Shown piece by piece: positions 1-64,000 of a stretch of 64,000 bases of DNA. The position numbers and the translations under genes were made by a program. The first letter of the stretch is position 1, and the number at the start of each line of letters is the position of its first letter. The DNA comes from Mesonia mobilis DSM 19841 (GTDB lineage: Bacteria; Bacteroidota; Bacteroidia; Flavobacteriales; Flavobacteriaceae): assembly GCF_000423405.1 (NCBI RefSeq), contig NZ_AUHX01000004.1, forward strand, positions 248,001 through 312,000, read 5' to 3'. Under the pieces are notes generated by a model. It saw only the letters and a list, made by a program, of their open reading frames with translations. It made no database searches and was not told the DNA's origin.

Positions 1-165
1 AGCAACGATTATTTTGTGTTTGAGAATATTCGGCTTTCGTTTTCGCTCTTTCCCAATATGCCAGGACAAGGAGAAAACATCATGCAGTTTAACGGTAATT
101 TTGATAATCTTTTTCGTTTAGATGAATATAATTTCCGCGAGCCGCATATTTTAGAATATCGCTAA
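1..165 (+). CDS. C-terminal fragment of an unidentified protein
   Basis: Reading frame 1 is open from the first base to a TAA at 163-165 and encodes the last 54 residues of a protein whose start lies outside the window. The fragment is rich in aromatic and alternating polar/hydrophobic residues (for example NIRLSFSLFPN and FDNLFRLDEYNF), which would fit the last strands of an outer membrane beta-barrel, but I do not recognise the family. A strong hairpin terminator follows about 90 bases downstream, so this is the end of a transcription unit. The coding call rests on the open frame, flavobacterial codon use and the terminator. Confidence 0.5.
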   Translation, partial: SNDYFVFENIRLSFSLFPNMPGQGENIMQFNGNFDNLFRLDEYNFREPHILEYR

Positions 166-251
166 CTCATTACCTAACTCCTACTACCTAAAACCTAAAA
201 ATGTTAGGGATAGTCGTGAAAAGCCCGTAAAGCAAAAAAGCATATAAAAAC

Positions 252-300
252 AAGCCTGCAAAGAGCGACCTCAGAAGCTTTTTGCAGGCTTAGTTTTTTT
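252..300 (+). terminator. Rho-independent terminator, probably bidirectional
   Basis: Perfect 11-bp inverted repeat (AAGCCTGCAAA at 252-262, TTTGCAGGCTT at 281-291) followed by a T-run on the + strand. On the - strand the stem is followed by a run of five T (246-250). It can therefore end both the partial gene at the window start and the convergent leftward MazG-like gene. Confidence 0.75.
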
Positions 301-350
301 GATTTTTTACTGCGGACTTGCAACAGATAGCCCGGCCTCAGGCAACACCA

Positions 351-737
351 TTATTTATCTAATATTTGTTGGATATCGGGTTTAAAATAATTAGAACCTT
401 TTAAAACTTTTCCATCTTCGCGATAGATTGGTTTACCATCGGCGCCCAATTTGCTCATATTGCTACGTTGTATTTCTTCAAAAACTTCTTCGATCTTATG
501 TTGCATCCCATGCTCGATAATCGTGCCGCAAAGTATGTAAAGCATATCGCCGAGCGCATCGGCAACTTCAACCATATCGTTATTGTTGGCGGCTTCTAAA
601 TATTCTTCGTTTTCTTCTTTCATCAAGTTAAAACGAAGCAGGTTTTTGGCTTCTCCCAAACTAGCGGTTAATTCTTCTTTATAGCTTAAACCAAATGCGG
701 TATGAAATTCTTTTACGGCGTCGATACGTTTCTTCAT
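351..737 (-). CDS. MazG-like nucleoside triphosphate pyrophosphohydrolase
   Basis: A 128-residue protein of the all-alpha NTP pyrophosphohydrolase superfamily (MazG/HisE-like). The expected metal-binding signature is visible: acidic EENEEY at residues 41-46, then EVADALGD at 57-64, giving the ExxE...ExxD arrangement that binds Mg2+ in this fold. Members hydrolyse NTPs, often non-canonical ones, to NMP and pyrophosphate; the substrate here cannot be told. It is a stand-alone cytoplasmic single-domain protein, divergently transcribed from the small membrane protein at 772. A second, different MazG-like protein is encoded at 48726-49055, so the two probably have distinct substrates. Confidence 0.85.
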   Translation of the reverse strand: MKKRIDAVKEFHTAFGLSYKEELTASLGEAKNLLRFNLMKEENEEYLEAANNNDMVEVADALGDMLYILCGTIIEHGMQHKIEEVFEEIQRSNMSKLGADGKPIYREDGKVLKGSNYFKPDIQQILDK

Positions 738-747
738 AAGAATAGAT

Positions 748-755
748 TAATTTTG
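748..755 (+). promoter_or_regulatory. Bacteroidota -7 box (TAATTTTG) for the 772 gene
   Basis: TAATTTTG matches the Bacteroidota -7 consensus TAnnTTTG exactly and lies 16 bases before the ATG at 772. No clear TTTG is present at the expected -33 distance, so support comes from the -7 element and its position only. Confidence 0.35.
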
Positions 756-771
756 CCTAAAAATAGAAAAA

Positions 772-957
772 ATGTTTACCGAAGGCCAATGGATGTTCGC
801 TGTTTTTTTTGTGATCGCTTTTGCTATTGTAATGGTAATTAGCTACAGAAAAGACGCAAAACTTCATCGAAAATATTACAAATGGAGTATTTTAATACTA
901 ATTGGGTTTTTAGTGTTTATCGCCACCTTATTTGTAATTAAAACATATTTACATTAA
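772..957 (+). CDS. Small two-helix membrane protein, unknown function
   Basis: A 61-residue protein with two hydrophobic segments (about residues 7-24 and 38-57) separated by a basic, polar loop (YRKDAKLHRKYYK), predicting a small inner membrane hairpin with the loop in the cytoplasm. I do not recognise a named family. It sits alone between the divergent MazG-like gene and the cyclase-family gene, with a good -7 box upstream. It could be translated separately or cotranscribed with the cyclase gene 67 bases downstream. The membrane character is clear; function is not. Confidence 0.6.
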   Translation: MFTEGQWMFAVFFVIAFAIVMVISYRKDAKLHRKYYKWSILILIGFLVFIATLFVIKTYLH

Positions 958-1024
958 GACTACCTTAGTTTTACCTGCTTTTCTGCTGAATTGGTTATAT
1001 TAGAGCTTGAACAAAAATAGCATA

Positions 1025-1771
1025 ATGATTACCAAAATTAAACTCGAAAACAAAACTATTACGGTAGACTTATCGAAACCGCTCGATCTCTCGATCACTT
1101 TAAGCGGAGATGAAAATAACCCGATTGCCTGGTATTTAGAGCAACCAACGATCGAACCGGTACAAGAAGGAAAATGGATCGCTAAGGTTTCTGAAGGCTC
1201 ATCGGTAAATTTTAATAACCTACAATTTAATCCGCACGCACACGGAACGCACACCGAATGTGTTGGCCATATTTCTGAAGATTTTTACAGCGTAAATAAA
1301 GCTTTAAAACAGTTTTTCTTTACCGCAAAAGTGATCTCTTTAGTGCCAGAAAATTATGGCGAAGATGCCGCTATTTCTAAAAAACAATTGCAACATTACC
1401 TGACTAAAAATGAAGCGGAAGCTTTGGTGATTAGAACTTTACCCAATACCAAAAAGAAAAGACGACGAAAATACAGCCATACCAATTGGCCTTATCTGTT
1501 AGAAGAGGCTGCAACTTATATTCGAGAATGCGGGATTAAACATTTATTGATCGACCTGCCCTCGGTAGATAAAGAAAAAGATGACGGACAGCTACTTGCG
1601 CATCGCGCTTTTTGGAATTACCCCGAAAATACTCGAAAAGACGCGACCATTACCGAACTTATTTATGTTTCTAATAAAATTAAAGACGGCGAATATTTAC
1701 TGAATTTACAAATTGCTTCGATTAAAAACGACGCTTCTCCCAGCAAACCGGTACTTTATAAAATACTTTAA
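1025..1771 (+). CDS. Cyclase family protein (kynurenine formamidase-like metal hydrolase)
   Basis: A 248-residue protein of the bacterial cyclase/arylformamidase family. The family metal-binding motif HxGTHxD is seen near residues 73-78 as HAHGTHTECVGH; the usual Asp is replaced by Glu and the usual Pro (PxH) by Gly, so this is a divergent subgroup. Known members hydrolyse N-formylkynurenine or related amides and esters with divalent metal. The sequence does not show the substrate, and no tryptophan catabolic genes are nearby. The frame is open from a TTG at 1007, but ATG at 1025 aligns better with the beginning of the fold and is preferred. Confidence 0.8.
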   Translation: MITKIKLENKTITVDLSKPLDLSITLSGDENNPIAWYLEQPTIEPVQEGKWIAKVSEGSSVNFNNLQFNPHAHGTHTECVGHISEDFYSVNKALKQFFFTAKVISLVPENYGEDAAISKKQLQHYLTKNEAEALVIRTLPNTKKKRRRKYSHTNWPYLLEEAATYIRECGIKHLLIDLPSVDKEKDDGQLLAHRAFWNYPENTRKDATITELIYVSNKIKDGEYLLNLQIASIKNDASPSKPVLYKIL

Positions 1772-1869
1772 AATTGAAGTTGAAGATTAAGCAGAAGTTG
1801 AATTCGAAATTGAAATTGAAGTTGAAAATAAATTCGAAGCCGAAGTTTAAGTTGAAATTGAAGTTGATT
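1772..1869. repeat. Degenerate GAAGTT/GAAATT hexamer-like repeat
   Basis: About 90 bases of purine-biased low-complexity sequence built from variants of GAAGTTGAA and GAAATTGAA. A related tract occurs in inverted orientation at about 5360-5403. Both lie next to a copy of the CTGAA/TTCAG palindromic repeat. No coding function is apparent. Confidence 0.6.
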
Positions 1870-1902
1870 CGTCATACTGAACTTGATTCAGGATCTCATC
1901 CT
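1870..1902. repeat. Dispersed palindromic intergenic repeat, copy A
   Basis: Core CTGAACTTGATTCAG flanked by CGTCAT and GATCTCATCCT. It belongs to a family with further copies at 5322-5352 (inverted), 56061-56092, about 58991-59024, 59231-59264 and 59301-59327. The half-arms can fold into a short hairpin. Confidence 0.65.
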
Positions 1903-1959
1903 AATAGGTTATTCAAATGAAAAAAGTAATTTATTCAACTAAAACTATCAATCGTTCAA

Positions 1960-2310
1960 ATGAAAACATCTTTAAAACTCGAAGAACTTGCGATGCTATT
2001 ACTTGGCATCTTTCTATTTTCGCAACTAAATTTCTCTTGGTGGTGGTTTATTGGTTTGTTTTTAGCGCCCGATCTTGGGATGTTGGGGTATTTAATCATC
2101 ACAAAAGTGGGCGCATTTACTTACAATCTATTTCATCATAAATTTGTGGCGATCGCTATTTATTTCTTCGGAATTTTTATAACTTCTGAAATCGTACAAA
2201 TGATAGGGGTTTTACTTTTTTCTCACGCGAGTTTTGACAGGATTTTTGGCTACAGACTCAAATACGAAAAAGGTTTTAAATTCACACATTTGGGAGAAAT
2301 AGGGAAATAA
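1960..2310 (+). CDS. DUF4260 family membrane protein
   Basis: A 116-residue integral membrane protein with three or four hydrophobic segments. The family hallmarks are present: LAPDLGMLGYL in the second helix, YNLFHHK in the middle, and a conserved C-terminus with DRIFGYRLKYEKGF then THLGEIGK. DUF4260 proteins have no established biochemical role. The ATG at 1960 gives the normal family N-terminus; an overlapping frame starting at 1917 is a shadow. It opens a tightly packed rightward block with the DUF4230 and MmcQ/YjbR genes. Confidence 0.8.
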   Translation: MKTSLKLEELAMLLLGIFLFSQLNFSWWWFIGLFLAPDLGMLGYLIITKVGAFTYNLFHHKFVAIAIYFFGIFITSEIVQMIGVLLFSHASFDRIFGYRLKYEKGFKFTHLGEIGK

Positions 2311-2343
2311 TCAATAACTTCGAAGCGATTAACTTTTGTTAAG

Positions 2344-2985
2344 ATGGAATTACTGTTTATAGGTTTAGCAGCCGGAGCCATTGCTGCATATTTTGTGTAT
2401 TCGTTTTTCAACTCTTCAAAACGAAAAGAGAAAGAAGAAAAACAATCGGTCGTGCTCATGGAAAAAATTAGAGCCGTTTGTAAATTTATTACTGTAGAAG
2501 GCGATTTTTCTGAAATTTACCATTATCAAAACGTAAAAGATAAATGGGTTAATTTATTTTTAGGAAGCAAAAAAGCACTTATTTTAATTGAAGCCAAAGC
2601 GCACGTAGGTTTTGATCTCACCAAAATTAAGATGAATTCTGATGTCGAGAAGAAAACCATTTATTTAAGTAATTTCCCACAGCCGGAATTACTAACCATC
2701 GAAACCGATTTTAAATATTACGACAAACGTGAAGGTTGGGCAAACCCGTTTACTTCTTCAGATCTTACCGATATTAATAAAGAGGCCAAACAACATATTG
2801 TCGATAAAATACCGAACAGCGGTTTGTTAAAAGAAGCCTCTTCGCAAGCTCTAGAAACCATTCAGCTGATTGAAAAATTGGTAGAAACCATCAATTGGAA
2901 ATTAGATTATTCAGCGTTAGAAACCGCTTCTACCCAGCAGAAATTAGCTTCTTCGAAAGTAGAACAAGAACTTAAAAACCAATAA
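2344..2985 (+). CDS. DUF4230 family membrane-anchored protein
   Basis: A 213-residue protein with one N-terminal hydrophobic segment (about residues 3-23), a basic stretch, and a soluble domain with the DUF4230 layout: a first half built around LATIE/ATGDFSEIYHY-like strands, a central KKALILIEAKAHVGFDL segment, and a C-terminal helical part. The family is found in many bacteria with a single anchor and no known activity. It lies 33 bases after the DUF4260 gene and ends one base before the next start, so the genes are likely cotranscribed. The C-terminus (about residues 185-213) is polar and probably disordered. Confidence 0.7.
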   Translation: MELLFIGLAAGAIAAYFVYSFFNSSKRKEKEEKQSVVLMEKIRAVCKFITVEGDFSEIYHYQNVKDKWVNLFLGSKKALILIEAKAHVGFDLTKIKMNSDVEKKTIYLSNFPQPELLTIETDFKYYDKREGWANPFTSSDLTDINKEAKQHIVDKIPNSGLLKEASSQALETIQLIEKLVETINWKLDYSALETASTQQKLASSKVEQELKNQ

Positions 2986-2986
2986 T

Positions 2987-3364
2987 TTGGATATTATAGA
3001 ACTTCGCGAATATTGCTTGAGTTTTAAAGGCGCGACAGAAGATTTTCCTTTCGATGAAGATACTTTGGTGTTTAAAGTGATGGGCAAAATGTTTGCGCTC
3101 GTTGGTTTAGAAAAATGGGAAATGGGTAATCCCGCGATCAATTTAAAATGCGATCCCGAGAAAGCGATCGAGCTGCGCGAAAAATATCCTGAAGAGATTT
3201 ATGCCGGTTACCATATGAGCAAAAAACATTGGAACACGGTCGTGATCAATGGTTCTCAACTTACCGAAAAACAAATTAAGCATTTTATTAATCACAGTTA
3301 CGAGTTGGTGGTAAGTAAATTGACTAAAAAACAAAAGCAGGAATTAAAAGAAATGGAGTCATAA
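2987..3364 (+). CDS. MmcQ/YjbR family protein
   Basis: A 125-residue single-domain protein of the MmcQ/YjbR family (double-wing DNA-binding-like fold). Recognisable features are the start (LREYCLSFKGATEDFPFDEDTLVFKV), the central GKMFALVGLE strand, and the HMSKKHWNTVVING segment near residues 75-88. The role of the family is not settled; DNA binding is inferred from structure. The start is a TTG at 2987, one base after the stop of the upstream gene, and no in-frame ATG is near, so translation is probably coupled. Confidence 0.8.
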   Translation: MDIIELREYCLSFKGATEDFPFDEDTLVFKVMGKMFALVGLEKWEMGNPAINLKCDPEKAIELREKYPEEIYAGYHMSKKHWNTVVINGSQLTEKQIKHFINHSYELVVSKLTKKQKQELKEMES

Positions 3365-3417
3365 ATTCTTCGGGAAGTTCTGTATTTTAGCACAAATTAC
3401 ACTTCAATAAGAATTTC

Positions 3418-5193
3418 ATGAAATCACCTTTATCGGTTTATCAAGATAAGCTTCAGCAACACCAAACTTCTTTAAGCCAGATTCGAAGAAAGCTTTTTGC
3501 TTCGAGTATGTTACGCTTAGCAATTTTTCTCGTATTCGCTTTTCTAATCTACTTTTTTTCGAGCAATACCGCATTGGTGTTATTATTTGTGTTTTTAGCG
3601 ATTGCCAGTTTTTTGTTTCTAGTTTCCAGACATACCGACCTTCAGCAAGAAAAAGAAAAATTAAAGCAACTCATCGCCTTAAACGAAACCGAAATAAAAG
3701 TTCTTCACCGCGATTTTTACGACTTACCTAACGGTAAAGAATTTGTAAATCCGCAACACGAATTTAGTCAGGATATCGATTTGTTTGGAGATCGCTCATT
3801 TTTTCAATATTTAAACAGAACAGCACTTGCTTCCGGTAAGCAAAAGTTAGCCGATTTATTGAGCAGCAACGATATTACCTATATTGAAGAAAAACAGGAA
3901 AGCATCAAAGAGCTTGCTGAAAAAATAGATTTTAGACAAGAGTTTACTGCGGTCGCCAAAATGGTGAAAGCAAAAGTTAGATCGTCGATTATCTTAGACT
4001 GGTTCAGTAATTATCAAGCTTTTGTTCCTTCAATTTTTAAATGGCTTCCTAAAATTTTTACGGTAGTTTCTCTGGGCTTATTTATTGCGCTATCGATAGA
4101 GATGATTCCTTGGTATTATTTGGCCGCTTGGTTTGTGATCGGTTGGACAATTATTGGTCGTTACGCTAAAAAAGTAAATGAAATTTCGGGTTATGTAAAT
4201 GAAATACAAAGCACTTTTCAGCAATATCACTTGTTATTAGGCTTGATTGAAAACAACACTTTTGAAGCGGAATTAAACCGAAAACAACAACAAAAAATCG
4301 AAATTGAAAAGAGAAAAGCTTCTGTCGTTTTCAAAGAATTTTCAAAAATTATAGATGGCTTAGAGCGAAAGAATTTTATGATTTTCGGTCAGCTTATTAG
4401 CGGTTTTATGCTTTGGGATCTTTGGAAGGCTTACGATCTCGAACAATGGATTTTAACCTATTCGCACCATACCGATAACTGGTTTAAAGCGATCGATGAG
4501 TTTGATGCCTACAATTCGTTAGGCGGTTTTGCATTTAATCATCAAGAATATACATTCCCGAAAATTCAGCAAAATAAAGTGGTCTTAAAAACTACGCAAG
4601 CGGTGCATCCGTTAATCAATCCGAAAGATGCGGTTACAAACGATTATCAGATCGATCAGCAAGAATTTTTTATTATTACCGGGGCTAATATGGCGGGGAA
4701 AAGTACATTTTTAAGAACCGTTTCATTACAAATCGTGATGGGAAATGTTGGGCTTCCCGTTTGTGCCAAAACTTGTGAATATTCTCCCATCAAACTCATC
4801 ACCAGTATGCGAACGGTAGATTCTCTAGCCGATGAAGCTTCTTATTTTTATTCTGAATTGAGCCGACTTAAATTTATTGTTGATGAAATTAAAAATGATA
4901 AATATTTTATTATTCTCGATGAAATTTTAAAAGGAACCAACTCGACCGACAAAGCAATTGGTTCTCGAAAATTTGTTGAAAAACTCGTGAACTCCCATTC
5001 TACCGGAATTATTGCGACGCACGATCTAAGTTTATGCGAGGTAGCAAACGAATTACCGCAAGTAAAAAACCATTATTTTGATGCTGAAATTATTAATGAC
5101 GAATTGCATTTTGATTATCAATTTAAAGATGGGATTTGCCAAAATATGAATGCGTCGTTTTTACTTCGTAAAATGAATATTGTCGATAGTTAG
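3418..5193 (+). CDS. Membrane-associated MutS-like ATPase
   Basis: A 591-residue protein whose C-terminal third is a MutS-type ABC ATPase: Walker A GANMAGKS at about residues 422-429, the family signature around SLADEASYFYSEL, Walker B IILDEILKGTNSTDK near residue 499, and ATHD shortly after. Unlike MutS, it lacks the mismatch-recognition and connector domains. It carries hydrophobic segments at about residues 28-65 and 210-245, placing it in the membrane. A core clamp-like helical region lies between. DNA binding is plausible but not shown, and mismatch repair should not be assumed. The TAG stop falls inside the first unit of a 7-bp tandem repeat. Confidence 0.8.
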   Translation: MKSPLSVYQDKLQQHQTSLSQIRRKLFASSMLRLAIFLVFAFLIYFFSSNTALVLLFVFLAIASFLFLVSRHTDLQQEKEKLKQLIALNETEIKVLHRDFYDLPNGKEFVNPQHEFSQDIDLFGDRSFFQYLNRTALASGKQKLADLLSSNDITYIEEKQESIKELAEKIDFRQEFTAVAKMVKAKVRSSIILDWFSNYQAFVPSIFKWLPKIFTVVSLGLFIALSIEMIPWYYLAAWFVIGWTIIGRYAKKVNEISGYVNEIQSTFQQYHLLLGLIENNTFEAELNRKQQQKIEIEKRKASVVFKEFSKIIDGLERKNFMIFGQLISGFMLWDLWKAYDLEQWILTYSHHTDNWFKAIDEFDAYNSLGGFAFNHQEYTFPKIQQNKVVLKTTQAVHPLINPKDAVTNDYQIDQQEFFIITGANMAGKSTFLRTVSLQIVMGNVGLPVCAKTCEYSPIKLITSMRTVDSLADEASYFYSELSRLKFIVDEIKNDKYFIILDEILKGTNSTDKAIGSRKFVEKLVNSHSTGIIATHDLSLCEVANELPQVKNHYFDAEIINDELHFDYQFKDGICQNMNASFLLRKMNIVDS

Positions 5194-5250
5194 GAGTTAG
5201 GAGTTAGGAGTTAGGAGTTAGGAGTTAGGAGTTAGGAGTTAGGAGTTAGG
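5188..5250. repeat. Nine perfect copies of the 7-mer AGTTAGG
   Basis: AGTTAGG is repeated nine times without interruption. The stop codon of the MutS-like gene (TAG 5191-5193) lies in the first unit. A similar sequence in reverse orientation (CCTAACTCCT) occurs near 173-182. A perfect short tandem array is prone to slippage. Confidence 0.9.
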
Positions 5251-5321
5251 AAGATTTGATTTTTGAGTTGAATAAATAATTTTCAGTCTAAAACTTTTAA
5301 AAAGTTATCCTTGTTCATCGT

Positions 5322-5403
5322 GATGAGATCCTGAAACAAGTTCAGGATGACGAAAACAAATCAAGACTTCGACTTCAATTTCGTTTTCGATTTCAAATTC
5401 AAA
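5322..5403. repeat. Inverted composite repeat: palindromic copy B plus GAA-type tract
   Basis: Perfect 8-bp arms ATCCTGAA and TTCAGGAT (loop ACAAG) at 5329-5349, flanked by GATGAG and GACG, then a TTCGA/TTCAA-rich tract. On the - strand it reads in the same order as 1772-1902: GAA tract, then CGTCAT-palindrome-CTCATC. Confidence 0.7.
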
Positions 5404-5421
5404 AAATAAATTAAATAGAAA

Positions 5422-6417
5422 ATGGATTCATTAACACAAATCGTTTTAGGAGCAGCCGTTGGTGAAGCGGTTTTAGGAAAAAAAGTGGGAAATAAAGCAA
5501 TGCTTTACGGAGCAATTGCCGGTACCATTCCAGATTTCGACACCTTTGCTTCCCATTTTACCGATACGGTGACTGCCTTAGAAATTCATCGTGGGTTTAC
5601 GCACTCGATTGTATTTTCAGTTGTTTTTGCTCCAGTTTTTGGCTGGCTCGTTTCCCGCTGGGAAAAAACGGTAAGTTGGAAAAATTGGTCTTGGCTGTTT
5701 TTCTGGGGTTTTCTCACGCATCCATTACTCGATGCGCATACGACTTGGGGAACGCAATTATTTTGGCCCTTAGATTTACGCTTAGCTTATAAGAACATTT
5801 TTGTGATCGATCCGCTTTATACTTTACCTTTTTTAGTTTTTGTGATTTTAGCGATGCGAAAGAAAAGAACTTCTCCAAAACGGAGAAAACTTAATAATTT
5901 GGGATTAATCATTAGTTCTGCATATATGTTGTTAACGCTAATCCTGAAAGGGATTACTTATCAAAAATTTACGGAAGCACTTCAGCAACAAAACATTCAA
6001 TATTCAGAAATTGAAACCAAGCCTTCTCCGTTCAATACGATTTTATGGACAGCAAATGTAGATACAAAAGACGCTTACCTCATCGGGCACTATTCTTTCT
6101 TTGATACTAAACCCATTCAATTTACCGCTTACCCAAAAAATCACGAATGGTTAGAAGATCTAAAAGACGAAGAAAATGTGCAGCGACTCATCAAGATCAC
6201 TAAAGGTTGGTACACGATCACCAAAGAGAATGAAAAACTTTACTTGAATGATTTACGTTTTGGTTTGTTAGGTTTTTCTCCTTCCGCTAAAAACTTTACG
6301 TTCAGCTTTCAATTAGAAAAGAAAAATGGCAAAGTGATCATCACTGAAAAAGAAAAAGACACTCGAGATGCTAAAAAATTATTGAGTGAATTATGGGAAA
6401 GAATTTTGGGGAATTAA
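5422..6417 (+). CDS. YdjM-family membrane-bound metal-dependent hydrolase (DUF457)
   Basis: A 331-residue protein with the hallmark start MDSLTQIVLGAAVGEAVLG and a metal-binding pattern spread over membrane helices: PDFD near residue 37, HRGFTHS near residue 57, and FLTHPLLDAHTTWGTQ near residue 102, with conserved His and Asp residues that probably bind metal. Four or five hydrophobic segments fill the first 180 residues; the C-terminal 150 residues are soluble. Related to YdjM and PF04307 proteins; the substrate is unknown. It stands alone and converges with the PLP-enzyme operon. Confidence 0.8.
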   Translation: MDSLTQIVLGAAVGEAVLGKKVGNKAMLYGAIAGTIPDFDTFASHFTDTVTALEIHRGFTHSIVFSVVFAPVFGWLVSRWEKTVSWKNWSWLFFWGFLTHPLLDAHTTWGTQLFWPLDLRLAYKNIFVIDPLYTLPFLVFVILAMRKKRTSPKRRKLNNLGLIISSAYMLLTLILKGITYQKFTEALQQQNIQYSEIETKPSPFNTILWTANVDTKDAYLIGHYSFFDTKPIQFTAYPKNHEWLEDLKDEENVQRLIKITKGWYTITKENEKLYLNDLRFGLLGFSPSAKNFTFSFQLEKKNGKVIITEKEKDTRDAKKLLSELWERILGN

Positions 6418-6502
6418 GTCACTTCGAATGATTTTGTACCGGCAAATTGTCGCTTAGAAAATAGTGAACAGTATTCAGGAGTTATTTTCTGTTTTGTAAG
6501 AA

Positions 6503-7966
6503 TTAATCTTCCGAATCTTTTTTAAAGTCGGTTACTCCTATTGAATCTGATTTTTCTGTATAAACCAGATTAGTCGCTAATTGAAAAAGATGCGCTTGGG
6601 TTTCAAAAAAATGCATCATATAACCCGCCGTATTTACAAAAACAACTACATCATTAATTTCCGGAAGCTTGGGTAATTTTACTTTTCGCTTTAATAGTAC
6701 ATCTCTTTCTAAACAATAAGCACCGGTAAAATAAACTTCTACAGCTTCGTTTTCTGCTTCTTTATCTTCTAAATCGGCATACATTACGTAAGGGTCTAGC
6801 ATAAAGTCTGCGCTTGAACTCATCATTTGGCTCATATTCATTTCTAAACCGACCAACCATTGCCCTTTGGCATCTTTTTTTCGATGTACAACTTTTGCCA
6901 TCGTGATACCCGATTGATTCACTAAGGATCTTCCTGGTTCGATTCGAATTTCTAAATTTTGATCTCTGAGCAATGATGCAATGGAACTTCCGCTGTTATC
7001 TGTATAAGCTAAAATTTCATTTAAAAATTTATCGGTATTAATTTCATTATAATAAGGATAGGTTTTTCGTTCTCCTTTTACAATTCCGTCTTCGAGCCAA
7101 TAACCGAGTCCGTTATTATTAAATGTAACTGGAGAAATTTCACCTTTTAAACTTTTTTTCAGTTTTGCATCAAAATCTAACCATTCAGTTTTACTTTCTA
7201 AATAGTTGATTAAAATACCTCCACCTATGTCGATAAATCGAAAAGTAAAACCTTGTGCATTCAATTTTTTTATTAACTGGATACATTGCAATAAAGCTTC
7301 ACTTCTTTGCTTTGTTGAATAACCATCTAAATGAAAATGTATTCCTTCCACATTAAACTTATTCAACTTTTTATCTTCACCTACATTCGTGATTAAATAC
7401 TCTTCAATTTCTTCGATATCAAACCCAAAGCGACTATAAAGTTTTTCTTCATCTACATAAAATCCGCTTAACCGAAAACCTACACGTGCTTTACAGTTGA
7501 GTTCCTGTGCCAATTTATTGATCAATAAACATTCATCGTGATTATCAATTATGATAGGAACTTGATGTTGAATTGAGATACGGATTTGCTTTTCGGTTTT
7601 TATTGCTGAAGTAAGCACTAAATGATCGCCATCACCGCCAAGTTCTAGTGACTGTTCAAGTTCACGCTCGCTAGCAGTGTCTACCCCAATATTTTCTAAA
7701 AAGGCTCGTTTTACAAACGCTTTAGCTTTATTGGCTTTTCTTGCGTAAAAGAGTTGAGATTTTACCTGATACTGCTGAAAAACTTCTTTAAATGTATTGC
7801 AATTTTTAGCGAAAGAATCGGGATGTAGAATATTTAGAGGAGAACCATAGGTCGTAAAAAGCTCTTGAACCACTTCTTGTTCTTTCATGATTTTATGCAT
7901 CCAATTAGAAGTGATTGGAGTAAGTCCTTCTTGTTGATTTCCTTTTGTGTAATTTTTATTATTCAT
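6503..7966 (-). CDS. Fold-type III PLP enzyme, Y4yA-like (ornithine/diaminopimelate decarboxylase superfamily)
   Basis: A 487-residue alanine-racemase-fold PLP enzyme. The barrel begins around residue 35. The Schiff-base lysine is K77 in YARKANK, with VDTASERELE downstream, HFHLDG for the barrel strand that faces the cofactor, and a glycine-rich DIGGG phosphate site. The C-terminal beta domain carries GAYCLERD with C418 and D422, matching the Cys/Asp pair at the decarboxylase dimer interface. The sequence resembles uncharacterised Y4yA-like members more than true LysA. It starts 6 bases after the stop of the SbnA-fusion gene, so the two are coupled. By analogy with SbnH it may decarboxylate a diaminopropionate-derived intermediate; that is inference. 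Confidence 0.75.
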   Translation of the reverse strand: MNNKNYTKGNQQEGLTPITSNWMHKIMKEQEVVQELFTTYGSPLNILHPDSFAKNCNTFKEVFQQYQVKSQLFYARKANKAKAFVKRAFLENIGVDTASERELEQSLELGGDGDHLVLTSAIKTEKQIRISIQHQVPIIIDNHDECLLINKLAQELNCKARVGFRLSGFYVDEEKLYSRFGFDIEEIEEYLITNVGEDKKLNKFNVEGIHFHLDGYSTKQRSEALLQCIQLIKKLNAQGFTFRFIDIGGGILINYLESKTEWLDFDAKLKKSLKGEISPVTFNNNGLGYWLEDGIVKGERKTYPYYNEINTDKFLNEILAYTDNSGSSIASLLRDQNLEIRIEPGRSLVNQSGITMAKVVHRKKDAKGQWLVGLEMNMSQMMSSSADFMLDPYVMYADLEDKEAENEAVEVYFTGAYCLERDVLLKRKVKLPKLPEINDVVVFVNTAGYMMHFFETQAHLFQLATNLVYTEKSDSIGVTDFKKDSED

Positions 7967-7972
7967 CTAATC

Positions 7973-10822
7973 CTAGTTCTTATTAATTTTAATGATGGTT
8001 TTCACTGCATTGCTCGCCCAGATTGATCCGAAATCGTTTCGACTTCTAGAAAGTGTATCGTTATCGAAGGTGACGCCTTCAGTAGGAGTTCCGTAAGCGG
8101 TTATATTTTCAATTATATTTCCTTCTTTATCTATCAGATTCCCGTTTTCTGTTAAATCGATTCCGCCGGTAAAATAATTATCTTCAGCATTTAAATTTTG
8201 AAAAGGCCTTACCAATCCGCTCTTCAACAAATTCTGATAAAGTGGCGAACAATCTGTTTTCAAATTCATTTTAGGGATTCGCGCATCAATATGATGATCG
8301 ATCTCTACTTGCTTACTGAAATTTCCTACTGAATTGCTTAAGACTAATTGTTGATTGATTGATTTTTCAATTTTAGGAGATTTACCGAAAGTGAAATCAA
8401 AAATTCCTGCTTTTACCAGAGCCCATATTTTATACATATTTTCTAGTGGCGGACCGTAACTAATACGGTTAAAAAATGGTGCGTAATCGGTATCAAAAAT
8501 TTGATGTGATGTTGCGGTAAGTCCTCCAAAGCTATAGATGTCATTAAATATAGGACTAATATCATGCCAGGCGCTTATAGCAGCTAACAACGGACTTTTA
8601 TTCCCTAATGAAACTTGCTTCAATGTTTCCTCTAAATAATGATTTGCGGTAAAAGAATTATATTTTTCTGAATCTGAAAAGGGATCTTTCAGTTCTTTAA
8701 AACTGAACTTTTTTTCAGTTGGATGTTTTAAATGAAAAACTTCAATTTGTGCTTTCATTTCATCATAAGCTAACGAATTGTTTAGATTTTCTCCTACATT
8801 TTGAAATGCTAATTTATAATAACGATAGGTGAATTCTTTCTTGATTAAGGGTAATAATTCTTTTGTAAAATTAAATTTATAAGTAGAATCTCCCTTTAAA
8901 GCATCCATATTTTCAGCAGTAAAAAAACGCAAGGACGGTGAAGCGGGCATCTCTCCTACTCTTGGAATCATGAGCGCACCAGATCTGGAATAAGGATAGA
9001 TAAGTTGAGGTTCGTCGCCAGATTTTATATAGCGCATTTCTTCAGCTTTCCCTAAAAAACTTCCTCCTCTACCTTCTGTTAAGGCTAAAGCGGCATCTAT
9101 AAAAGTTAATCCCATCCCTTTTATCGCTACCACTGAATTTGCTTGAACAGGAGACAATTTTTTAGATACGGGATATATAAAATTAATGTATGAAGTATTT
9201 TCTTTTTCTAAACTCGAAGTTCGATTACCTGCGTGTCCTGTGGTTAACAATAGATGGTTAACTATTACTATTTCTTTTTTCTCGGAAGAAGAAATAGTTT
9301 CAATTTTCAATAATTCTCCTCTTTTAGAAATATTAATTACTTCTTCTGTGTGTTCATGGAATTTTACATTTTTAGGAGCTTCTGCTACTAAGATTTCAAA
9401 ACAATAAGAAAGATATTTACCCACGGTACTGCGTGATGAAAATTGCTTTAGCAATGAGCTTTCTTCTTCACCTAAATATTCACTTAGCCAACTTACATAA
9501 CTTGATAACCGATTTGTGATTGGCTCAGGTTTAGATTTTGGACGAATGTCTATTTTTTCATTTGCAAAATTCATTTTCAAATAACTAGGCTGATTAGTTT
9601 TATAAACATCTCCCGCTCCAAAAAAATGATTTTTATTGTACAGATGAATATGGATTTGATTTTCGATTTTAGAAGCTTTAATAGTAGCCAATAAACGCTC
9701 TAAACCATATAAACCTTTTGGACCAAGACCAATAATCGCCACAGAAAATTCTGAAGCAGGTTTAATTTTCCAACCGCCAATAGGAGTTAGCGAATCATAA
9801 ACTCCGGGAATATTTTTTAATAACCATTCTTGGTTGTAAATTGTATCTAAATACCTATTTCCGCCGTCACTCAACAAAAGTGCACAACGAGCTCCTTCTT
9901 CTAATTGAGACTCATACTTATGGAAAGCACTAATAATAGCACCCGAAGAACCACCTACTAAAATGCTTTCTTTCTTTAGCAACTCCCAGCAACCCATCGC
10001 ACATTCAAGATCATTCACTTTAATAAAATCGTAAATATAATTTTCATTCAAAAATTGAGAATTTACTCCAGCACCGTGCCCCGGTATATTTCTAGGTCCG
10101 GCTTCTCCTCCAAAAAGAACGCTTCCTACGGCATCTACAGCGATGACTTTTGTTTTCGGATGATGCTCTTTTATATAACTTGCGCATCCCATTAAAGTAC
10201 CACAAGTACTAGTTGCCACAAAAAGGTAATCCAGATTTCCCGCTAAAGCTTCATAAATTTCTTTTGTGGTCTGTTGATGTGTAAGCGGATTATTGAGGTT
10301 CCCATATTGATTACTCCAAAAACTATTTTCAGTCGTTTTGAGTAATTCTTTTACTTTGGCTAAACGAGCGCCTAGAAATCCTCCTTCTTCTAACGGTTCT
10401 GTAACCATTTCGATAGTAGCCCCATAGGTTTGTAGTAACTGCTCTGTAGCTTTATTTAATTTAGGATCTACAACTACAATTAATTTTATATCTAGTAACA
10501 AACAAGCTTGTGCAAGACCAATAGCCATATTGCCCGAACTAGACTCGATCACCGTATCTCCTTTTTTTAGTTCTCCAGCTTCAATTGCTTTTTGAAGAAT
10601 ATTGTAAGCAGTTCGATCTTTTATACTACAGCTAGGATTAAAACTTTCAAGTTTCGCAAAGACTTCACATGTGGAATTCAATGGAATATGCTTCAATTTT
10701 ACCAATGGGGTGTCTCCTATCGTTTCCAAAATAGAATTGGAAACCTGAAGTTGTTCTCTTATAGCGGTATTTATTTTCAAATAATAAGTTTTTTCTTGAT
10801 TTTGAAATAAATGTAGACACAT
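7973..10822 (-). CDS. Fusion: SbnA-like diaminopropionate synthase + FAD/NAD(P)-binding oxidoreductase
   Basis: A 949-residue two-domain enzyme. Residues about 28-340 are a cysteine-synthase-fold PLP enzyme with K68 in SIKDR, the substrate loop ESSSGNMAIG (93-102) and a phosphate loop TSTCGTLMG. The patterns FGGEAGPRNIPGHGAG and LLSDGGNRYLDTIY follow SbnA, which joins O-phosphoserine and glutamate to make N-(2-amino-2-carboxyethyl)-glutamate, rather than CysK. From about residue 359 a Rossmann start (VAIIGLGPKG) opens a roughly 590-residue FAD/NAD(P)-binding domain of the NAD_binding_9 type. No separate SbnB-like dehydrogenase is present, so this domain may supply the oxidation step (inference). 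It is the first gene of the operon, with a divergent intergenic region of 170 bases upstream. Confidence 0.75.
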   Translation of the reverse strand: MCLHLFQNQEKTYYLKINTAIREQLQVSNSILETIGDTPLVKLKHIPLNSTCEVFAKLESFNPSCSIKDRTAYNILQKAIEAGELKKGDTVIESSSGNMAIGLAQACLLLDIKLIVVVDPKLNKATEQLLQTYGATIEMVTEPLEEGGFLGARLAKVKELLKTTENSFWSNQYGNLNNPLTHQQTTKEIYEALAGNLDYLFVATSTCGTLMGCASYIKEHHPKTKVIAVDAVGSVLFGGEAGPRNIPGHGAGVNSQFLNENYIYDFIKVNDLECAMGCWELLKKESILVGGSSGAIISAFHKYESQLEEGARCALLLSDGGNRYLDTIYNQEWLLKNIPGVYDSLTPIGGWKIKPASEFSVAIIGLGPKGLYGLERLLATIKASKIENQIHIHLYNKNHFFGAGDVYKTNQPSYLKMNFANEKIDIRPKSKPEPITNRLSSYVSWLSEYLGEEESSLLKQFSSRSTVGKYLSYCFEILVAEAPKNVKFHEHTEEVINISKRGELLKIETISSSEKKEIVIVNHLLLTTGHAGNRTSSLEKENTSYINFIYPVSKKLSPVQANSVVAIKGMGLTFIDAALALTEGRGGSFLGKAEEMRYIKSGDEPQLIYPYSRSGALMIPRVGEMPASPSLRFFTAENMDALKGDSTYKFNFTKELLPLIKKEFTYRYYKLAFQNVGENLNNSLAYDEMKAQIEVFHLKHPTEKKFSFKELKDPFSDSEKYNSFTANHYLEETLKQVSLGNKSPLLAAISAWHDISPIFNDIYSFGGLTATSHQIFDTDYAPFFNRISYGPPLENMYKIWALVKAGIFDFTFGKSPKIEKSINQQLVLSNSVGNFSKQVEIDHHIDARIPKMNLKTDCSPLYQNLLKSGLVRPFQNLNAEDNYFTGGIDLTENGNLIDKEGNIIENITAYGTPTEGVTFDNDTLSRSRNDFGSIWASNAVKTIIKINKN

Positions 10823-10992
10823 TTACTCATAAGAATATCCTTATTAATGAAACAATAACAGTATTTACTAATATTTTGAAAAATAGGTCTTTCAAGAATC
10901 TTGCACTTTAGCTTGACTATTGTTTACGTTTTTATGACTTCGTTAACCTAGAATAACAGAAAAAACTTACAAATTAGCTTAAAATAAAAGCA

Positions 10993-12099
10993 ATGAGTAA
11001 GTCTAAACCTAAAAAAAGATATAAGAAAAAAAGGTATCTATTACCAATCACTATTATTGTTATTCTTATAGCGTTTAGACTGTATTTACCAACGCTTATT
11101 AAAAACTATGTCAACAAAGTTCTGGCTGATATTCCCGGTTATTACGGTCAAGTTGAAGATATTGATCTTTCTTTAATTCGAGGCGCTTACACAATTGAAG
11201 GGCTTTACCTCAACAAGAAAACCGCAGAAACAGAAATACCTTTTCTTAATTTTCCGGAGACCGATATTTCTATTGAATGGAGCTCACTTTTAAAAGGAAA
11301 GATTGTAAGTGAAATCGAGATGCAAAGTCCGGAAGTGATCTATGTTTTTGAAGATCAAGAAAAAACTGCGGATGAAGAGCCCGATAAAGAAGATTGGACC
11401 AAAGCGCTCACAGATTTAGTTCCGTTAGATGTTAACCATTTTGAAGTATATAATGGAAAGTTGGGTTTTGTACAATTACAAGCCGAACCAAACATAGATT
11501 TATACATCAACGATTTGCGTTTGAGCGCTCAAAACTTAAGAAATGTAAGACAGACCGAACGCACGTTGCCTTCACCGGTTACCGCGACCGGAACCAGTAT
11601 TGGTAACGGAAAACTTAAGTTAGACGCCAGAATTAACTTAATTAAAGAAATACCCGATATGGATGTTTCACTTTCTTTAGAAAATGCAAGTGTAACCGCT
11701 TTGAACGACTTTACAAATTATTACGCCGGACTTGATTTTGAAGAGGGAACTTTAGGAGTTTTTACTGAATTTGCCATTTCCGATGGTTATTTAAAAGGCT
11801 ACGTTAAACCCTTATTGAAAGACACCAAATTAATTGGAAAAGATGATGGATTTTTAAAAACACTTTGGGAAGGATTTGTAGGCGTTTTTAAATTTATTCT
11901 GAAAAATCAAGGAACCGACACTCTAGCGACCAAAGCTCCCATTGAAGGTGATCTCAATCAAACTAAAACGAAAATCTGGCCAACCGTTTTTAATATTTTC
12001 AAAAATGCGTGGATTTCAGCTTTTCAAGGGCAAGTAGATGAAGATATAGAGTTTAAAGATGCATTTCAAGAAGCTAAAAAAGAAAAGAAAAAAGACTAA
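10993..12099 (+). CDS. DUF748 (AsmA-like) periplasmic-facing protein
   Basis: A 368-residue protein with a very basic N-terminus (KPKKRYKKKRY), one transmembrane helix at about residues 15-32, then an extracytoplasmic domain of the DUF748/AsmA-like type: LADIPGYYGQVEDIDLSLIRGAYTI, a strand pattern typical of beta-rich lipid-transfer-like domains, and LPSPVTATGTSIGNGKL. The polar C-terminus ends in KEKKKD. Relatives are linked to envelope maintenance, but the role is unproven. The gene is divergent from the SbnA-fusion operon, and its stop codon overlaps that of the next, convergent gene. Confidence 0.7.
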   Translation: MSKSKPKKRYKKKRYLLPITIIVILIAFRLYLPTLIKNYVNKVLADIPGYYGQVEDIDLSLIRGAYTIEGLYLNKKTAETEIPFLNFPETDISIEWSSLLKGKIVSEIEMQSPEVIYVFEDQEKTADEEPDKEDWTKALTDLVPLDVNHFEVYNGKLGFVQLQAEPNIDLYINDLRLSAQNLRNVRQTERTLPSPVTATGTSIGNGKLKLDARINLIKEIPDMDVSLSLENASVTALNDFTNYYAGLDFEEGTLGVFTEFAISDGYLKGYVKPLLKDTKLIGKDDGFLKTLWEGFVGVFKFILKNQGTDTLATKAPIEGDLNQTKTKIWPTVFNIFKNAWISAFQGQVDEDIEFKDAFQEAKKEKKKD

Positions 12100-12668
12100 T
12101 TTATCGTATCTAGATCTTCAACCTTTGGTACAAATGAAGGCAATTTACCGGCACGCATCATTTGGTTAAAGTTCATCCGCTTGTAAACATTTCTTACAAA
12201 TTCTACATCGGCTTTATTAAAAGTACGATCTGTTTCGCTTTGTTGTTTCCAAGCACTAATGATCTTTTTGTATTTCTGAATGTCGAGGCTATCTACTTCT
12301 TCAACTTTCTTTTCAACTTTTTTAGTCTGCTGGACGTCTAAAAACTCAATAGAAGTTTTTCTTACTTCAGCTTTAATATTTTCTAGAATTTCTTTTGAAG
12401 TATCTTCAAAAATTCTAATGGTTATAGTAGGCTTATCAAATCCCTTTTCAACAAAAAAATCGATTCTCTCAGAAATTTGTTTTTCTAATGAACTTAATTC
12501 GGTTTTTTCTTCGTTAAATAAAATTACTCCGCTTTCATCTACAGAAATAATGATCTGATTGATTTGCTGAATTTCAATACCATTTATTTCAGCAGAATTT
12601 ACCCCAAGCATTTTTAATGATGAGAAAAATGTAAGACTAACAAAAATTAAAAGTCGATACGCATTCAT
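12096..12668 (-). CDS. Secreted ExbD/TolR-like domain protein without obvious anchor
   Basis: A 190-residue protein with an N-terminal signal-like hydrophobic segment (about residues 5-22). Residues about 35-115 follow the ExbD/TolR periplasmic pattern: strand IIISVDESGVILFN, helix SLEKQISERIDFF, strand TITIRIFEDTS, helix ILENIKAEVRK, strand SIEFLD. The C-terminal part (120-190) is helical, with IISAWKQQSE and NVYKRMNFNQMMR, and is not recognised. A true ExbD would keep its N-terminal helix in the inner membrane and sit beside ExbB; no exbB is nearby. The assignment is by pattern only. The stop overlaps the stop of the DUF748 gene. Confidence 0.45.
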   Translation of the reverse strand: MNAYRLLIFVSLTFFSSLKMLGVNSAEINGIEIQQINQIIISVDESGVILFNEEKTELSSLEKQISERIDFFVEKGFDKPTITIRIFEDTSKEILENIKAEVRKTSIEFLDVQQTKKVEKKVEEVDSLDIQKYKKIISAWKQQSETDRTFNKADVEFVRNVYKRMNFNQMMRAGKLPSFVPKVEDLDTIN

Positions 12669-12740
12669 GGCTTAAAAATAAATCTTCCGTAAAGATAAAT
12701 CAATATTTATTCCAAACCGTAGTTAATATTTAAAATTAGA

Positions 12741-12778
12741 TAAAAAGAAAAAAACCTCTTCAAAAGGAAGAGGTTTTA
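12741..12778 (-). terminator. Rho-independent terminator of the dipeptidase gene
   Basis: Inverted repeat AAAACCTCTTC (12751-12761) and GAAGAGGTTTT (12768-12778), followed on the - strand by a T-rich run. It begins ten bases past the dipeptidase stop. Confidence 0.8.
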
Positions 12779-12787
12779 CTAAAAATT

Positions 12788-14176
12788 CTATTTTTTTAGT
12801 CTTGCAAAGTGTTTATAGAAGAAAGGAATGGTTTCAATTCCTTTTAAATAATTCCAAATTCCAAAATGTTCGTTGGGTGAATGGATGGCGTCGGTATCTA
12901 AGCCAAATCCCATTAAAATAGTTTTACTTTTTAGTTCTTTTTCAAATAAAGAAACAATAGGAATACTTCCTCCACTTCGTTGCGGAATTGGCTCTTTACC
13001 AAAAACTTCTTGATATGCTTCACTGGCAGCTTGGTATTCGATCCCGTCGATTGGCGTCACATAACCTTGCCCACCGTGATGCGGTTTTACTTCAACAGTA
13101 ACTCCGCTTGGCGCTATACTTTCAAAATGTTTTTTGAAGAGTGCTGTAATTTCTTTCCAATCTTGATTAGGCACTAAACGCATCGAAATTTTTGCAAAAG
13201 CTTTACTTGGGATCACGGTTTTAGCTCCTTCACCAATATAACCGCCCCAAATTCCGTTCACATCAAGTGTTGGTCTAATTGAATTTCGCTCATTCGTTGT
13301 GTAACCTTCTTCTCCATAAACATCATTCAAGTCCAGTGCTTTTTTATACTTCTCTAAACTGAAGGGTGCTTCTGCCATTTTCGCTCTTTCTTCCATAGAA
13401 AGTTCTTCCACTTTATCATAAAAGCCGGGAATGGTAATGTGTTTGTTTTCATCGTGAAGCGAAGCGATCATTTTGGTTAACACGTTGATCGGATTGGCAA
13501 CAGCGCCACCATACAAACCAGAATGTAAATCGCGGTTAGGACCTGTAACTTCTACTTCAACATAACTTAAACCACGCAAACCTGTGGTTATTGAAGGAGT
13601 ATCTTTGGCGATCATTCCTGTATCGGAAATTAAGATCACGTCATTTTTCAATTTGTCATGATTGCGCTCAATAAACCAGCCTAAATTTTCACTCCCTACT
13701 TCTTCTTCTCCTTCGATCATAAACTTTACGTTACACGGTAAATCGTCGTTTTTGACCATGTACTCTAAAGCTTTTACGTGCATGTACATTTGCCCTTTAT
13801 CGTCGCAAGCGCCCCGTGCAAAAATAGCTCCTTCAGGATGAGTTTCGGTTTCTTTAATGACCGGTTCAAAAGGAGGTGAATCCCATAAATTAATAGGATC
13901 TGGCGGTTGCACATCGTAATGCCCGTAAACCAAGACCGTTGGTAAATTTTTATCGATAATTTTCTCACCGTAAACCACAGGATAACCCGGAGTTTCACAA
14001 ATTTCTGTTAGTTCACAGCCCGCTTCTGCTAAACGTTCTTTTACCGCTTCTGCAGTTTTCAGGACATCTTCTTTGTAAGCAGAATCTGCGCTTATCGATG
14101 GTATTTTAAGCAGTTCTATTAATTCTTGTAAAAAGCGATCTTTATGCTCTTCTATATAAGCTTTGCTCTTGTTCAT
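12788..14176 (-). CDS. M20-family dipeptidase
   Basis: A 462-residue zinc dipeptidase of the M20 (PepV/CNDP-like) family. Catalytic and metal-binding motifs are seen in order: YGHYDVQPPDP near residue 87 (His ligand and Asp), WDSPPFEP, ARGACDDKGQMY near residue 118 (bridging Asp), and EGEEEVGSENL near residue 155 (catalytic Glu pair). A lid/dimerisation domain follows at about 190-380 and the last His ligand is in DAIHSPNEHF. It most likely hydrolyses dipeptides in the cytoplasm, as no signal peptide is visible. Monocistronic, with its own terminator. Confidence 0.88.
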   Translation of the reverse strand: MNKSKAYIEEHKDRFLQELIELLKIPSISADSAYKEDVLKTAEAVKERLAEAGCELTEICETPGYPVVYGEKIIDKNLPTVLVYGHYDVQPPDPINLWDSPPFEPVIKETETHPEGAIFARGACDDKGQMYMHVKALEYMVKNDDLPCNVKFMIEGEEEVGSENLGWFIERNHDKLKNDVILISDTGMIAKDTPSITTGLRGLSYVEVEVTGPNRDLHSGLYGGAVANPINVLTKMIASLHDENKHITIPGFYDKVEELSMEERAKMAEAPFSLEKYKKALDLNDVYGEEGYTTNERNSIRPTLDVNGIWGGYIGEGAKTVIPSKAFAKISMRLVPNQDWKEITALFKKHFESIAPSGVTVEVKPHHGGQGYVTPIDGIEYQAASEAYQEVFGKEPIPQRSGGSIPIVSLFEKELKSKTILMGFGLDTDAIHSPNEHFGIWNYLKGIETIPFFYKHFARLKK

Positions 14177-14252
14177 GAGATCATTTTTTTATTTGTTGAA
14201 ATGCCAAGATACCAACATGTTTTTTAAAACTGAAATTTTATGATATACTTTC

Positions 14253-14282
14253 TTTGAATATTGAAATGTTTATTTATATTTG
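14253..14282 (+). promoter_or_regulatory. Promoter of tRNA-Leu (TTTG-N18-TATATTTG)
   Basis: TTTG at 14253-14256 and a perfect -7 box TATATTTG at 14275-14282, separated by 18 bases, close to the Bacteroidota consensus. The predicted start is near 14288, about 60 bases before the tRNA, leaving a leader that contains a 12-bp tandem repeat. Confidence 0.65.
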
Positions 14283-14304
14283 CATCCGCTTAGCAAACCG
14301 TCCT

Positions 14305-14346
14305 AAGTTTGTTGCTAAGTTTGTTGCTAAGTTTGTTGCTAAGTTT
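14305..14346. repeat. 12-bp tandem repeat AAGTTTGTTGCT, 3.5 copies
   Basis: Three perfect copies plus a half unit (AAGTTT), between the tRNA-Leu promoter and the tRNA. Upstream CTTAGCAAAC (14289-14298) is nearly complementary to the repeat, so the leader RNA can fold. Confidence 0.85.
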
Positions 14347-14349
14347 TAT

Positions 14350-14434
14350 GCGGGCGTGGTGGAATTGGTAGACACGCTAGACTTAGGATCTAGTGCCGCG
14401 AGGTGTGAGAGTTCGAGTCTCTCCGCCCGCACCA
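14350..14434 (+). tRNA. tRNA-Leu(UAG)
   Basis: 85-nt class II tRNA. Acceptor stem GCGGGCG/CGCCCGC, D-arm with GGTAGACAC, anticodon stem CTAGA/TCTAG around loop CTTAGGA (anticodon TAG, reading CUN), a short variable arm, T-arm GTTCGAGTC, and encoded CCA end. A terminator follows directly. Confidence 0.95.
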
Positions 14435-14435
14435 G

Positions 14436-14469
14436 AAAAAGCTTCTCTAATCGAGAAGCTTTTTTTATT
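14436..14469 (+). terminator. Terminator of tRNA-Leu
   Basis: Stem AAAAAGCTTCTC/GAGAAGCTTTTT with a long T-run, beginning two bases after the CCA. Confidence 0.85.
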
Positions 14470-14544
14470 TCTAGCCTTTTCTATTTTCAATACCAAAGGC
14501 TTATATTTATCTAGTAAAAACTATATAATCCAATAAATAATCTT

Positions 14545-16011
14545 ATGAAAAAAATTTCTCTCAGCCTATTGGCATTTTTATGCTTTTTGGGCGCAAAAGC
14601 ACAATTTACTACCCCAGACACCGGAGTGAATTGGACAATGCAAGATTTATTAAATGCAACAGCTTCTCCGCTTACATTTAATGGTACAAGCTATACGCTT
14701 ACAGAAGATTTAATTATTTCCGAAAACGATTCCTTTACACTTGATGCTGCAGATTCTTTATATGTAAATCAAGATGTTCTTATTCAAGTTTATGGTAACT
14801 TCAGCAGTAATCCGTCTAGTGGCGAAATGGTGATCACTGCAACTGATAGTTTAACGCCTTACGAAGGTTTTCGATTTGAAAATGATTCGCAGATTAGCAT
14901 TAACAATACCGTCATTAAAAACGGTGGTGGTTTGCGAGTGCTTACGCCAAACTTTTCGCTTACCAATAGTTATTTAGCGTATAATGTGAGTGGAGCAGCT
15001 ACCGGAGCGGTAGTTTCTGTTTCTTACGGCTCGCCAATTATCGAAAACAACACCTTTTTAGAAAACGATCTACCGGCAGTTGCTTCCGGAGCTAATCAAG
15101 AGGTTTCAGCAATTATTAACGGGAATTATTTAGAAGGTAACGGACAAAGTAATCAAAACCGACCACAAATTAATATGGGACCATCGGGAATCGATACTTT
15201 AAAAATTACGCAAAACACAATTATTGGAGATCCTACACTCGATCTAGTTGGCGGGATCGCAGTTGCCAATTTAACCGGCGGTGAAATAAGAAGTATTATC
15301 GATAATAATACTATTACTAATAATCGCTACGGAATTACTGTAGTTGGCGGAAATTCTTTCGCATACATTCGAAATAATGTGATCGAAAATAACGACACAC
15401 AAGGAGTCCCAAACCTTGGCGGAAGCGGTATTTCTTTGAATTCATCTTCTAACACGCAAGAAGTTGTGGCGACCAACAATGAAATTCGCGGAAATTTATG
15501 GGGAATTACGGTTATTGGTGAAGCATCTGTCAATTTAGGTGATAATGAAGACAATCCCGGCGGAAATGTTTTTGCCAACAACGGAAACGGCGGAAATACT
15601 TACGCTTTATACAATAACACTCCAAACACTATTACAGCATTACACAACTGCTGGATCGAAGGTCAAGCAAATACTTTAGCCGATGCTGAAAGTGTAATTT
15701 TTCATCAAACTGATGATAATAGTTTAGGGGAAGTACTTTACGATCCTGTTGGCTGCGAAAGCTTAGCTGTAAATGAACAAGAGTTTGAACAGGTCTCATT
15801 TTTCCCTAATCCAGTTCAACAGCAACTATTTATTAATAACGAGCAGTTAGTAGAAGAAGTTCGTATTGTCGATTTAACCGGAAAAGAAGTTTTCTCTAAA
15901 ACTTTACAAGAAGGGCAAAATCAACTTGAGATTTCTTTAGCTTCAGGAATTTATCTTCTTCAGTTTAAAAAAGGAAATGCTATAAAAACCGAAAAATTGA
16001 TAGTAGAGTAA
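14545..16011 (+). CDS. Secreted T9SS type A sorting-domain protein with parallel beta-helix
   Basis: A 488-residue extracellular protein. Signal peptide at residues 1-20 (basic KK, hydrophobic core, AKA-Q cleavage). The middle (about 90-380) has beta-helix rungs with repeated Asn/Gly turns, such as INNTVIKNGGG, IENNTFLEND and IRNNVIENND, as in pectate-lyase-like folds. The last 80 residues are a type IX secretion C-terminal domain: FFPNPVQQQL, then VRIVDLTGKEVF, then GIYLLQFKKG and a KTEKLIVE end. It is therefore exported by Sec, then the T9SS, and either surface-attached or released. Catalytic residues are not evident; adhesion or polysaccharide binding are alternatives. Confidence 0.85.
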   Translation: MKKISLSLLAFLCFLGAKAQFTTPDTGVNWTMQDLLNATASPLTFNGTSYTLTEDLIISENDSFTLDAADSLYVNQDVLIQVYGNFSSNPSSGEMVITATDSLTPYEGFRFENDSQISINNTVIKNGGGLRVLTPNFSLTNSYLAYNVSGAATGAVVSVSYGSPIIENNTFLENDLPAVASGANQEVSAIINGNYLEGNGQSNQNRPQINMGPSGIDTLKITQNTIIGDPTLDLVGGIAVANLTGGEIRSIIDNNTITNNRYGITVVGGNSFAYIRNNVIENNDTQGVPNLGGSGISLNSSSNTQEVVATNNEIRGNLWGITVIGEASVNLGDNEDNPGGNVFANNGNGGNTYALYNNTPNTITALHNCWIEGQANTLADAESVIFHQTDDNSLGEVLYDPVGCESLAVNEQEFEQVSFFPNPVQQQLFINNEQLVEEVRIVDLTGKEVFSKTLQEGQNQLEISLASGIYLLQFKKGNAIKTEKLIVE

Positions 16012-16040
16012 AAGCCTTTAAGTTTTAAAAATTGAAAATT

Positions 16041-16071
16041 AAAAAACCACGCTAATTAGCGTGGTTTTTTT
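16041..16071. terminator. Bidirectional terminator between the T9SS gene and tRNA-Arg
   Basis: Near-perfect hairpin AAAAAACCACGCT/AGCGTGGTTTTTT with an AATT loop. A-run and T-run on the two sides allow termination of the rightward T9SS gene and of the leftward tRNA-Arg. Confidence 0.85.
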
Positions 16072-16072
16072 G

Positions 16073-16146
16073 TGACCCCGGCAGGATTCAAACCTGCAAC
16101 CCTCAGAGCCGAAATCTGATGCGCTATTCAGTTGCGCCACGGGGCC
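16073..16146 (-). tRNA. tRNA-Arg(UCG)
   Basis: 74-nt tRNA on the minus strand. Acceptor stem GGCCCCG/CGGGGTC with discriminator A, anticodon stem TCAGA/TCTGA around loop TTTCGGC (anticodon TCG, reading CGA), T-loop GTTTGAATC. CCA is not encoded. It lies just downstream of yqeY and may be cotranscribed with it. Confidence 0.93.
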
Positions 16147-16171
16147 TTTATTTGTGTAAGCTAGTTTTTGT

Positions 16172-16618
16172 TTAAGCTAATTTCTTTTTCACGACCATCG
16201 AGATGGTTTTACCATCGGCCTTACCGGCTAATTCTTTAGAAGCTAAGCCCATTACTTTTCCCATATCTTTCATTCCTTCAGCTCCGGTTTCTGCAATAAT
16301 TGCTTCTACTTTTGCTTCAATTTCTGCTTCACTCAACTGCTCCGGTAAAAATTGAGCGATTACTTCTGCTTGTTTTTCTTCCGGTTCTGCTAAATCTTCT
16401 CTATTCTGCTCTCTGTAAAGAATAGCGCTGTCTTTACGCTGCTTTACTAATTTCTGAAGAATTTTAATTTCTTGTTCTTCAGATAAATCTTGCTGACTAT
16501 TTTCTGTCTTTGCTAATAGAATAGCACTTTTTACAGCTCTTAAAGCTTCTAAAGCTGCAGCATCTTTTGCCTTCATCGCAGCTTTCATTTGCGTCATCAC
16601 GTCTTTTTCTAAACTCAT
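16172..16618 (-). CDS. YqeY/GatB tail-domain protein
   Basis: A 148-residue protein that is almost entirely the GatB/YqeY helical domain: start MSLEKDVMTQMKAAMKAKD, LRAVKSAILLAKTE, LQKLVKQRKDSA near residue 75, IAQFLPEQLSEAE near 107, and MGKVMGLASKELAGKADG near the C-terminus. In amidotransferases this domain recognises tRNA; stand-alone YqeY has no firmly established role. It follows ftsZ in the same direction after a terminator, as is usual in this phylum, and is followed by tRNA-Arg. Confidence 0.9.
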   Translation of the reverse strand: MSLEKDVMTQMKAAMKAKDAAALEALRAVKSAILLAKTENSQQDLSEEQEIKILQKLVKQRKDSAILYREQNREDLAEPEEKQAEVIAQFLPEQLSEAEIEAKVEAIIAETGAEGMKDMGKVMGLASKELAGKADGKTISMVVKKKLA

Positions 16619-16659
16619 AAATAGAAAATTTTTAGTCTTGCGAAGATAGTAATCTCCAT

Positions 16660-16699
16660 CAAAAAACCCGAAGTTTAGTTTTGTAAACTTCGGGTTTTT
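16660..16699 (-). terminator. Terminator of the division/cell wall cluster after ftsZ
   Basis: Long hairpin AAAAACCCGAAGTTTA/TAAACTTCGGGTTTTT, 21 bases past the ftsZ stop, with a T-run on the minus strand. It separates the cluster from yqeY. Confidence 0.85.
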
Positions 16700-16720
16700 C
16701 TCTGTTTTTGTGTTTTAGGC

Positions 16721-18757
16721 TTAATCTACGTTATCGTGTAAAAACGAATTATTGGTTCTTAACGTAATCTCATCGTTACTATCGGTACCTAAACTGGTTC
16801 TAGAAATCTTATCGTTTGTCGCAGAACCTTCGTTATTTAGGTCTAATCCTGCTCTTTTATAAGCAGGCTGCTTCTCGATTTCATCGATATTATTGTTGTT
16901 TCTGAATTTGTAGTTGAAGTTTTTCATTCTCGCTCTACGTTCTGCAGCTCTAGCAATTAAATCTTCTGAAATCGGATTCTCAAAAGGGTCTATTTCTCCT
17001 GAAGCCGGTTGCTGCGGAGCTTGCTTTTCTTCCTGTTTTACTTCTCTACGTTCAACTTTAAACTCTTCTGCCTTAGGCTCAGGTTGAGTTGGTTTTTGAG
17101 GTTGCGGAGTCGATGTTGCTTGTGGTTTTGCGTTTTCTATACGCTCTTCCAACTCCATATAATCTTCTAAAGAATATCTTTTCTCTCCGTTAGCGTTTTG
17201 TTCAGCAGAAATTACTTCAATCCCACTATTCACTTCGATGTTTTTAACATCTTCTTCAACTTCCTCTTCTTCTAGGCTGAAGTAAACTTTATGATCCGGC
17301 TCTTCCACTTCATTTTTTGTTGCTGAAGGAGTTTCTTCTATCTTCTCTTCAACTTTTTCTTCATTTAAAGGAAAATCGAACGTGAACATCGTTGGTTGCT
17401 CATCTTCTTCTGTTTGTGCTGAAATTTCTTCCGGCTCGTTTACTTCAACTTCTTTCGCTTCTTGATCTGCATCGATAATCACGAAATCATCTTCGTTATA
17501 GCTGATGTCTTCATAAGAAACTTCAATATTCTTAATCAATTCTGAAGTTGGCACCAAGTTCATTTCATTTTTTGGCTCTTCTCTTTTTGGTGCAGGTTTT
17601 TCTTCAACTTCATCTTCTAGCGTATGAACTATTCTATTTTGTTCTGGCGCTTTTCTTTCTTGCGGAGCAGTTTGCCTCGGTGTGGTTTGACCCGGCGTTA
17701 AGTTATGAACAGCTTTTTGCTCGTCTTCTAAAGTGTGAATAATTTTTTTAGTTTCTGTATTCACAATTACGTTTTGCTGTTCAAGATCGAAACCCGTGGC
17801 AATGATGGTTACCGAGATTGATTCTTCTAAACTTTCGTCGTCACCAACACCCATAATAATATTGGCGCTGTGTCCTGCTTCTCCTTGAATGTGATCGTTG
17901 ATCTCACCAATTTCATCAATCGTAATTTCTTCTGAACCAGAAACGATTAACAGCAATACGTTTTTAGCTCCGCTAATTTTATTATCGTTTAATAAGGGGG
18001 AATCTAAGGCTTTTGCAATTGCTTCTTGCGCTCTATTGCTACCCGAAGCTGTTGCCGATCCCATAATGGCCGTACCGCTATTGCTTAATACGGTTTTTGC
18101 ATCACGCAAGTCAATATTTTGCGTGTAGTGATGCGTAATTACTTCTGCAATACCTCTAGAAGCTGTAGCCAGCACTTCATCAGCTTTCGAGAATCCTGCT
18201 TTAAAACCTAAATTACCATAAACGTCTCTTAACTTATTGTTATTGATCACAATAAGAGAATCTACGTTCTTTCTTAATTTCTCTACTCCTAACTGCGCTT
18301 GCTCGTTACGCATTTTCCCTTCAAATTGAAAAGGAATCGTTACAATACCTACGGTTAGAATATCCATATCTTTGGCTTGCTTGGCGATGATCGGCGCAGC
18401 TCCTGTACCGGTACCACCACCCATTCCTGCGGTGATAAAAACCATTTTGGTGTTTTTATCTAACAAGGTTTTTAGATCGTCGAAACTCTCTAAAGCAGCT
18501 TTTTCTCCAATTTCGGGATTTGCTCCTGCTCCTAATCCTTCAGTTAAACTTACTCCTAACTGAACTTTAATAGGCACCGGACTGTTTTCTAAGGCTTGCG
18601 CGTCTGTATTACAAACCACGAAATCTACCCCGTTTATTCCTTGGTGAAACATATGGTTAATGGCGTTAGAACCACCACCACCTACTCCAATCACTTTGAT
18701 CACATTGGATTGGTTTTTTGGTAAATCGAATGAAATGTCGAATTCTGTGCTGCTCAT
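16721..18757 (-). CDS. ftsZ: Cell division protein FtsZ
   Basis: A 678-residue tubulin-like GTPase that forms the Z ring. [13 protein letters not shown] (24-36) and the GTP signature GGGTGTG (113-119) are intact, and the T7 loop region and polymerisation domain end near residue 325. The rest, about 350 residues, is a very acidic and Gln/Pro-rich linker, followed by a basic segment with [12 protein letters not shown] and a terminal stretch. E. coli FtsZ is about 380 residues, so the linker is very long, as is common in Bacteroidota. Last gene of the cluster, 48 bases after ftsA. Confidence 0.97.
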
Positions 18758-18805
18758 AATTCTATAATTTTCGGTTTTAATGTCTTGTTTTCTTTTTCTA
18801 GCTAT

Positions 18806-20221
18806 TTATTCTGCGTTGTCTAAAAAATCTTTAAAATCGTCGAACCATTTTTCAAAAATGTTCTTGCGATGTTTTTTAGGCTTTTTATAGGTTTCTTCCT
18901 GCTCTTCTTCTTTAGGATCTTCTTCTGTTAATTCTTCGTTGATCGGTTGTTGTGGCTCTTCTAAGGGTTGCTCAACAAACTGTTCCGGTTGTGCTTCAGC
19001 TTCTTGTTGTAATTGTTTTTCTGCAACAGCTGCGGCTTCTTCCTCTTCAACTCGTTTTTGATTTTTTTCTAAACTATTCAACACCAATCCTACGGCAGTT
19101 GCGTACATTGGGCTGGTTGTTTCTGGATCACTATCGCCGGCTAAATGTTCGTTAGGATAACCAATACGCGTATCCATACCTGTAATATATTCAACTAACT
19201 GCTTTAAATGCTTTAATTGCGCACCACCACCGGTAATGACGATCCCCGCAATTAATTTTTTCTTTTGCTCGTCGTGACCGTAATTTTTTATTTCTAAAAA
19301 TACCTGTTCGATAATTTCAACCACTCTAAAATGAATGATCTTCGAAAGGTTTTTTAGCGTAATTTCTTTAGGTTCTCTGCCTCGAAGTCCTGGAATAGAT
19401 ACGATCTCATTGTCTTTATTTTCTCCCGGCCAGGCTGAACCAAATTTTACTTTTAACAATTCAGCTTGCTTCTCGATAATCGAGCAACCTTCTTTAATAT
19501 CTTCTGTAATTACATTTCCGCCGAAAGGAATTACTGCCGTGTGGCGAATAATACCGTCTTTAAAAATGGCTAAATCAGTTGTACCACCTCCTATATCGAT
19601 TAAAGCGACACCGGCTTCTTTTTCTTCTTGGCTTAATACTGCATTTGCTGATGCTAAAGGTTCTAAGGTTACTCCAGCTAATTCTAGCCCAGAACTTTTT
19701 ACACAACGACCAATATTTCTGATCGATGAAATTTGCCCGACTACTACATGGAAATTAGCTTCTAAACGACCGCCGTACATCCCGATTGGTTCTGTAATTT
19801 CGGCTTGACCGTCTACTTTATATTCTTGCGGTAATACGTGAATAATTTCTTCACCCGGAAGCATCACTAATTTGTGTACTTGGTTGCACAACATATCGAT
19901 ATCACGTTCAGAAATAACTTCGTCGGAATTTTCTCTGGTAATGTAATCGCTATGTTGTAAACTTCTAATATGCTGTCCGGCAATCCCAACTACTACTCCG
20001 CTAATATCCATCCCAGAATTAGCTTCTGCTTCTTGCACTGCCTGCTGAATCGATTGAATAGTTTGTGTAATGTTATTAACTACGCCTCTATGAACTCCTA
20101 AACTTTTAGATTTCCCGATGCCGAGAATTTCCATTTTACCGTACTCGTTGTTACGGCCGATCATGGCTACAATTTTAGTGGTTCCAATATCAAGTCCTAC
20201 TGCAATATCTTTATCTTTCAT
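18806..20221 (-). CDS. ftsA: Cell division protein FtsA
   Basis: An actin-like ATPase that anchors FtsZ filaments to the membrane. The true start is taken as the ATG at 20221 (471 residues, MKDKDIAVGLDIGTTK), because the longer open frame runs back into ftsQ. Actin-fold motifs are visible: phosphate 1 GLDIGTTKIVAMIG (9-22), phosphate 2 ALIDIGGGTTDLAIF near residue 200, and adenosine-site GIVITGGGAQLKHL near 325. The C-terminus holds an acidic, Gln-rich insert and an amphipathic tail (ENIFEKWFDDFKDFL-like), typical of the membrane-targeting helix. 13 bases after ftsQ. Confidence 0.96.
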   Translation of the reverse strand: MKDKDIAVGLDIGTTKIVAMIGRNNEYGKMEILGIGKSKSLGVHRGVVNNITQTIQSIQQAVQEAEANSGMDISGVVVGIAGQHIRSLQHSDYITRENSDEVISERDIDMLCNQVHKLVMLPGEEIIHVLPQEYKVDGQAEITEPIGMYGGRLEANFHVVVGQISSIRNIGRCVKSSGLELAGVTLEPLASANAVLSQEEKEAGVALIDIGGGTTDLAIFKDGIIRHTAVIPFGGNVITEDIKEGCSIIEKQAELLKVKFGSAWPGENKDNEIVSIPGLRGREPKEITLKNLSKIIHFRVVEIIEQVFLEIKNYGHDEQKKKLIAGIVITGGGAQLKHLKQLVEYITGMDTRIGYPNEHLAGDSDPETTSPMYATAVGLVLNSLEKNQKRVEEEEAAAVAEKQLQQEAEAQPEQFVEQPLEEPQQPINEELTEEDPKEEEQEETYKKPKKHRKNIFEKWFDDFKDFLDNAE

Positions 20222-20234
20222 AGTCAAAACAATG

Positions 20235-20951
20235 TCACTTTTTGGTACAAACAACCTGATTATCAAATTGAAGACTTACACGACGGTAAGCATTCAGCTT
20301 TTTATCTTTCATCGCCTTTTTATAAAAGGCTTTAAAGTTTTTAATTTTCTGTTCTAAATTCTCTATTTTACCTAGTTCTACTTCAAAATCGAGCACTCGT
20401 AAGCCCAGTTTATAATTCTCTTCTTTACCTTTTGAAATTGAGGTAATGTGTTCTTTTAAAAATTTATCGTTTTCAATTTTGGTAAGTAAAGGGTAAACTT
20501 GAGGAATGTCTTTTTCTGTAATGCCTGTTACCAACGGTACGCGTGCCGAATAAATTTTAGACAAGGGCATTTTTTTACTTTGGGTATCTATGTAAAATGA
20601 CTCTCTACCATACACTCTAGCCAATGGCTTTCGTTGAGTTATGTTTGCAATTAGTTTTTTATCTACCGTTAGAAACACGTCTGCTTCTTTAATCATTTCG
20701 TGTGTATCTAAGGTATTTTCTAACGTTTTCAAATCTATGATTTCTTTCCCTTCATTATGAAGAGTATCCGCATTTACTATCAACAACTTATTAACTGCAT
20801 TTTCAGTCACATACAGGTTTTCACCATTAGTAAATTGAATTTTTACTTCGGTAATTTTTCTAGCAGCGTTTCTTCGAGAAGAAAAACTGTACAGAAATAC
20901 GACCAAAGCCAATATTGCAAAAGCTTTTATGTAATTCCAATTAACTTTCAC
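20235..20951 (-). CDS. ftsQ: Cell division protein FtsQ
   Basis: A 238-residue bitopic divisome protein. One N-terminal transmembrane segment (about residues 6-24), then a POTRA-like region (ITEVKIQFTNGENLYVTENAVNKLL) and a beta domain with KEADVFLTVDKKLIANITQRKPLARVYG and FYIDTQSKKMPLS. These strands are characteristic of Bacteroidota FtsQ, which is divergent from the proteobacterial protein; identity rests on architecture plus position between murC and ftsA. The start overlaps the murC end by 11 bases. Confidence 0.88.
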   Translation of the reverse strand: MKVNWNYIKAFAILALVVFLYSFSSRRNAARKITEVKIQFTNGENLYVTENAVNKLLIVNADTLHNEGKEIIDLKTLENTLDTHEMIKEADVFLTVDKKLIANITQRKPLARVYGRESFYIDTQSKKMPLSKIYSARVPLVTGITEKDIPQVYPLLTKIENDKFLKEHITSISKGKEENYKLGLRVLDFEVELGKIENLEQKIKNFKAFYKKAMKDKKLNAYRRVSLQFDNQVVCTKK

Positions 20952-22296
20952 GGTTTAACGCAACTTTAATGGTTTCTACTTCATTTCCTATATCTCCGGC
21001 TCCCATCATCACAACAACTTCTGCTGAAGACGTGGTTATTTTTTCTCGTAAATCTTCTCGGTTAACGAGTTGTTTTTTATCGTTCGTAATCTTATTAAGT
21101 AATAATTCTGAATTGACGCCTGCGATCGGCTTTTCTCGAGCCGGATAAATTTCCATCAAGATCACTTCGTCAAACTTCGAAAGACTGTCTGCAAACTCAT
21201 CGGCAAAATCTTTAGTTCTGCTGAATAAATGAGGCTGAAATACCGCTAACACTTTTTTACCGGCATGCATTTCTCGAACGGCTTGATGCACCGCCAAAAT
21301 CTCTTCCGGATGATGTGCATAATCTTCAATAAGAACTTTTTCTTCAGTTTTTAAATGATAAGTAAATCTTCGCTCCACGCCTTTAAAACTGGCTAAAGCT
21401 TTGCCTAATTTTTCTCCTTCAACCCCAAACTTCACCCCAATTGAAAGCGCGGTTGCGGCATTCATTAAATTGTGTTTGCCGGGTAAACTGAATTCGATTT
21501 GTTTGATAATTTCTTTCGGACTCACAAAATCGAAAATGTAGGAGCCGTTTTCAACTTTCACATTTTCTATCTGATAATCGGCTTTCTCTTCAATCGCAAT
21601 CGAATTGCCTTCTAACTCTAATCCTTTTTTAAAGAAAAAGTTAGATTTATCGGTTACCTTTTCAGCAAAACTTAAAAAGGTTCTTTTCAATTCTTCCGCT
21701 TGGCCATAAATATCTAAATGATCAGCATCCATCGACGTGATGGCTGCGATTGTTGGGTGTAAATGCAAGAACGAACGATCGAACTCATCGGCTTCAACCA
21801 CAACAGCTTCGTGCCCGTCGTTGATAAAATTGGTGTGATAATTTTCACTAATTCCGCCTAAAAAAGCGGTGAGCTTAACCCCGGATTGCTTCAAGATATG
21901 TGCTAAGATGGCAGTAGTTGTTGTTTTGCCGTGAGTGCCAGCTACTGCAAGTGTTGGAAAATCTTTTGTAATCATCCCAAGAACTTCCGCTCTTTTCTTA
22001 ACCCCAAAACCTCTGTCCCTGAAATATTGAAATAATTGATTTTCCGCTGAAACAGCCGGAGTATAAACCACCAAAGTGTTTTCTTTATGGGTAAATGAAG
22101 AAGGAATTTCTTCTACACGATCGGTAAACGTAATTTGTACACCTTCTTCTTCTAACTTTTTTGTGATCTTGCTTGGTGTACGATCGTAACCGCCCACCTG
22201 CTTGTTTTGTTGCACAAAATACCTGGCCAAAGCGCTCATCCCGATGCCGCCAACGCCGATAAAATAAATATTTTGTATGTGGTTAAACAAGCTCAT
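20941..22296 (-). CDS. murC: UDP-N-acetylmuramate--L-alanine ligase
   Basis: A 451-residue cytoplasmic Mur ligase that adds L-alanine to UDP-MurNAc with ATP. Visible: the N-terminal UDP-binding GVGGIGMSALARYF, the ATP loop AGTHGKTTTTA near residue 118, VVEADEFDRSFL, a central DADHLDIYG, and the C-terminal EDYAHHPEEI. Length is normal. It lies between murG and ftsQ and overlaps ftsQ. Confidence 0.96.
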   Translation of the reverse strand: MSLFNHIQNIYFIGVGGIGMSALARYFVQQNKQVGGYDRTPSKITKKLEEEGVQITFTDRVEEIPSSFTHKENTLVVYTPAVSAENQLFQYFRDRGFGVKKRAEVLGMITKDFPTLAVAGTHGKTTTTAILAHILKQSGVKLTAFLGGISENYHTNFINDGHEAVVVEADEFDRSFLHLHPTIAAITSMDADHLDIYGQAEELKRTFLSFAEKVTDKSNFFFKKGLELEGNSIAIEEKADYQIENVKVENGSYIFDFVSPKEIIKQIEFSLPGKHNLMNAATALSIGVKFGVEGEKLGKALASFKGVERRFTYHLKTEEKVLIEDYAHHPEEILAVHQAVREMHAGKKVLAVFQPHLFSRTKDFADEFADSLSKFDEVILMEIYPAREKPIAGVNSELLLNKITNDKKQLVNREDLREKITTSSAEVVVMMGAGDIGNEVETIKVALNRES

Positions 22297-22326
22297 TTTT
22301 TATTTTAAAATCTTACTTTTTTCATA

Positions 22327-22353
22327 CCTACAAGGTTTTTAAAACGTTGCAGG
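22327..22353. repeat. Degenerate inverted repeat between murC and murG
   Basis: CCTACAAGGTTTT and a partly complementary ACGTTGCAGG in the 60-base gap, the only sizeable gap in the core of the cluster apart from that before ftsZ. It resembles a decayed intergenic hairpin repeat. No T-run is seen that would make it a strong terminator. Confidence 0.4.
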
Positions 22354-22356
22354 ATT

Positions 22357-23451
22357 TTAATTCTTTTTAATTAATTTTTCAATTTCGCCTGCAATATCTT
22401 TTGTCGCATTTGGTTTTGCCAGTTTCAAGATATTTGCACTTAATTTTTGCTGAAGCGTTTCTGAACTGATCAATGCTGAAAACTCTTGCTGAAATTTTTC
22501 TTCCAGTTCGGTTTCTTTCAACATTATAGCCGCTTCTTCTTTTACCAAACTCATCGCATTTTTGGTTTGATGATCTTCTGCTACGTTTGGCGACGGAATA
22601 AACACCACCGGTTTTGCCACCATACACAACTCACTCACCGAACCGGCGCCTGCTCTTGAAATAATCATATCTGCCGCGCTGTAAGCTAAATCCATTCGGT
22701 CTAAAAATTCGTGTACTTGAACGTTTGCCGATTGGTATTTTTTATACTTTTCGAAATACAGCTTCCCGGTTTGCCAAACCAGTTGTAAGTTATTGGCTTC
22801 AAAATAACTTAGATTCGCTTCAATTAATTCGTTAACACGTTTTGCTCCTAAACTTCCGCCAATGACTAAAACCGTTTTTTTATTCGGAATTAAATTGAAA
22901 TAAGCTTCTGCTTCATTCTCTTTATTTTGAATCTCGATAAGATCTTGTCTTACCGGATTTCCTGTAAATCTTATTTTTTCCTTCGGAAAGAATTTCTCCA
23001 TTCCTGCATAGGCAACGCAAATTTTATCGGCTTGATTGGCTAACCATTTATTTGTGATTCCCGCAAATGAATTTTGCTCCTGCAAAACGGTAGGAATATT
23101 TTTTTGGTTCGCTACTTTCAATAAAGGTCCGCTTGCAAAACCACCGGTACCAATTACTACATCGGGTTGAAAGTTCTTAATAATCTTTCTCGACTTGCGT
23201 AAACTGCTCAACAACTTAAACGGAAAAGCTAAGTTTTGTAGCGTTAATTTTCGTTGAATTCCGCTAATCCATAAACCTTCAATTTTGTATCCGGCTTTTG
23301 GCACTTTTTGCATTTCCATGCGGTCTTGCGCGCCGACAAATAAAAATTCAGCATCGGGATGACGACGTTTTAATTCGTCGGCAATGGCAACCGCCGGATA
23401 AATATGTCCGCCAGTTCCTCCTCCAGATAGTATGAATTTTAATTTGCTCAT
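22357..23451 (-). CDS. murG: UDP-N-acetylglucosamine transferase MurG
   Basis: A 364-residue GT-B glycosyltransferase that converts lipid I to lipid II on the inner face of the membrane. G-loop 1 [12 protein letters not shown] is at residues 9-20, [14 protein letters not shown] near 95, [16 protein letters not shown] near 193, and the donor-binding [16 protein letters not shown] near 265. Start ATG overlaps the ftsW stop by 4 bases. Confidence 0.96.
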
Positions 23452-24686
23452 ATTGCTTCGCTCAAAATTTCTAACGGGTTATCGTTATCGTCTTCTATCG
23501 AGCTTAATTCTTCTTCTTGTTTTTTAATTTCTTCTCGCTTCGCCGCCACACTTTGCACAATACCTAAGGCTAAACACGTCATCCAAATCGATGAACCACC
23601 GCTACTAATTAAAGGCAGCGTTTGCCCGGTTACCGGAAATAATTCTACCGCGACTGCCATATTGATCAATGCCTGAAAAATAATAGGCAAACCAACAGCC
23701 ACGACGACTAACTTCCCAAAAATAGTTGGCGCTTTGGTTGAAATAACGACAAGCCTGAATAATATAAACAGGTAAGCGAGCATTACCCCAAAAGCTCCCA
23801 ACAAGCCCATTTCTTCAACAATAATGGCGTAGATAAAATCGGAAGAAGATTGTGGTAAAAAATTACGCTGAATGCTTTTACCTACTCCTGCTCCCGCTAA
23901 ACCGCCTCTAGCGATCGCTATTTTTGCTTTTTCAATTTGATAATCGGCTTCTGTATCTTCATCATTCGCAAAATTCTCTACACGACTAATCCACGTATCT
24001 ACCCTGTTCGGGAAAACACCCGGAAAAGCTTTCGCCGACAAAACAAAAATGGAAAGGAATAATATTCCTGATCCTAAAATTATTCCGATATACTTTAAAG
24101 GATAACCACCGAGAAAAACCAGTGTCATGACCATTAAAAATATGATCGCCGTTGTCGAAAAATTGGCCGGCAAAATTAGCATTAAAATTACACCTACGGG
24201 CAACCAAAGCGGTAAAATTGTCTCTTTAAACGTAACTTTTTTCTCGTGTATCTTCGATAAATAGCGCGCTACGTAAATCATTAAGATCACCGATGCCAAG
24301 GTTGATGTTTGGAATGTCTTGTTAATGATAGGAATAGTGATCCAACGGCTTGCATTTGCGCCACCAATTGTCGTTCCTTGAGCCAAGGTGTAAATAAGCA
24401 AACCTACGATCACAGGAATCATTAAAATAGACAAACCTTTAAAATAATGATAGGGAATACGATGAATTGCATAAATAATAACAAAACCTAAAAACAGGTG
24501 CACAAAATGCGTAATTAGGTATTTAAAAGTACCGCCATCGCCATACAAATAAGCTAAATTACTACTTGCACTATACACCGGAATAAATGAAAATATTGCC
24601 AAAAGCGCAGCAACTGCCCAAATGGCTTTATCTCCCTTTAAATAGGAAAATACATTGTTAGATGATATGTGATCTTTTAATGCCAC
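23448..24686 (-). CDS. ftsW: Peptidoglycan glycosyltransferase FtsW
   Basis: A 412-residue SEDS-family polymerase with about ten membrane helices. Conserved loops include NFSTTAIIF (transmembrane) and, in the large periplasmic loop, [23 protein letters not shown] followed by [13 protein letters not shown], which carries the family catalytic region. The C-terminal [19 protein letters not shown] is typical. The basic/acidic cytoplasmic tail is rich in Glu/Asp. It works with FtsI (28736-30703) to make septal wall. Confidence 0.95.
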
Positions 24687-24693
24687 TAATTTT

Positions 24694-26028
24694 TTATAAG
24701 TTTCTTACGTTATCTTTAAATTGTCTTCCGCGGTCTTCGTAATTCTGAAATAGATCGAAACTCGCACAAGCCGGAGAAAGTAAAACGGTATCACCGGGAT
24801 TTCCTAAATGGTAAGCCAATTGCACCGCTTCTTTCATCGATTGAGTTTCTACTAAATTTTCTACACAATTGCTAAATACTTCTTTGATGCGTGCATTATC
24901 GACCCCTAAACAAATGATTGCTTTTACTTTTTCATTTACTAAAGGCAATAATTCTTCATATTTATTTCCCTTATCGACACCTCCAACAATCCAGATCGTT
25001 TCTGCAGACACACTTTCTAACGCATAATAGGTTGCATTGATATTGGTTGCTTTAGAATCGTTGATGTACTGCACGTTATTGATCTTCAACACTTTTTCTA
25101 AACGATGTTCAACTCCTTGAAAACTCCCCATACTTTCACGAATGGTTTGCTTTCTAATTTTTAAAAGTTGTGCTACTGTTGATGCAGCCATGGCATTTTT
25201 CGTGTTATGCTCACCCTTCAATGCTAGATCTTCTCTTGCCATAATAAACTCGTTGTCTTCTATTTTTACTATAATATTTTGTTCATCTGCGTACGCGCCT
25301 TCTTTTACTTTTTGCTGAAAAGTTAGCGGCAGCTTTTTTGCTTTTATTTCAAATTTCTCTATCCACTCTGCGATGGTAGGATTATCGGCATCATAAATAA
25401 AATAATCCTCCTCGGTTTGATTTTTTGTAATGCTGAATTTAGAAGCGATATAATTTTCATATTTATAATCATATCGATCTAAATGATCGGGCGTAATATT
25501 GGTTAACACTGCAATGTGTGGCCTAAAACTTTCAATTCCGTCTAATTGAAAACTGCTTAATTCTAACACATAATGTTCAGCTTCATCTTTCAGCACTTCT
25601 TTAGCGAAACTGTCGCCAATATTACCAGCCAAACTCACGTTTAAACCTCCGTTTTTCAGCACATAGTCTGTCCACGTTGCCGTAGTGGTTTTACCGTTAC
25701 TTCCGGTAATGCCAATTATGTTGGCGTTGGTAAATGCGGAAGCAAATTCAATTTCAGAAATCACCGGAATCCCCTTTTGAAAAAGCTTTTGTACCATTTC
25801 TACTTTTTCTGGTATTCCCGGACTTTTCATCACCACATCGGCATTAAGAATTAAAGCTTCAGTATGCTTCTCTTCTTCCCAATCGATCTCATTATTTATA
25901 AGAACATCTTTATACTTTTCGGCTATTTTTCCTTTGTCTGAAACAAAAACTTCATAGCCTTTTGCTTTTCCTAATAACGCGGTTCCTACTCCGCTCTCGC
26001 CACCACCAAGAATTACTAAGCGCTTCAA
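24694..26028 (-). CDS. murD: UDP-N-acetylmuramoylalanine--D-glutamate ligase
   Basis: A 444-residue Mur ligase adding D-glutamate. N-terminal LGGGESGVGTALLGK, ATP loop GITGSNGKTTTATW near residue 110, LELSSFQLDGIE, TPDHLDRYDYK, and the C-terminal NDSKATNINATYYAL then LSPACASFDLFQNYEDRG, which is diagnostic for MurD. One base separates it from mraY. Confidence 0.96.
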   Translation of the reverse strand: MKRLVILGGGESGVGTALLGKAKGYEVFVSDKGKIAEKYKDVLINNEIDWEEEKHTEALILNADVVMKSPGIPEKVEMVQKLFQKGIPVISEIEFASAFTNANIIGITGSNGKTTTATWTDYVLKNGGLNVSLAGNIGDSFAKEVLKDEAEHYVLELSSFQLDGIESFRPHIAVLTNITPDHLDRYDYKYENYIASKFSITKNQTEEDYFIYDADNPTIAEWIEKFEIKAKKLPLTFQQKVKEGAYADEQNIIVKIEDNEFIMAREDLALKGEHNTKNAMAASTVAQLLKIRKQTIRESMGSFQGVEHRLEKVLKINNVQYINDSKATNINATYYALESVSAETIWIVGGVDKGNKYEELLPLVNEKVKAIICLGVDNARIKEVFSNCVENLVETQSMKEAVQLAYHLGNPGDTVLLSPACASFDLFQNYEDRGRQFKDNVRNL

Positions 26029-26029
26029 T

Positions 26030-27259
26030 TTATCTTAGTTTTAAGGTTACAATCGTAATCACTGCTAACAGGATCCCGATAATCCAAAAACGGACAACAA
26101 TTTTACTTTCGTGCTGACCTTTTTTCTGGTAATGGTGATGTAATGGCGACATCAAGAAAATTCTTCTTCCTTCGCCAAATTTTTTCCGAGTATATTTAAA
26201 CCAACTCACCTGCATCACTACCGATAGATTTTCGATCAAGAAAATTCCGCAGAGAATTGGGATCAATAATTCTTTTCGAGTTGCGATCGCTAAAACCGCG
26301 ATGATCCCACCAATCGTTAAACTTCCGGTATCGCCCATAAAAACTTGTGCAGGGAACGTATTATACCATAAAAAGCCTACTAATGCTCCGGCAAATGCAG
26401 CGATATAAACCGTCATTTCACCAGAATTCGGAATATTCATGACATTAAGGTAATCTGAGAAAATAATGTTACCCGAAACCCAAGCAAAGAGCCCGAGCGT
26501 GAGCACAATTATTGCTGAAGTACCTGCCGCAAGACCATCGATCCCATCGGTTAAATTGGCTCCGTTAGAAACGGCAGTCACAATAAAGATCACGATCGGA
26601 ATAAAAATGATCCACGCATATTTTGCATAATCTGTATCGATCCAAGTGATTAAACTTGAATAATCAAACTCATTATTTTTAACAAATGGGATGGTCGTTT
26701 TTAAAGACTTCTTTTCTTCTTGGTAATTAGATGATTTAGCATCGGTAATTTCTTCTTTTACCACATCGGTTCTTACCTGCTCTTTTACCGTGATATCGGG
26801 ATGAAAGTACATTGTAGCTCCCACGATTATCCCTAAACCAACTTGACCGATCACTTTAAACTTCCCCTGTAAACCTTCTTTGTTTTTCTTGAAAGTTTTG
26901 ATGTAATCGTCGATAAAACCAATCACTCCCATCCAAATGGTCGTGATGATTAACAACCAAACATATACGTTATCTAGTTTTGCGAGCAATAACACCGGGA
27001 TTAGCGTTGCCATAATAATGATCACACCTCCCATGGTTGGAGTTCCTGCTTTTTCAGTTTGACCTTGTAAACCAAGATCACGAACACTTTCTCCAACTTG
27101 TTTTCTTTGCAGGTAATTAATGATTCTTTTTCCGAAGATGGTAGAAATCAATAGAGACAAAATAATTGCCAACGCAGCACGAAACGAGATAAACTGAAAG
27201 ATCTGCGCGCCCGGCAATTCGTATTGTTCTTCTAAAAAATGAAATAAGTAATATAACAT
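26030..27259 (-). CDS. mraY: Phospho-N-acetylmuramoyl-pentapeptide transferase
   Basis: A 409-residue polytopic enzyme that makes lipid I. Conserved: [11 protein letters not shown] near residue 72, [16 protein letters not shown] near 116, [12 protein letters not shown] near 236 (catalytic Asp region), [12 protein letters not shown] near 310 and [12 protein letters not shown] near 374. An extra extramembrane stretch (about 158-205, with [10 protein letters not shown]) lengthens the protein relative to the usual 360 residues. Confidence 0.96.
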
Positions 27260-27275
27260 TGTATATGTTTTGCTT

Positions 27276-28739
27276 TTATTTCTCTAATTGACTTAATAAT
27301 TCTTTTACAATCTTCATATCATCAAAATCTGATCGGATACCATTTACCTCTTGGTAAGTTTCGTGACCTTTACCTGCGATCAAAATAATATCGTTAGGTT
27401 CTGCCATTACGCAAGCCGTTTTTATTGCTTGCTTGCGATTGGTAACCGCAACCACTTTCTTTACGTTTTGTGGCTCGACACCAGCTTCTACCTCTTCTAT
27501 AATTTGATCGGGATCTTCTGTTCTTGGGTTATCGCTCGTCAACACCACTTTGGTACTTAACTCTGAAGCGATATGTCCCATTTTTGGCCGCTTCGTTTTA
27601 TCGCGATCGCCACCACAACCCACTACAGTAATCAATTCTTCATTCTTTGTACGAATCACGTTGATGGTTTCTAATACATTTTTCAACGCATCGGGCGTAT
27701 GTGCGTAATCTACAATTGCGGTGATTTTTTTTTCGGAAACGAAATACTGAAATCTTCCGCTTACTGCCGTTAAATCACTGATTAACTGAAGATTTTCTAA
27801 TTCTGCTAAACCTAACAAATCTGCCGTACCATAAATAGCCGCTAAATTGTACGCGTTAAAATTACCTACCAATTTACTCCAGATCTCATTTCCGTTTAAC
27901 TTCAGTAATAAACCGCCAAAACTATTTTCGAGGATTTGCGCTTTATAATCGCTCATGGTTTTTAAACCATAAGTATATTTTTTCGCTTTGGTATTCTGAA
28001 GCATAATCGCTCCATTTTTATCGTCTGCATTGGTTAATGCAAACGCATCTTTTGGTAATTCATCAAAAAATCGCTTTTTTACATCTCGATATTCCGCAAA
28101 ACTGTTGTGGTAATCTAAATGATCATGCGATAGATTGGTGAAAATTCCGCCGGCGAATGTTAATCCGCTAGTGCGATGCTGATCGATTCCGTGAGAACTT
28201 ACTTCCATAAAGCAAAACTCCACTCCGGCATCGTTCATTTCAGCTAAATATTTATTGATGGTGATTGAATCTGGCGTGGTTAATTTTGTACCGTATTCTT
28301 TTTCTCCTACTTTAATTGCTACGGTTGAAATTAAACCAACTTTGAATCCCGCTTTTGAAAACAACTGATACAATAAGGTTGAAATCGTCGTTTTACCATT
28401 AGTTCCTGTAACACCAACCAGTTTTAAGTTTTCTGAAGGATTTCCGTAGAAATTACTCGCGATCAATGCCAGCGCCATTTTAGTATCTTCAACTTGAACA
28501 TAAGTGATTCCGCTAATTTGCGTTTCCGGTAATTCTTCACAAACAATCGCTAAAGCTCCTTGATTTTCAGCTTGACGAATAAATTGATGTCCGTCTGATA
28601 AAGCGCCACGGATCGCTACAAATACATCATTTAACTGAATTTGTCGAGAATCGAAATGCAGGTTATTGATCGCAACGCCGGTACCGCCGATCACTTTTTC
28701 AATAGAAACTTTATATAATATGTCTTTTAACTGAATCAA
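27276..28739 (-). CDS. murE: UDP-N-acetylmuramoyl-tripeptide synthetase (meso-diaminopimelate-adding)
   Basis: A 487-residue Mur ligase. [18 protein letters not shown] near residue 28, ATP loop [13 protein letters not shown] near 110, [13 protein letters not shown], and the C-terminal SDNPRTEDP, whose DNPR motif is the marker of meso-diaminopimelate-specific enzymes. So the wall peptide should contain meso-Dap. Start overlaps the ftsI stop by 4 bases. Confidence 0.95.
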
Positions 28740-30703
28740 ATTGATGAAATTAAAATTTGCTGATTGGGTTTTACTTTTTCTCCCTTTTGAATCGATTGCT
28801 TTTTGATCTTACCAGAACCATTAAGTTTTACCTGTAAACCTAAATTCTCTAAAATCGCCACCGCATCCATCGCGGGAAGTCCTTTTACATCGGGAACGAT
28901 GGTTTTATATTTTTGAGAAACCGCAAAGTATTTCTCGAAGTCTTTATTAACTTCATTATTTGTCGCCTCCTGCTGATCGATTTGATCTACGTTTGGCGTA
29001 TCGGTATAAATTTTTTGAGCGATGGTTTTAAAAACCGGACCGGCCACAATATTCCCGTAATAACCAATACTTCGATCAGGTTTACTAATCACGACAATGC
29101 AAGAATACTCAGGATTTTCTGCCGGAAAATAACCTGCAAACGAAGCGATATATTCTGAACCACCTTTCCCGGCGCCATAACCTGTTAGACAAGTTCCTGT
29201 TTTACCGGCCATCGAAAAGTTTTCATTATAAATATTGGTTGCCGTACCACGTTTTACCGTTTGCCTCATCATCTCACGAACCTTTTCTGCAGTTTCTTTT
29301 GAACACACCGAATTCTGAATAACCGGCTCGTTATAATCGTAAATAATCTTATCGCGATCGCGTACCTCTTTGATCAACCTAGGCTTGATCATTACGCCAT
29401 CGTTTGCAATAGCATTATAAAATGCTAAAGTTTGTAAAGGCGTAATAGAAACTCCGTAACCAAAAGACATCCACGGCAGCGTTGTCCCGTACCAATTGCT
29501 ATCGTCCGGATGCGGAATTTTAGGAGAACCTTCTCCTTTAATTTCTAAACCAATTTTTCGGTTTAAGCCCATATAATCTAAACGATTTACAAAAGCTTCC
29601 GGTTTGTCTTTATAGCCTTCATAAATAAATTTTGAAAAAGCAGTGTTTGAAGAAACCTCGAATGCACGCGCTACCGAAATCTCACCGTAACCTCCACGAT
29701 GAGAATCACGAACTACGCGATCGTAATATTTTACTGTTCCGTCTTCGGTATCGACCACATCGGCTGTATCGACCACTTTATCTTCTAAAGCGGCGACCAT
29801 TGCCATTAATTTGAAAGTACTGCCGGGTTCGTGCGACTCCCAAACTGCATAATTTCTTTTTTCGTAATATTTACCATCATCGGTTCGACCTAAATTGGCC
29901 ATCGCTTTAATTTCTCCGGTTTTGGTTTCCATCACCACCACGGTTCCGTGATCTGCCTGAAAACGTTCTAACTGAGAAAGCAATGCGTGATGCGCAATAT
30001 CTTGAATATTAATATCGATGGTTGAAACGACATCTAACCCGTCTTTTGGTTCACGTTCGTTTTCATCACTAATCGGTTTCCATTGTCCTTGAGCAATTTT
30101 TTGTTTTAAACGATGACCATCTTTCCCTTTTAAATATTCATCGTAAGCACCTTCTAAACCGGCTTGACCGTGACCTACAGTTCGCTCTCCGATTTTCCCT
30201 AATGGGCGCTGTCTAACTGTACGTTGTTCTGAAATAAAACCACCTTTATAAGCTCCTAAGCGAAACATCGGGAATTCTTTAATTTTCACGTATTGTGAAT
30301 AACCAACACCTCTCGCCACTAAGAAATAACGATTTTTGTTAGCGCGTGCTCTTCGTAAAACATTTACATAATACGACTCGGGCTTACCAAACATTTTTGA
30401 AAGCTCCTTAGCTAATGGATTTAAGTATAAATCGAAATTTTCCTGAGAAACGGTTAACGCATCAAAACGAATATCATACTCCGGTACCGAAGTCGCCAAA
30501 AGATTTCCTTCAGCATCGTATAAATTTCCGCGATTCGCGGGGATCGTAAAGTTTTTATACACGCGCTTATCTGAAAGCTCTTTGTATTTTTCACCTTCAG
30601 CAATCTGAATATTCACCAACTTAAACGCGATCGCAAAAGCAAATAGCAAAATACCGCCGGCGATAATGTAAAGTCTATACAATATGTGTTTTTCTGTTGC
30701 CAA
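28736..30703 (-). CDS. ftsI: Septal penicillin-binding protein FtsI with PASTA domain
   Basis: A 655-residue class B transpeptidase. N-terminal membrane helix (about 8-28), dimerisation region with RGNLYDAEGNLLA, then the penicillin-binding domain: SxxK in EPGSTFKLM (about residue 295), SSN in EVSSNTAFSK (about 350) and KTGT (about 500). The last 55 residues form one PASTA domain (VPDVKGLPAMDAVAIL onward). The substrate-facing domain is periplasmic. PASTA domains are uncommon in proteobacterial FtsI but usual in this phylum. Confidence 0.95.
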   Translation of the reverse strand: MATEKHILYRLYIIAGGILLFAFAIAFKLVNIQIAEGEKYKELSDKRVYKNFTIPANRGNLYDAEGNLLATSVPEYDIRFDALTVSQENFDLYLNPLAKELSKMFGKPESYYVNVLRRARANKNRYFLVARGVGYSQYVKIKEFPMFRLGAYKGGFISEQRTVRQRPLGKIGERTVGHGQAGLEGAYDEYLKGKDGHRLKQKIAQGQWKPISDENEREPKDGLDVVSTIDINIQDIAHHALLSQLERFQADHGTVVVMETKTGEIKAMANLGRTDDGKYYEKRNYAVWESHEPGSTFKLMAMVAALEDKVVDTADVVDTEDGTVKYYDRVVRDSHRGGYGEISVARAFEVSSNTAFSKFIYEGYKDKPEAFVNRLDYMGLNRKIGLEIKGEGSPKIPHPDDSNWYGTTLPWMSFGYGVSITPLQTLAFYNAIANDGVMIKPRLIKEVRDRDKIIYDYNEPVIQNSVCSKETAEKVREMMRQTVKRGTATNIYNENFSMAGKTGTCLTGYGAGKGGSEYIASFAGYFPAENPEYSCIVVISKPDRSIGYYGNIVAGPVFKTIAQKIYTDTPNVDQIDQQEATNNEVNKDFEKYFAVSQKYKTIVPDVKGLPAMDAVAILENLGLQVKLNGSGKIKKQSIQKGEKVKPNQQILISSI

Positions 30704-30706
30704 GAA

Positions 30707-31024
30707 TTACTTCTTATTTAAGATGACTATTTTTTGTGGTGGATTTTTAGACAAACCCAAACCGGTACCTTCTAATTGTTTTAAAATGGTCGATTCCATT
30801 TTTAGCTGCATAAGATTTTTTTCTAAATCGACATGCTCACTTCTTAACTCTCTTACTTGTTTATTTAACCTTGCAATCTCATGTACTTTTCGCTCTGCAC
30901 TATGCGAACAAGCGATCATGACAATTGCCAAAGCCGTACAAAACAGAATAAAACTCCAGTTTTTAAGCGCATCATCGCTTATTAAAAACTTTCCTTTTAA
31001 AAAATCGTAGATACTGTTTTTCAT
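30707..31024 (-). CDS. ftsL: FtsL-like divisome protein
   Basis: A 105-residue bitopic protein: short cytoplasmic part, transmembrane helix at about 26-42, then a heptad-rich coiled coil (ARLNKQVRELRSEHVDLEKN) ending in a short polar tail. Sequence conservation of FtsL is poor; the call relies on size, topology and the position between rsmH and ftsI, with 3-base gaps on both sides. It is expected to bridge to an FtsB-like partner. Confidence 0.8.
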   Translation of the reverse strand: MKNSIYDFLKGKFLISDDALKNWSFILFCTALAIVMIACSHSAERKVHEIARLNKQVRELRSEHVDLEKNLMQLKMESTILKQLEGTGLGLSKNPPQKIVILNKK

Positions 31025-31027
31025 TAC

Positions 31028-31933
31028 CTAAATTTTTTCTCCTACTCGAAGTTTTGCACTTCTCGCTCTGTTATTCTGTTGAATCTCTTCTTTTGTAGGA
31101 ACTACTAATTTCCCTACTTTTTTAAACGGAACCTCTACTCTACCAAACACATCTTTTTCCGGCTCGCCTTCAAAAAGTCCGTTTCTTATATATCTTTTCA
31201 CCAAACGATCTTCTAAGGAATGATACGAGATCAAACTAATGCGACCGCCTTTCTCTAAAACTTGCTCGGTTTGTTTTAAAAACTCTTTCAACACTTCAAT
31301 CTCCTGATTCACTTCAATACGAATCGCTTGATAGATTTGCGCCAAGATTTTAAACTCCCGATGTTTAAAAAGATGCGGCATTAATAATTCTTTTAACTGA
31401 TCTCCGGTTTCAATAGGATTCACGCTTCTTTCTTCAACAATTACTCTTGCTAGCTTTGGCGCATTTTTCAATTCACCATATTGATAAAAAACCGAACGTA
31501 ATTGTTCTTCAGTATACTCATTAATCACTTCGTAAGCGCTCAACTTACTGGTTTGATCCATTCGCATATCTAAACGTGAATCGTAACGAGTTGAAAAACC
31601 ACGTTCCGCCACATCGAATTGATGAGAAGAAACTCCAAAATCTCCTAAAACTCCATCTACAGTTTTGTGACCGTAAAATCTTAAGAACTGACGTAGAAAT
31701 CGAAAATTTTCAGGAATCAAAGTAAAGCGTTTATCGTCGATCACATTTTGCTTAGCATCAGGATCTTGATCGAAAGCCAATAATTTTCCGTTTTCTCCAA
31801 GACGACTCAAAATTTCTCGAGAATGACCACCGCCGCCAAACGTCACATCTACGTAAACGCCGTCGGGTTTAATATTTAAACCATCTACAGTTTCTTTTAA
31901 CAATACCGGATTATGATATTCCAAGTTCTTCAT
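31028..31933 (-). CDS. rsmH: 16S rRNA (cytosine1402-N4)-methyltransferase
   Basis: A 301-residue SAM-dependent methyltransferase. Motifs: YHNPVLLKETVDGL at the start, the SAM loop VDVTFGGGGHSREIL near residue 31, DFGVSSHQFD near 100, RGFSTRYDSRLDMRMD and the C-terminal ISYHSLEDRLVKRYI. Modifies C1402 in the ribosomal P site. The start lies inside the mraZ end (23-base overlap). Confidence 0.96.
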   Translation of the reverse strand: MKNLEYHNPVLLKETVDGLNIKPDGVYVDVTFGGGGHSREILSRLGENGKLLAFDQDPDAKQNVIDDKRFTLIPENFRFLRQFLRFYGHKTVDGVLGDFGVSSHQFDVAERGFSTRYDSRLDMRMDQTSKLSAYEVINEYTEEQLRSVFYQYGELKNAPKLARVIVEERSVNPIETGDQLKELLMPHLFKHREFKILAQIYQAIRIEVNQEIEVLKEFLKQTEQVLEKGGRISLISYHSLEDRLVKRYIRNGLFEGEPEKDVFGRVEVPFKKVGKLVVPTKEEIQQNNRARSAKLRVGEKI

Positions 31934-32381
31934 CGAGTCCTCCCATTACTTCTTCCGCTAGATCTGCAAAGTCGTCGGTTGCATCTTCAATAGCGGCTTC
32001 ATATTTATTCTTATCCCAAATTTCTACGATATTCACCGCAGAAGACAGGACAATTTCTTTAGATAATTCAGCAAAATTCAAAAGGTCTTTTGGCACGAGA
32101 AGACGCCCATTTGCATCCACCTCAACCATTTTAACCCCAGCGGTAAACCTTCTAATAAAGTCGTTGTTTTTCTTTTTGAAGCGGTTAAGCGAGTTTACTT
32201 TCTTCATTAAAGCATTCCACTCGCTCATCGGGTATAACTCTATACAAGGCTGAAACACAGAACGCTTCAAAACAAAACCATCTTCTAACATTGGCAGAAG
32301 TTGTGATTTTAGTTTTGAAGGCACCATTAATCGACCTTTCGCATCGATCTTACATTCGTATGAGCCTATTAAATTTACCAC
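31911..32381 (-). CDS. mraZ: Transcriptional regulator MraZ
   Basis: MraZ has two AbrB-like swapped-hairpin repeats. Repeat 1 is IGSYECKIDAKGRLMVPSKL and repeat 2 MVEVDANGRLLVPKDLL, each with the DxxGR...P pattern. The frame is open from 32432, but the family starts at VNLIGSYECK; GTG at 32381 (156 residues) is therefore chosen. The upstream ATG would also lie over the GTGG operator repeats. MraZ binds such repeats as a ring-shaped oligomer and usually represses its own cluster. Confidence 0.92.
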   Translation of the reverse strand: MVNLIGSYECKIDAKGRLMVPSKLKSQLLPMLEDGFVLKRSVFQPCIELYPMSEWNALMKKVNSLNRFKKKNNDFIRRFTAGVKMVEVDANGRLLVPKDLLNFAELSKEIVLSSAVNIVEIWDKNKYEAAIEDATDDFADLAEEVMGGLDEELGIS

Positions 32382-32415
32382 GCTAAGAATTCTTAGTTCA
32401 AATATATTGAAAATA

Positions 32416-32442
32416 TTACCACTTTTTACCACATTTTACCAC
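32416..32442 (-). promoter_or_regulatory. Probable MraZ operator: three GTGGTAA repeats at 10-bp spacing
   Basis: On the minus strand GTGGTAA occurs at 32442-32436, 32432-32426 and 32422-32416, exactly 10 bases apart, 35-61 bases before the mraZ GTG. The form AAAGTGG matches the 10-bp-periodic repeats known to bind MraZ in Mycoplasma, and resembles the TGGG repeats of E. coli. The spacing is one helical turn. Confidence 0.75.
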
Positions 32443-32523
32443 ATTGTTGATAAGTTTTAAATCCTTAACTGTATTCAACTCCTAAAAACCCTTACAATTA
32501 CTGATAATTAGCGATTTACAAAA

Positions 32524-32538
32524 AGTGGAGATTAGTGG
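32524..32538 (+). promoter_or_regulatory. Second MraZ-like box: two AGTGG at 10-bp spacing
   Basis: AGTGG at 32524-32528 and 32534-32538 on the plus strand, again 10 bases apart (AAAAGTGGAGATTAGTGGTAA). It faces the rightward hydrolase/engB unit and is in opposite orientation to the mraZ-proximal triplet. Confidence 0.5.
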
Positions 32539-32631
32539 TAAGAATTTTCTAAAAGAATGCCTTTATCTTGTGAATAAAAAAGCTTTTCGTGTTGATAACA
32601 GATTATTTATTCATTCTTAAACAATAATCTC

Positions 32632-32639
32632 TATATTTG
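32632..32639 (+). promoter_or_regulatory. -7 box TATATTTG for the hydrolase-engB unit
   Basis: Perfect TAnnTTTG match, 25 bases before the ATG at 32665. The -33 element is weak. Confidence 0.5.
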
Positions 32640-32664
32640 CGTTTGCTAACCGCAATTCTTATTG

Positions 32665-33429
32665 ATGAAAGAAGAAATTAAATCGGAAGGAAAGTTTAAT
32701 TATATTGAAAAAGGAGAAGGCACTCCAATAATTATCCTACATGGTTTAATGGGAGGTTTAAGTAACTTTGACGGTGTAGCACAATTTTTTCCGGAGAACG
32801 GTTACAAAGTTGTGATTCCTGAACTTCCACTATATTCCATGCCGCTGCTTAAAACCAGTGTGAGCAACTTTGCAAAATATATTAAGGAGTTTATTGACTT
32901 TAAAAATTATTCTGAAGTAATTTTATTAGGAAACTCTTTAGGAGGTCACATCGCATTGTTGACCACCAAGCTATATCCTCAAAAAATTAAAGGCTTAGTA
33001 ATTACCGGAAGCTCGGGGCTTTACGAAAGCGCTATGGGCGAAAGTTATCCTAAACGCGGTGATTACGATTATATTAAAAAGAAAGCTGAAAATGTTTTTT
33101 ACGATCCTGCGGTAGCGACAAAAGAGATCGTAGATGATGTTTTTGAAACGGTAAACGATCGTAATAAATTGGTAAAAACTTTAGCCATTGCCAAAAGTGC
33201 TATTAGACACAATATGGCGAAAGATTTACCAAAAATGCATACCGAAACTTGTATTATTTGGGGAAAACAAGACAATGTTACTCCGCCGGAAGTAGCCGAA
33301 GATTTTAATAAACTTCTTCCTAATTCTGAATTATACTGGATCGACAAGTGTGGCCACGCTGCGATGATGGAACATCCAGATGAGTTTAACCAATTGCTCA
33401 ACCATTGGTTAAAAGAAAAGCAATTATAA
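32665..33429 (+). CDS. Alpha/beta-fold hydrolase
   Basis: A 254-residue alpha/beta hydrolase. Oxyanion-region ILHGLMGG near residue 25, nucleophile elbow GNSLGG with S91, acid in WGKQDNVTPPE near 205, and catalytic His in DKCGHAAMMEHP near 233. No signal peptide; a cytoplasmic esterase or C-C hydrolase is likely, substrate unknown. ATG at 32665 is preferred to TTG at 32662. The stop is 3 bases before engB, so the genes form one unit. Confidence 0.85.
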   Translation: MKEEIKSEGKFNYIEKGEGTPIIILHGLMGGLSNFDGVAQFFPENGYKVVIPELPLYSMPLLKTSVSNFAKYIKEFIDFKNYSEVILLGNSLGGHIALLTTKLYPQKIKGLVITGSSGLYESAMGESYPKRGDYDYIKKKAENVFYDPAVATKEIVDDVFETVNDRNKLVKTLAIAKSAIRHNMAKDLPKMHTETCIIWGKQDNVTPPEVAEDFNKLLPNSELYWIDKCGHAAMMEHPDEFNQLLNHWLKEKQL

Positions 33430-33432
33430 GCC

Positions 33433-34029
33433 ATGGATATTAAATCTGCCAAATTTGTAATTAGCAACAGTGACGTTAAAAAATGTCCTGAAAGCAATTT
33501 ACCGGAATATGCTTTTATAGGAAGAAGTAATGTTGGTAAATCTTCGCTGATCAATATGTTAACAAAGCGAAAAAGCTTAGCTAAAACATCGGGCAGACCA
33601 GGAAAAACGCAACTTATTAATCACTTTCTCATTAACCAAGAATGGCATTTGGTAGATTTACCGGGTTATGGTTATGCACGAGTCAGCAAAAAAGAGAAAA
33701 AGACTTTTCAGAAATTTATTACCGATTATTTTAAGAACAGAAAACAACTGGTTTCTGCTTTTATTTTAGTCGATTCTCGCCACGAACCGCAAAAAATAGA
33801 TCTTGAATTTATGCAGTGGTTGGGCGAACATATGATTCCGTTTGCGATTATCTTCACAAAAGTTGATAAATTGAAGCCGAATGCTTTAGAGCGTAATATT
33901 GAAGATTACCAAAAGAAGCTTTTAGAAACTTGGGCAAGCGTACCACCTTATTTTGTTACTTCTTCTTCCAAAGAAATTGGTCGAGACGAGCTTTTAAATT
34001 ACATCGAAGAGATTAATAATTCGCTATAA
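33433..34029 (+). CDS. engB: Ribosome biogenesis GTPase EngB (YihA/YsxC)
   Basis: A 198-residue GTPase required for large ribosomal subunit assembly. G1 [12 protein letters not shown] near residue 31, G2 [10 protein letters not shown]3 [10 protein letters not shown] near 75, G4 TKVDK near 139, and G5 TSSSKEIG near 176. Typical length, one domain. Follows the hydrolase by 3 bases. Confidence 0.95.
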
Positions 34030-34040
34030 AATTCTTCCGC

Positions 34041-34400
34041 TTACACTCTAGATTTCAATAAATTAATCAGCTCTTTTGTAGTAGTGAGTTGATTTAATTC
34101 TTCCGAAGAAATAAGTACTTCTAAACTCCCTTGATTTTCGATTAAGACAATCGGAAATTTAAATTTATAACCAAATTTTGATGCGTATTGTTTTTGAAAT
34201 TCATCTTTATGGAGAAACTCTAATTCATGCGAAGATGCTTTTCTAAAATTTCTCCATAATCGATGTTCTGTAAATGTGTTATGGGTAAGTTTACACAAAT
34301 TACACGTATAAGTGCTTGGGCGTAAAAGTTTATGCGCTACATCTAATAAAGTGTTTGCTTTACCAGAATTTGCATTATAAACCATTACGAGTTTTGCCAT
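34041..34400 (-). CDS. Conserved hypothetical protein with CxxC, in gld neighbourhood
   Basis: A 119-residue cytoplasmic protein. It begins MAKLVMVYNANSGKANTLLD and has a CNLC pair (C33, C36) followed by a His-rich stretch (LTHNTFTEH), which might bind a metal, then WRNFRK and a C-terminal helical part. Similar proteins are often labelled GTPase, but no complete P-loop or other GTPase motif is visible (NANSGKAN is too short of the consensus). Its start abuts the gldC stop, so it belongs to the leftward gldB-gldC unit. Confidence 0.65.
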   Translation of the reverse strand: MAKLVMVYNANSGKANTLLDVAHKLLRPSTYTCNLCKLTHNTFTEHRLWRNFRKASSHELEFLHKDEFQKQYASKFGYKFKFPIVLIENQGSLEVLISSEELNQLTTTKELINLLKSRV

Positions 34401-34735
34401 TACTCTTTTTTCAGTTCTAATTTATCAGCAAAATAATCGCAGAAATCTTTCATGGTTTCCATCATTTTTTCATCTTCGGTAGCGCGGTAAAACGTATCAC
34501 TCATCGCCACTAAAGTTTGATGAAAGAACACCTTCATCTCATCGACCGGCATATCTTTGGTCCATAGATCGATACGCAAAGTTTCTTGCTGCTTGCTATC
34601 CCAAAGTGAAAGTAACATTGCTTTTGCTTCTTCATTATTAATACCGCCGTCTTGCGCGCTCCAGTTTAAATTCTCGGGCACGTTATTTTCGTCGACCTCA
34701 ACTTGTATTTTTATTTCAGACTTTTTATTTGACAT
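34400..34735 (-). CDS. gldC: Gliding motility protein GldC
   Basis: A 111-residue soluble protein with the GldC pattern: KSEIKIQVEVDENNVPENLNW near the N-terminus, GGINNEEAKAMLLSLWD, LWTKDMPVDEMKVFFHQTL and a C-terminal helical tail. In Flavobacterium johnsoniae, GldC modulates gliding and is not absolutely required. It lies two bases after gldB and is followed directly by the CxxC protein. Confidence 0.9.
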   Translation of the reverse strand: MSNKKSEIKIQVEVDENNVPENLNWSAQDGGINNEEAKAMLLSLWDSKQQETLRIDLWTKDMPVDEMKVFFHQTLVAMSDTFYRATEDEKMMETMKDFCDYFADKLELKKE

Positions 34736-34737
34736 GC

Positions 34738-35703
34738 TTATGGTTTTCTAGGTTTGTAATTCGATTTTTTAAATAATTCTTCCGCATCGGTTTGCAGCAA
34801 TTCTGACAACGAAACATCCGGGTTTTTCTCTGCAAACTGTCGCACAATTTGCCATCCCATATATTGCCCTAATTGTGGCGGACTTTCATTATCTAACTGC
34901 AATCTAAATTTTGAAAAAGGCGCTAAATTAATAAATCTTCGCTGCAATTCACTATCGGTATCGTAAAGAACTTCGTGCTCTATAAAATATCGCCAAATTT
35001 GCTCTTCGTTAGTTAATGCCCATTCCATTTCTTTTTCAGTATAACCCATTCGTTGCGCTTCAGAAAAATTAGGAATTAAGCGATCTTTCAGATATAATAT
35101 TTTACCGTAATAAACCATTGCTGCCAAGAAGGTTCTGCCTTGTGGTTGCGGTACAAATTGCTCGGCATAAGCAGTTGCCATATCGGGAACAATTTGTTCT
35201 TTGCGAAAGTTTTTCTTTAAATATTCTTGTAAACCAATGTAAAACTTGTGCTCTTCACCTAAATACGTATCTAACGAAACCAAGACCACGCTATCTGCCA
35301 CGATCACTTTATTGCGATAATCGACTTCTGAAGTAACCGTAATTACCTTAGGTACTTGAAACTGCGGAAAATAATATTTTAAATGCTGAAAAAGACTTTC
35401 TATCTTTTCCTCTTGCTCAAACTTCGGAAAGGCTTTTACAGTTTCCCGATTTAATTCTTGCTGAATTGTATCGTTCATCATATTTACCCAAACAGAATCG
35501 GGATATTGCTTCGGAAATAAAAGCGGATATTCTTTTTTTAACTGCGGAAGATCTTCCGGCGTAGCTTCAGCAAAAACTTTATCGAAACGATCGATTTTTA
35601 CTTCTACCGGAATTTTAGAGATTTCTTCTTCAACTGCGCTTTCATTATTACAACTTATTAGTAATCCAATTGTGAGAAATAGAAATGCTATTTTTTTAAT
35701 CAT
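34738..35703 (-). CDS. gldB: Gliding motility lipoprotein GldB
   Basis: A 321-residue lipoprotein: signal peptide with lipobox LLIS-C18, then the GldB domain with KIDRFDKVFAEA near residue 37, YPLLFPKQYPDSVW, the central VPDMATAYAEQFVPQPQGRT and WRYFIEHEVLYDTDSELQRRF, and a Zn-protease-like layout with HEVLY. It is anchored in the envelope and needed for gliding and type IX secretion in F. johnsoniae. Leads the gldB-gldC-CxxC unit; divergent from nadE. Confidence 0.93.
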   Translation of the reverse strand: MIKKIAFLFLTIGLLISCNNESAVEEEISKIPVEVKIDRFDKVFAEATPEDLPQLKKEYPLLFPKQYPDSVWVNMMNDTIQQELNRETVKAFPKFEQEEKIESLFQHLKYYFPQFQVPKVITVTSEVDYRNKVIVADSVVLVSLDTYLGEEHKFYIGLQEYLKKNFRKEQIVPDMATAYAEQFVPQPQGRTFLAAMVYYGKILYLKDRLIPNFSEAQRMGYTEKEMEWALTNEEQIWRYFIEHEVLYDTDSELQRRFINLAPFSKFRLQLDNESPPQLGQYMGWQIVRQFAEKNPDVSLSELLQTDAEELFKKSNYKPRKP

Positions 35704-35740
35704 ACTCCTGTTCTTATGATTGCTTTAACGCCCGTAAACG

Positions 35741-35770
35741 TTTATAATTATACTTAAAAGCTTATTTTTG
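35741..35770 (+). promoter_or_regulatory. Promoter of nadE (TTTA-N18-TATTTTTG)
   Basis: TATTTTTG at 35763-35770 matches TAnnTTTG exactly; TTTA at 35741-35744 is a near -33 element. The nadE start is 36 bases downstream. Confidence 0.55.
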
Positions 35771-35806
35771 TAGCAAAGGTAATTTATAAACTTAAAATAG
35801 TAGTCC

Positions 35807-36595
35807 ATGCAAACTCAAAAAGTAGTAGATCATATTGTTCACTGGTTAAAAGATTATGCTGAAAAAGCCAATGTAAAAGGTTTTGTGATTGGTATTAGCG
35901 GCGGAATTGACTCTGCAGTAACCTCTACGCTTTGTGCGAAAACAGGATTAAAAGTTAAGTGTTTAGAAATGCCTATTCATCAAGCCGAAAATCAAGTAAG
36001 TCGAGCTTTACGCCATATAGATTGGTTAAAAGAAAACTTTGATGATGTTGAATTACAACAAGTAAATCTTACTCCGGTTTTTGATAGTTTATTAGCCTCT
36101 TTACCGAAGGTTGAAAATGAAGAAGAACGGTTTATGTCGTTAGCCAATACTCGCGCCAGATTACGTATGACGTCGCTTTACTATTTTGCTGCTTTAGAAA
36201 GTTTGCTAGTTGCCGGAACGGGAAATAAAGTGGAAGATTTTGGTGTTGGTTTTTACACAAAATACGGCGATGGCGGTGTAGATTTGAGTCCGATCGCAGA
36301 TCTATTAAAAACAGAAGTTTATGAAATCGCTGAGCATTTAGGGATTCACGAAGAAATTTTAACCGCAGCGCCAACCGATGGTTTATGGGGTGATGATCGT
36401 ACCGATGAAGACCAGATCGGAGCAACTTACCCAGAGTTAGAATGGGCGATGCATATGGATGATCTTGGTAAAACAGCCGATAATTTTGAAGGTCGAAAAT
36501 TAGAAGTTTTCAAAATCTACAAAAAACTAAACACCGCTAACCAACATAAAATGCAACCTATACCGGTTTGTGAAATTCCGTTGAATTTGAAGTAA
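35807..36595 (+). CDS. nadE: NAD(+) synthase
   Basis: A 262-residue ammonia-dependent NAD synthetase that amidates nicotinate adenine dinucleotide with ATP. The PP-loop SGGIDS is at residues 31-36; also VAGTGNKVEDFGVGFYTKYGDG near 132, and PTDGLWGDDRTDEDQIGATYPELE near 187. There is no glutaminase domain, so ammonia is the direct donor. Divergent from gldB, an arrangement familiar from other Flavobacteriaceae. Confidence 0.95.
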   Translation: MQTQKVVDHIVHWLKDYAEKANVKGFVIGISGGIDSAVTSTLCAKTGLKVKCLEMPIHQAENQVSRALRHIDWLKENFDDVELQQVNLTPVFDSLLASLPKVENEEERFMSLANTRARLRMTSLYYFAALESLLVAGTGNKVEDFGVGFYTKYGDGGVDLSPIADLLKTEVYEIAEHLGIHEEILTAAPTDGLWGDDRTDEDQIGATYPELEWAMHMDDLGKTADNFEGRKLEVFKIYKKLNTANQHKMQPIPVCEIPLNLK

Positions 36596-36719
36596 AGAAT
36601 TTTTTATTCAACTTGAATATTTGGTTAAATTAAACAGAATGAGATTTTTGATTGACGCTTCGAAGAGGTTATCGTGACCATTGGAGATGATGAGAACAGA
36701 AGTTATTTCAACTAAAAAA

Positions 36720-38681
36720 TTACAGAACGCGTTTAATACGTTCAGCAATATTCATCTCCAGTTTTTTGTACTCGATCACTTGTTCTAAGATTTCTTGGTG
36801 ATGTTCTGCAATATCTTTTTTAGCGTCTTGCATTAACTCAGCCACCTTTTGTTTGACCAAGTGCAAACGTAAATTTAGAATCGTGTCGTTTACTTCGCGA
36901 GCTTCAAGTTTAGTTCGGGGTTGTACAAAAATATCTTGATCTTCCCAGCGGTGAAGTACATTTTTTTCTTCAGCCATTAAAATGGAAGTAATATCTGAAG
37001 CCTGCTCCGGTGAAAGCTGATTAATAAAAGTTTCAACCTTTAAATCTTCTTTGGTGTTGAATTCATAAATAATTTGCTCGTACAACAAACGGAAACTATC
37101 GTTGGTAAATTCAATCTCATCTTCCTGAAGATCTAGAAAGATCTTTTCGTAAACTTTAGCTTCCTGTTTTTCTAATTCGAGCTCTAGATTTCCATCGCGA
37201 TCTTCTTTATAAACGTATTCTTCAAATTCATCTTCAACCTTCCCGTAACGAAGTAATAAACTTATAATGTTACGCTCTAACTCGAATTGACGATCTACTT
37301 TTGGTCGAACTTCTTTGGGTTGCTTAATAACCTCGAAATTCTTTTTTTGTGTTGAAGTTTTTCGACCGCTATCTTTATTATTTTTTGCGTTGAGTTGCGC
37401 TAATGTACTGTAGAGAACGTCTTCTGAAACATCCATAATTCGAGTACATTCTTTCAAGTAAATCTCTTGCTGAATTTGGTCGGGTATTTTCGCAATACTA
37501 TTGACCATATCTCGAATTACTTCAGCTTTTTTAATAGGATCGCCTTGCGCTTGATCGACCAAAAGCGACGCCTTAAAACTGATGAAATCTTTAGAATTTT
37601 GCTGAAGATAAGCTTCGATATCTTCTTTGGTATTCGCTTTAGCAAAACTATCGGGATCTTCACCTTCCGGGAACGCACAAACTTTCACATTCATTCCCTG
37701 TTCTAAGATCAAATCTATACCGCGTAACGAAGCTCGAAGCCCGGCAGCATCACCATCAAAAAGTACCGTAATGTTTTTAGTGAGTCGATTAATTAACCGA
37801 ATTTGTTCGGGCGTTAACGCCGTTCCTGAAGAAGCCACCACATTTTCGATCCCGGCTTGATGCATTTGGATCACATCGGTATAACCTTCTACCAAATAAC
37901 AATTATCTTCTTTCGCTATGCTTTGTTTGGCGTAATAAATACCGTAAAGCACTTTACTTTTATGGTAAATATCACTCTCGGGAGAGTTTAAATATTTAGC
38001 AGCTTTTTTCTCGTTGGTTAAAATTCGACCTCCAAAACCAAGCGTTCTTCCCGACATCGAATGAATGGGAAACATCACTCTGCCTTTAAATCGATCAAAT
38101 TTCTTTTGTTCTTTAACGATCGTAAGCCCGGTTTTTTCTAAAAACTCTAATTGATAACCTTGCTTTAAGGCTTCTTCTGTAAAAGCATCCCAAATATCGG
38201 GAGAATACCCTAGGTCGAATTTCTCTATGGTTTCGTTGGTAAAACCGCGCTCTTTAAAATAACTTAAACCAATGGCTTTACCTTGTTCGGTTTTTAGTAG
38301 TTTTTTCTGAAAAAATTTATTGGCAAATTCTGAAACCAAGTACATACTTTCGCGCTCATCGGCAAGTTGCTTTTGCTCGTCGGTTTGCTCGGTTTCTTCA
38401 ATTTCGATTCCGTATTTTTTGGCGAGGTATTTTATAGCTTCCGGATAGTTAAAATGCTCGTGCTCCATAATAAAAGCCACAACATTGCCACCTTTTCCGC
38501 TAGAGAAGTCTTTCCAGATCTGTTTGACCGGGCTCACCATAAAACTCGGTGTACGCTCATCGGTAAACGGACTTAAGCCTTTGTAGTTAGAACCCGATTT
38601 TTTTAACTGCACAAAATCGCCAATCACCTCTTCTACCCGAGCGGCATCAAACACTTGATCTATGGTCGATTTTTTAATCAT
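36720..38681 (-). CDS. dnaG: DNA primase DnaG with zinc ligands missing
   Basis: A 653-residue replicative primase. The N-terminal CHC2-type region aligns well (GLSPFTDERTPSF near residue 36, then QIWKDFSSGKGGN), but the four zinc ligands C-H-C-C are replaced by S37, T40, D58 and S61. The TOPRIM core is intact: LVEGYTDVIQMHQAG near residue 258, SSGTALT, and LFDGDAAGLRAS near 310. The C-terminal helical DnaB-interaction domain is present. I recall the same loss in other flavobacterial primases, so this looks like a lineage trait and not a mutation. Confidence 0.93.
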   Translation of the reverse strand: MIKKSTIDQVFDAARVEEVIGDFVQLKKSGSNYKGLSPFTDERTPSFMVSPVKQIWKDFSSGKGGNVVAFIMEHEHFNYPEAIKYLAKKYGIEIEETEQTDEQKQLADERESMYLVSEFANKFFQKKLLKTEQGKAIGLSYFKERGFTNETIEKFDLGYSPDIWDAFTEEALKQGYQLEFLEKTGLTIVKEQKKFDRFKGRVMFPIHSMSGRTLGFGGRILTNEKKAAKYLNSPESDIYHKSKVLYGIYYAKQSIAKEDNCYLVEGYTDVIQMHQAGIENVVASSGTALTPEQIRLINRLTKNITVLFDGDAAGLRASLRGIDLILEQGMNVKVCAFPEGEDPDSFAKANTKEDIEAYLQQNSKDFISFKASLLVDQAQGDPIKKAEVIRDMVNSIAKIPDQIQQEIYLKECTRIMDVSEDVLYSTLAQLNAKNNKDSGRKTSTQKKNFEVIKQPKEVRPKVDRQFELERNIISLLLRYGKVEDEFEEYVYKEDRDGNLELELEKQEAKVYEKIFLDLQEDEIEFTNDSFRLLYEQIIYEFNTKEDLKVETFINQLSPEQASDITSILMAEEKNVLHRWEDQDIFVQPRTKLEAREVNDTILNLRLHLVKQKVAELMQDAKKDIAEHHQEILEQVIEYKKLEMNIAERIKRVL

Positions 38682-38713
38682 TTCAGCTTAAAATCTTGGA
38701 AAGTTTCAATTTG

Positions 38714-38721
38714 CAAAAGTA
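38714..38721 (-). promoter_or_regulatory. -7 box TACTTTTG for dnaG
   Basis: Perfect TAnnTTTG on the minus strand, 32 bases before the dnaG start. The likely -33 region falls inside the terminator of the preceding gene. Confidence 0.45.
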
Positions 38722-38730
38722 CTAAAATAT

Positions 38731-38765
38731 AAAAAAAGGGTAAACAACTTTGGTTTACCCTTTTT
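38731..38765 (-). terminator. Terminator of the outer membrane protein gene
   Basis: Hairpin AAAAAGGGTAAAC/GTTTACCCTTTTT with a T-run on the minus strand, about 30 bases past the stop at 38798. Confidence 0.8.
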
Positions 38766-38797
38766 CTTCTAATTCAAAATTAAAAATGAAACTTAGC

Positions 38798-39874
38798 TTA
38801 TATTCCTACTCGTAAACCAACTGAGATATTATTTTGCTCGATTGGGTTATCTTTAAAAATCGGGTTTAGATCGTATTTTACGTACAAACCAATATTATCG
38901 TAACCTACGTAAGCGCTTAAACCGTAAATAAAATTACTAGTATTATAGCTTTGTGAAAGTTTATCTTTTCTGTCTCTATCGTCTTCTTTATATTTTAACT
39001 TTTGAATTGTATTTAAATTTAATCCGGCGTAACCTCCCAAACCTACTTTAAAATTACTTAAATCATAATGTGCTGCATTTTTTCCATAAGTTATAGTTCT
39101 TGGTCCGAATTCAAAATGTAACGGAATCACTAAGTTATCCATTCTTAATTTGGCTTTATCTACCTCGTAAGGAAACTCTTCTAAAACCGTTTGATCACCA
39201 TCTTCTACAAAGTACATATTATCATCGGCTTTTAAACCGTTAAACTGAAATGATACTCCATATCTTAATCTTGCAAAACCAGATTTTATCAATACAGTTT
39301 CAAATTCATATCCTAATTCAAAAAACCTACTTCCTCCTATCTTGTAAGGAGAATCATCTAAAGATTGACCTTCTATCAAAGTATTGTTTAAACCTAATGC
39401 CATCGTCAAACCATTAGTTGTTCTTTTTGGTATCGAATCGTAAGCTTTTTCATCATCCTCAAATTCACCATCAAATTTTAGAAACTCTAATGAGGTATAA
39501 TACGAATCGATCTCTTGTTGCTCCTCGCCATCTTCGTCTTCTTCCGTTTTTGTATTTCGCTTTAAAAGTGCAATATTTTCATCGATGATGTTTAATTGAT
39601 TTTCGATATTTAAAGCTCTTTTTTCTGCTGCTGCTTTTTTTAATTCTGCCGCTTCTGTAGCCGTAATTTCGTTATTATCTAAACGTTCATTAATTTCTTG
39701 AACTTCTTCTCGAAGTTTATCTTTTTCAATTTTTTCAATTTTATTTTTCTGTTTTTGTAACTCCTCGATCTTTAACTCAATGTTGTTTTTCACTTCAATA
39801 TTAATTTGCGCTTGAGATTGATAACCGACTGCAGCAGCAATAAATAAGGCTAGACTAATAATAATTGTTTTCAT
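38798..39874 (-). CDS. Outer membrane beta-barrel protein with N-terminal coiled coil
   Basis: A 358-residue exported protein: signal peptide (1-22), a highly charged helical stretch from about 28 to 115 with repeated KIEKIEKDKLREE-type heptads (probable coiled coil), then a roughly 220-residue porin-like beta region with alternating aromatic strands such as GGSRFFELGYEFETVL and FIYGLSAYVGYDNIGLYVKYDLNP, ending in VGLRVGI. It resembles the PorT-like beta-barrel superfamily. It is downstream of the ECF sigma and anti-sigma-like genes and may be a target or sensor partner of that module. Confidence 0.7.
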   Translation of the reverse strand: MKTIIISLALFIAAAVGYQSQAQINIEVKNNIELKIEELQKQKNKIEKIEKDKLREEVQEINERLDNNEITATEAAELKKAAAEKRALNIENQLNIIDENIALLKRNTKTEEDEDGEEQQEIDSYYTSLEFLKFDGEFEDDEKAYDSIPKRTTNGLTMALGLNNTLIEGQSLDDSPYKIGGSRFFELGYEFETVLIKSGFARLRYGVSFQFNGLKADDNMYFVEDGDQTVLEEFPYEVDKAKLRMDNLVIPLHFEFGPRTITYGKNAAHYDLSNFKVGLGGYAGLNLNTIQKLKYKEDDRDRKDKLSQSYNTSNFIYGLSAYVGYDNIGLYVKYDLNPIFKDNPIEQNNISVGLRVGI

Positions 39875-39967
39875 GATTTTTGTTGATTTTAGACACTTCG
39901 TCTCTACCCTTCCCTTTTTAGAAGGGAAGAAACTTAGTGGATTGATGAATGATTGATTTTGATTAAT

Positions 39968-40714
39968 TTATTCGATAACAGAATTTTTTACTCTGTAAAA
40001 ACCGCTTTCTAAGGCGTAAAAAACTTTTTCTTTGAAGCTTTGCTTGTCTTCAACCTCAATATTTTCTAACAGATTTTGTGCACTAATTCTGTTATAATAA
40101 TTGTTGAAGTTTCTAATTTTCACACGCTCTCGGGCATCATTTAATAATTGCGCAGCTTCCTCTTCTGCAGAAGGAGTTTTGGTTTGTGCTAATTGTTTTA
40201 GAGAACTATAACTTTCTAATTCAAATTTAATTTCTTGTGCTTTGTGTTCTTCCTTTTTCTGCGGAATAACTTTCGACTGAGCTCTGTTTTTAGTTTCTGC
40301 TGCGGGAAGATCTACACTTGCTAGAACCGGTTTTTCAATTTCTATTTCAGGTTGAATTTTACTTTCTGTTTGAGCGATCGAAGACTTTTCAACAGCATTT
40401 AATTCTTCATTCTTATTGATTTCTTGCGAGTTTTCTTCAGCTTCCACTTCAACTAAATTATTTTTTGGCGCTTCAATAGTATTTTGATTCACCACCTTCA
40501 CAGGTTCTACTTGTTGCTGATCAAAAAAGAAAGATGTAATTAAAATACCGCCTAAAAAACTTGCCGCGATCCCTAACCACCAATATTTTTTGGTCGATTT
40601 TTCTTCTTTTACCTCTAACTCTGCAGCCAATTGATCCCAAGCTCTTGCTGATGGCTCAATTTTTCGCGCTTCTAACTGCTGCTTAATTTTTTTATCAAAA
40701 TTATCTACCGCCAT
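39968..40714 (-). CDS. Putative anti-sigma factor (single-pass membrane protein)
   Basis: A 248-residue protein. The N-terminal 40 residues (FDKKIKQQLEARKIEPSARAW, with a conserved W) are typical of the cytoplasmic segment of flavobacterial anti-sigma-like proteins encoded next to ECF sigma genes. One membrane helix lies at about 45-63, followed by a long Glu/Lys/Gln-rich, low-complexity periplasmic region and a helical C-terminus (LLNDARERVKIRNFNNYYNRI). Its start overlaps the sigma gene end by 14 bases. Anti-sigma activity is inferred from context. Confidence 0.6.
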   Translation of the reverse strand: MAVDNFDKKIKQQLEARKIEPSARAWDQLAAELEVKEEKSTKKYWWLGIAASFLGGILITSFFFDQQQVEPVKVVNQNTIEAPKNNLVEVEAEENSQEINKNEELNAVEKSSIAQTESKIQPEIEIEKPVLASVDLPAAETKNRAQSKVIPQKKEEHKAQEIKFELESYSSLKQLAQTKTPSAEEEAAQLLNDARERVKIRNFNNYYNRISAQNLLENIEVEDKQSFKEKVFYALESGFYRVKNSVIE

Positions 40715-41267
40715 GATTCTCTTTTCTATGAGGTTCTACTTTTTGTTGTAACAACTTTCTGGCTTTAGAAAGTTGCGATTTAGAGGTTCCTTCAGAAATA
40801 TTCAACATTTTTGCAATTTCCTGATGCTTGTAACCTTCTACTGCGTAAAGCATAAATACTGCTTTATAACCTTCGGGTAATTCGTCTATTTTTTGCTGAA
40901 GAAAATCTACTTCTTCTACAGAGCCAAAACTGTTTTCTGAGGCTAATGCTGAATCATTTTCTAATTCTTCTGAAAACTGAACTTTCTTCTGGCTTCGCAA
41001 AAAATCGATGGCTTCTCTCACCATAATTCTGCGTATCCAACCTTCAAAACTACCTTCTGCTTTGTAGCTTGAAAGATTCACAAATACCTTCATAAAGCCT
41101 TTAAGCATTACATCTTCTGCAAATTGCAGATCTTTTACATACATTCTGCAAACGCTCAACATCTTTGGCGAATAAGTTTCGTACAAACTCTGCTGAGCTT
41201 TACGATCTTTTTTCATCGCCTTTTTTATAAGACGTTTTTCGTTTTGATGTAACTGAATTACTTTCAC
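40701..41267 (-). CDS. ECF-type RNA polymerase sigma factor
   Basis: A 188-residue sigma-70 family ECF factor. Region 2 from about 15 to 85 (QSLYETYSPKMLSVCRMYVKD, ... VMLKGFMKVFVNL, then WIRRIMVREAIDFLR), region 4 from about 125 to 175 (LPEGYKAVFMLYAVEGYKHQEIAKMLNISEGTSKSQLSKARKLL, shown in part) with the helix-turn-helix. Membrane-signalling type, judging by the cognate membrane protein next door. A GGCAACC-N16-CGTC element upstream suggests autoregulation. Confidence 0.9.
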   Translation of the reverse strand: MKVIQLHQNEKRLIKKAMKKDRKAQQSLYETYSPKMLSVCRMYVKDLQFAEDVMLKGFMKVFVNLSSYKAEGSFEGWIRRIMVREAIDFLRSQKKVQFSEELENDSALASENSFGSVEEVDFLQQKIDELPEGYKAVFMLYAVEGYKHQEIAKMLNISEGTSKSQLSKARKLLQQKVEPHRKENHGGR

Positions 41268-41298
41268 AATTAATCTCTAAAGACTTTCTATTTACATA

Positions 41299-41325
41299 GA
41301 CGAAAGTAAACTAAAAATGGTTGCC
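41299..41325 (-). promoter_or_regulatory. Candidate ECF promoter (GGCAACC-N16-CGTC)
   Basis: On the minus strand GGCAACC (41325-41319) and CGTC (41302-41299) are separated by 16 bases and lie 32 bases before the sigma gene start. AAC/CGTC is the common theme of ECF promoters. A TACTTTCG (one mismatch to the Bacteroidota -7 box) overlaps it, so a housekeeping promoter is also possible. Confidence 0.5.
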
Positions 41326-41559
41326 TGGGTTTGTATTTTTTTTGAAAAAATCTTAAAAAATATTAATTATCAGCGTTTTAATAATGAAAATAATTTAAAA
41401 AAATCTCTTACCTCGAATATTATAAAAGGAAAAAATTGATTTAACGAACTTTAAGCATTGTAGGTTTTAAAAGAATTTTTGTAGCTAGTAAGCTTTTGGG
41501 TAAGGGTAATAAATAAGTGGTGATTCTGAATGAATTTCAGGACGGTATAATTGAAAGAT

Positions 41560-42537
41560 TTATTTCTTACGATCAATTACATAAGTCATCATCAACTCCA
41601 AAGAAGCTTTATATGGAGAATCGGGATAATGTTGAATAAGGTCGAAAGCTTCTTGTTGAAAGCTCTTCATTTTATTTTCTGCATAAGACAAACCACCGGC
41701 ATCTTTTACAAACTGAATAACTTCTTTGACTCTTTTCTTGTCTTTATTATGATTTTTAACCGAATTAATAAGCCATCTTTTATCTTTTTCTGAAGAATTG
41801 TTAAGCGCATAAATTAACGGCAAGGTCATTTTTTGCTCCTTAATATCGATTCCGGTTGGTTTCCCGATTTTCTCTTCGCCATAATCGAACAAGTCATCCT
41901 TTATCTGAAAAGCCATCCCAATAAGCTCTCCAAATTTGCGCATTCGCTCTACGTGTTCAGAATCCGGTTTTACCGATGCAGCTCCTAAACTACAGCAAGC
42001 CGCAATAAGAGTTGCCGTCTTTTGCCGAATTATTTCGTAATAAACTTCTTCGGTAATATCGAGTTTTCTAGCTTTTTCAATCTGCAATAATTCGCCTTCG
42101 CTCATTTCTCGAACTGCAACAGAGATGATCTTCAGTAAATCGAAATCATTATTATCTATAGAAAGTAAAAGTCCTTTAGATAATAAATAATCGCCGACGA
42201 GAACGGCAATTTTATTTTTCCAAAGCGCGTTGATCGAGAAAAAACCTCGACGACGGTTAGAATCGTCGACCACATCGTCGTGTACCAAAGTCGCCGTATG
42301 AATAAGTTCTATCACCGATGCTCCGCGATACGTACGATCGTTCACCTCGCCATCGCTTACCATTTTAGAAACCAAAAACACGAACATAGGTCGCATTTGT
42401 TTTCCTTTACGGTTCACCACATAATGAGTAATACGATTGAGTAAAGCCACCTTGGAAGACATCGAGAGCAAGAACTTTTTTTCGAAAAGTTCCATCTCAA
42501 AATTAATCGGGGCTTTTATTTGTGCGATGGGTTTCAC
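41560..42537 (-). CDS. Polyprenyl diphosphate synthase (octaprenyl-type)
   Basis: A 325-residue trans-isoprenyl diphosphate synthase. The first Asp-rich motif is D87-D88-V-V-D91 in HDDVVDD, followed by RRR; the second is KDDLFD near residue 214. Also GKQMRP (46-51) and QKTATL. Enzymes of this type condense isopentenyl diphosphate to C40-C45 chains for quinone side chains, here most likely for menaquinone; chain length cannot be read with certainty. Start ATG at 42537 is unusually close to a perfect -7 box. Confidence 0.88.
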   Translation of the reverse strand: MKPIAQIKAPINFEMELFEKKFLLSMSSKVALLNRITHYVVNRKGKQMRPMFVFLVSKMVSDGEVNDRTYRGASVIELIHTATLVHDDVVDDSNRRRGFFSINALWKNKIAVLVGDYLLSKGLLLSIDNNDFDLLKIISVAVREMSEGELLQIEKARKLDITEEVYYEIIRQKTATLIAACCSLGAASVKPDSEHVERMRKFGELIGMAFQIKDDLFDYGEEKIGKPTGIDIKEQKMTLPLIYALNNSSEKDKRWLINSVKNHNKDKKRVKEVIQFVKDAGGLSYAENKMKSFQQEAFDLIQHYPDSPYKASLELMMTYVIDRKK

Positions 42538-42545
42538 TTAGACCA

Positions 42546-42553
42546 CAAATATA
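42546..42553 (-). promoter_or_regulatory. -7 box TATATTTG of polyprenyl synthase gene
   Basis: Perfect match on the minus strand, only 8 bases before the start codon, which predicts an mRNA with almost no 5' leader. No good -33 element seen. Confidence 0.45.
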
Positions 42554-42639
42554 ATTAAAGTGTTTTATTTAAAATATTGCCCTAGAGATTTATTTTTTCG
42601 TTATTTTTATCTATTGATACATTATATAAAAAATTGCAT

Positions 42640-43527
42640 ATGAAAAAAATTACTTTTTTAATTGTACTTATAGCCAACAGCATGCTTTTGAGTGCTCAAA
42701 TATTTTCTGAAGACTTTGATGATGAAACTATCAATTCTTTCACCTATGAAAATTGGGTTGCTATAGATGCTGACGGAGACGGGAGATACTTTGAGGTCTT
42801 TGATGCTGACTCTAATCTAGTAGACCTAAACGACGATGGCACCTTTGATGTACCTATGAATTGGTCACTTTCCGGTATGGCCGTAGATTCTGATTCTTGG
42901 GAGGCAGGAACGGGCGCTTTAACTCCTGATAATTTTTTAATCACTTCAAACCCTATAGATCTAACGAATGTTAGCGGAGCAACCTTAAGTTTTACTGTAG
43001 CTACTTATCAGGTAAATCCTAACTTCCTAGGAGAAAGATATTCTGTTTATTTAACATCATTCAATGAGATTGAAAATATCGTTAATGCTCCAGCAGTGAC
43101 TACTCGACTTCTAAGTGATGACCTTACTGCTGAAGCTCCAGACGGATCTGACTCTTTTGCAGAAATCACCATCGATATTTCTGAATATGACGGTCAAACA
43201 GTTTATTTAACTTTTCGACATTATGAATCTACAGATCTAAATTCGTTTTTATTAGATGATATTGTTATAGATGGCACTTTAGGAGTTGATAAAGAAATAC
43301 AAACTAACTTTAACTTTTTTGTAAAGAACAAAACCTTAAACCTTCAATCAGACGAAACACTCGAAAATTTGAAAATTTACGATTATACAGGAAAACAGAT
43401 AAAAAATATAGTTTTAGAAAATAAAAATAGTGAAGCCGTAAATTTAGAAAGCTTAAACTCTGGAATTTATATTGCTCAAATACAAATAGCTGGTAAAACA
43501 AGTAGTTTTAAGTTTGTCATTAATTAA
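42640..43527 (+). CDS. Secreted T9SS type A protein with choice-of-anchor J-like domain
   Basis: A 295-residue protein with signal peptide (MKKITFLIVLIANSMLLSAQ, cleaved after A). Residues about 22-215 form a lectin-like cleaved-adhesin/choice-of-anchor J type domain (EDFDDETINSFTYENWVAID, then TFRHYESTDLNSFLLDDI, shown partly). The C-terminal 75 residues are a T9SS sorting domain (LENLKIYDYTGKQIKN, LNSGIYIAQIQIAGK, FKFVIN end). It is exported to the surface and probably binds carbohydrate or protein. ATG 42640 chosen over TTG 42634. Confidence 0.8.
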   Translation: MKKITFLIVLIANSMLLSAQIFSEDFDDETINSFTYENWVAIDADGDGRYFEVFDADSNLVDLNDDGTFDVPMNWSLSGMAVDSDSWEAGTGALTPDNFLITSNPIDLTNVSGATLSFTVATYQVNPNFLGERYSVYLTSFNEIENIVNAPAVTTRLLSDDLTAEAPDGSDSFAEITIDISEYDGQTVYLTFRHYESTDLNSFLLDDIVIDGTLGVDKEIQTNFNFFVKNKTLNLQSDETLENLKIYDYTGKQIKNIVLENKNSEAVNLESLNSGIYIAQIQIAGKTSSFKFVIN

Positions 43528-43562
43528 TAAATAAAATTTTATTAATTAATTTTTATTAAATC

Positions 43563-43594
43563 TTTGAGATTATTTTATTTTTTACTTATATTTA
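43563..43594 (+). promoter_or_regulatory. Promoter of the second T9SS cargo gene
   Basis: TTTG at 43563-43566, 20 bases, then TATATTTA at 43587-43594 (one mismatch to TAnnTTTG), 31 bases before the ATG at 43626. Confidence 0.55.
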
Positions 43595-43625
43595 ACGATT
43601 AATTAAAACCTTTAAATAATTTGAT

Positions 43626-44714
43626 ATGAAAAAAATTACGTTTAGTTTATTTGCTTTTTTTGCTGCTATCGCATTAAGTGCACAAGAAAATCCATTTGTT
43701 AACGGTATGGTATTCGACTCTAGCTCCACTGTTTGTGCAGGAGATGGAGAAGGAAATTGTGATCCAGAAGGATCGGATATCCCTCTTACCTCCCAAGTAG
43801 GTATTTCTTTAGGCGAAGAAACAAATGAAATTATCATTTCTGATATTACTGGAGGATTATATGTGCAAGGATATGGAGCACCAATGGGTAACGAAGCTAC
43901 TATAGTTGTAGATAGCGATAATCAAACCCTTACAGTAACCGATGCTCCAGATGTAGTGTTTGGTGGAGATTCTTTTAACGCTACTGGGTCATATACTGTT
44001 GTAGATGGTCAAGTAGATACATTTACCTTAACTTGGTCTAATAATTATGGTGATGCAGGAACTACAGATTTTACATTTAATTCTATTGTTACAGCTCCTG
44101 GGGTAGCAAGTAACCCAACACCAGCTGATAACGCAACGGATGTTCCGGTAAATACGTTACAAGATGCAGATGACAATACTGTAACCGCTGTAGATTTTGC
44201 ATTTGATGCGCCAACGACTGGTGATGCTCCAGAAACATATAGAATTGTTATTAGTAATGATATTACTTTCCCTGCCAATACAGAAACTGAAACATTTACT
44301 ATATCTGGTAATTTCCCTGCTACTACAACAGATTTTAGCGAATTATACTTACCTGGAGCTCAGTATTTTGAGGAAAACACCACATACTATTGGACAGTAA
44401 CCCCTACTAACTTAGGAGGAACACCTTCTGATGTAGAGGTTTGGACATTTACGACAGCAGGAGAATTGAATGTTTCAGATTTTGAAGCAGTTACTTTTGA
44501 TCACTATATAGACAACAATTCTTCATTAGTTTTATCTTCAGATAAAGTTGTATCTAGTGTTAAATTATACAGCATCTTAGGTCAAGAAGTTTTAGCTCAA
44601 GAATTAAATGCTACAAGCGGAAAGCTTAACATTAGTTCTTTTAATGCCGGAGTTTATTTAGCTCAAGTACAGATTGAAGGACAAACTAAAACTTTCAAAT
44701 TCATCAAGAAATAA
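43626..44714 (+). CDS. Secreted T9SS type A protein with Ig/fibronectin-like domain
   Basis: A 362-residue secreted protein. Signal peptide 1-20 ending LSAQ. Residues about 22-155 are Asp/Gly/Thr-rich with no recognised fold; about 157-280 is an Ig-like module (NPTPADNATDVPVNT, then TYYWTVTPTNLGGTPS, typical of fibronectin-like domains in flavobacterial proteins). The sorting domain at the end shows VSSVKLYSILGQEVL and FNAGVYLAQVQIEGQ. It is a neighbour and partial relative of the upstream cargo gene; the two share the same type of signal and C-terminal tail. No catalytic residues identified. Confidence 0.8.
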   Translation: MKKITFSLFAFFAAIALSAQENPFVNGMVFDSSSTVCAGDGEGNCDPEGSDIPLTSQVGISLGEETNEIIISDITGGLYVQGYGAPMGNEATIVVDSDNQTLTVTDAPDVVFGGDSFNATGSYTVVDGQVDTFTLTWSNNYGDAGTTDFTFNSIVTAPGVASNPTPADNATDVPVNTLQDADDNTVTAVDFAFDAPTTGDAPETYRIVISNDITFPANTETETFTISGNFPATTTDFSELYLPGAQYFEENTTYYWTVTPTNLGGTPSDVEVWTFTTAGELNVSDFEAVTFDHYIDNNSSLVLSSDKVVSSVKLYSILGQEVLAQELNATSGKLNISSFNAGVYLAQVQIEGQTKTFKFIKK

Positions 44715-44723
44715 TCATTCTTG

Positions 44724-44777
44724 ATCAAGTATAAAAAAATCCCGAATCTTTCGATTCGGGATTTTTTTATACTTGAT
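44724..44777. terminator. Strong bidirectional terminator between T9SS gene and rlmN
   Basis: Very long perfect hairpin ATCAAGTATAAAAAAATCCC.../...GGGATTTTTTTATACTTGAT between convergent genes; the inner stem AAATCCCGAATC/GATTCGGGATTT has a loop TTTC and T-tracts on both strands. Confidence 0.9.
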
Positions 44778-44790
44778 TTTTAATCTGCGA

Positions 44791-45843
44791 TTAATTTGCT
44801 TCTGAAGATTTATTCGCCAATTGCCCGCAAGCGGCATCGATATCTCTTCCTCGCGATCTTCTTACGGTAACGGTAAATCCTGCTTTTTCTAAATGATATT
44901 GGTAACGATCGGTAACACTTGCTGAGGCTTGCTGAAACTCGCCATCATCAATTGGGTTATATTCAATGATATTTACTTTACACGGAATGATCTTACAGAA
45001 TTCTACCAAAGCATCGATATCTTTTTGTTGATCGTTAATACCTTTCCAAATCAAATATTCGTAGGTAACTCTTCGTTTTGTTTTCTCGTACCAATAAATT
45101 AAAGATTCAGCTAAATCTTTTAGAGGAAAAGTCGCATTGAAAGGCATAATCTGCGTTCTTACTTCATCGATAGCGGCGTGTAAAGAAACCGCTAAATTAA
45201 ATTTCACCTCATCATCGGCTAATTTTTTGATCATTTTTGGTACTCCGGAAGTTGAAACTGTAATTCGCTTAGGCGACATCCCTAAACCTTCTGGAGAGGT
45301 AATCATCTCGATAGATTTGAGCACATTTTTATAGTTCATTAAGGGTTCTCCCATTCCCATAAAAACGATATTTGAAAGTGGCATATTATTGTATAATCTA
45401 CTTTCGTTGTCGATAGCAACTACTTGATCGTAAATTTCATCTGGGTTTAAATTTCGCATGCGTTTCAACCGCGCCGTTGCACAAAACTTACAGTCTAAAC
45501 TACATCCTACTTGTGAAGATACACAAGCAGTGGTTCTTGAATAGGTCGGAATCAAAACAGACTCAACCGTAAAACCATCGTGCAGTTTTACTGCATTTTT
45601 AATCGTCCCATCATTACTGCGCTGCATTTGATCGACCTTGATATGATTGATCACAAAATTATCGTCGAGCATTTGGCGGGTTTGCTTCGAGATATTGGTC
45701 ATATCTTCAAAACTGTGAGCGCCTTTGCTCCACAGCCATTCGTAAACTTGTGTTCCTCGGAAGGATTTATCGCCTACGGAAACAAAAAATTCTCGTAGTT
45801 GCTCTTTACTTAATGCGCGTATGTCTCTTTTCTTATCTTTCAC
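44791..45843 (-). CDS. rlmN: 23S rRNA/tRNA (adenine-C2)-methyltransferase RlmN
   Basis: A 350-residue radical SAM enzyme. The 4Fe-4S ligands are C114, C118 and C121 in CSLDCKFC; the substrate methyl-carrier Cys is near the end in the DAACGQL segment, with VFMGMGEPLMNY near residue 165. It makes 2-methyladenosine in 23S rRNA and some tRNAs. The start codon is GTG at 45843, only 4 bases after a perfect -7 box. Confidence 0.96.
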   Translation of the reverse strand: MKDKKRDIRALSKEQLREFFVSVGDKSFRGTQVYEWLWSKGAHSFEDMTNISKQTRQMLDDNFVINHIKVDQMQRSNDGTIKNAVKLHDGFTVESVLIPTYSRTTACVSSQVGCSLDCKFCATARLKRMRNLNPDEIYDQVVAIDNESRLYNNMPLSNIVFMGMGEPLMNYKNVLKSIEMITSPEGLGMSPKRITVSTSGVPKMIKKLADDEVKFNLAVSLHAAIDEVRTQIMPFNATFPLKDLAESLIYWYEKTKRRVTYEYLIWKGINDQQKDIDALVEFCKIIPCKVNIIEYNPIDDGEFQQASASVTDRYQYHLEKAGFTVTVRRSRGRDIDAACGQLANKSSEAN

Positions 45844-45847
45844 GTTG

Positions 45848-45855
45848 CAAAGGTA
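45848..45855 (-). promoter_or_regulatory. -7 box TACCTTTG of rlmN
   Basis: Perfect TAnnTTTG match ending 4 bases before the GTG start; implies a near-leaderless transcript. The -33 position has no clear TTG. Confidence 0.45.
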
Positions 45856-45898
45856 TAAAACTAAACGGAGTTGTTTAATGTTATTCTTAGGTCTTGAT

Positions 45899-46011
45899 GC
45901 GTTAGGGATGGAAGCGGCATCCTTTTTTGCTTGATCAAAGACTTCTCGACTCAGCTCGAAGTGACAAGCAAAAAAGATATAGCGTACAGCCCGACCCGTA
46001 GGGTAACGCCC
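45899..46011. repeat. Structured intergenic repeat, copy 1 (113 bp)
   Basis: Conserved shell (GGGCGTTACCCTACGGGTCG... and ...GGATGCCGCTTCCATCCCTAACGC on the minus strand) enclosing a 45-base core with stem TGCTTG/CAAGCA and an inner TTCGAG/CTCGA hairpin. Other copies at 51811-51907 and 59124-59221 keep the shell but have a different core. Confidence 0.75.
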
Positions 46012-46024
46012 AAAATATTATTTA

Positions 46025-46055
46025 CAAAAAAGGCTACACAAAATTGCGCAGCCTT
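46025..46055 (-). terminator. Terminator of queA
   Basis: Stem AAGGCTGCGCAA pairs with TTGTGTAGCCTT on the minus strand (two G-U pairs), followed by TTTTT. 25 bases past the queA stop. Confidence 0.75.
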
Positions 46056-46079
46056 CGTTGATTTGTTTCTTTACGAAAA

Positions 46080-47129
46080 TTAGATGATCAACATCGCATC
46101 TCCATAAGAATAGAATTTATATTCTTCTTTGATCGCTTCTTCGTAAGCACGCTTCATTAAATCGTGACCCGCAAAGGCAGAAACCATCATTAACAAGGTC
46201 GATTTTGGCGTATGGAAATTGGTAATCATACAGTTGGCGATACTAAAATCGTATGGAGGAAAGATGAATTTGTTGGTCCACCCTCTAAACTCATTTAAAC
46301 GACCGTTTGATGAAACTGAACTTTCTAAAGCACGCATTACCGTGGTACCTACTGCACAGATCTTTCTTCTGTTTTCGATCGCATTATTGATCACTTGGGT
46401 AGAATCTTCTGTAATTTCTGCTTCTTCACTATCCATTTTATGTTTAGAAAGATCTTCTACTTCAACCGGATTAAAGGTTCCTAAACCAATGTGTAAAGTC
46501 ACTTCGGCTAAATCTACTCCTTTAATTTCTAAACGTTTTAATAAGTGTTTCGAAAAGTGTAAACCAGCAGTTGGCGCAGCTACAGCTCCTTCATTTTTAG
46601 CATAAATGGTCTGGTAACGATCGGCATCTTCCGGCTCTACTTCTCTTTTGATATATTTTGGAAGTGGAGTTTCACCAAGTTCATTTAATTTCTTTCTAAA
46701 CTCTTCGTAAGAACCGTCGTAAAGAAAACGTAAAGTTCTTCCTCTAGAAGTGGTATTATCGATCACTTCTGCTACTAAACTTTCATCATCGCCAAAATAA
46801 AGCTTATTACCAATACGAATTTTTCTTGCAGGATCTACCAACACATCCCAAAGACGTGTTTCTGAGTTTAATTCTCTCAATAAAAATACTTCGATTCTAG
46901 CTCCTGTTTTCTCTTTATTACCAAAAAGACGCGCAGGAAAAACCTTGGTATTATTAAGAACCATCACATCTTCCGGCTCAAAATAATCGATTAGGTCTTT
47001 AAATTTTTTATGCTCTATTGTATTTTCTTTACGGTTTAAAACCATTAATCGCGCTTCATCACGATCTTCTGAAGGATATTCTGCTAATAGTTTTTTTGGC
47101 AGTTCGAAATCGAACTGTGAAAGTTTCAT
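46080..47129 (-). CDS. queA: S-adenosylmethionine:tRNA ribosyltransferase-isomerase
   Basis: Makes epoxyqueuosine in tRNA from 7-aminomethyl-7-deazaguanine and [22 protein letters not shown] start, then [14 protein letters not shown] near residue 190 and [29 protein letters not shown] near the C-terminus. The reading frame is open from 47198, but the family starts at [11 protein letters not shown] at 47129 (349 residues) is chosen, ATG 47135 is two codons earlier and equally possible. Own promoter upstream. Confidence 0.95.
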
Positions 47130-47154
47130 TCCCATACTAAAATTTTTAGAAGCG

Positions 47155-47186
47155 CAAATATACAACCTCAACATAGGGGTTGTCAA
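47155..47186 (-). promoter_or_regulatory. Promoter of queA (TTG-N21-TATATTTG)
   Basis: Minus strand TTG(AC) at 47186-47184 and perfect TATATTTG at 47162-47155, separated by 21 bases. The start codon at 47129 is 25 bases further. It also supports the shorter queA start, since the upstream part of the long open frame lies over this promoter. Confidence 0.7.
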
Positions 47187-47242
47187 GTAAATGAGCAATT
47201 ATTTAAGAAATAGATTTTTGAGGCTGAAGTTTTTAAAGAATT

Positions 47243-48469
47243 TTATACTTCTTTTTGCTGAATATGGAAGTGTTTCATCGCTTGCCAAAAGTCCGGAAAA
47301 GATTTTGAAACCACTCCGGCATCTTCAATTTTTAAAGTTGTTTTTAAAGCTAGTGGAGCAAATGCCATCGCCATACGATGATCGTTATACGTGGCTACAG
47401 AGACATTTTCCATTAAATTTACGCAAGGATAAAGTTTTAAGCTATCGTTAGTAATATCTACCCGAGCACCGAATTTCGACATCTCGTCGTGTAAAGCAAC
47501 TAACCGATCGGTTTCTTTGATCTTTAACGTATGTAATCCGGTAAGTTCACAACCTATCCCTAAGCCTAAACAAGTGACTGCAATGGTTTGCGCTAAGTCT
47601 GGAGATGAAACTAAATCTGCTTTATAAACTTGAGGTAATTTAACCGAATGATCTTTTTTAAGCTGAATTGAATTTTCTGAAAAAGTTGTGTTCACCCCTA
47701 AGCTTTTATACAATTCAACTAAAGAAGAGTCGCCTTGAAGACTTTCTTTTTTGTAATTGCTAATCGTAATTTCTGCGGAATCGCTTAATGCGACTAAACT
47801 ATAAAAGTAGGAAGCAGAACTCCAATCTGACTCAACTACAATTTTTTTTGGTTGCTGAAGTTGAAAAGGTTCTATTTTAATATTATTATTCTCGAAGGAA
47901 GCAGTAACACCTAGATTTTTCAGCAGTGAAAGCGTCATTAAAATATAAGGAGTTGAAGTGACTTTACCTTCAAGCTTAATTTCTAGTCCGTTTTCTAAGG
48001 ATGGTGCCATTAACATTAAGGCAGAAATATATTGACTACTAACATTTGCTGCTAAGCTTACATTAGATCTGGTAATTTTTTTTCCGTTGATCAATAATGG
48101 CGGATAGCCTTCTTCTTTTTGGTATTCGATATCGGCGCCTAGACTTCTTAAGGCATCAACTAATAATTTAATTGGGCGCTCTTGCATTCGTTTGCTACCG
48201 GTAAGAATGGTTTTTCGACCTTCTTGAATTGAAAAATAGGCAGTAGAAAAACGCATGGCCGTACCGGCGTGATTAATATCGATCTCTTCTTCTGAAGAAT
48301 TTAAAGCTTTCTGCAAAACTTCTGTATCGTCACTATTAGATAGGTTTTCAATTTCTATCTGCGGAAACAAGGCTTGTAAAATAAGTAAACGGTTAGCTTC
48401 GCTTTTTGAACCGGTTACTTGCCAATCTCCCTTAAGGTTTTTATGTTTTGCGACTAATTCGAGGGTCAT
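47243..48469 (-). CDS. aroA: 3-phosphoshikimate 1-carboxyvinyltransferase (EPSP synthase)
   Basis: A 408-residue enzyme of the shikimate pathway, adding enolpyruvate to shikimate-3-phosphate. Two inverse alpha-beta domains: GSKSEANRLLILQAL near residue 20, NHAGTAMRFSTAYF near 58, SQYISALMLMAPSLENGL near 144, and KIKETDRLVALHDEMSKFGA near 320, NDHRMAMAFAPLALK near 365. Glyphosate-sensitive class cannot be decided here. The start overlaps the upstream membrane protein gene by 4 bases. Confidence 0.95.
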   Translation of the reverse strand: MTLELVAKHKNLKGDWQVTGSKSEANRLLILQALFPQIEIENLSNSDDTEVLQKALNSSEEEIDINHAGTAMRFSTAYFSIQEGRKTILTGSKRMQERPIKLLVDALRSLGADIEYQKEEGYPPLLINGKKITRSNVSLAANVSSQYISALMLMAPSLENGLEIKLEGKVTSTPYILMTLSLLKNLGVTASFENNNIKIEPFQLQQPKKIVVESDWSSASYFYSLVALSDSAEITISNYKKESLQGDSSLVELYKSLGVNTTFSENSIQLKKDHSVKLPQVYKADLVSSPDLAQTIAVTCLGLGIGCELTGLHTLKIKETDRLVALHDEMSKFGARVDITNDSLKLYPCVNLMENVSVATYNDHRMAMAFAPLALKTTLKIEDAGVVSKSFPDFWQAMKHFHIQQKEV

Positions 48470-48729
48470 TGTTTTACTTTTTCTCTTTTCAGTTTTCCTC
48501 TAAATTGAAGAAAAGTTACGACAAAACCATAGATAAAACCACCAATAATATTAGCGATAAGAAATCTGATAAGCATTTTTCCTTCTAATTTTTCAGCAAT
48601 AAATTCATCGAAACTAAATCCGTAAGAGAACAATAAATCGATCGCGTTATAAATAAGCATAAAAGCAAAACCGAGAATAATTACTGATTTCCAAAAACCC
48701 TTAACCTCAACAACTTCTTTAAAACTCAT
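48466..48729 (-). CDS. Small two-helix membrane protein, unknown
   Basis: An 87-residue protein with hydrophobic segments at about 13-32 and 52-72 and a basic C-terminus. I do not recognise it. It overlaps aroA and the MazG gene by 4 bases on each side, so its expression is tied to the rsgA-dtd-mazG-aroA unit. Confidence 0.6.
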   Translation of the reverse strand: MSFKEVVEVKGFWKSVIILGFAFMLIYNAIDLLFSYGFSFDEFIAEKLEGKMLIRFLIANIIGGFIYGFVVTFLQFRGKLKREKVKQ

Positions 48730-49055
48730 GACTTTAGTTTTTCGTTTTGATGATGGCGATCGTGATCTCTTTTTGTTTTTAGATCTAATTTTTTATCGAA
48801 AGCGGCTTGCAAATCGATCCCGGTTTGATTAGCCAAACACAAAACCACAAAAACAACATCGGCTAATTCTTCTCCTAGATCTTTAGCTTTATCGCTTTCT
48901 TTTTCACTTTGTTCGCCATAACGACGAGCAATAATTCTGGCAACTTCGCCTACTTCTTCGGTAAGTTGTGCCATATTGGTAAGCTCGTTAAAATAACGAA
49001 CGCCGTGTTCTTTAATCCAATGATCTACCGCTTTTTGAGCGTCTTGAATGTTCAT
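48726..49055 (-). CDS. MazG-like nucleotide pyrophosphohydrolase
   Basis: A 109-residue all-alpha NTP pyrophosphohydrolase (RS21-C6/MazG-like). Acidic QLTEEVGEVARII near residue 29 and GEELADVVFVVLCLA near 65 give the ExxE...ExxD metal site. C-terminus basic (KRDHDRHH). Probably removes aberrant nucleotides. Lies one base after dtd in a compact unit. Distinct from the MazG-like protein at 351. Confidence 0.85.
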   Translation of the reverse strand: MNIQDAQKAVDHWIKEHGVRYFNELTNMAQLTEEVGEVARIIARRYGEQSEKESDKAKDLGEELADVVFVVLCLANQTGIDLQAAFDKKLDLKTKRDHDRHHQNEKLKS

Positions 49056-49056
49056 T

Positions 49057-49509
49057 TTAATCTCTATTTTTAGAATCTATAATTATCGTTACCGGGCCGT
49101 CGTTAAGGAGATTTACTTTCATATCTGCTCCAAATTCTCCGGTTCCTACTTCTTTTTCAAATTGCTTTTCAAATTCTTTGATAAAAGCTTCGTATAACGG
49201 AATAGCCAAATCAGGTTTGGCTGCATTTATAAAACTTGGTCGATTGCCTTTTTTTGTGCTCGCGTGAAGGGTAAACTGACTTATAATTAATGCTTCGCCA
49301 TCAATATCTTTCAGCGATAAATTCATTTTATCATCTTCATTACCAAAAATTCGCATATTGATAATTTTTCGACAAAGCCATTCGATGTCTTCCTGAGTAT
49401 CTTCAGCTTCAATCCCAACCAGAATCAAAAAACCTTTTTCGATGGAAGATTTTACTTTTCCATCTATCATTACGCTTGCTTCACTTACGCGCTGCAATAC
49501 CACTCTCAT
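49057..49509 (-). CDS. dtd: D-aminoacyl-tRNA deacylase
   Basis: A 150-residue Dtd. MRVVLQRVSEASVMIDG start, LILVGIEAEDTQEDI, the SQFTLHASTKKGNRPSFINAA catalytic SQFTL segment near residue 78, and GAFGADMKVNLLNDGPVT-like C-terminus (here GEFGADMKV, NLLNDGPVT). Hydrolyses D-aminoacyl-tRNAs. 5 bases after rsgA. Confidence 0.95.
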   Translation of the reverse strand: MRVVLQRVSEASVMIDGKVKSSIEKGFLILVGIEAEDTQEDIEWLCRKIINMRIFGNEDDKMNLSLKDIDGEALIISQFTLHASTKKGNRPSFINAAKPDLAIPLYEAFIKEFEKQFEKEVGTGEFGADMKVNLLNDGPVTIIIDSKNRD

Positions 49510-49514
49510 AATTT

Positions 49515-50462
49515 CTATTCTTTATAAATATCTACTCTGTAATGCTCGTCTTCACCTTCTAACATTTGTAAATAAGATTTATATCGCGACCAAGAAATTT
49601 CATCTTCATCTAAAGCTTCTTTAATGGCACATTTCGGTTCTTCGACGTGTAAACAATTATTGAATTTACATTCACTCTTACGCTCAAGAAATTCAGGGAA
49701 ATAATCGCCTAATTCTTCTTTTTCAATTTCTACGATCCCGAAACCTTTAATTCCCGGAGTATCGATAATTCTTGCATGAAAAGAAAGATCGAACATTTCT
49801 GCAAAAGTAGTGGTGTGTTGCCCTTGCAAATGTTGTTCTGATATTGCTGAAGTTTTCAAATCTAAGCTCGGCTCTAATTGATTAATTAAAGTCGATTTTC
49901 CTACACCGCTATGTCCTGAAAAAAGCGAAGTATTATCGATCATCAATTCTTTTACCTTATCGATATTTTTACCCGATTTTGCTGAAATAGGAATACACGT
50001 ATAACCAATTTCTCGATACATCGCCATTAAATACAGGATCTCGTCTTTTTCTTCTTGGGAATAGGCATCTACTTTATTAAAAAGCAAAACGGCTTTAATC
50101 CCATAAGCTTCTGCTGTTACTAAAAAACGATCGATAAAAGTCGTAAAGGTTGGCGGATTATTTAAGGTGACCAATAAAAACGCTACATCGATATTAGCCG
50201 CAATAATATGAGTTTGCTTAGAAAGGTTAACCGATTTTCTAATGATATAATTTTCACGCTCTTCAATATGTTTGATCACGCCTATTACCTCATCAATATT
50301 TTCTTCCAGATCAAATTCTACATAATCTCCTACCGCTACCGGATTGGTGTTTTTAATTCCTTTAATTCTGAATTTACCTTTTATGCGGCAATTGTAGAAC
50401 TTACCATCTTCGGCTTTAACGGTATACCAACTTCCGGTCGATTTGTAGACGATTCCTTTCAT
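49515..50462 (-). CDS. rsgA: Small ribosomal subunit biogenesis GTPase RsgA
   Basis: A 315-residue circularly permuted GTPase: OB-fold (1-65), then G4 LLFNKVDA near residue 130, G5 ISAKSG, G1 SGHSGVGKSTLIN near 187, switch TTFAEMF, G3 DTPGIKGFG near 238, and a C-terminal zinc module with CKFNNCLHVEEPKC near 265. Acts in maturation of the 30S subunit. A terminator-like hairpin occupies its 5' leader. Confidence 0.96.
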   Translation of the reverse strand: MKGIVYKSTGSWYTVKAEDGKFYNCRIKGKFRIKGIKNTNPVAVGDYVEFDLEENIDEVIGVIKHIEERENYIIRKSVNLSKQTHIIAANIDVAFLLVTLNNPPTFTTFIDRFLVTAEAYGIKAVLLFNKVDAYSQEEKDEILYLMAMYREIGYTCIPISAKSGKNIDKVKELMIDNTSLFSGHSGVGKSTLINQLEPSLDLKTSAISEQHLQGQHTTTFAEMFDLSFHARIIDTPGIKGFGIVEIEKEELGDYFPEFLERKSECKFNNCLHVEEPKCAIKEALDEDEISWSRYKSYLQMLEGEDEHYRVDIYKE

Positions 50463-50473
50463 TTACATTTTTG

Positions 50474-50509
50474 AAAAAATTGCTCAACTACCTAGATAAT
50501 TGAGCAATT
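50474..50509 (-). terminator. Terminator-like hairpin after the DAHP synthase gene, inside the rsgA leader
   Basis: Perfect arms AATTGCTCAA/TTGAGCAATT (loop about 12 bases) then TTTTTT on the minus strand, ending 11 bases before the rsgA ATG and 46 bases after the aroF-type stop. It follows the predicted rsgA start, so rsgA transcripts begin with it. Confidence 0.7.
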
Positions 50510-50518
50510 AACTTTTTA

Positions 50519-50547
50519 CAAAAGTAACAAAAACAAACTGTTTACAA
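50519..50547 (-). promoter_or_regulatory. Promoter of rsgA (TTG-N18-TACTTTTG)
   Basis: Minus strand TTG at 50547-50545, 18 bases, then perfect TACTTTTG at 50526-50519; rsgA begins 56 bases downstream, and the terminator-like hairpin lies between them. Confidence 0.55.
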
Positions 50548-50555
50548 GCTTTTGA

Positions 50556-51638
50556 TTACTCACTTAAAATTTTCTCTTGGTGATTAATCGATTCTTGGTG
50601 AATGGCTTTAAAGATCTTCAGTATAAATTCTTCACTCAAGTTATGCTCTTTCCCGTCTAAGATCATCTTTCCTAAAATCTCATTCCAACGGGTAGATTGC
50701 AAGATCGCAACGTTTTTCTCTTTTTTCACTTCTCCAATTTCATCGGCAACTTTCATTCGTTTTCCCAGAACGTCTAACAATTGATTATCGATCACATCAA
50801 TTTTAGCACGTAACGATGCTAACTTTTCTTGAAAGTCCTGACTCTGCGAAACTTCTTTTCTAATCTTTAGATCTTTCGTCATTTGGTCTAAAGCTTTCGG
50901 AGTAATTTGCTGTTTGGCATCACTCCACGCATTGTCGGGATCGTAATGCGTTTCAACCATAATTCCGTCGTAGTTAAGATCTAAAGCTGTCTGACATAAA
51001 TCGGTAATAATATCTCTTCTTCCCGCGATGTGTGATGGATCTAAAATTAACGGCAAGTCTGGAAACTTAGTTTGCAGATCGATCGCAATTTGCCATTCTG
51101 GATTGTTTCTGTATTTCGATTTTTCGTAAGTTGAAAATCCTCGGTGAATCACGCCTAAATTCTTTACATCTTGCTTGTAAAAACGCTCTACCGCTCCTAA
51201 CCATAATGCCAAATCTGGATTCACCGGATTTTTAATGAGTACCGTTTTATCTGTTCCTTTCAAAGCTTCTGCGATCTCCTGAATAATAAATGGAGAAACC
51301 GTTGTTCTCGCTCCAATCCATAAAATATCTACATCGTGCTTCAACGCTAAATCTACGTGAATTGGGTTTGCTACTTCAGTCGTCGTTAATAAACCTGTTT
51401 CTTCTTTGGCTTTTTGCAACCACTTTAAACCTAAAGCGCCAACACCTTCAAAATTTCCCGGGCGCGTTCTTGGCTTCCAAATTCCGGCGCGCAACACGCT
51501 GGTATCGGTTTCTTTTAATTGGTGCGCGATCTTTAAAACCTGTTCTTCTGTCTCGGCGCTACAAGGTCCCGCGATCACTAACGGATGGTCCAAATTAAAT
51601 TTATCTAACCACGTTCTTAATTCTTTTTTATTTTCCAT
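50556..51638 (-). CDS. Bifunctional DAHP synthase/chorismate mutase
   Basis: A 360-residue fusion. Residues about 10-260 are a type I-beta DAHP synthase: HPLVIAGPCSAETEEQV near 19, GIWKPRTRPGNFEGVG near 54, LIKNPVNPDL, GFSTYEKSKYRN and ILDPSHIAGRRD near 200. Residues about 270-355 are an AroQ-type chorismate mutase (LRAKIDVIDNQLLDVLGKRM, with the usual Arg/Lys/Glu pattern; ILQSTRWNEIL). The mutase domain is likely the allosteric sensor. Cooperates with pheA and tyrA upstream, though separated by repeats. Confidence 0.93.
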   Translation of the reverse strand: MENKKELRTWLDKFNLDHPLVIAGPCSAETEEQVLKIAHQLKETDTSVLRAGIWKPRTRPGNFEGVGALGLKWLQKAKEETGLLTTTEVANPIHVDLALKHDVDILWIGARTTVSPFIIQEIAEALKGTDKTVLIKNPVNPDLALWLGAVERFYKQDVKNLGVIHRGFSTYEKSKYRNNPEWQIAIDLQTKFPDLPLILDPSHIAGRRDIITDLCQTALDLNYDGIMVETHYDPDNAWSDAKQQITPKALDQMTKDLKIRKEVSQSQDFQEKLASLRAKIDVIDNQLLDVLGKRMKVADEIGEVKKEKNVAILQSTRWNEILGKMILDGKEHNLSEEFILKIFKAIHQESINHQEKILSE

Positions 51639-51659
51639 AGGTGTTTGTTTTCTGTGTTT

Positions 51660-51701
51660 ACCCCTCTGCCTTTGGCATCTCCCCTTTTAAAGGGGAGAAA
51701 C
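51660..51701. repeat. Intergenic repeat with CCCCTTTT/AAAGGGG hairpin
   Basis: ACCCCTCTGCCTTTGGCATC followed by the hairpin TCCCCTTTTAAAGGGGAGA. A type common between flavobacterial genes; a weaker relative (CCCTTCCCTTTTTAGAAGGG) is at about 39907-39926. Confidence 0.6.
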
Positions 51702-51760
51702 TTTTTGTAATCAAGATAGAGGTTTTTCTATTTGTTCTAATTTATTTTTTTAAAATTTTG

Positions 51761-51803
51761 TTCCCCCTACTTTTTAAGGAGGGGTGCCCAATGGGCGGGG
51801 TGG
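51761..51803. repeat. Intergenic repeat with CCCCCT/AGGGGG hairpin and GCCCAATGGGC palindrome
   Basis: TTCCCCCTAC-TTTTTAAGGAGGGG then TGCCCAATGGGCGGGGTGG. A separate repeat family from the previous one, stacked with it and with the 51811 element. Confidence 0.6.
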
Positions 51804-51810
51804 TTATTTT

Positions 51811-51907
51811 GGGCGTTTCCCTATCGGGTCGGGCTATTCGCTATATCTTTTTCAACTTCCTGCGAAAGCAGGAATCTAAAAAAGGATGCCGCTACTATCC
51901 CTAACGC
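51811..51907. repeat. Structured intergenic repeat, copy 2 (97 bp)
   Basis: Same shell as the copy at 45899 (GGGCGTTTCCCTATCGGGTC...; ...GGATGCCGCTACTATCCC, then TAACGC), with a different core: TTCCTGCGAAAGCAGGAA. Confidence 0.75.
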
Positions 51908-51923
51908 AACATATTTTCTTTAG

Positions 51924-52772
51924 TTAGTTTATTCCGTTTAAAACATTTTTAATATGGTTGGTATTGGCCATTTCTTCATATAATTTTTCAAAATTATCTT
52001 GTTCCATCAGGTTTTTAAATTCATTCAAATTCTGAATATATTCCGTTAACGTCTCCAACACATTTTCTTTATTCTGTTTAAAAATGGGCGACCACATTGC
52101 TGGTGAACTTTTTGCTAAACGTACCGTTGAGGCGAATCCGCTGCCTGCCAAGTCAAAAATATCCTTTTCGTTTTTCTCCTTTTCTAACACGGTTTTTCCT
52201 AACATAAACGAACTGATGTGCGAAAGATGAGAAACATACGCAATATGTTTATCGTGAGATTTCGGATCCATATACCGAATTCGCATTCCCAAACGCTGAA
52301 AAATCTCAAAAGCAACTTCCTGCAACTTGAAAGCTGTTTTTTCAACTTCACAAACGATCATTGTTTTATTTCTGTATAAATTCTGTATTGCCGCTTCCGG
52401 ACCCGAAAACTCGGTTCCCGCAATGGGATGCGCCGCTAAATAATTTCTTCGCTTCGGGTGATCTTTTACCGACTCACATATTTTTTCTTTGGTAGAACCG
52501 GTATCGAGCACCAAGGTATTTTCACCCACGTGATCCAAAACTTGAGCAAGCACTTGTATACTCACATCTACCGGAACCGATACGATCACCACTTCTGCAG
52601 CCTGCAAATCTTTCAACTCTCCAATTGCGTCGATTAGCTGTAAATCTTTCGCTTTTTGGGCATTATTTTCATTTTTATCGATGCCAATAATTTCAACATT
52701 TTCGAAAGCAGTTTTTATATCTAATGCCATCGAACCGCCAATTAAACCTATTCCTACTACTGCTATTTTCAT
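51924..52772 (-). CDS. tyrA: Prephenate dehydrogenase
   Basis: A 282-residue NAD(P)-dependent dehydrogenase of tyrosine biosynthesis. Rossmann VVGIGLIGGSMALDIK at residues 4-19, TGSTKEKICESV near 92, HPIAGTEFSGPEAA near 115, YVSHLSHISSFML near 185, and SGFASTVRLAKSSPAMW near 215. No ACT domain and no fused mutase. Stop codon of the aminotransferase overlaps its start by 4 bases, so translation is coupled. Confidence 0.94.
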   Translation of the reverse strand: MKIAVVGIGLIGGSMALDIKTAFENVEIIGIDKNENNAQKAKDLQLIDAIGELKDLQAAEVVIVSVPVDVSIQVLAQVLDHVGENTLVLDTGSTKEKICESVKDHPKRRNYLAAHPIAGTEFSGPEAAIQNLYRNKTMIVCEVEKTAFKLQEVAFEIFQRLGMRIRYMDPKSHDKHIAYVSHLSHISSFMLGKTVLEKEKNEKDIFDLAGSGFASTVRLAKSSPAMWSPIFKQNKENVLETLTEYIQNLNEFKNLMEQDNFEKLYEEMANTNHIKNVLNGIN

Positions 52773-53920
52773 GCTTCTACTCGTTTTATGGCTTTTTCGA
52801 TCGTGGCTTCATCTACACAAAGAGAAAACCGAATGTAACCTTCACCCCCGCTGCCAAAAACCGTTCCCGGTGCGGCAAACAAATGGTGAGTTTGTAAAAT
52901 ATGTTCAGAAAATTCTTCTGAAGTTTGATAAGCTTCAGGGATTTTTGCCCAAACGAACATCCCTACTAAGTCACGATCTTCTAATTGGCAATCCAGTTTT
53001 TCTACTAATTCGATAATTTTAGTTCTTCGGTTTTTATATAAAAAATCTAAGTTTTTAAACCAATCTTCATTTTCTTTCAACGCAACCGCAACGCCTAACT
53101 GAAGAGGTAAAAACATACCGCTATCCATATTGCTTTTTACCTTTAAAATGTGTTGTAAGTTCTCTTGACTTCCTAAAACCGCTCCTACTCGCCAACCGGC
53201 CATATTAAAAGTTTTACTCACCGAATTGAGTTCTAATCCCACTTCTTTAGCTCCGGGATAGGCCAATAAACTCTCCGGATTGTCATTCAGAATAAAACTA
53301 TACGGGTTATCATTGATCAACAAAATATCGTGCTTTTTAGCAAATGCGATCGCATCATGAAAAAGATGCTGACTCGCTTTTACGCCCGTCGGCATATGAG
53401 GATAGTTGAGCCACATAATTTTCACTTTGCTTAAATCTTGTTTTTCTAACTCGTTAAAATTAGGCTGCCATTCGTTTTCTTCTTTCAACTCATAAAAAAC
53501 CGGTTTTGCGCCCACCAATTTCGTCACTGACGTATACGTAGGATAACCCGGATTCGGAATAAGCACCTCATCACCCTCATTTAAAAACGCCATCGAGATA
53601 TGCATAATCCCTTCTTTGCTTCCTAACAAGGGTAAAATTTCTGTTGCCGCATTAACTTCTACCTGAAATTTTCGTTGGTAGAAATCGGCAAAAGCTTCCC
53701 GCAACTCATCGGCACCACGATAACTTTGATATTTGTGCGCGTTTTCTTGCTTGGCAGCCAATTGCATTTGCGCTACCGCATCGTAAGGCGGCGGCAAATC
53801 TGGACTACCAATTCCTAAATTGATCACGTCTATTCCGTTTTGCTGCATTTCTTTAATTTCTTGCAGCTTTCTACTGAAATAGTATTCCTTGATAAACGCT
53901 AACCTATTGGCGGGTTTCAT
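52769..53920 (-). CDS. PLP-dependent aminotransferase (aspartate/aromatic-type)
   Basis: A 383-residue fold-type I aminotransferase. NLGIGSPDLPPP at residues 34-45, PNPGYPTY near 122, LNYPHMPTG near 171, the PLP-binding lysine K236 in NSVSKTFNMAGWRVG, and RFSLC near the end. Located between pheA and tyrA, it probably transaminates prephenate or the aromatic keto acids; LL-diaminopimelate or aspartate specificity cannot be excluded. Overlaps pheA end by 17 bases and tyrA start by 4. Confidence 0.87.
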   Translation of the reverse strand: MKPANRLAFIKEYYFSRKLQEIKEMQQNGIDVINLGIGSPDLPPPYDAVAQMQLAAKQENAHKYQSYRGADELREAFADFYQRKFQVEVNAATEILPLLGSKEGIMHISMAFLNEGDEVLIPNPGYPTYTSVTKLVGAKPVFYELKEENEWQPNFNELEKQDLSKVKIMWLNYPHMPTGVKASQHLFHDAIAFAKKHDILLINDNPYSFILNDNPESLLAYPGAKEVGLELNSVSKTFNMAGWRVGAVLGSQENLQHILKVKSNMDSGMFLPLQLGVAVALKENEDWFKNLDFLYKNRRTKIIELVEKLDCQLEDRDLVGMFVWAKIPEAYQTSEEFSEHILQTHHLFAAPGTVFGSGGEGYIRFSLCVDEATIEKAIKRVEA

Positions 53921-54740
53921 GGTTTTTATTTTTATAGATTCCTAATATTTTATGCGCTTCAGAAACCTCTTCTAAAGCTTTCATTGCTTCAACAAAAACA
54001 GGGAGCTCTTTAAAGGTTACGTCAATAAAAAATGAATACTTCCAAGGTTCATCGACAATGGGTAACGACTGTATTTTCGTCATATCTAAACCGTAACGAT
54101 CTAGAATTTGCAAGGCTTTTAGTAAACTTCCTTGTTCGTGTTTCAGAATTAACTTTAATGAAGCTTTATCGGCTTGTTCAACTTTTTCGCCCTTTTTCGA
54201 AATGATTAAAAAACGAGTCGTGTTGGTTTGTTCTGAATGTATATTTTGTGCTAACAAATTCAGCTTAAAAATTTCAGCAGCTGTTGCACTTGCGATCGCC
54301 GCTGTATTTTTTAATCCTTGTTCTGCAATTCTTTTGGCTGCTTCTGCCGTGTCATTATCTTCAATTAATTTTATATGCGGGTATTGCTTAAAAAAGTTTT
54401 TGCATTGCAACAACGCGATGGGATGCGAATAAACTTCAGTAATGCTTTCTAAAGTTTCACCAGGTAACGCCATTAAATTCATTTTTACGGGAATGTAATG
54501 CTCACCGACTACTTCTAATTCATATTCATCTACATAGGCATAATTGTGCAAAATTGAACCTGCTGTAGAATTTTCTATCGCCATCACCGCTTTTGTCACC
54601 GATTGCTTAGCAACTTGTTCTGCCAATTCTTTAAAACTGGAACACATCGAAACCTGAACTTGTTCTCCAAAATATTCTCTCGCCACCTGATGATGAAAAG
54701 AACCTTCTATGCCTTGAATTGCAATCACTTCGTTATTCAT
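53904..54740 (-). CDS. pheA: Prephenate dehydratase with ACT domain
   Basis: A 278-residue dehydratase. N-terminal IQGIEGSFHHQVAREYFG (8-25), MAIENSTAGSIL near 73, and TTRFLIISKKGE near 172, then a C-terminal ACT domain with SLKLILKHEQGSLLKALQIL and the KIQSLPIVDEPWKYSFFID phenylalanine-binding pattern (the ESRP-like site reads SLPIVDEPW). Start ATG 54740. A leader peptide and terminator precede it, see those entries. First gene of the aromatic operon. Confidence 0.95.
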   Translation of the reverse strand: MNNEVIAIQGIEGSFHHQVAREYFGEQVQVSMCSSFKELAEQVAKQSVTKAVMAIENSTAGSILHNYAYVDEYELEVVGEHYIPVKMNLMALPGETLESITEVYSHPIALLQCKNFFKQYPHIKLIEDNDTAEAAKRIAEQGLKNTAAIASATAAEIFKLNLLAQNIHSEQTNTTRFLIISKKGEKVEQADKASLKLILKHEQGSLLKALQILDRYGLDMTKIQSLPIVDEPWKYSFFIDVTFKELPVFVEAMKALEEVSEAHKILGIYKNKNHETRQ

Positions 54741-54748
54741 TTTTTATC

Positions 54749-54782
54749 AAAAAAAAATCCCGATAAAAATTTATCGGGATTT
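54749..54782 (-). terminator. Attenuator terminator directly before pheA
   Basis: Minus strand stem AAATCCCGAT/ATCGGGATTT with a short A/T loop followed by nine T, ending 8 bases before the pheA ATG. Its 5' arm UCCCGAU is complementary to GUCGGGA in the leader ORF (54828-54822), so an alternative antiterminator can form. Confidence 0.85.
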
Positions 54783-54810
54783 CAAGTATTACTTTATAAT
54801 GTTGAAGTAT

Positions 54811-54888
54811 TTACATAGCGCTCCCGACTCTATTTCTAATAAAGAAATAAAAGTAAAAATAAGCGTTCCAAGTAAATACGTTTTTCAT
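54811..54888 (-). CDS. Leader peptide of the pheA operon (aromatic-rich attenuator peptide)
   Basis: A 25-codon ORF on the minus strand, ATG at 54888-54886 and TAA at 54813-54811. It encodes M-K-N-V-F-T-W-N-A and then the run YFYFYFF (codons 10-16), followed by IRNRVGSAM. Seven consecutive Tyr/Phe codons, with a further Phe and a Trp just upstream, are the hallmark of a Phe/Tyr-sensing leader like PheL. It is too short to have been called as a gene by length filters. It lies 71 bases before pheA. Scarce charged tRNA-Phe/Tyr would stall the ribosome on the run and free GUCGGGA (codons 20-22) to sequester the terminator. Confidence 0.85.
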   Translation of the reverse strand: MKNVFTWNAYFYFYFFIRNRVGSAM

Positions 54889-54906
54889 CTTGTCTTAAAT
54901 GTTCGA

Positions 54907-54937
54907 CTAAATTATAATTTAATTTTTACAAACAAAA
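54907..54937 (-). promoter_or_regulatory. Candidate promoter of the pheA leader
   Basis: Minus strand TTTTG at 54937-54933, 18 bases, then TAATTTAG (one mismatch to TAnnTTTG) at 54914-54907; the leader ORF begins 19 bases downstream. Confidence 0.5.
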
Positions 54938-55124
54938 TGTTTTTTGGTTTTTATTGAAAATTGATAATGAAATTCCGAATCGAGTCCATAATGACGCCGG
55001 AATATTTTCATCTTTCTTATGTATTATCATATTTAGAATGTCACGCTGAGCTCGTTGAAGTGTTGTATCAATGAAAACAATTCAACTTTTAAACTGAAAA
55101 ACAACTTTAGCAGTAAGAATTATT
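54938..55124. other. Intergenic region with repeat fragments between pheA leader and gldA
   Basis: No gene is seen. It holds an inverted ATTCCG...CGGAAT pair (54970-55001) and a fragment GTCACGCTGAGCTCGTTGAAGTG (shown by position 55038-55060), which resembles a common flavobacterial intergenic repeat. Confidence 0.5.
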
Positions 55125-55132
55125 TATTTTTG
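55125..55132 (+). promoter_or_regulatory. -7 box TATTTTTG of gldA
   Basis: Perfect TAnnTTTG, 18 bases before the gldA start; the -33 element is unclear. Confidence 0.45.
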
Positions 55133-55150
55133 AGATTAAATTGAATAACT

Positions 55151-56053
55151 ATGGGTATTGAAGTAAATGGCATTTCTAAATTTTATGGAGAGCAGCAGGC
55201 GCTAAAAGAGATTTCTTTTGAAATTAATACCGGCGAGATTGTAGGTTTTTTAGGTCCGAATGGCGCCGGAAAATCGACGACCATGAAAATTTTAACCGGA
55301 TATTTACCGGCTTCAGAAGGGATCGCCAAAGTTAACGGACTCGATATTACGACCGATAAACTTAAACTTCAGCAACAAATTGGTTATTTACCGGAACACA
55401 ACCCATTATACTTAGAAATGTATGTGCGAGAATATTTAGCATTCAATGCCAAAGTGTACAAAACGCCCAAAGAAGAAATTGAAAACGTAATTGAATTAAC
55501 CGGTTTAACTCCGGAAGCCAATAAAAAAATCGGCGAACTTTCTAAAGGTTATCGCCAGCGAGTAGGTTTGGCGAATGCCTTATTACACAATCCCAGCGTA
55601 CTTATTTTAGATGAACCAACCACAGGTTTAGATCCGAATCAATTAATAGAGATTCGTGAACTCATCAAAAAAATCGGTAAAGAAAAAACCATTTTCTTAT
55701 CGACGCATATTATGCAAGAGGTAGAAGCGGTTTGCGATCGCGTAATAATCATTAATAACGGTAAAATTGTTGCCGATAAAAAACTGAAAGAACTTACTGA
55801 AGATAACGAACAAGTGGTGGTTGTAGAGTTTGATTATCGTGTAGAAACTGTTGCTTTGCAGCGTTTACCCCAAATTAAAGAGGTAAAAAACCCGGCTGGT
55901 TTTGTGTACGAAATCACTTTTGAAACTTCTAAAGATATGCGTTCTGTCGTGTTTGATTTTGCTCACGATAACGGACTTAAAATTCTTCAGCTTCACCAAA
56001 AGCATAAAAACTTAGAAGAATTGTTTAGAGATTTGACGAAGAAACAGGAATAA
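55151..56053 (+). CDS. gldA: Gliding motility ABC transporter ATPase GldA
   Basis: A 300-residue ABC ATPase. Walker A GPNGAGKST at residues 35-43, Q-loop YLPEHNPLY near 83, signature LSKGYRQRVGLA near 134, Walker B LILDEPTTGLDP near 156, H-loop STHIMQE. The N-terminus and the C-terminal extension (VVVVEFDYRVETVALQRL) fit the GldA type. In F. johnsoniae, GldA works with the GldF/GldG membrane subunits, which are not in this window. Monocistronic here. A related generic ABC exporter ATPase cannot be fully excluded. Confidence 0.85.
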   Translation: MGIEVNGISKFYGEQQALKEISFEINTGEIVGFLGPNGAGKSTTMKILTGYLPASEGIAKVNGLDITTDKLKLQQQIGYLPEHNPLYLEMYVREYLAFNAKVYKTPKEEIENVIELTGLTPEANKKIGELSKGYRQRVGLANALLHNPSVLILDEPTTGLDPNQLIEIRELIKKIGKEKTIFLSTHIMQEVEAVCDRVIIINNGKIVADKKLKELTEDNEQVVVVEFDYRVETVALQRLPQIKEVKNPAGFVYEITFETSKDMRSVVFDFAHDNGLKILQLHQKHKNLEELFRDLTKKQE

Positions 56054-56060
56054 ATCTTAA

Positions 56061-56092
56061 GGATGAGACCCTGAATCAAGTTCAGGGTGACG
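56061..56092. repeat. Palindromic intergenic repeat, copy C
   Basis: GGATGAG-ACCCTGAA-TCAAG-TTCAGGGT-GACG: perfect 8-bp arms, between convergent genes, where it could act as a terminator of either. Confidence 0.75.
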
Positions 56093-56141
56093 CCAGCTTC
56101 ATTATCGATTATTACAGAGATTTTAATCAAACCTAAAACCG

Positions 56142-56891
56142 CTACTCAAAGATCAATCTTCCAGTATACAATTCTTCTACCTCAACTTCGGGAGGATGGT
56201 TTTTCGCGATAAGATCTCCGGTGTTGTAGAGTGTTCCCGTTAAGGATTGCTGCGGATTGACGATCATTTTATTTGAACCGCGGTGATAAACATTAATGTG
56301 TTGCGCGATTAAATGTTCTCCTTCAAAACGCCCGTCGCCATTGTAAAAACCAATTTGTAGATTTTCAACTTGGCCCGATAAAAAATAGTCGCTTAAATTG
56401 TTGTTCACTATGGTGATTTGCTCTGAATTGAGTTGAAGCTGAAAATCGCCATTCGTATAATAATCGCTGTTTCCTTCAGCATCTTCAGAAACTAAAGTTA
56501 AGTTGGAATATGGCAATTCATTGGTGCTTTCTACGGTAAACTGACTACCATTTCTTAAATAACTCAATTGCGGAAGTGTTACATAAACTCGCGTCGCATC
56601 ATATTCTCGAAAGAAATTACATGTATTGTTATTTTTAAGATGAAGCCGATTTTCACGGACTTCAAACGAAATATCGTTCACTAAATTTTCTCCGGTTTCT
56701 AAACGTATTTCTTGCGTTTCGCCATAAGTAAGAAAAAGTTTGATTCCGCCATAAACGGTAATTTCTTCAAAATTTTCCAATTCAATTTCTTTAATTACAC
56801 TTCTTCCTTCGACTTGAAGACAATCGTTCGCTTCTTCCGAATCGCAGGAAAAAAAGAAAATAATACTTATATAGAAAAAAAGCTTTTTCAT
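56142..56891 (-). CDS. DUF2807 lipoprotein
   Basis: A 249-residue lipoprotein. Lipobox FFFS-C16, then the head-GIN/DUF2807 beta-solenoid: REIELENFEEITVYGGIKLFLTYG-like strands (about 30-60), VRENRLHLKNNN, and repeated short strands to the end. The family is exposed to the periplasm or surface and its role is unknown. The 3' part of the preceding deacylase overlaps its start by 4 bases, so they are expressed together. Confidence 0.78.
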   Translation of the reverse strand: MKKLFFYISIIFFFSCDSEEANDCLQVEGRSVIKEIELENFEEITVYGGIKLFLTYGETQEIRLETGENLVNDISFEVRENRLHLKNNNTCNFFREYDATRVYVTLPQLSYLRNGSQFTVESTNELPYSNLTLVSEDAEGNSDYYTNGDFQLQLNSEQITIVNNNLSDYFLSGQVENLQIGFYNGDGRFEGEHLIAQHINVYHRGSNKMIVNPQQSLTGTLYNTGDLIAKNHPPEVEVEELYTGRLIFE

Positions 56892-57991
56892 AATCGATAG
56901 CCTATTCCAAATTCGACCGCTTCTGCTTTTGCCGCATGAGATTTTACAGAAACACTTCCGAAGAAATTTTTAAATAATTCTCGCTGAATCCCTGCTCTTA
57001 AATAAGTTCGCCCTTCAAAATCGTAAGGATAATACACGTAATATCCTAAATTACCGAAAATAGAAGTTTTCCCTAAATGTAATTGATAACCGGTAAAAAC
57101 GCCAACACGTGTTGAACTTTCATCGCCTTGTAAACCATCTTCAGGATAAGCGATCGAACGATAATAAATGAGTTCTTCTAACATCGGTGAAAGAAAAACC
57201 TCGCTCCCTAAATGCACTGAACTTTTATAAGAAACGCGTTTGTCGAGATAGGTTCCTAAAATATAAAACGGAAATTGATCCATCCCAATCACATCACTGG
57301 TTTGAACGCCACCTTTCAACGTAAAATTTAAATGAATAGGTTCTGAATAATTCGTAATTGAACGTTCGGTTTGGTAATGAAATTCTTCGTCGTGATCAAG
57401 TTGGTAATTCAATCCTAAATTAATGGAGAACGTATTGGTACTAGTGTTGGGCGCTTTAAAATTTCCGTTAGAATAATGAATTAAATTAATGCCTCCTTGC
57501 ACGCCAAAACCTTTAAACAAATTCTTTTTACTGAAGTTGAGCAGCAAATAAGTCGAGGCCAACAAATGCGTTCCGTAAGCGATATTTTCATAATTAGCAT
57601 CAGGATCGTACGGATCGGTATTATAGCTAACTCCTTGCCCAACGCGCAAGAGTAAATAGCGATTTAGAAAATAAAAATTGTAATGCGCATAAATCCCGAT
57701 GTGATCTCCTAAATTAGGATTCGCCATATCTTGATAGATCAACGAAGCACCGAGATCTGGAAAATTAAAATGTCGCTGCCACTCTTTTTCGCCAAAGGTT
57801 TTCTGATTATAACTAAAAATAAATCCTTGCGGATGACCGGTGATTAAATGACCAATATCTTTGTTGTGCTCTACAATATTTCCGTAGAAATAATTAAAAT
57901 CTAGGTCATATTTTTTGGGATTCGCCTCTTCCTGAGCTTGCCCTAAAAAACAGCTCAAACCTAAAAACACACCTAAAATTTTGTTGATCAT
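56888..57991 (-). CDS. Acyloxyacyl hydrolase, PagL-like lipid A 3-O-deacylase
   Basis: A 367-residue outer membrane barrel with signal peptide (1-19, ending GQAQ). The PagL His-Ser centre is seen as NLIHYSNGNFKAPN (about residues 178-191) within a barrel of alternating strands (YLLLRVGQGVSYNTD, GVQGGINLIHYS). Proteins of this family remove the acyl chain from the 3-position of lipid A. It is longer than classic PagL (about 185 residues) because of extra strands on both sides. Downstream of metF. Confidence 0.8.
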   Translation of the reverse strand: MINKILGVFLGLSCFLGQAQEEANPKKYDLDFNYFYGNIVEHNKDIGHLITGHPQGFIFSYNQKTFGEKEWQRHFNFPDLGASLIYQDMANPNLGDHIGIYAHYNFYFLNRYLLLRVGQGVSYNTDPYDPDANYENIAYGTHLLASTYLLLNFSKKNLFKGFGVQGGINLIHYSNGNFKAPNTSTNTFSINLGLNYQLDHDEEFHYQTERSITNYSEPIHLNFTLKGGVQTSDVIGMDQFPFYILGTYLDKRVSYKSSVHLGSEVFLSPMLEELIYYRSIAYPEDGLQGDESSTRVGVFTGYQLHLGKTSIFGNLGYYVYYPYDFEGRTYLRAGIQRELFKNFFGSVSVKSHAAKAEAVEFGIGYRL

Positions 57992-57997
57992 ATCCGC

Positions 57998-58037
57998 AAA
58001 AATAGCAGAATTATTAAAACAACTCTCCTGCTATTTT
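57998..58037 (-). terminator. Weak terminator overlapping the metF stop
   Basis: Perfect 10-bp arms AAAATAGCAG/CTGCTATTTT; one arm lies within the last codons of metF and the stop is in the loop. The T-run is short (TTTTT), so it may only partly separate metF from the PagL-like gene. Confidence 0.4.
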
Positions 58038-58970
58038 CTGAATGTTATCACTTTTCCCCATCGAATAATAATGCAATACCGGCGCGCCGCCTTTAATGAG
58101 TTCTTTACTTTGTTGTATGCACCACTCTACTCCGACTTGACGAACTTCTTCTTTACTTTTGCATTTAAGCACTTCTAGCGTTAATTCATCGGGAAGATCT
58201 ACGTGAAAACGATGCGGCAAAATTGAAAGTTGCTTTTTTGTAGCCAAAGGTTTTAGTCCGGGAATTATAGGAACAGTGATTCCTGCTTTCCTGCATTTAT
58301 CGACAAATTCAAAATACTTTTTATTATCAAAAAACATTTGCGTGACCACATAACAAGCTCCGGCATCTACTTTTTCTTTTAGACGTAACACGTCCTGATC
58401 TAAACTTGGCGCTTCCATATGTTTTTCAGGATAACCGGCAACGCCAATGCAAAAATTGGTTTTGCTTTTATTTAATAATTCTTCATCTAAATATTCACCT
58501 TTGTTTAACCCCACAATTTGCTTTACCAAATCTTTTGCATACGTATGTCCTTCTTTTTCTGCGGAAAAATAAGTTTCATTTTTTACCGCATCACCACGTA
58601 AAGCCAAGACATTATCGATGCCTAAAAAGTCGAGATCTATTAAAAAATTCTCGGTATCTTCTTTGGTAAAACCGCCACATAAAATGTGTGGCACGGCATC
58701 GACTTCGTATTTATTTTGTATCGCGGCACAAATCCCAACGGTTCCCGGTCGTTTTCGCACTACTTTTTTCTGCAGTAAACCACCCGAAAGCTCTTTATAA
58801 ACATATTCTTCCCGATGATAAGTAACATCGATAAACGGAGGTTTAAATTCCATTAACGGATCGATATGATCAAAAATCGACTGAATATTTTGCCCTTTTA
58901 ATGGCGGTAAAATCTCGAAAGAGAATAAGGTTTTTTCTGCTGCTTTTTTTATATGGTCTACTACTTTCAT
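58014..58970 (-). CDS. metF: Methylenetetrahydrofolate reductase
   Basis: A 318-residue FAD-dependent TIM-barrel reductase that supplies 5-methyl-THF to methionine synthase. FSFEILPPLKGQNI near residue 17 (catalytic Glu), VDVTYHRE region, LALRGDA near 127, FCIGVAGYPEKHMEAP near 172, CYVVTQMFFDN near 207, and PIIPGLKPL. It lies in the same direction downstream of the split metH genes, after a 376-base repeat-rich gap. Confidence 0.95.
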   Translation of the reverse strand: MKVVDHIKKAAEKTLFSFEILPPLKGQNIQSIFDHIDPLMEFKPPFIDVTYHREEYVYKELSGGLLQKKVVRKRPGTVGICAAIQNKYEVDAVPHILCGGFTKEDTENFLIDLDFLGIDNVLALRGDAVKNETYFSAEKEGHTYAKDLVKQIVGLNKGEYLDEELLNKSKTNFCIGVAGYPEKHMEAPSLDQDVLRLKEKVDAGACYVVTQMFFDNKKYFEFVDKCRKAGITVPIIPGLKPLATKKQLSILPHRFHVDLPDELTLEVLKCKSKEEVRQVGVEWCIQQSKELIKGGAPVLHYYSMGKSDNIQKIAGELF

Positions 58971-59123
58971 TTTTGGTTTTACTTTTTATCTCGTTATCTC
59001 GTACTTGATCCGGGATCTCATCCTATTTTTTCAACTTAAATTTCACTCTAATTCTCTAGATGCGATGCTGAAATCTAAAATTCAACCTAGTTAATCAAGT
59101 TCAGCATATAGTTTTGTTCTTTT

Positions 59124-59221
59124 GGACGCATCCCTATCGGGTCGGGCTATTCGCTATATCTTTTTCAACTTCCTGCGAAGGCAGGAATCTAAAAAAGGAT
59201 GCCGCTGCTATCCCTTGCGCT
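59124..59221. repeat. Structured intergenic repeat, copy 3 (98 bp)
   Basis: Shell GGACGCATCCCTATCGGGTCG... and ...GGATGCCGCTGCTATCCC; core TTCCTGCGAAGGCAGGAA. Almost the same as the copy at 51811, with a changed outer end. Confidence 0.75.
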
Positions 59222-59300
59222 TTTCTAAATCGTCATCCCGGACGTGATCCAAGGATCTCATCCTTTTTTAAATTTAAATTTCTCACTAATGCTCTAGATG

Positions 59301-59327
59301 CGATGCTGAATCAAGTTCAGCATGACG
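59301..59327. repeat. Palindromic intergenic repeat, copy F
   Basis: ATGCTGAA-TCAAG-TTCAGCAT, perfect 8-bp arms, next to the metH stop. Confidence 0.75.
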
Positions 59328-59346
59328 TTCCTTTTAAATAAATTTT

Positions 59347-62085
59347 CTAAGCCAAATTCGGGCTTAACCATTTTTCAGCTTCTTGATAAGTGATTCCTTT
59401 TCGTTTCGCAAAATCTTCTACCTGATCGGGTTTTACTTTTCCTAATCCAAAATAGCGAGCTTCAGGATGCGCAAAATAATAACCGCTCACACTCGCTGCC
59501 GGCCACATCGCTAAACTTTCGGTAAGCTTTACACCAATGTTTTCTTCCACGCTCAGCAGTTTCCAAATGCTCAATTTTTCTAAATGATCGGGACATGCAG
59601 GATAGCCCGGTGCGGGACGAATACCTTTGTACGATTCTTTGATCAATTCAGCATTCGACAGATTTTCGTCTTTTGCGTAACCCCAATTTTGTGTACGGAC
59701 TTGCCAATGCAGATATTCTGCAAAAGCTTCTGCCAAACGATCGGCCAACGCTTTTACCATAATCGAATTGTAATCGTCTAAATTCTTTTCAAATTCATTC
59801 GCTAATTCTTGAGTTCCGAAGCCGGTGGTTACACAAAAACATCCGATATAATCTTGAATTTCAGTTTCTTTTGGCGCTATAAAATCGGCTAGCGCAAAAT
59901 TAGGTTTGCCTTTGTATTTTTTGAGCTGTTGTCGCAGCGTTCTAAACCGAATAATTTCTGCTGAAGTTTCAGGATCTTGAACTGAAATATCGTCGTCTTC
60001 TACTGTATTTGCCGGGAACAAACCAAAGACTGCTTTCGCTTTTAATTGTTGCTGCTGAATAATTTCTGTAAGCATTTTTTCAGCATCTTCAAATAAATTG
60101 GTGGCTTGTTGACCAACGACCTCATCTTCTAAAATCTCCGGAAATTTTCCGTGAAGATCCCAGCTTCTAAAAAAAGGCGTCCAATCGATAAACTCCTTCA
60201 ATTTGTTCAACTCGAAATCTTCAATCACTTGAACACCTAATTGATGAGGTTGAATAATATCTTCAGCTTTCCAATCAATTTGAAATTTGTTTTCTCGAGC
60301 TTCAGCAATCGTTAAATATTCTTTCTTTTTAGTTCGGCTTAGAAACTTCTCCCTGAATTCAGCATAATCAAGTTTTAGATCGGTTTTATATTTTGTCGCG
60401 GTTTCTTTTTGCAGTAAATTCCCTACCACAGTTACGGCACGAGAAGCATCGTTTACGTGAACGACTGCGTGCTGATATTCTGCATCGATTTTCACCGCCG
60501 TATGTGCTTTTGAGGTTGTCGCGCCACCAATTAACAAAGGAACTTCAAAATCTTGGCGCTGCATTTCTTTGGCAAGAAAAACCATCTCGTCTAATGAAGG
60601 CGTGATCAATCCGCTTAAACCTATAATATCGACTTGTTGGTCTTTGGCTTCAGCTATGATTTTTTCCGGCGGAACCATAACTCCTAAATCGATAATTTCA
60701 TAATTATTACAAGCGAGAACCACGCTTACAATATTTTTCCCGATATCGTGTACATCGCCTTTTACGGTCGCCATCAAAATTTTCCCGGCACCACTTTTTT
60801 CATCTTCAGAAGGCGGATTTTTCAATTTTTCTTCTTCAATATAAGGTAATAAATAGGCAACGGCTTTTTTCATTACTCGAGCAGATTTCACCACTTGCGG
60901 AAGGAACATTTTTCCGCTTCCGAAGAGATCTCCTACGACATTCATTCCCGTCATTAAATGACCTTCGATCACTTGAATCGGCTTTTCTGATTGCTGCCGA
61001 GCTTCTTCAACATCTTCTAAAATATAGGTGTCGATCCCTTTAACTAAAGCACGTGTGATTCGGTCTTGCAAAGCCTCTTCTCGCCAAGACAGATCGACCT
61101 TATTTTTTTCTGACTTATTATTTTTTACCGTTTCTGCAAACTCCAATAAACGTTCTGTAGAATCATCGCGACGGTCGAGCATCACATCTTCCACGTGTTC
61201 TAATAAATCTTTAGGAATATCGTCGTAAACCTGTAGCATTGTTGGGTTCACGATACCGATATTCATCCCGGCTTGGATGGCGTGGTATAAAAATACCGAA
61301 TGCATTGCTTCCCGAACAGTATTATTCCCGCGGAAAGAAAAAGAAATATTACTCACGCCGCCGCTGACGCTCACATACGGAAGATTTTCTTTTACCCAAC
61401 GCGTAGCTTCAATAAAATCGATCGCATTTTTTCGGTGTTCATCCATTCCCGTTGCGACCGGAAAAATGTTTAGATCGAAGATGATATCTTCCGGAGGGAA
61501 GTTCACTTTTTTCACCAATAGATCGTAAGATCGTTGTGCAATTTCGATGCGACGGTCATAATTATCGGCTTGCCCAACTTCATCAAAAGCCATCACAATT
61601 ACCGCAGCTCCGTAACGTTTGATCTTCTTGGCGTGAAGTAAAAACTCTTCTTCACCTTCTTTTAGCGAAATTGAATTCACCACACATTTTCCTTGAACTA
61701 CTTGCAAACCGGCTTCGATAATTTCCCATTTAGAGCTATCGATCATGATCGGCACACGAGAAATATCGGGTTCTGAAACGATTAAATTTAAAAAATTTAC
61801 CATCGCTTCTTTCCCATCGATCAGACCATCGTCCATATTTATATCGATAATCTGTGCGCCACCTTCTACCTGATCGCGGGCGATGGCTAAAGCTTCATCG
61901 AACTTTTCTTCTTTAATGAGTCTTAGAAATTTTCGGGAACCCGCTACATTGGTTCGCTCACCGACATTCACAAAATTACTTTCGGGAGTGATGACCAAAG
62001 GTTCTAAACCGGATAGTTTTAGCGGACGAAAATTTGAGTCAGTTTCAGTATTATGCTTATGTTCTATCGCTGTAGATAAATTCAT
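59347..62085 (-). CDS. metH: Methionine synthase, folate/cobalamin/activation part (split MetH)
   Basis: A 912-residue protein: pterin-binding barrel (about 30-310, with [15 protein letters not shown] and [12 protein letters not shown]), cap and cobalamin domain (about 350-590, HDIGKNIV near 455 carries the B12-binding His), and the AdoMet reactivation domain (about 640-912, with [12 protein letters not shown] and the last 200 residues). The homocysteine-binding domain is missing and encoded by the next gene upstream. The two proteins must work together. 7 bases separate them. Confidence 0.94.
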
Positions 62086-62092
62086 TTTTGTA

Positions 62093-63100
62093 TTAAATTA
62101 ATTGTGGAGCTTCCAATTTTCTTGGGGAATACTTGGCTGCTACGTTTGCAATAGCTTTGATATGCTCTGGCGTGGTTCCGCAGCAACCGCCAATAATATT
62201 CACTAAATTCTTCTGAAGATATTCTTCGATCTGGCTTGCCATTTCTTTGGGCGTTTCATCGTATTCTCCAAAAGCATTTGGCAATCCGGCATTGGGATAA
62301 GCGGAAACGCCTGCCGAAGTTCTGTTGGCTAAAACTTCTAAATGTGGCGTGAGTTGTTTGGCACCTAACGCACAATTAAATCCAACACTTAACAACGGAA
62401 TATGCGATACGGAGATTAAAAAAGCTTCAGCGGTTTGCCCAGATAAAGTTCTACCGGAAGCATCGGTGATCGTACCGCTCAACATCACCGGAATATCGAT
62501 TTGTTGTTCTTCTTTAATTTCTTCAATTGCAAAAAGGGCAGCTTTGGCGTTGAGCGTATCAAAAACCGTTTCGACTAATAAAATATCGACTCCGCCTTTT
62601 AATAAAGCTAATGCTTGTTGTTTGTAAGCTATGCGTAATTCATCAAAAGAAATCGCTCGAAAACCGGGATTATTTACATCTGGAGAAATGCTGGCAGTTT
62701 TATTGGTTGGTCCCATCGCACCGGCAACAAAACGTGGTTTTTCAGGATTTTCTAAAGTCACTTTCTGAGCGACTTCTTTGGCAATTCTAGCCGACTCATA
62801 ATTGAGTTCATCGACCAGATGTTCCATTTTGTAATCGGCCATCGCAATGGTGGTGCCGGAGAACGTATTGGTTTCAACAATATCGGCGCCGGCTTCAAAA
62901 TATTTTTTATGTACTTCTGCAATCGCTTTGGGTTGCGTTAAGGACAAGAGATCATTATTTCCCTTCACGGGAATCTCCCAATTTTTAAAACGTTCTCCCT
63001 GAAAATCTTCTTCAGAAAATTGATAGCGTTGTAGCATTGTGCCCATTGCGCCATCGAGAACCAATATTTTTTGCGTTAATAATTCCTTTAATTTACTCAT
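62093..63100 (-). CDS. metH: Homocysteine S-methyltransferase subunit of split MetH
   Basis: A 335-residue barrel corresponding to MetH domain 1. [12 protein letters not shown] at residues 15-26, [12 protein letters not shown] near 76, [14 protein letters not shown] near 236 (first Zn Cys) and [15 protein letters not shown] near 300 (Zn Cys pair). Accepts methyl from methylcobalamin on the partner. Transcribed behind a SAM-I riboswitch. Confidence 0.95.
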
Positions 63101-63122
63101 AGCTTATTTATATAACAGCTAT

Positions 63123-63266
63123 CAAAAAAAGGAACAGAAGGAAAGAATTCTGTATGGGTTATCTATCTGCTTTTGCAGTAGAATGTAGCACCTTCTCCTT
63201 CTGTTTTCACAGAAAAAGGGTTGCTAAGGCTTCATTGGGTCTAGTCCCTCTGCCTTTCTTGATAAC
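63123..63266 (-). promoter_or_regulatory. SAM-I (S-box) riboswitch and terminator before metH
   Basis: Minus strand 63266-63158 shows the SAM-I core: P1 GTTATC/GATAAC, AGAGGGACTAGACCC, ATGAAGCCTTAGCAACCC, GGTGCTACATTC, and the closing GATAGATAAC. Then ACAGAA/TTCTGT followed by CCTTTTTTT (63153-63123) forms a terminator-like platform. High SAM should stop transcription of the metH genes. The start codon is 23 bases further. Confidence 0.93.
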
Positions 63267-63297
63267 TTATTTCAATTTAAATATGAACTTGCGCTTA

Positions 63298-63328
63298 CAA
63301 ATATAAGCGTCTGCCAATAATAGACAAA
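63298..63328 (-). promoter_or_regulatory. Promoter of the metH riboswitch transcript (TTTG-N19-TATATTTG)
   Basis: Minus strand TTTG at 63328-63325, 19 bases, then perfect TATATTTG at 63305-63298; the riboswitch begins about 32 bases downstream. A CGCTTA/TAAGCG palindrome overlaps it. Confidence 0.7.
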
Positions 63329-63337
63329 TTAATATGA

Positions 63338-63757
63338 TTAAATCTGAGTTCCGTTTAACAAAACTTCATATTTAATTTCGGCAGTTTTTTCTAGCATTTT
63401 AGCTACCGAACAATATTTTTCTAACGAAAGATCTACGGCACGACGTGCTTTATTCTCGGGTAAATCACCTTCTAATTTTATTTGCAAATCTATTTTTTCA
63501 AAAACTTTTGGGATAGCGTTTGGATCACGATAGCCTTCAACCTCCATTTCTAGATTGGTTAATTCTAGGTTTTGCTTTTTTAGAATATGAACAATATCGA
63601 TCCCACTGCAACCGGCAATCCCACGAAGTAGTAAATCCATCGGACTTGAGCCTTGCGGATTTTCAGCAGATTTGTTGTCTAAATGAACTTCGTCGCCACG
63701 CTCGTTAGTGGTTACAAAATGGAAATCGTTATTGAGGCGTTTTAAGTGTACTTTCAT
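63338..63757 (-). CDS. OsmC family protein
   Basis: A 139-residue OsmC/Ohr-type protein. The two redox cysteines are C50 in GIAGCSGIDI and C116 in KYCSVAKML; the N-terminal Arg is not obvious. Family members reduce organic hydroperoxides, though many stand-alone OsmC-like proteins have no tested substrate. Located between the partial sulfhydrylase and the riboswitch; may share their transcript. Confidence 0.85.
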   Translation of the reverse strand: MKVHLKRLNNDFHFVTTNERGDEVHLDNKSAENPQGSSPMDLLLRGIAGCSGIDIVHILKKQNLELTNLEMEVEGYRDPNAIPKVFEKIDLQIKLEGDLPENKARRAVDLSLEKYCSVAKMLEKTAEIKYEVLLNGTQI

Positions 63758-63788
63758 CTTTTTCAGTTTTTATTCAAAGATAAGCATT

Positions 63789-64000
63789 CTAATTTTTCAA
63801 GGCTTGTTGTAAATCTGAAATTACATCATCAGGATGTTCCAACCCTACTGAAATTCTTACTAAACCATCGGTGATCCCAACTTCCAATCGATCTGCTTCC
63901 GCTAATTTGCTATGTGTTGTGGAAGCCGGATGCGTCACAATGGTTTTGGTATCGCCTAAATTGGCACTTCGAGAACATAAATTCACCGAATTGATAAATT
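63789..64000 (-). CDS. O-acetyl/O-succinylhomoserine sulfhydrylase-like enzyme, C-terminal part
   Basis: The minus strand frame is open to the window edge and gives the last 70 residues of a Cys/Met metabolism PLP enzyme: SRSANLGDTKTIVTHPASTTH near the start and a terminal GITDGLVRISVGLEHPDDVI. Family members act in trans-sulfuration or direct sulfhydrylation to make homocysteine, in line with the methionine genes here. Which enzyme it is cannot be fixed from the fragment. Confidence 0.8.
   Translation of the reverse strand, partial: FINSVNLCSRSANLGDTKTIVTHPASTTHSKLAEADRLEVGITDGLVRISVGLEHPDDVISDLQQALKN

Follow-up and report, generated by a model that had tools for sequence, protein, structure and literature searches.

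A probable ribosome-mediated Phe/Tyr attenuator upstream of pheA in Mesonia mobilis and its counterparts across Bacteroidota

In Escherichia coli, pheA is preceded by pheL, which encodes a Phe-rich leader peptide, by a terminator directly before the gene, and by an antiterminator that is mutually exclusive with this terminator. Attenuators of the trpL type are built from three alternating helices, namely the protector, the antiterminator and the terminator. The leader upstream of pheA in Mesonia mobilis that we describe here shares this three-helix plan with the trpL-type attenuators, with different codons and genes, and the Bacteroidota leaders as a whole have the same leader, terminator and antiterminator layout as the E. 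coli pheL–pheA element (RF01859). In the pheL region of E. coli MG1655, the motif GGGAGGC, which is complementary to the terminator arm, can be recognized by eye 8 nt past the last Phe codon; this spacing is inside the range of the Bacteroidota leaders and thus points to a like layout. There are differences from pheL: the Bacteroidota leaders use Tyr codons besides Phe codons, 128 of 129 of them have no Shine-Dalgarno-like motif ahead of the leader start, and the prephenate dehydratase of the M. mobilis locus is a stand-alone enzyme encoded in a unit with tyrA. The Rfam models of the E. coli elements scored below their cut-offs on the M. mobilis leader (Phe_leader RF01859, 16.7 bits against a cut-off of 55; Trp_leader RF00513, 17.9 bits against 41), and below unrelated families such as Spot_42 and MicC.

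Prior literature anticipates this element in part. A 2010 survey (PMC2965389) states, in its accessible portion, that its authors knew of no demonstrated leader-peptide system beyond Proteobacteria and Actinobacteria prior to their own Firmicutes case, the atypical ermC leader excepted. A 2021 study of Flavobacterium psychrophilum (PMC9723704) reports, in the text accessible to us, strong indications that leader peptides attenuate amino acid operons from upstream, together with a 5' element of pheA that is present in other Flavobacteriaceae genera and has no Rfam match. That element concerns the same gene in the same family; in the accessible text of the article, we saw no anatomy, covariation, spacing or spread past Flavobacteriaceae. 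The preliminary description of the M. mobilis locus had left open whether such an attenuator had been described for pheA of Bacteroidota: it had been outlined for F. psychrophilum, and as far as the accessible text goes in outline only. Our literature search, with most subscription papers outside its scope, found no fuller description of a Bacteroidota pheA attenuator. The principle is textbook knowledge and the reach across the phylum was only hinted at before; what is new here is the anatomy, the covariation, the ribosome-length spacing and the spread over 23 families.

The window, i.e., the whole stretch of 64,000 nucleotides that we analyzed and to which all positions below refer, carries on its minus strand three overlapping genes: pheA for prephenate dehydratase (53904..54740; PF00800, E = 7.8e-58), a gene for a class I/II aminotransferase (52769..53920; PF00155; 17-nt overlap with pheA), and tyrA for prephenate dehydrogenase (51924..52772; PF02153 and PF20463, with NF006307 over its cut-off; 4-nt overlap with the aminotransferase gene). 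On the same strand, a gene for a DAHP synthase fused to a chorismate mutase (50556..51638, minus strand; PF00793 and PF01817) follows tyrA after a gap of 285 nt and may or may not be co-transcribed with the pheA unit. Three Flavo-1 RNAs (RF01705) lie in the window, one between tyrA and this fusion gene (51823–51912) and two elsewhere (45891–46000 and 59136–59230). The region 3' of the aromatic genes (47243–50462, minus strand) encodes in order rsgA, a D-Tyr-tRNA deacylase, a MazG-type protein, a small protein without a Pfam match, and aroA; the adjacency of the deacylase gene to Tyr synthesis genes may be meaningful. Further off, a SAM riboswitch (63156–63268, minus strand; 74.7 bits) lies directly upstream of an ORF (62093–63100), next after which comes the gene for a B12-dependent methionine synthase (59347–62085). 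The leader itself is preceded by a candidate promoter (54907..54936, minus strand) with TTTG (54936–54933), 18 nt, and TAatTTAG (54914–54907), which resembles the Bacteroidota consensus, TTTG/TAnnTTTG; by eye, the downstream promoter-like box is also present before the leader in near relatives. A transcription start between the terminator and pheA, which the preliminary description had named as a finding against the attenuator, would have to fall within a gap of only 8 nt.

Four RNA segments and a short ORF make up the leader, all on the minus strand. The ORF (54811..54888), as had been claimed from its translation, encodes MKNVFTWNAYFYFYFFIRNRVGSAM in 25 codons plus a stop, and its run YFYFYFF comprises seven consecutive Tyr/Phe codons (54841..54861), which are the putative regulatory codons. 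Segment 1, found by folding, is the 5' half of a protector hairpin within the leader codons (54861..54879; GTATTTACTTGGAACGCTT). Segment 2, GUCGGGA (54822..54828), is the 5' half of the antiterminator and starts 12 nt past the last aromatic codon. Segments 3 and 4 form the terminator hairpin (54754..54783; 13 pairs, loop of 4 nt) that was recovered by an intrinsic-terminator scan, with a U tract behind it whose last part (54749..54753) stops 8 nt before the pheA ATG at 54740; this agrees with the preliminary description, which had placed an intrinsic terminator 8 bases before that ATG. The 7-bp pairing of GUCGGGA with segment 3 (UCCCGAU, the terminator 5' arm) is likewise present as described, with one G-U pair, at −11.9 kcal/mol. 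As segment 3 is common to the terminator and the antiterminator, the two pairings are mutually exclusive. The 3' half of the protector (GAGCGCTATGTAAATAC; 54807..54823) consists of the end of the leader ORF, its stop codon and 4 nt beyond, overlapping the last two bases of segment 2; in the window, GTATTTACTTGGAACGCTT and GAGCGCTATGTAAATAC form 16 pairs at −14.0 kcal/mol. This helix had been absent from the preliminary description, and with it the leader has all the helices of a classical attenuator.

Based on this anatomy and its conservation, a ribosome-mediated transcription attenuator of the E. coli pheL/trpL type very probably precedes pheA, and leader and RNA switch together would most likely allow the operon to be transcribed only when Phe or Tyr runs short. 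RNA polymerase would transcribe the leader while a ribosome translates the leader ORF. A shortage of charged tRNA-Phe or tRNA-Tyr would stall the ribosome in the aromatic run; lying on or beside segment 1, the ribosome would open the protector, with its front edge just short of segment 2. Segment 2 would then pair with segment 3, no terminator would form, and pheA, the aminotransferase gene and tyrA would be transcribed. With both tRNAs in charged form, translation would proceed until the ribosome could reach the stop codon and cover segment 2, leaving segments 3 and 4 to form the terminator. When the leader is untranslated, segment 2 should stay sequestered in the 1:2 protector, with termination as the expected result. 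In this scheme, transcription from the leader promoter, the stalling, the signalling role of charged tRNA and the effect size are inferred.

We then surveyed the regions upstream of pheA in 160 genomes (each, as far as we could judge, represented by one region), counting as a leader an ORF with an ATG start and at least five Phe, Tyr or Trp residues in eight codons. A leader was found in 131 of the 160, in every case with a terminator behind it and before the first gene, compared to 45 of 800 dinucleotide-preserving shuffles (five per region) with a leader and 5 of 800 with both. Leader plus terminator occur in 104 of 105 regions from the window's family (f1), a set that leans to close relatives (93 of the 178 genomes with a match, mostly top-scoring). 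Outside it, they occur in 11 of 22 regions from other families of the order (22 sampled of 34 genomes with a match), 13 of 16 from other families of the class (16 of 16) and 3 of 17 from other classes of the phylum (17 of 95). A second set of 20 further regions (of 25) from other families of the class yielded leader and terminator in 13, with a spacing of 7–15 nt. The 23 numbered families with leaders comprise five of the order (f1, f34, f35, f40, f46), 15 of the class (f3, f4, f5, f8, f9, f48, f49, f52, f58, f60, f71, f72, f75, f81, f90) and three outside the class (f14, f17, f26); the attenuator is thus not confined to Flavobacteriaceae, where it had been placed at the outset. The counts cover genomes with a recognizable PheA; 21 of 199 genomes lacked one in the search of the family, and 105 of 148 in that of the class. 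Also left out of the 160 were L001–L004 (duplicates of L008–L011), L006 (Planctomycetota, 32% identity), and L103, L105, L107 and L108, three of which are repeat genomes, with L107 (genome G141) not a repeat.

The 29 of 160 pheA genes that have no leader directly upstream include all six of family f2, whose PheA proteins are distant (E = 1e-21 to 1e-33 with two queries). They further include all three that we examined of family f47, with reduced genomes of about 0.6 Mb, none of which has a leader by our definition; in one of them (L163), a Phe-rich ORF begins with TTG. Searches of 13 kb upstream of pheA in L082 (from f1), L129 and L162, and of 4 kb in L154, yielded no aromatic leader followed by a terminator. 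In L111 and L115, pheA lies inside an operon behind aroB and aroA, and a leader, a terminator and an antiterminator pairing are found about 3.6 kb above, before the gene for the DAHP synthase-chorismate mutase fusion (gene order: fusion gene, aroB, aroA, pheA); the spacing of this leader is 12 nt, and its antiterminator core has 8 bp. Its position at the apparent head of the operon indicates that the switch goes with the operon rather than with pheA as such. Upstream of pheA, two aromatic leaders stand in tandem in two genomes that belong to other families of the class (L178 and L179, the regions of L119 and L128), each with a terminator and an antiterminator-like pairing; the second leader of L179 was missed by a stricter scan. 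L119 and L128 are omitted from the analyses of 129 leaders given below. Within the window's genus, PF00800 is without a match in 10 of 16 genomes (completeness at least 90% throughout), which suggests a loss of Phe synthesis.

The terminator helix shows clear compensatory change. After thinning, 85 of the 129 leaders were aligned with MAFFT, and this alignment was used for the terminator helix only, with segment 2 being one column out of register between groups. In it, 95.6% of the helix is paired, with 82 two-sided changes compared to 17.3 after shuffling, a count that none of 500 shuffles reaches. Equilibrium folds of the whole leader are dominated by the terminator in 125 of 129 cases.

For the antiterminator, we compared each segment 2 with its own segment 3 and with those of other genomes, locating segment 2 by pairing. 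The mean duplex energy is −12.9 kcal/mol with the own arm, −9.1 kcal/mol with arms swapped between genomes, and −5.9 kcal/mol with segment 2 shuffled; the own arm is on average stronger than 81% of swapped arms. The 129 leaders contain 77 distinct core helices, likewise located by pairing, that are 92% Watson-Crick. The own arm type is the strongest partner in six of seven types, with UUCCG pairing slightly better with the arms of another type. In a repeat test, segment 2 was aligned without regard to pairing and a single offset common to all rows was picked for highest pairing. Here, 82% of 661 cells are paired, compared to 75% (maximum 77%) in shuffled and at most 49% in slid controls, with 60 two-sided changes against a shuffled mean of 20 and a maximum of 29 in 500. 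Since the sequences are related, this shuffle count is no probability; the slid controls preserve the relatedness. Nine alignment settings all gave 81–82% pairing and 55–60 two-sided changes, the best-pairing one being that taken to the shuffle test; of the eight positions tested, one lacks pairing in most cases (47 of 74). Inside two tight groups, two-sided change was seen in 1 of 8 and 0 of 8 pairs, neither above shuffles, because the helix hardly varies there; the alignment of the 17-row group has segment 3 one column off in three rows, which lowers its antiterminator counts. Thus, the expectation that the aromatic run and the pairing would be kept in relatives with covarying stems is borne out across the sampled regions, with the compensatory changes falling between groups.

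From the last aromatic codon to the first paired base of segment 2, the median spacing is 10 nt (12 in the window), and 94 of 131 leaders fall within 9–12 nt, compared to 8% with segment 2 shuffled; these counts include L128, with a value of 162 nt that is mis-assigned owing to its tandem leaders. A bacterial ribosome with a codon in its A site covers about 9–10 nt further, as seen in toeprints. Segment 2 hence starts at about the place where the front edge of a stalled ribosome should fall. The stop codon comes a median of 16 nt past the point where segment 2 begins (5–95% range, 22 after to 2 before), and therefore a ribosome at the stop should cover segment 2. In a few leaders (L016, L032, L046 and that of family f46), the stop just precedes segment 2, and the front of the ribosome would still cover it. 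The geometry proposed at the outset from the window's leader alone, in which a stall frees segment 2 and a ribosome at the stop covers it, is therefore upheld by the spacing across genomes.

The codon counts favor a coding run. The eight-residue windows of the 131 leaders contain 557 Phe, 279 Tyr and 1 Leu, and among the codons of the run (last eight, 129 leaders) we counted 373 TTT, 176 TTC, 195 TAT and 78 TAC, and no TTA or TTG. TTA and TTG would be expected if the RNA were simply rich in U. Their absence supports, without proving, a coding run, the windows having been picked for aromatic density. The motifs GGAG, GAGG or AGGA precede the leader start in 1 of 129 leaders, and 95 of 129 have an A at position −3, the place concerned in the Kozak-like starts of Flavobacterium johnsoniae. 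The leader starts are in line with these Kozak-like starts as reported in the accessible part of PMC6847099.

The protector is well supported by pairing and position, and modestly by covariation. One comparison had spoken against any protector, with the duplexed part of segment 2 pairing with upstream RNA at −6.7 kcal/mol versus −5.9 kcal/mol for shuffles; this view was overturned by the fold of the window's leader, in which the bases flanking segment 2 on its 3' side take part in the protector. Across 129 leaders, the protector pairing averages −12.8 kcal/mol with the own partner, −9.3 kcal/mol with swapped and −9.2 kcal/mol with shuffled partners, the own partner being better than 78% of swaps. 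We examined alignments of two groups more closely, taking 46 of 49 listed leaders of the Flavobacterium type and 17 of 24 of the other group. In the former, 90% of the protector cells are paired (slid, at most 56%), the covariation score is 0.109 compared to 0.089 shuffled (0 of 500), and there are 11 two-sided cells compared to 4.4 shuffled, a number that sliding by +3 also gives. These three of five measures exceed all 500 shuffles; the pairs with two-sided change (124 of 500) and the pair types (302 of 500) are not above shuffles. In the 17-leader group, 91% of the cells are paired (slid, at most 59%), and no protector measure is clearly above shuffles.

Since the protector encloses segment 2, the antiterminator should be harder to form on RNA that carries no ribosome. 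When the ribosome-free RNA is folded as far as the 3' end of segment 3, the 2:3 pairing prevails in 80 of 129 leaders and the core of segment 2 pairs with upstream RNA in 36 of 129; termination in the absence of translation is thus doubtful for part of the 129. The attenuator reading of the preliminary description stands on features that sequence comparison establishes, namely the leader, the terminator, the alternative pairings, the covariation, the spacing and the association with the operon; what it had overlooked is the protector, with which untranslated RNA should tend to terminate.

The protector can also explain why codons outside the run, in many leaders one for Trp among them, are kept. 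The window's leader has a Trp codon ahead of its run, and altogether 80 of 131 leaders contain Trp, which would fit an attenuator that also answers tryptophan. We consider such a response unlikely: 51 of 131 leaders lack Trp, and the Trp codon of the window's leader, like that of the FWNGF group, is within the protector stem. At its column in 17 leaders, we found four GC, four UA, one CG and one UG pair and seven unpaired cases, with the opposite strand changing in part. Because this strand partly changes where Tyr or Phe codons replace Trp, the Trp codon may serve the RNA, and may thus be kept for its pairing.

Far less probable still is a TnaC-like mechanism in which the nascent leader peptide senses free Phe or Tyr and thereby stalls the ribosome, as opposed to a stall for want of charged tRNA. 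The leader peptides are indeed similar inside groups, and C-terminal residues such as ETLYV, GLL and GSAM recur. However, the aromatic run is the only peptide feature that we saw shared across families, its length, order and residue (Phe or Tyr) vary among leaders, and the recurring ends are explicable at the RNA level by the pairing of segment 2 and the protector. It is even harder to credit that the terminator merely ends a small RNA or small-protein gene, with pheA on its own promoter and no switch. A lone terminator-like match is not significant by itself, as shuffled sequence yields such hairpins just as often (7 in 10 kb of this region compared to 8.4 expected). Nevertheless, the terminator is only 8 nt from pheA, its arm covaries with both segment 4 and segment 2, and the unit stands at the operon head in the two rearranged operons. 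Finally, while aromatic operons elsewhere use T-boxes, a T-box or riboswitch (a tRNA- or metabolite-binding RNA) with a fortuitous ORF is the most improbable of all, given that no Rfam family reaches its gathering score here, that there is no T-box among 26 weak matches, and that the conserved parts found are codons and three helices.

A comparable arrangement with other codons occurs in the window's genome. A scan for His codon patterns gave 33 matches compared to 6 for the reversed pattern and led to a His-rich leader on the minus strand of contig 1 (L204; near 519970). It lies directly before hisG (PF01634) and has a short ORF, MRQINLHHHHIHFHAQAR, a terminator and an antiterminator-like pairing of −14.7 kcal/mol; a hisD-like gene, as read from the sequence, follows hisG. 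It differs from the pheA leader in having His instead of aromatic codons, and was examined in this one genome. The corresponding scan for aromatic runs gave 71 matches compared to 86 for the reversed pattern and was thus uninformative; 10 of the 33 His and 20 of the 71 aromatic places were scanned further.

Returning to the pheA attenuator, we think it rather probable, if far from settled, that it is an ancient, mostly vertically kept Phe/Tyr device of the class Bacteroidia that implies coupling of transcription and translation and whose spacing reads the front edge of the ribosome. If so, the leader would be under three overlapping constraints, from its codons, its protector and its antiterminator. 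RNA polymerase and ribosome would be closely coupled in a group whose ribosomes ignore Shine-Dalgarno sequences, the segment spacing would read out the front edge of the ribosome in these bacteria, and the tandem copies would be two-stage versions. More immediately, what had been a brief transcriptome remark becomes a defined element with its codons, three helices, spacing, operons and families, offering a regulatory handle on Phe and Tyr synthesis in an abundant environmental phylum. As such an attenuator works only if ribosome and polymerase keep step, it also makes transcription-translation coupling in Bacteroidota testable in vivo.
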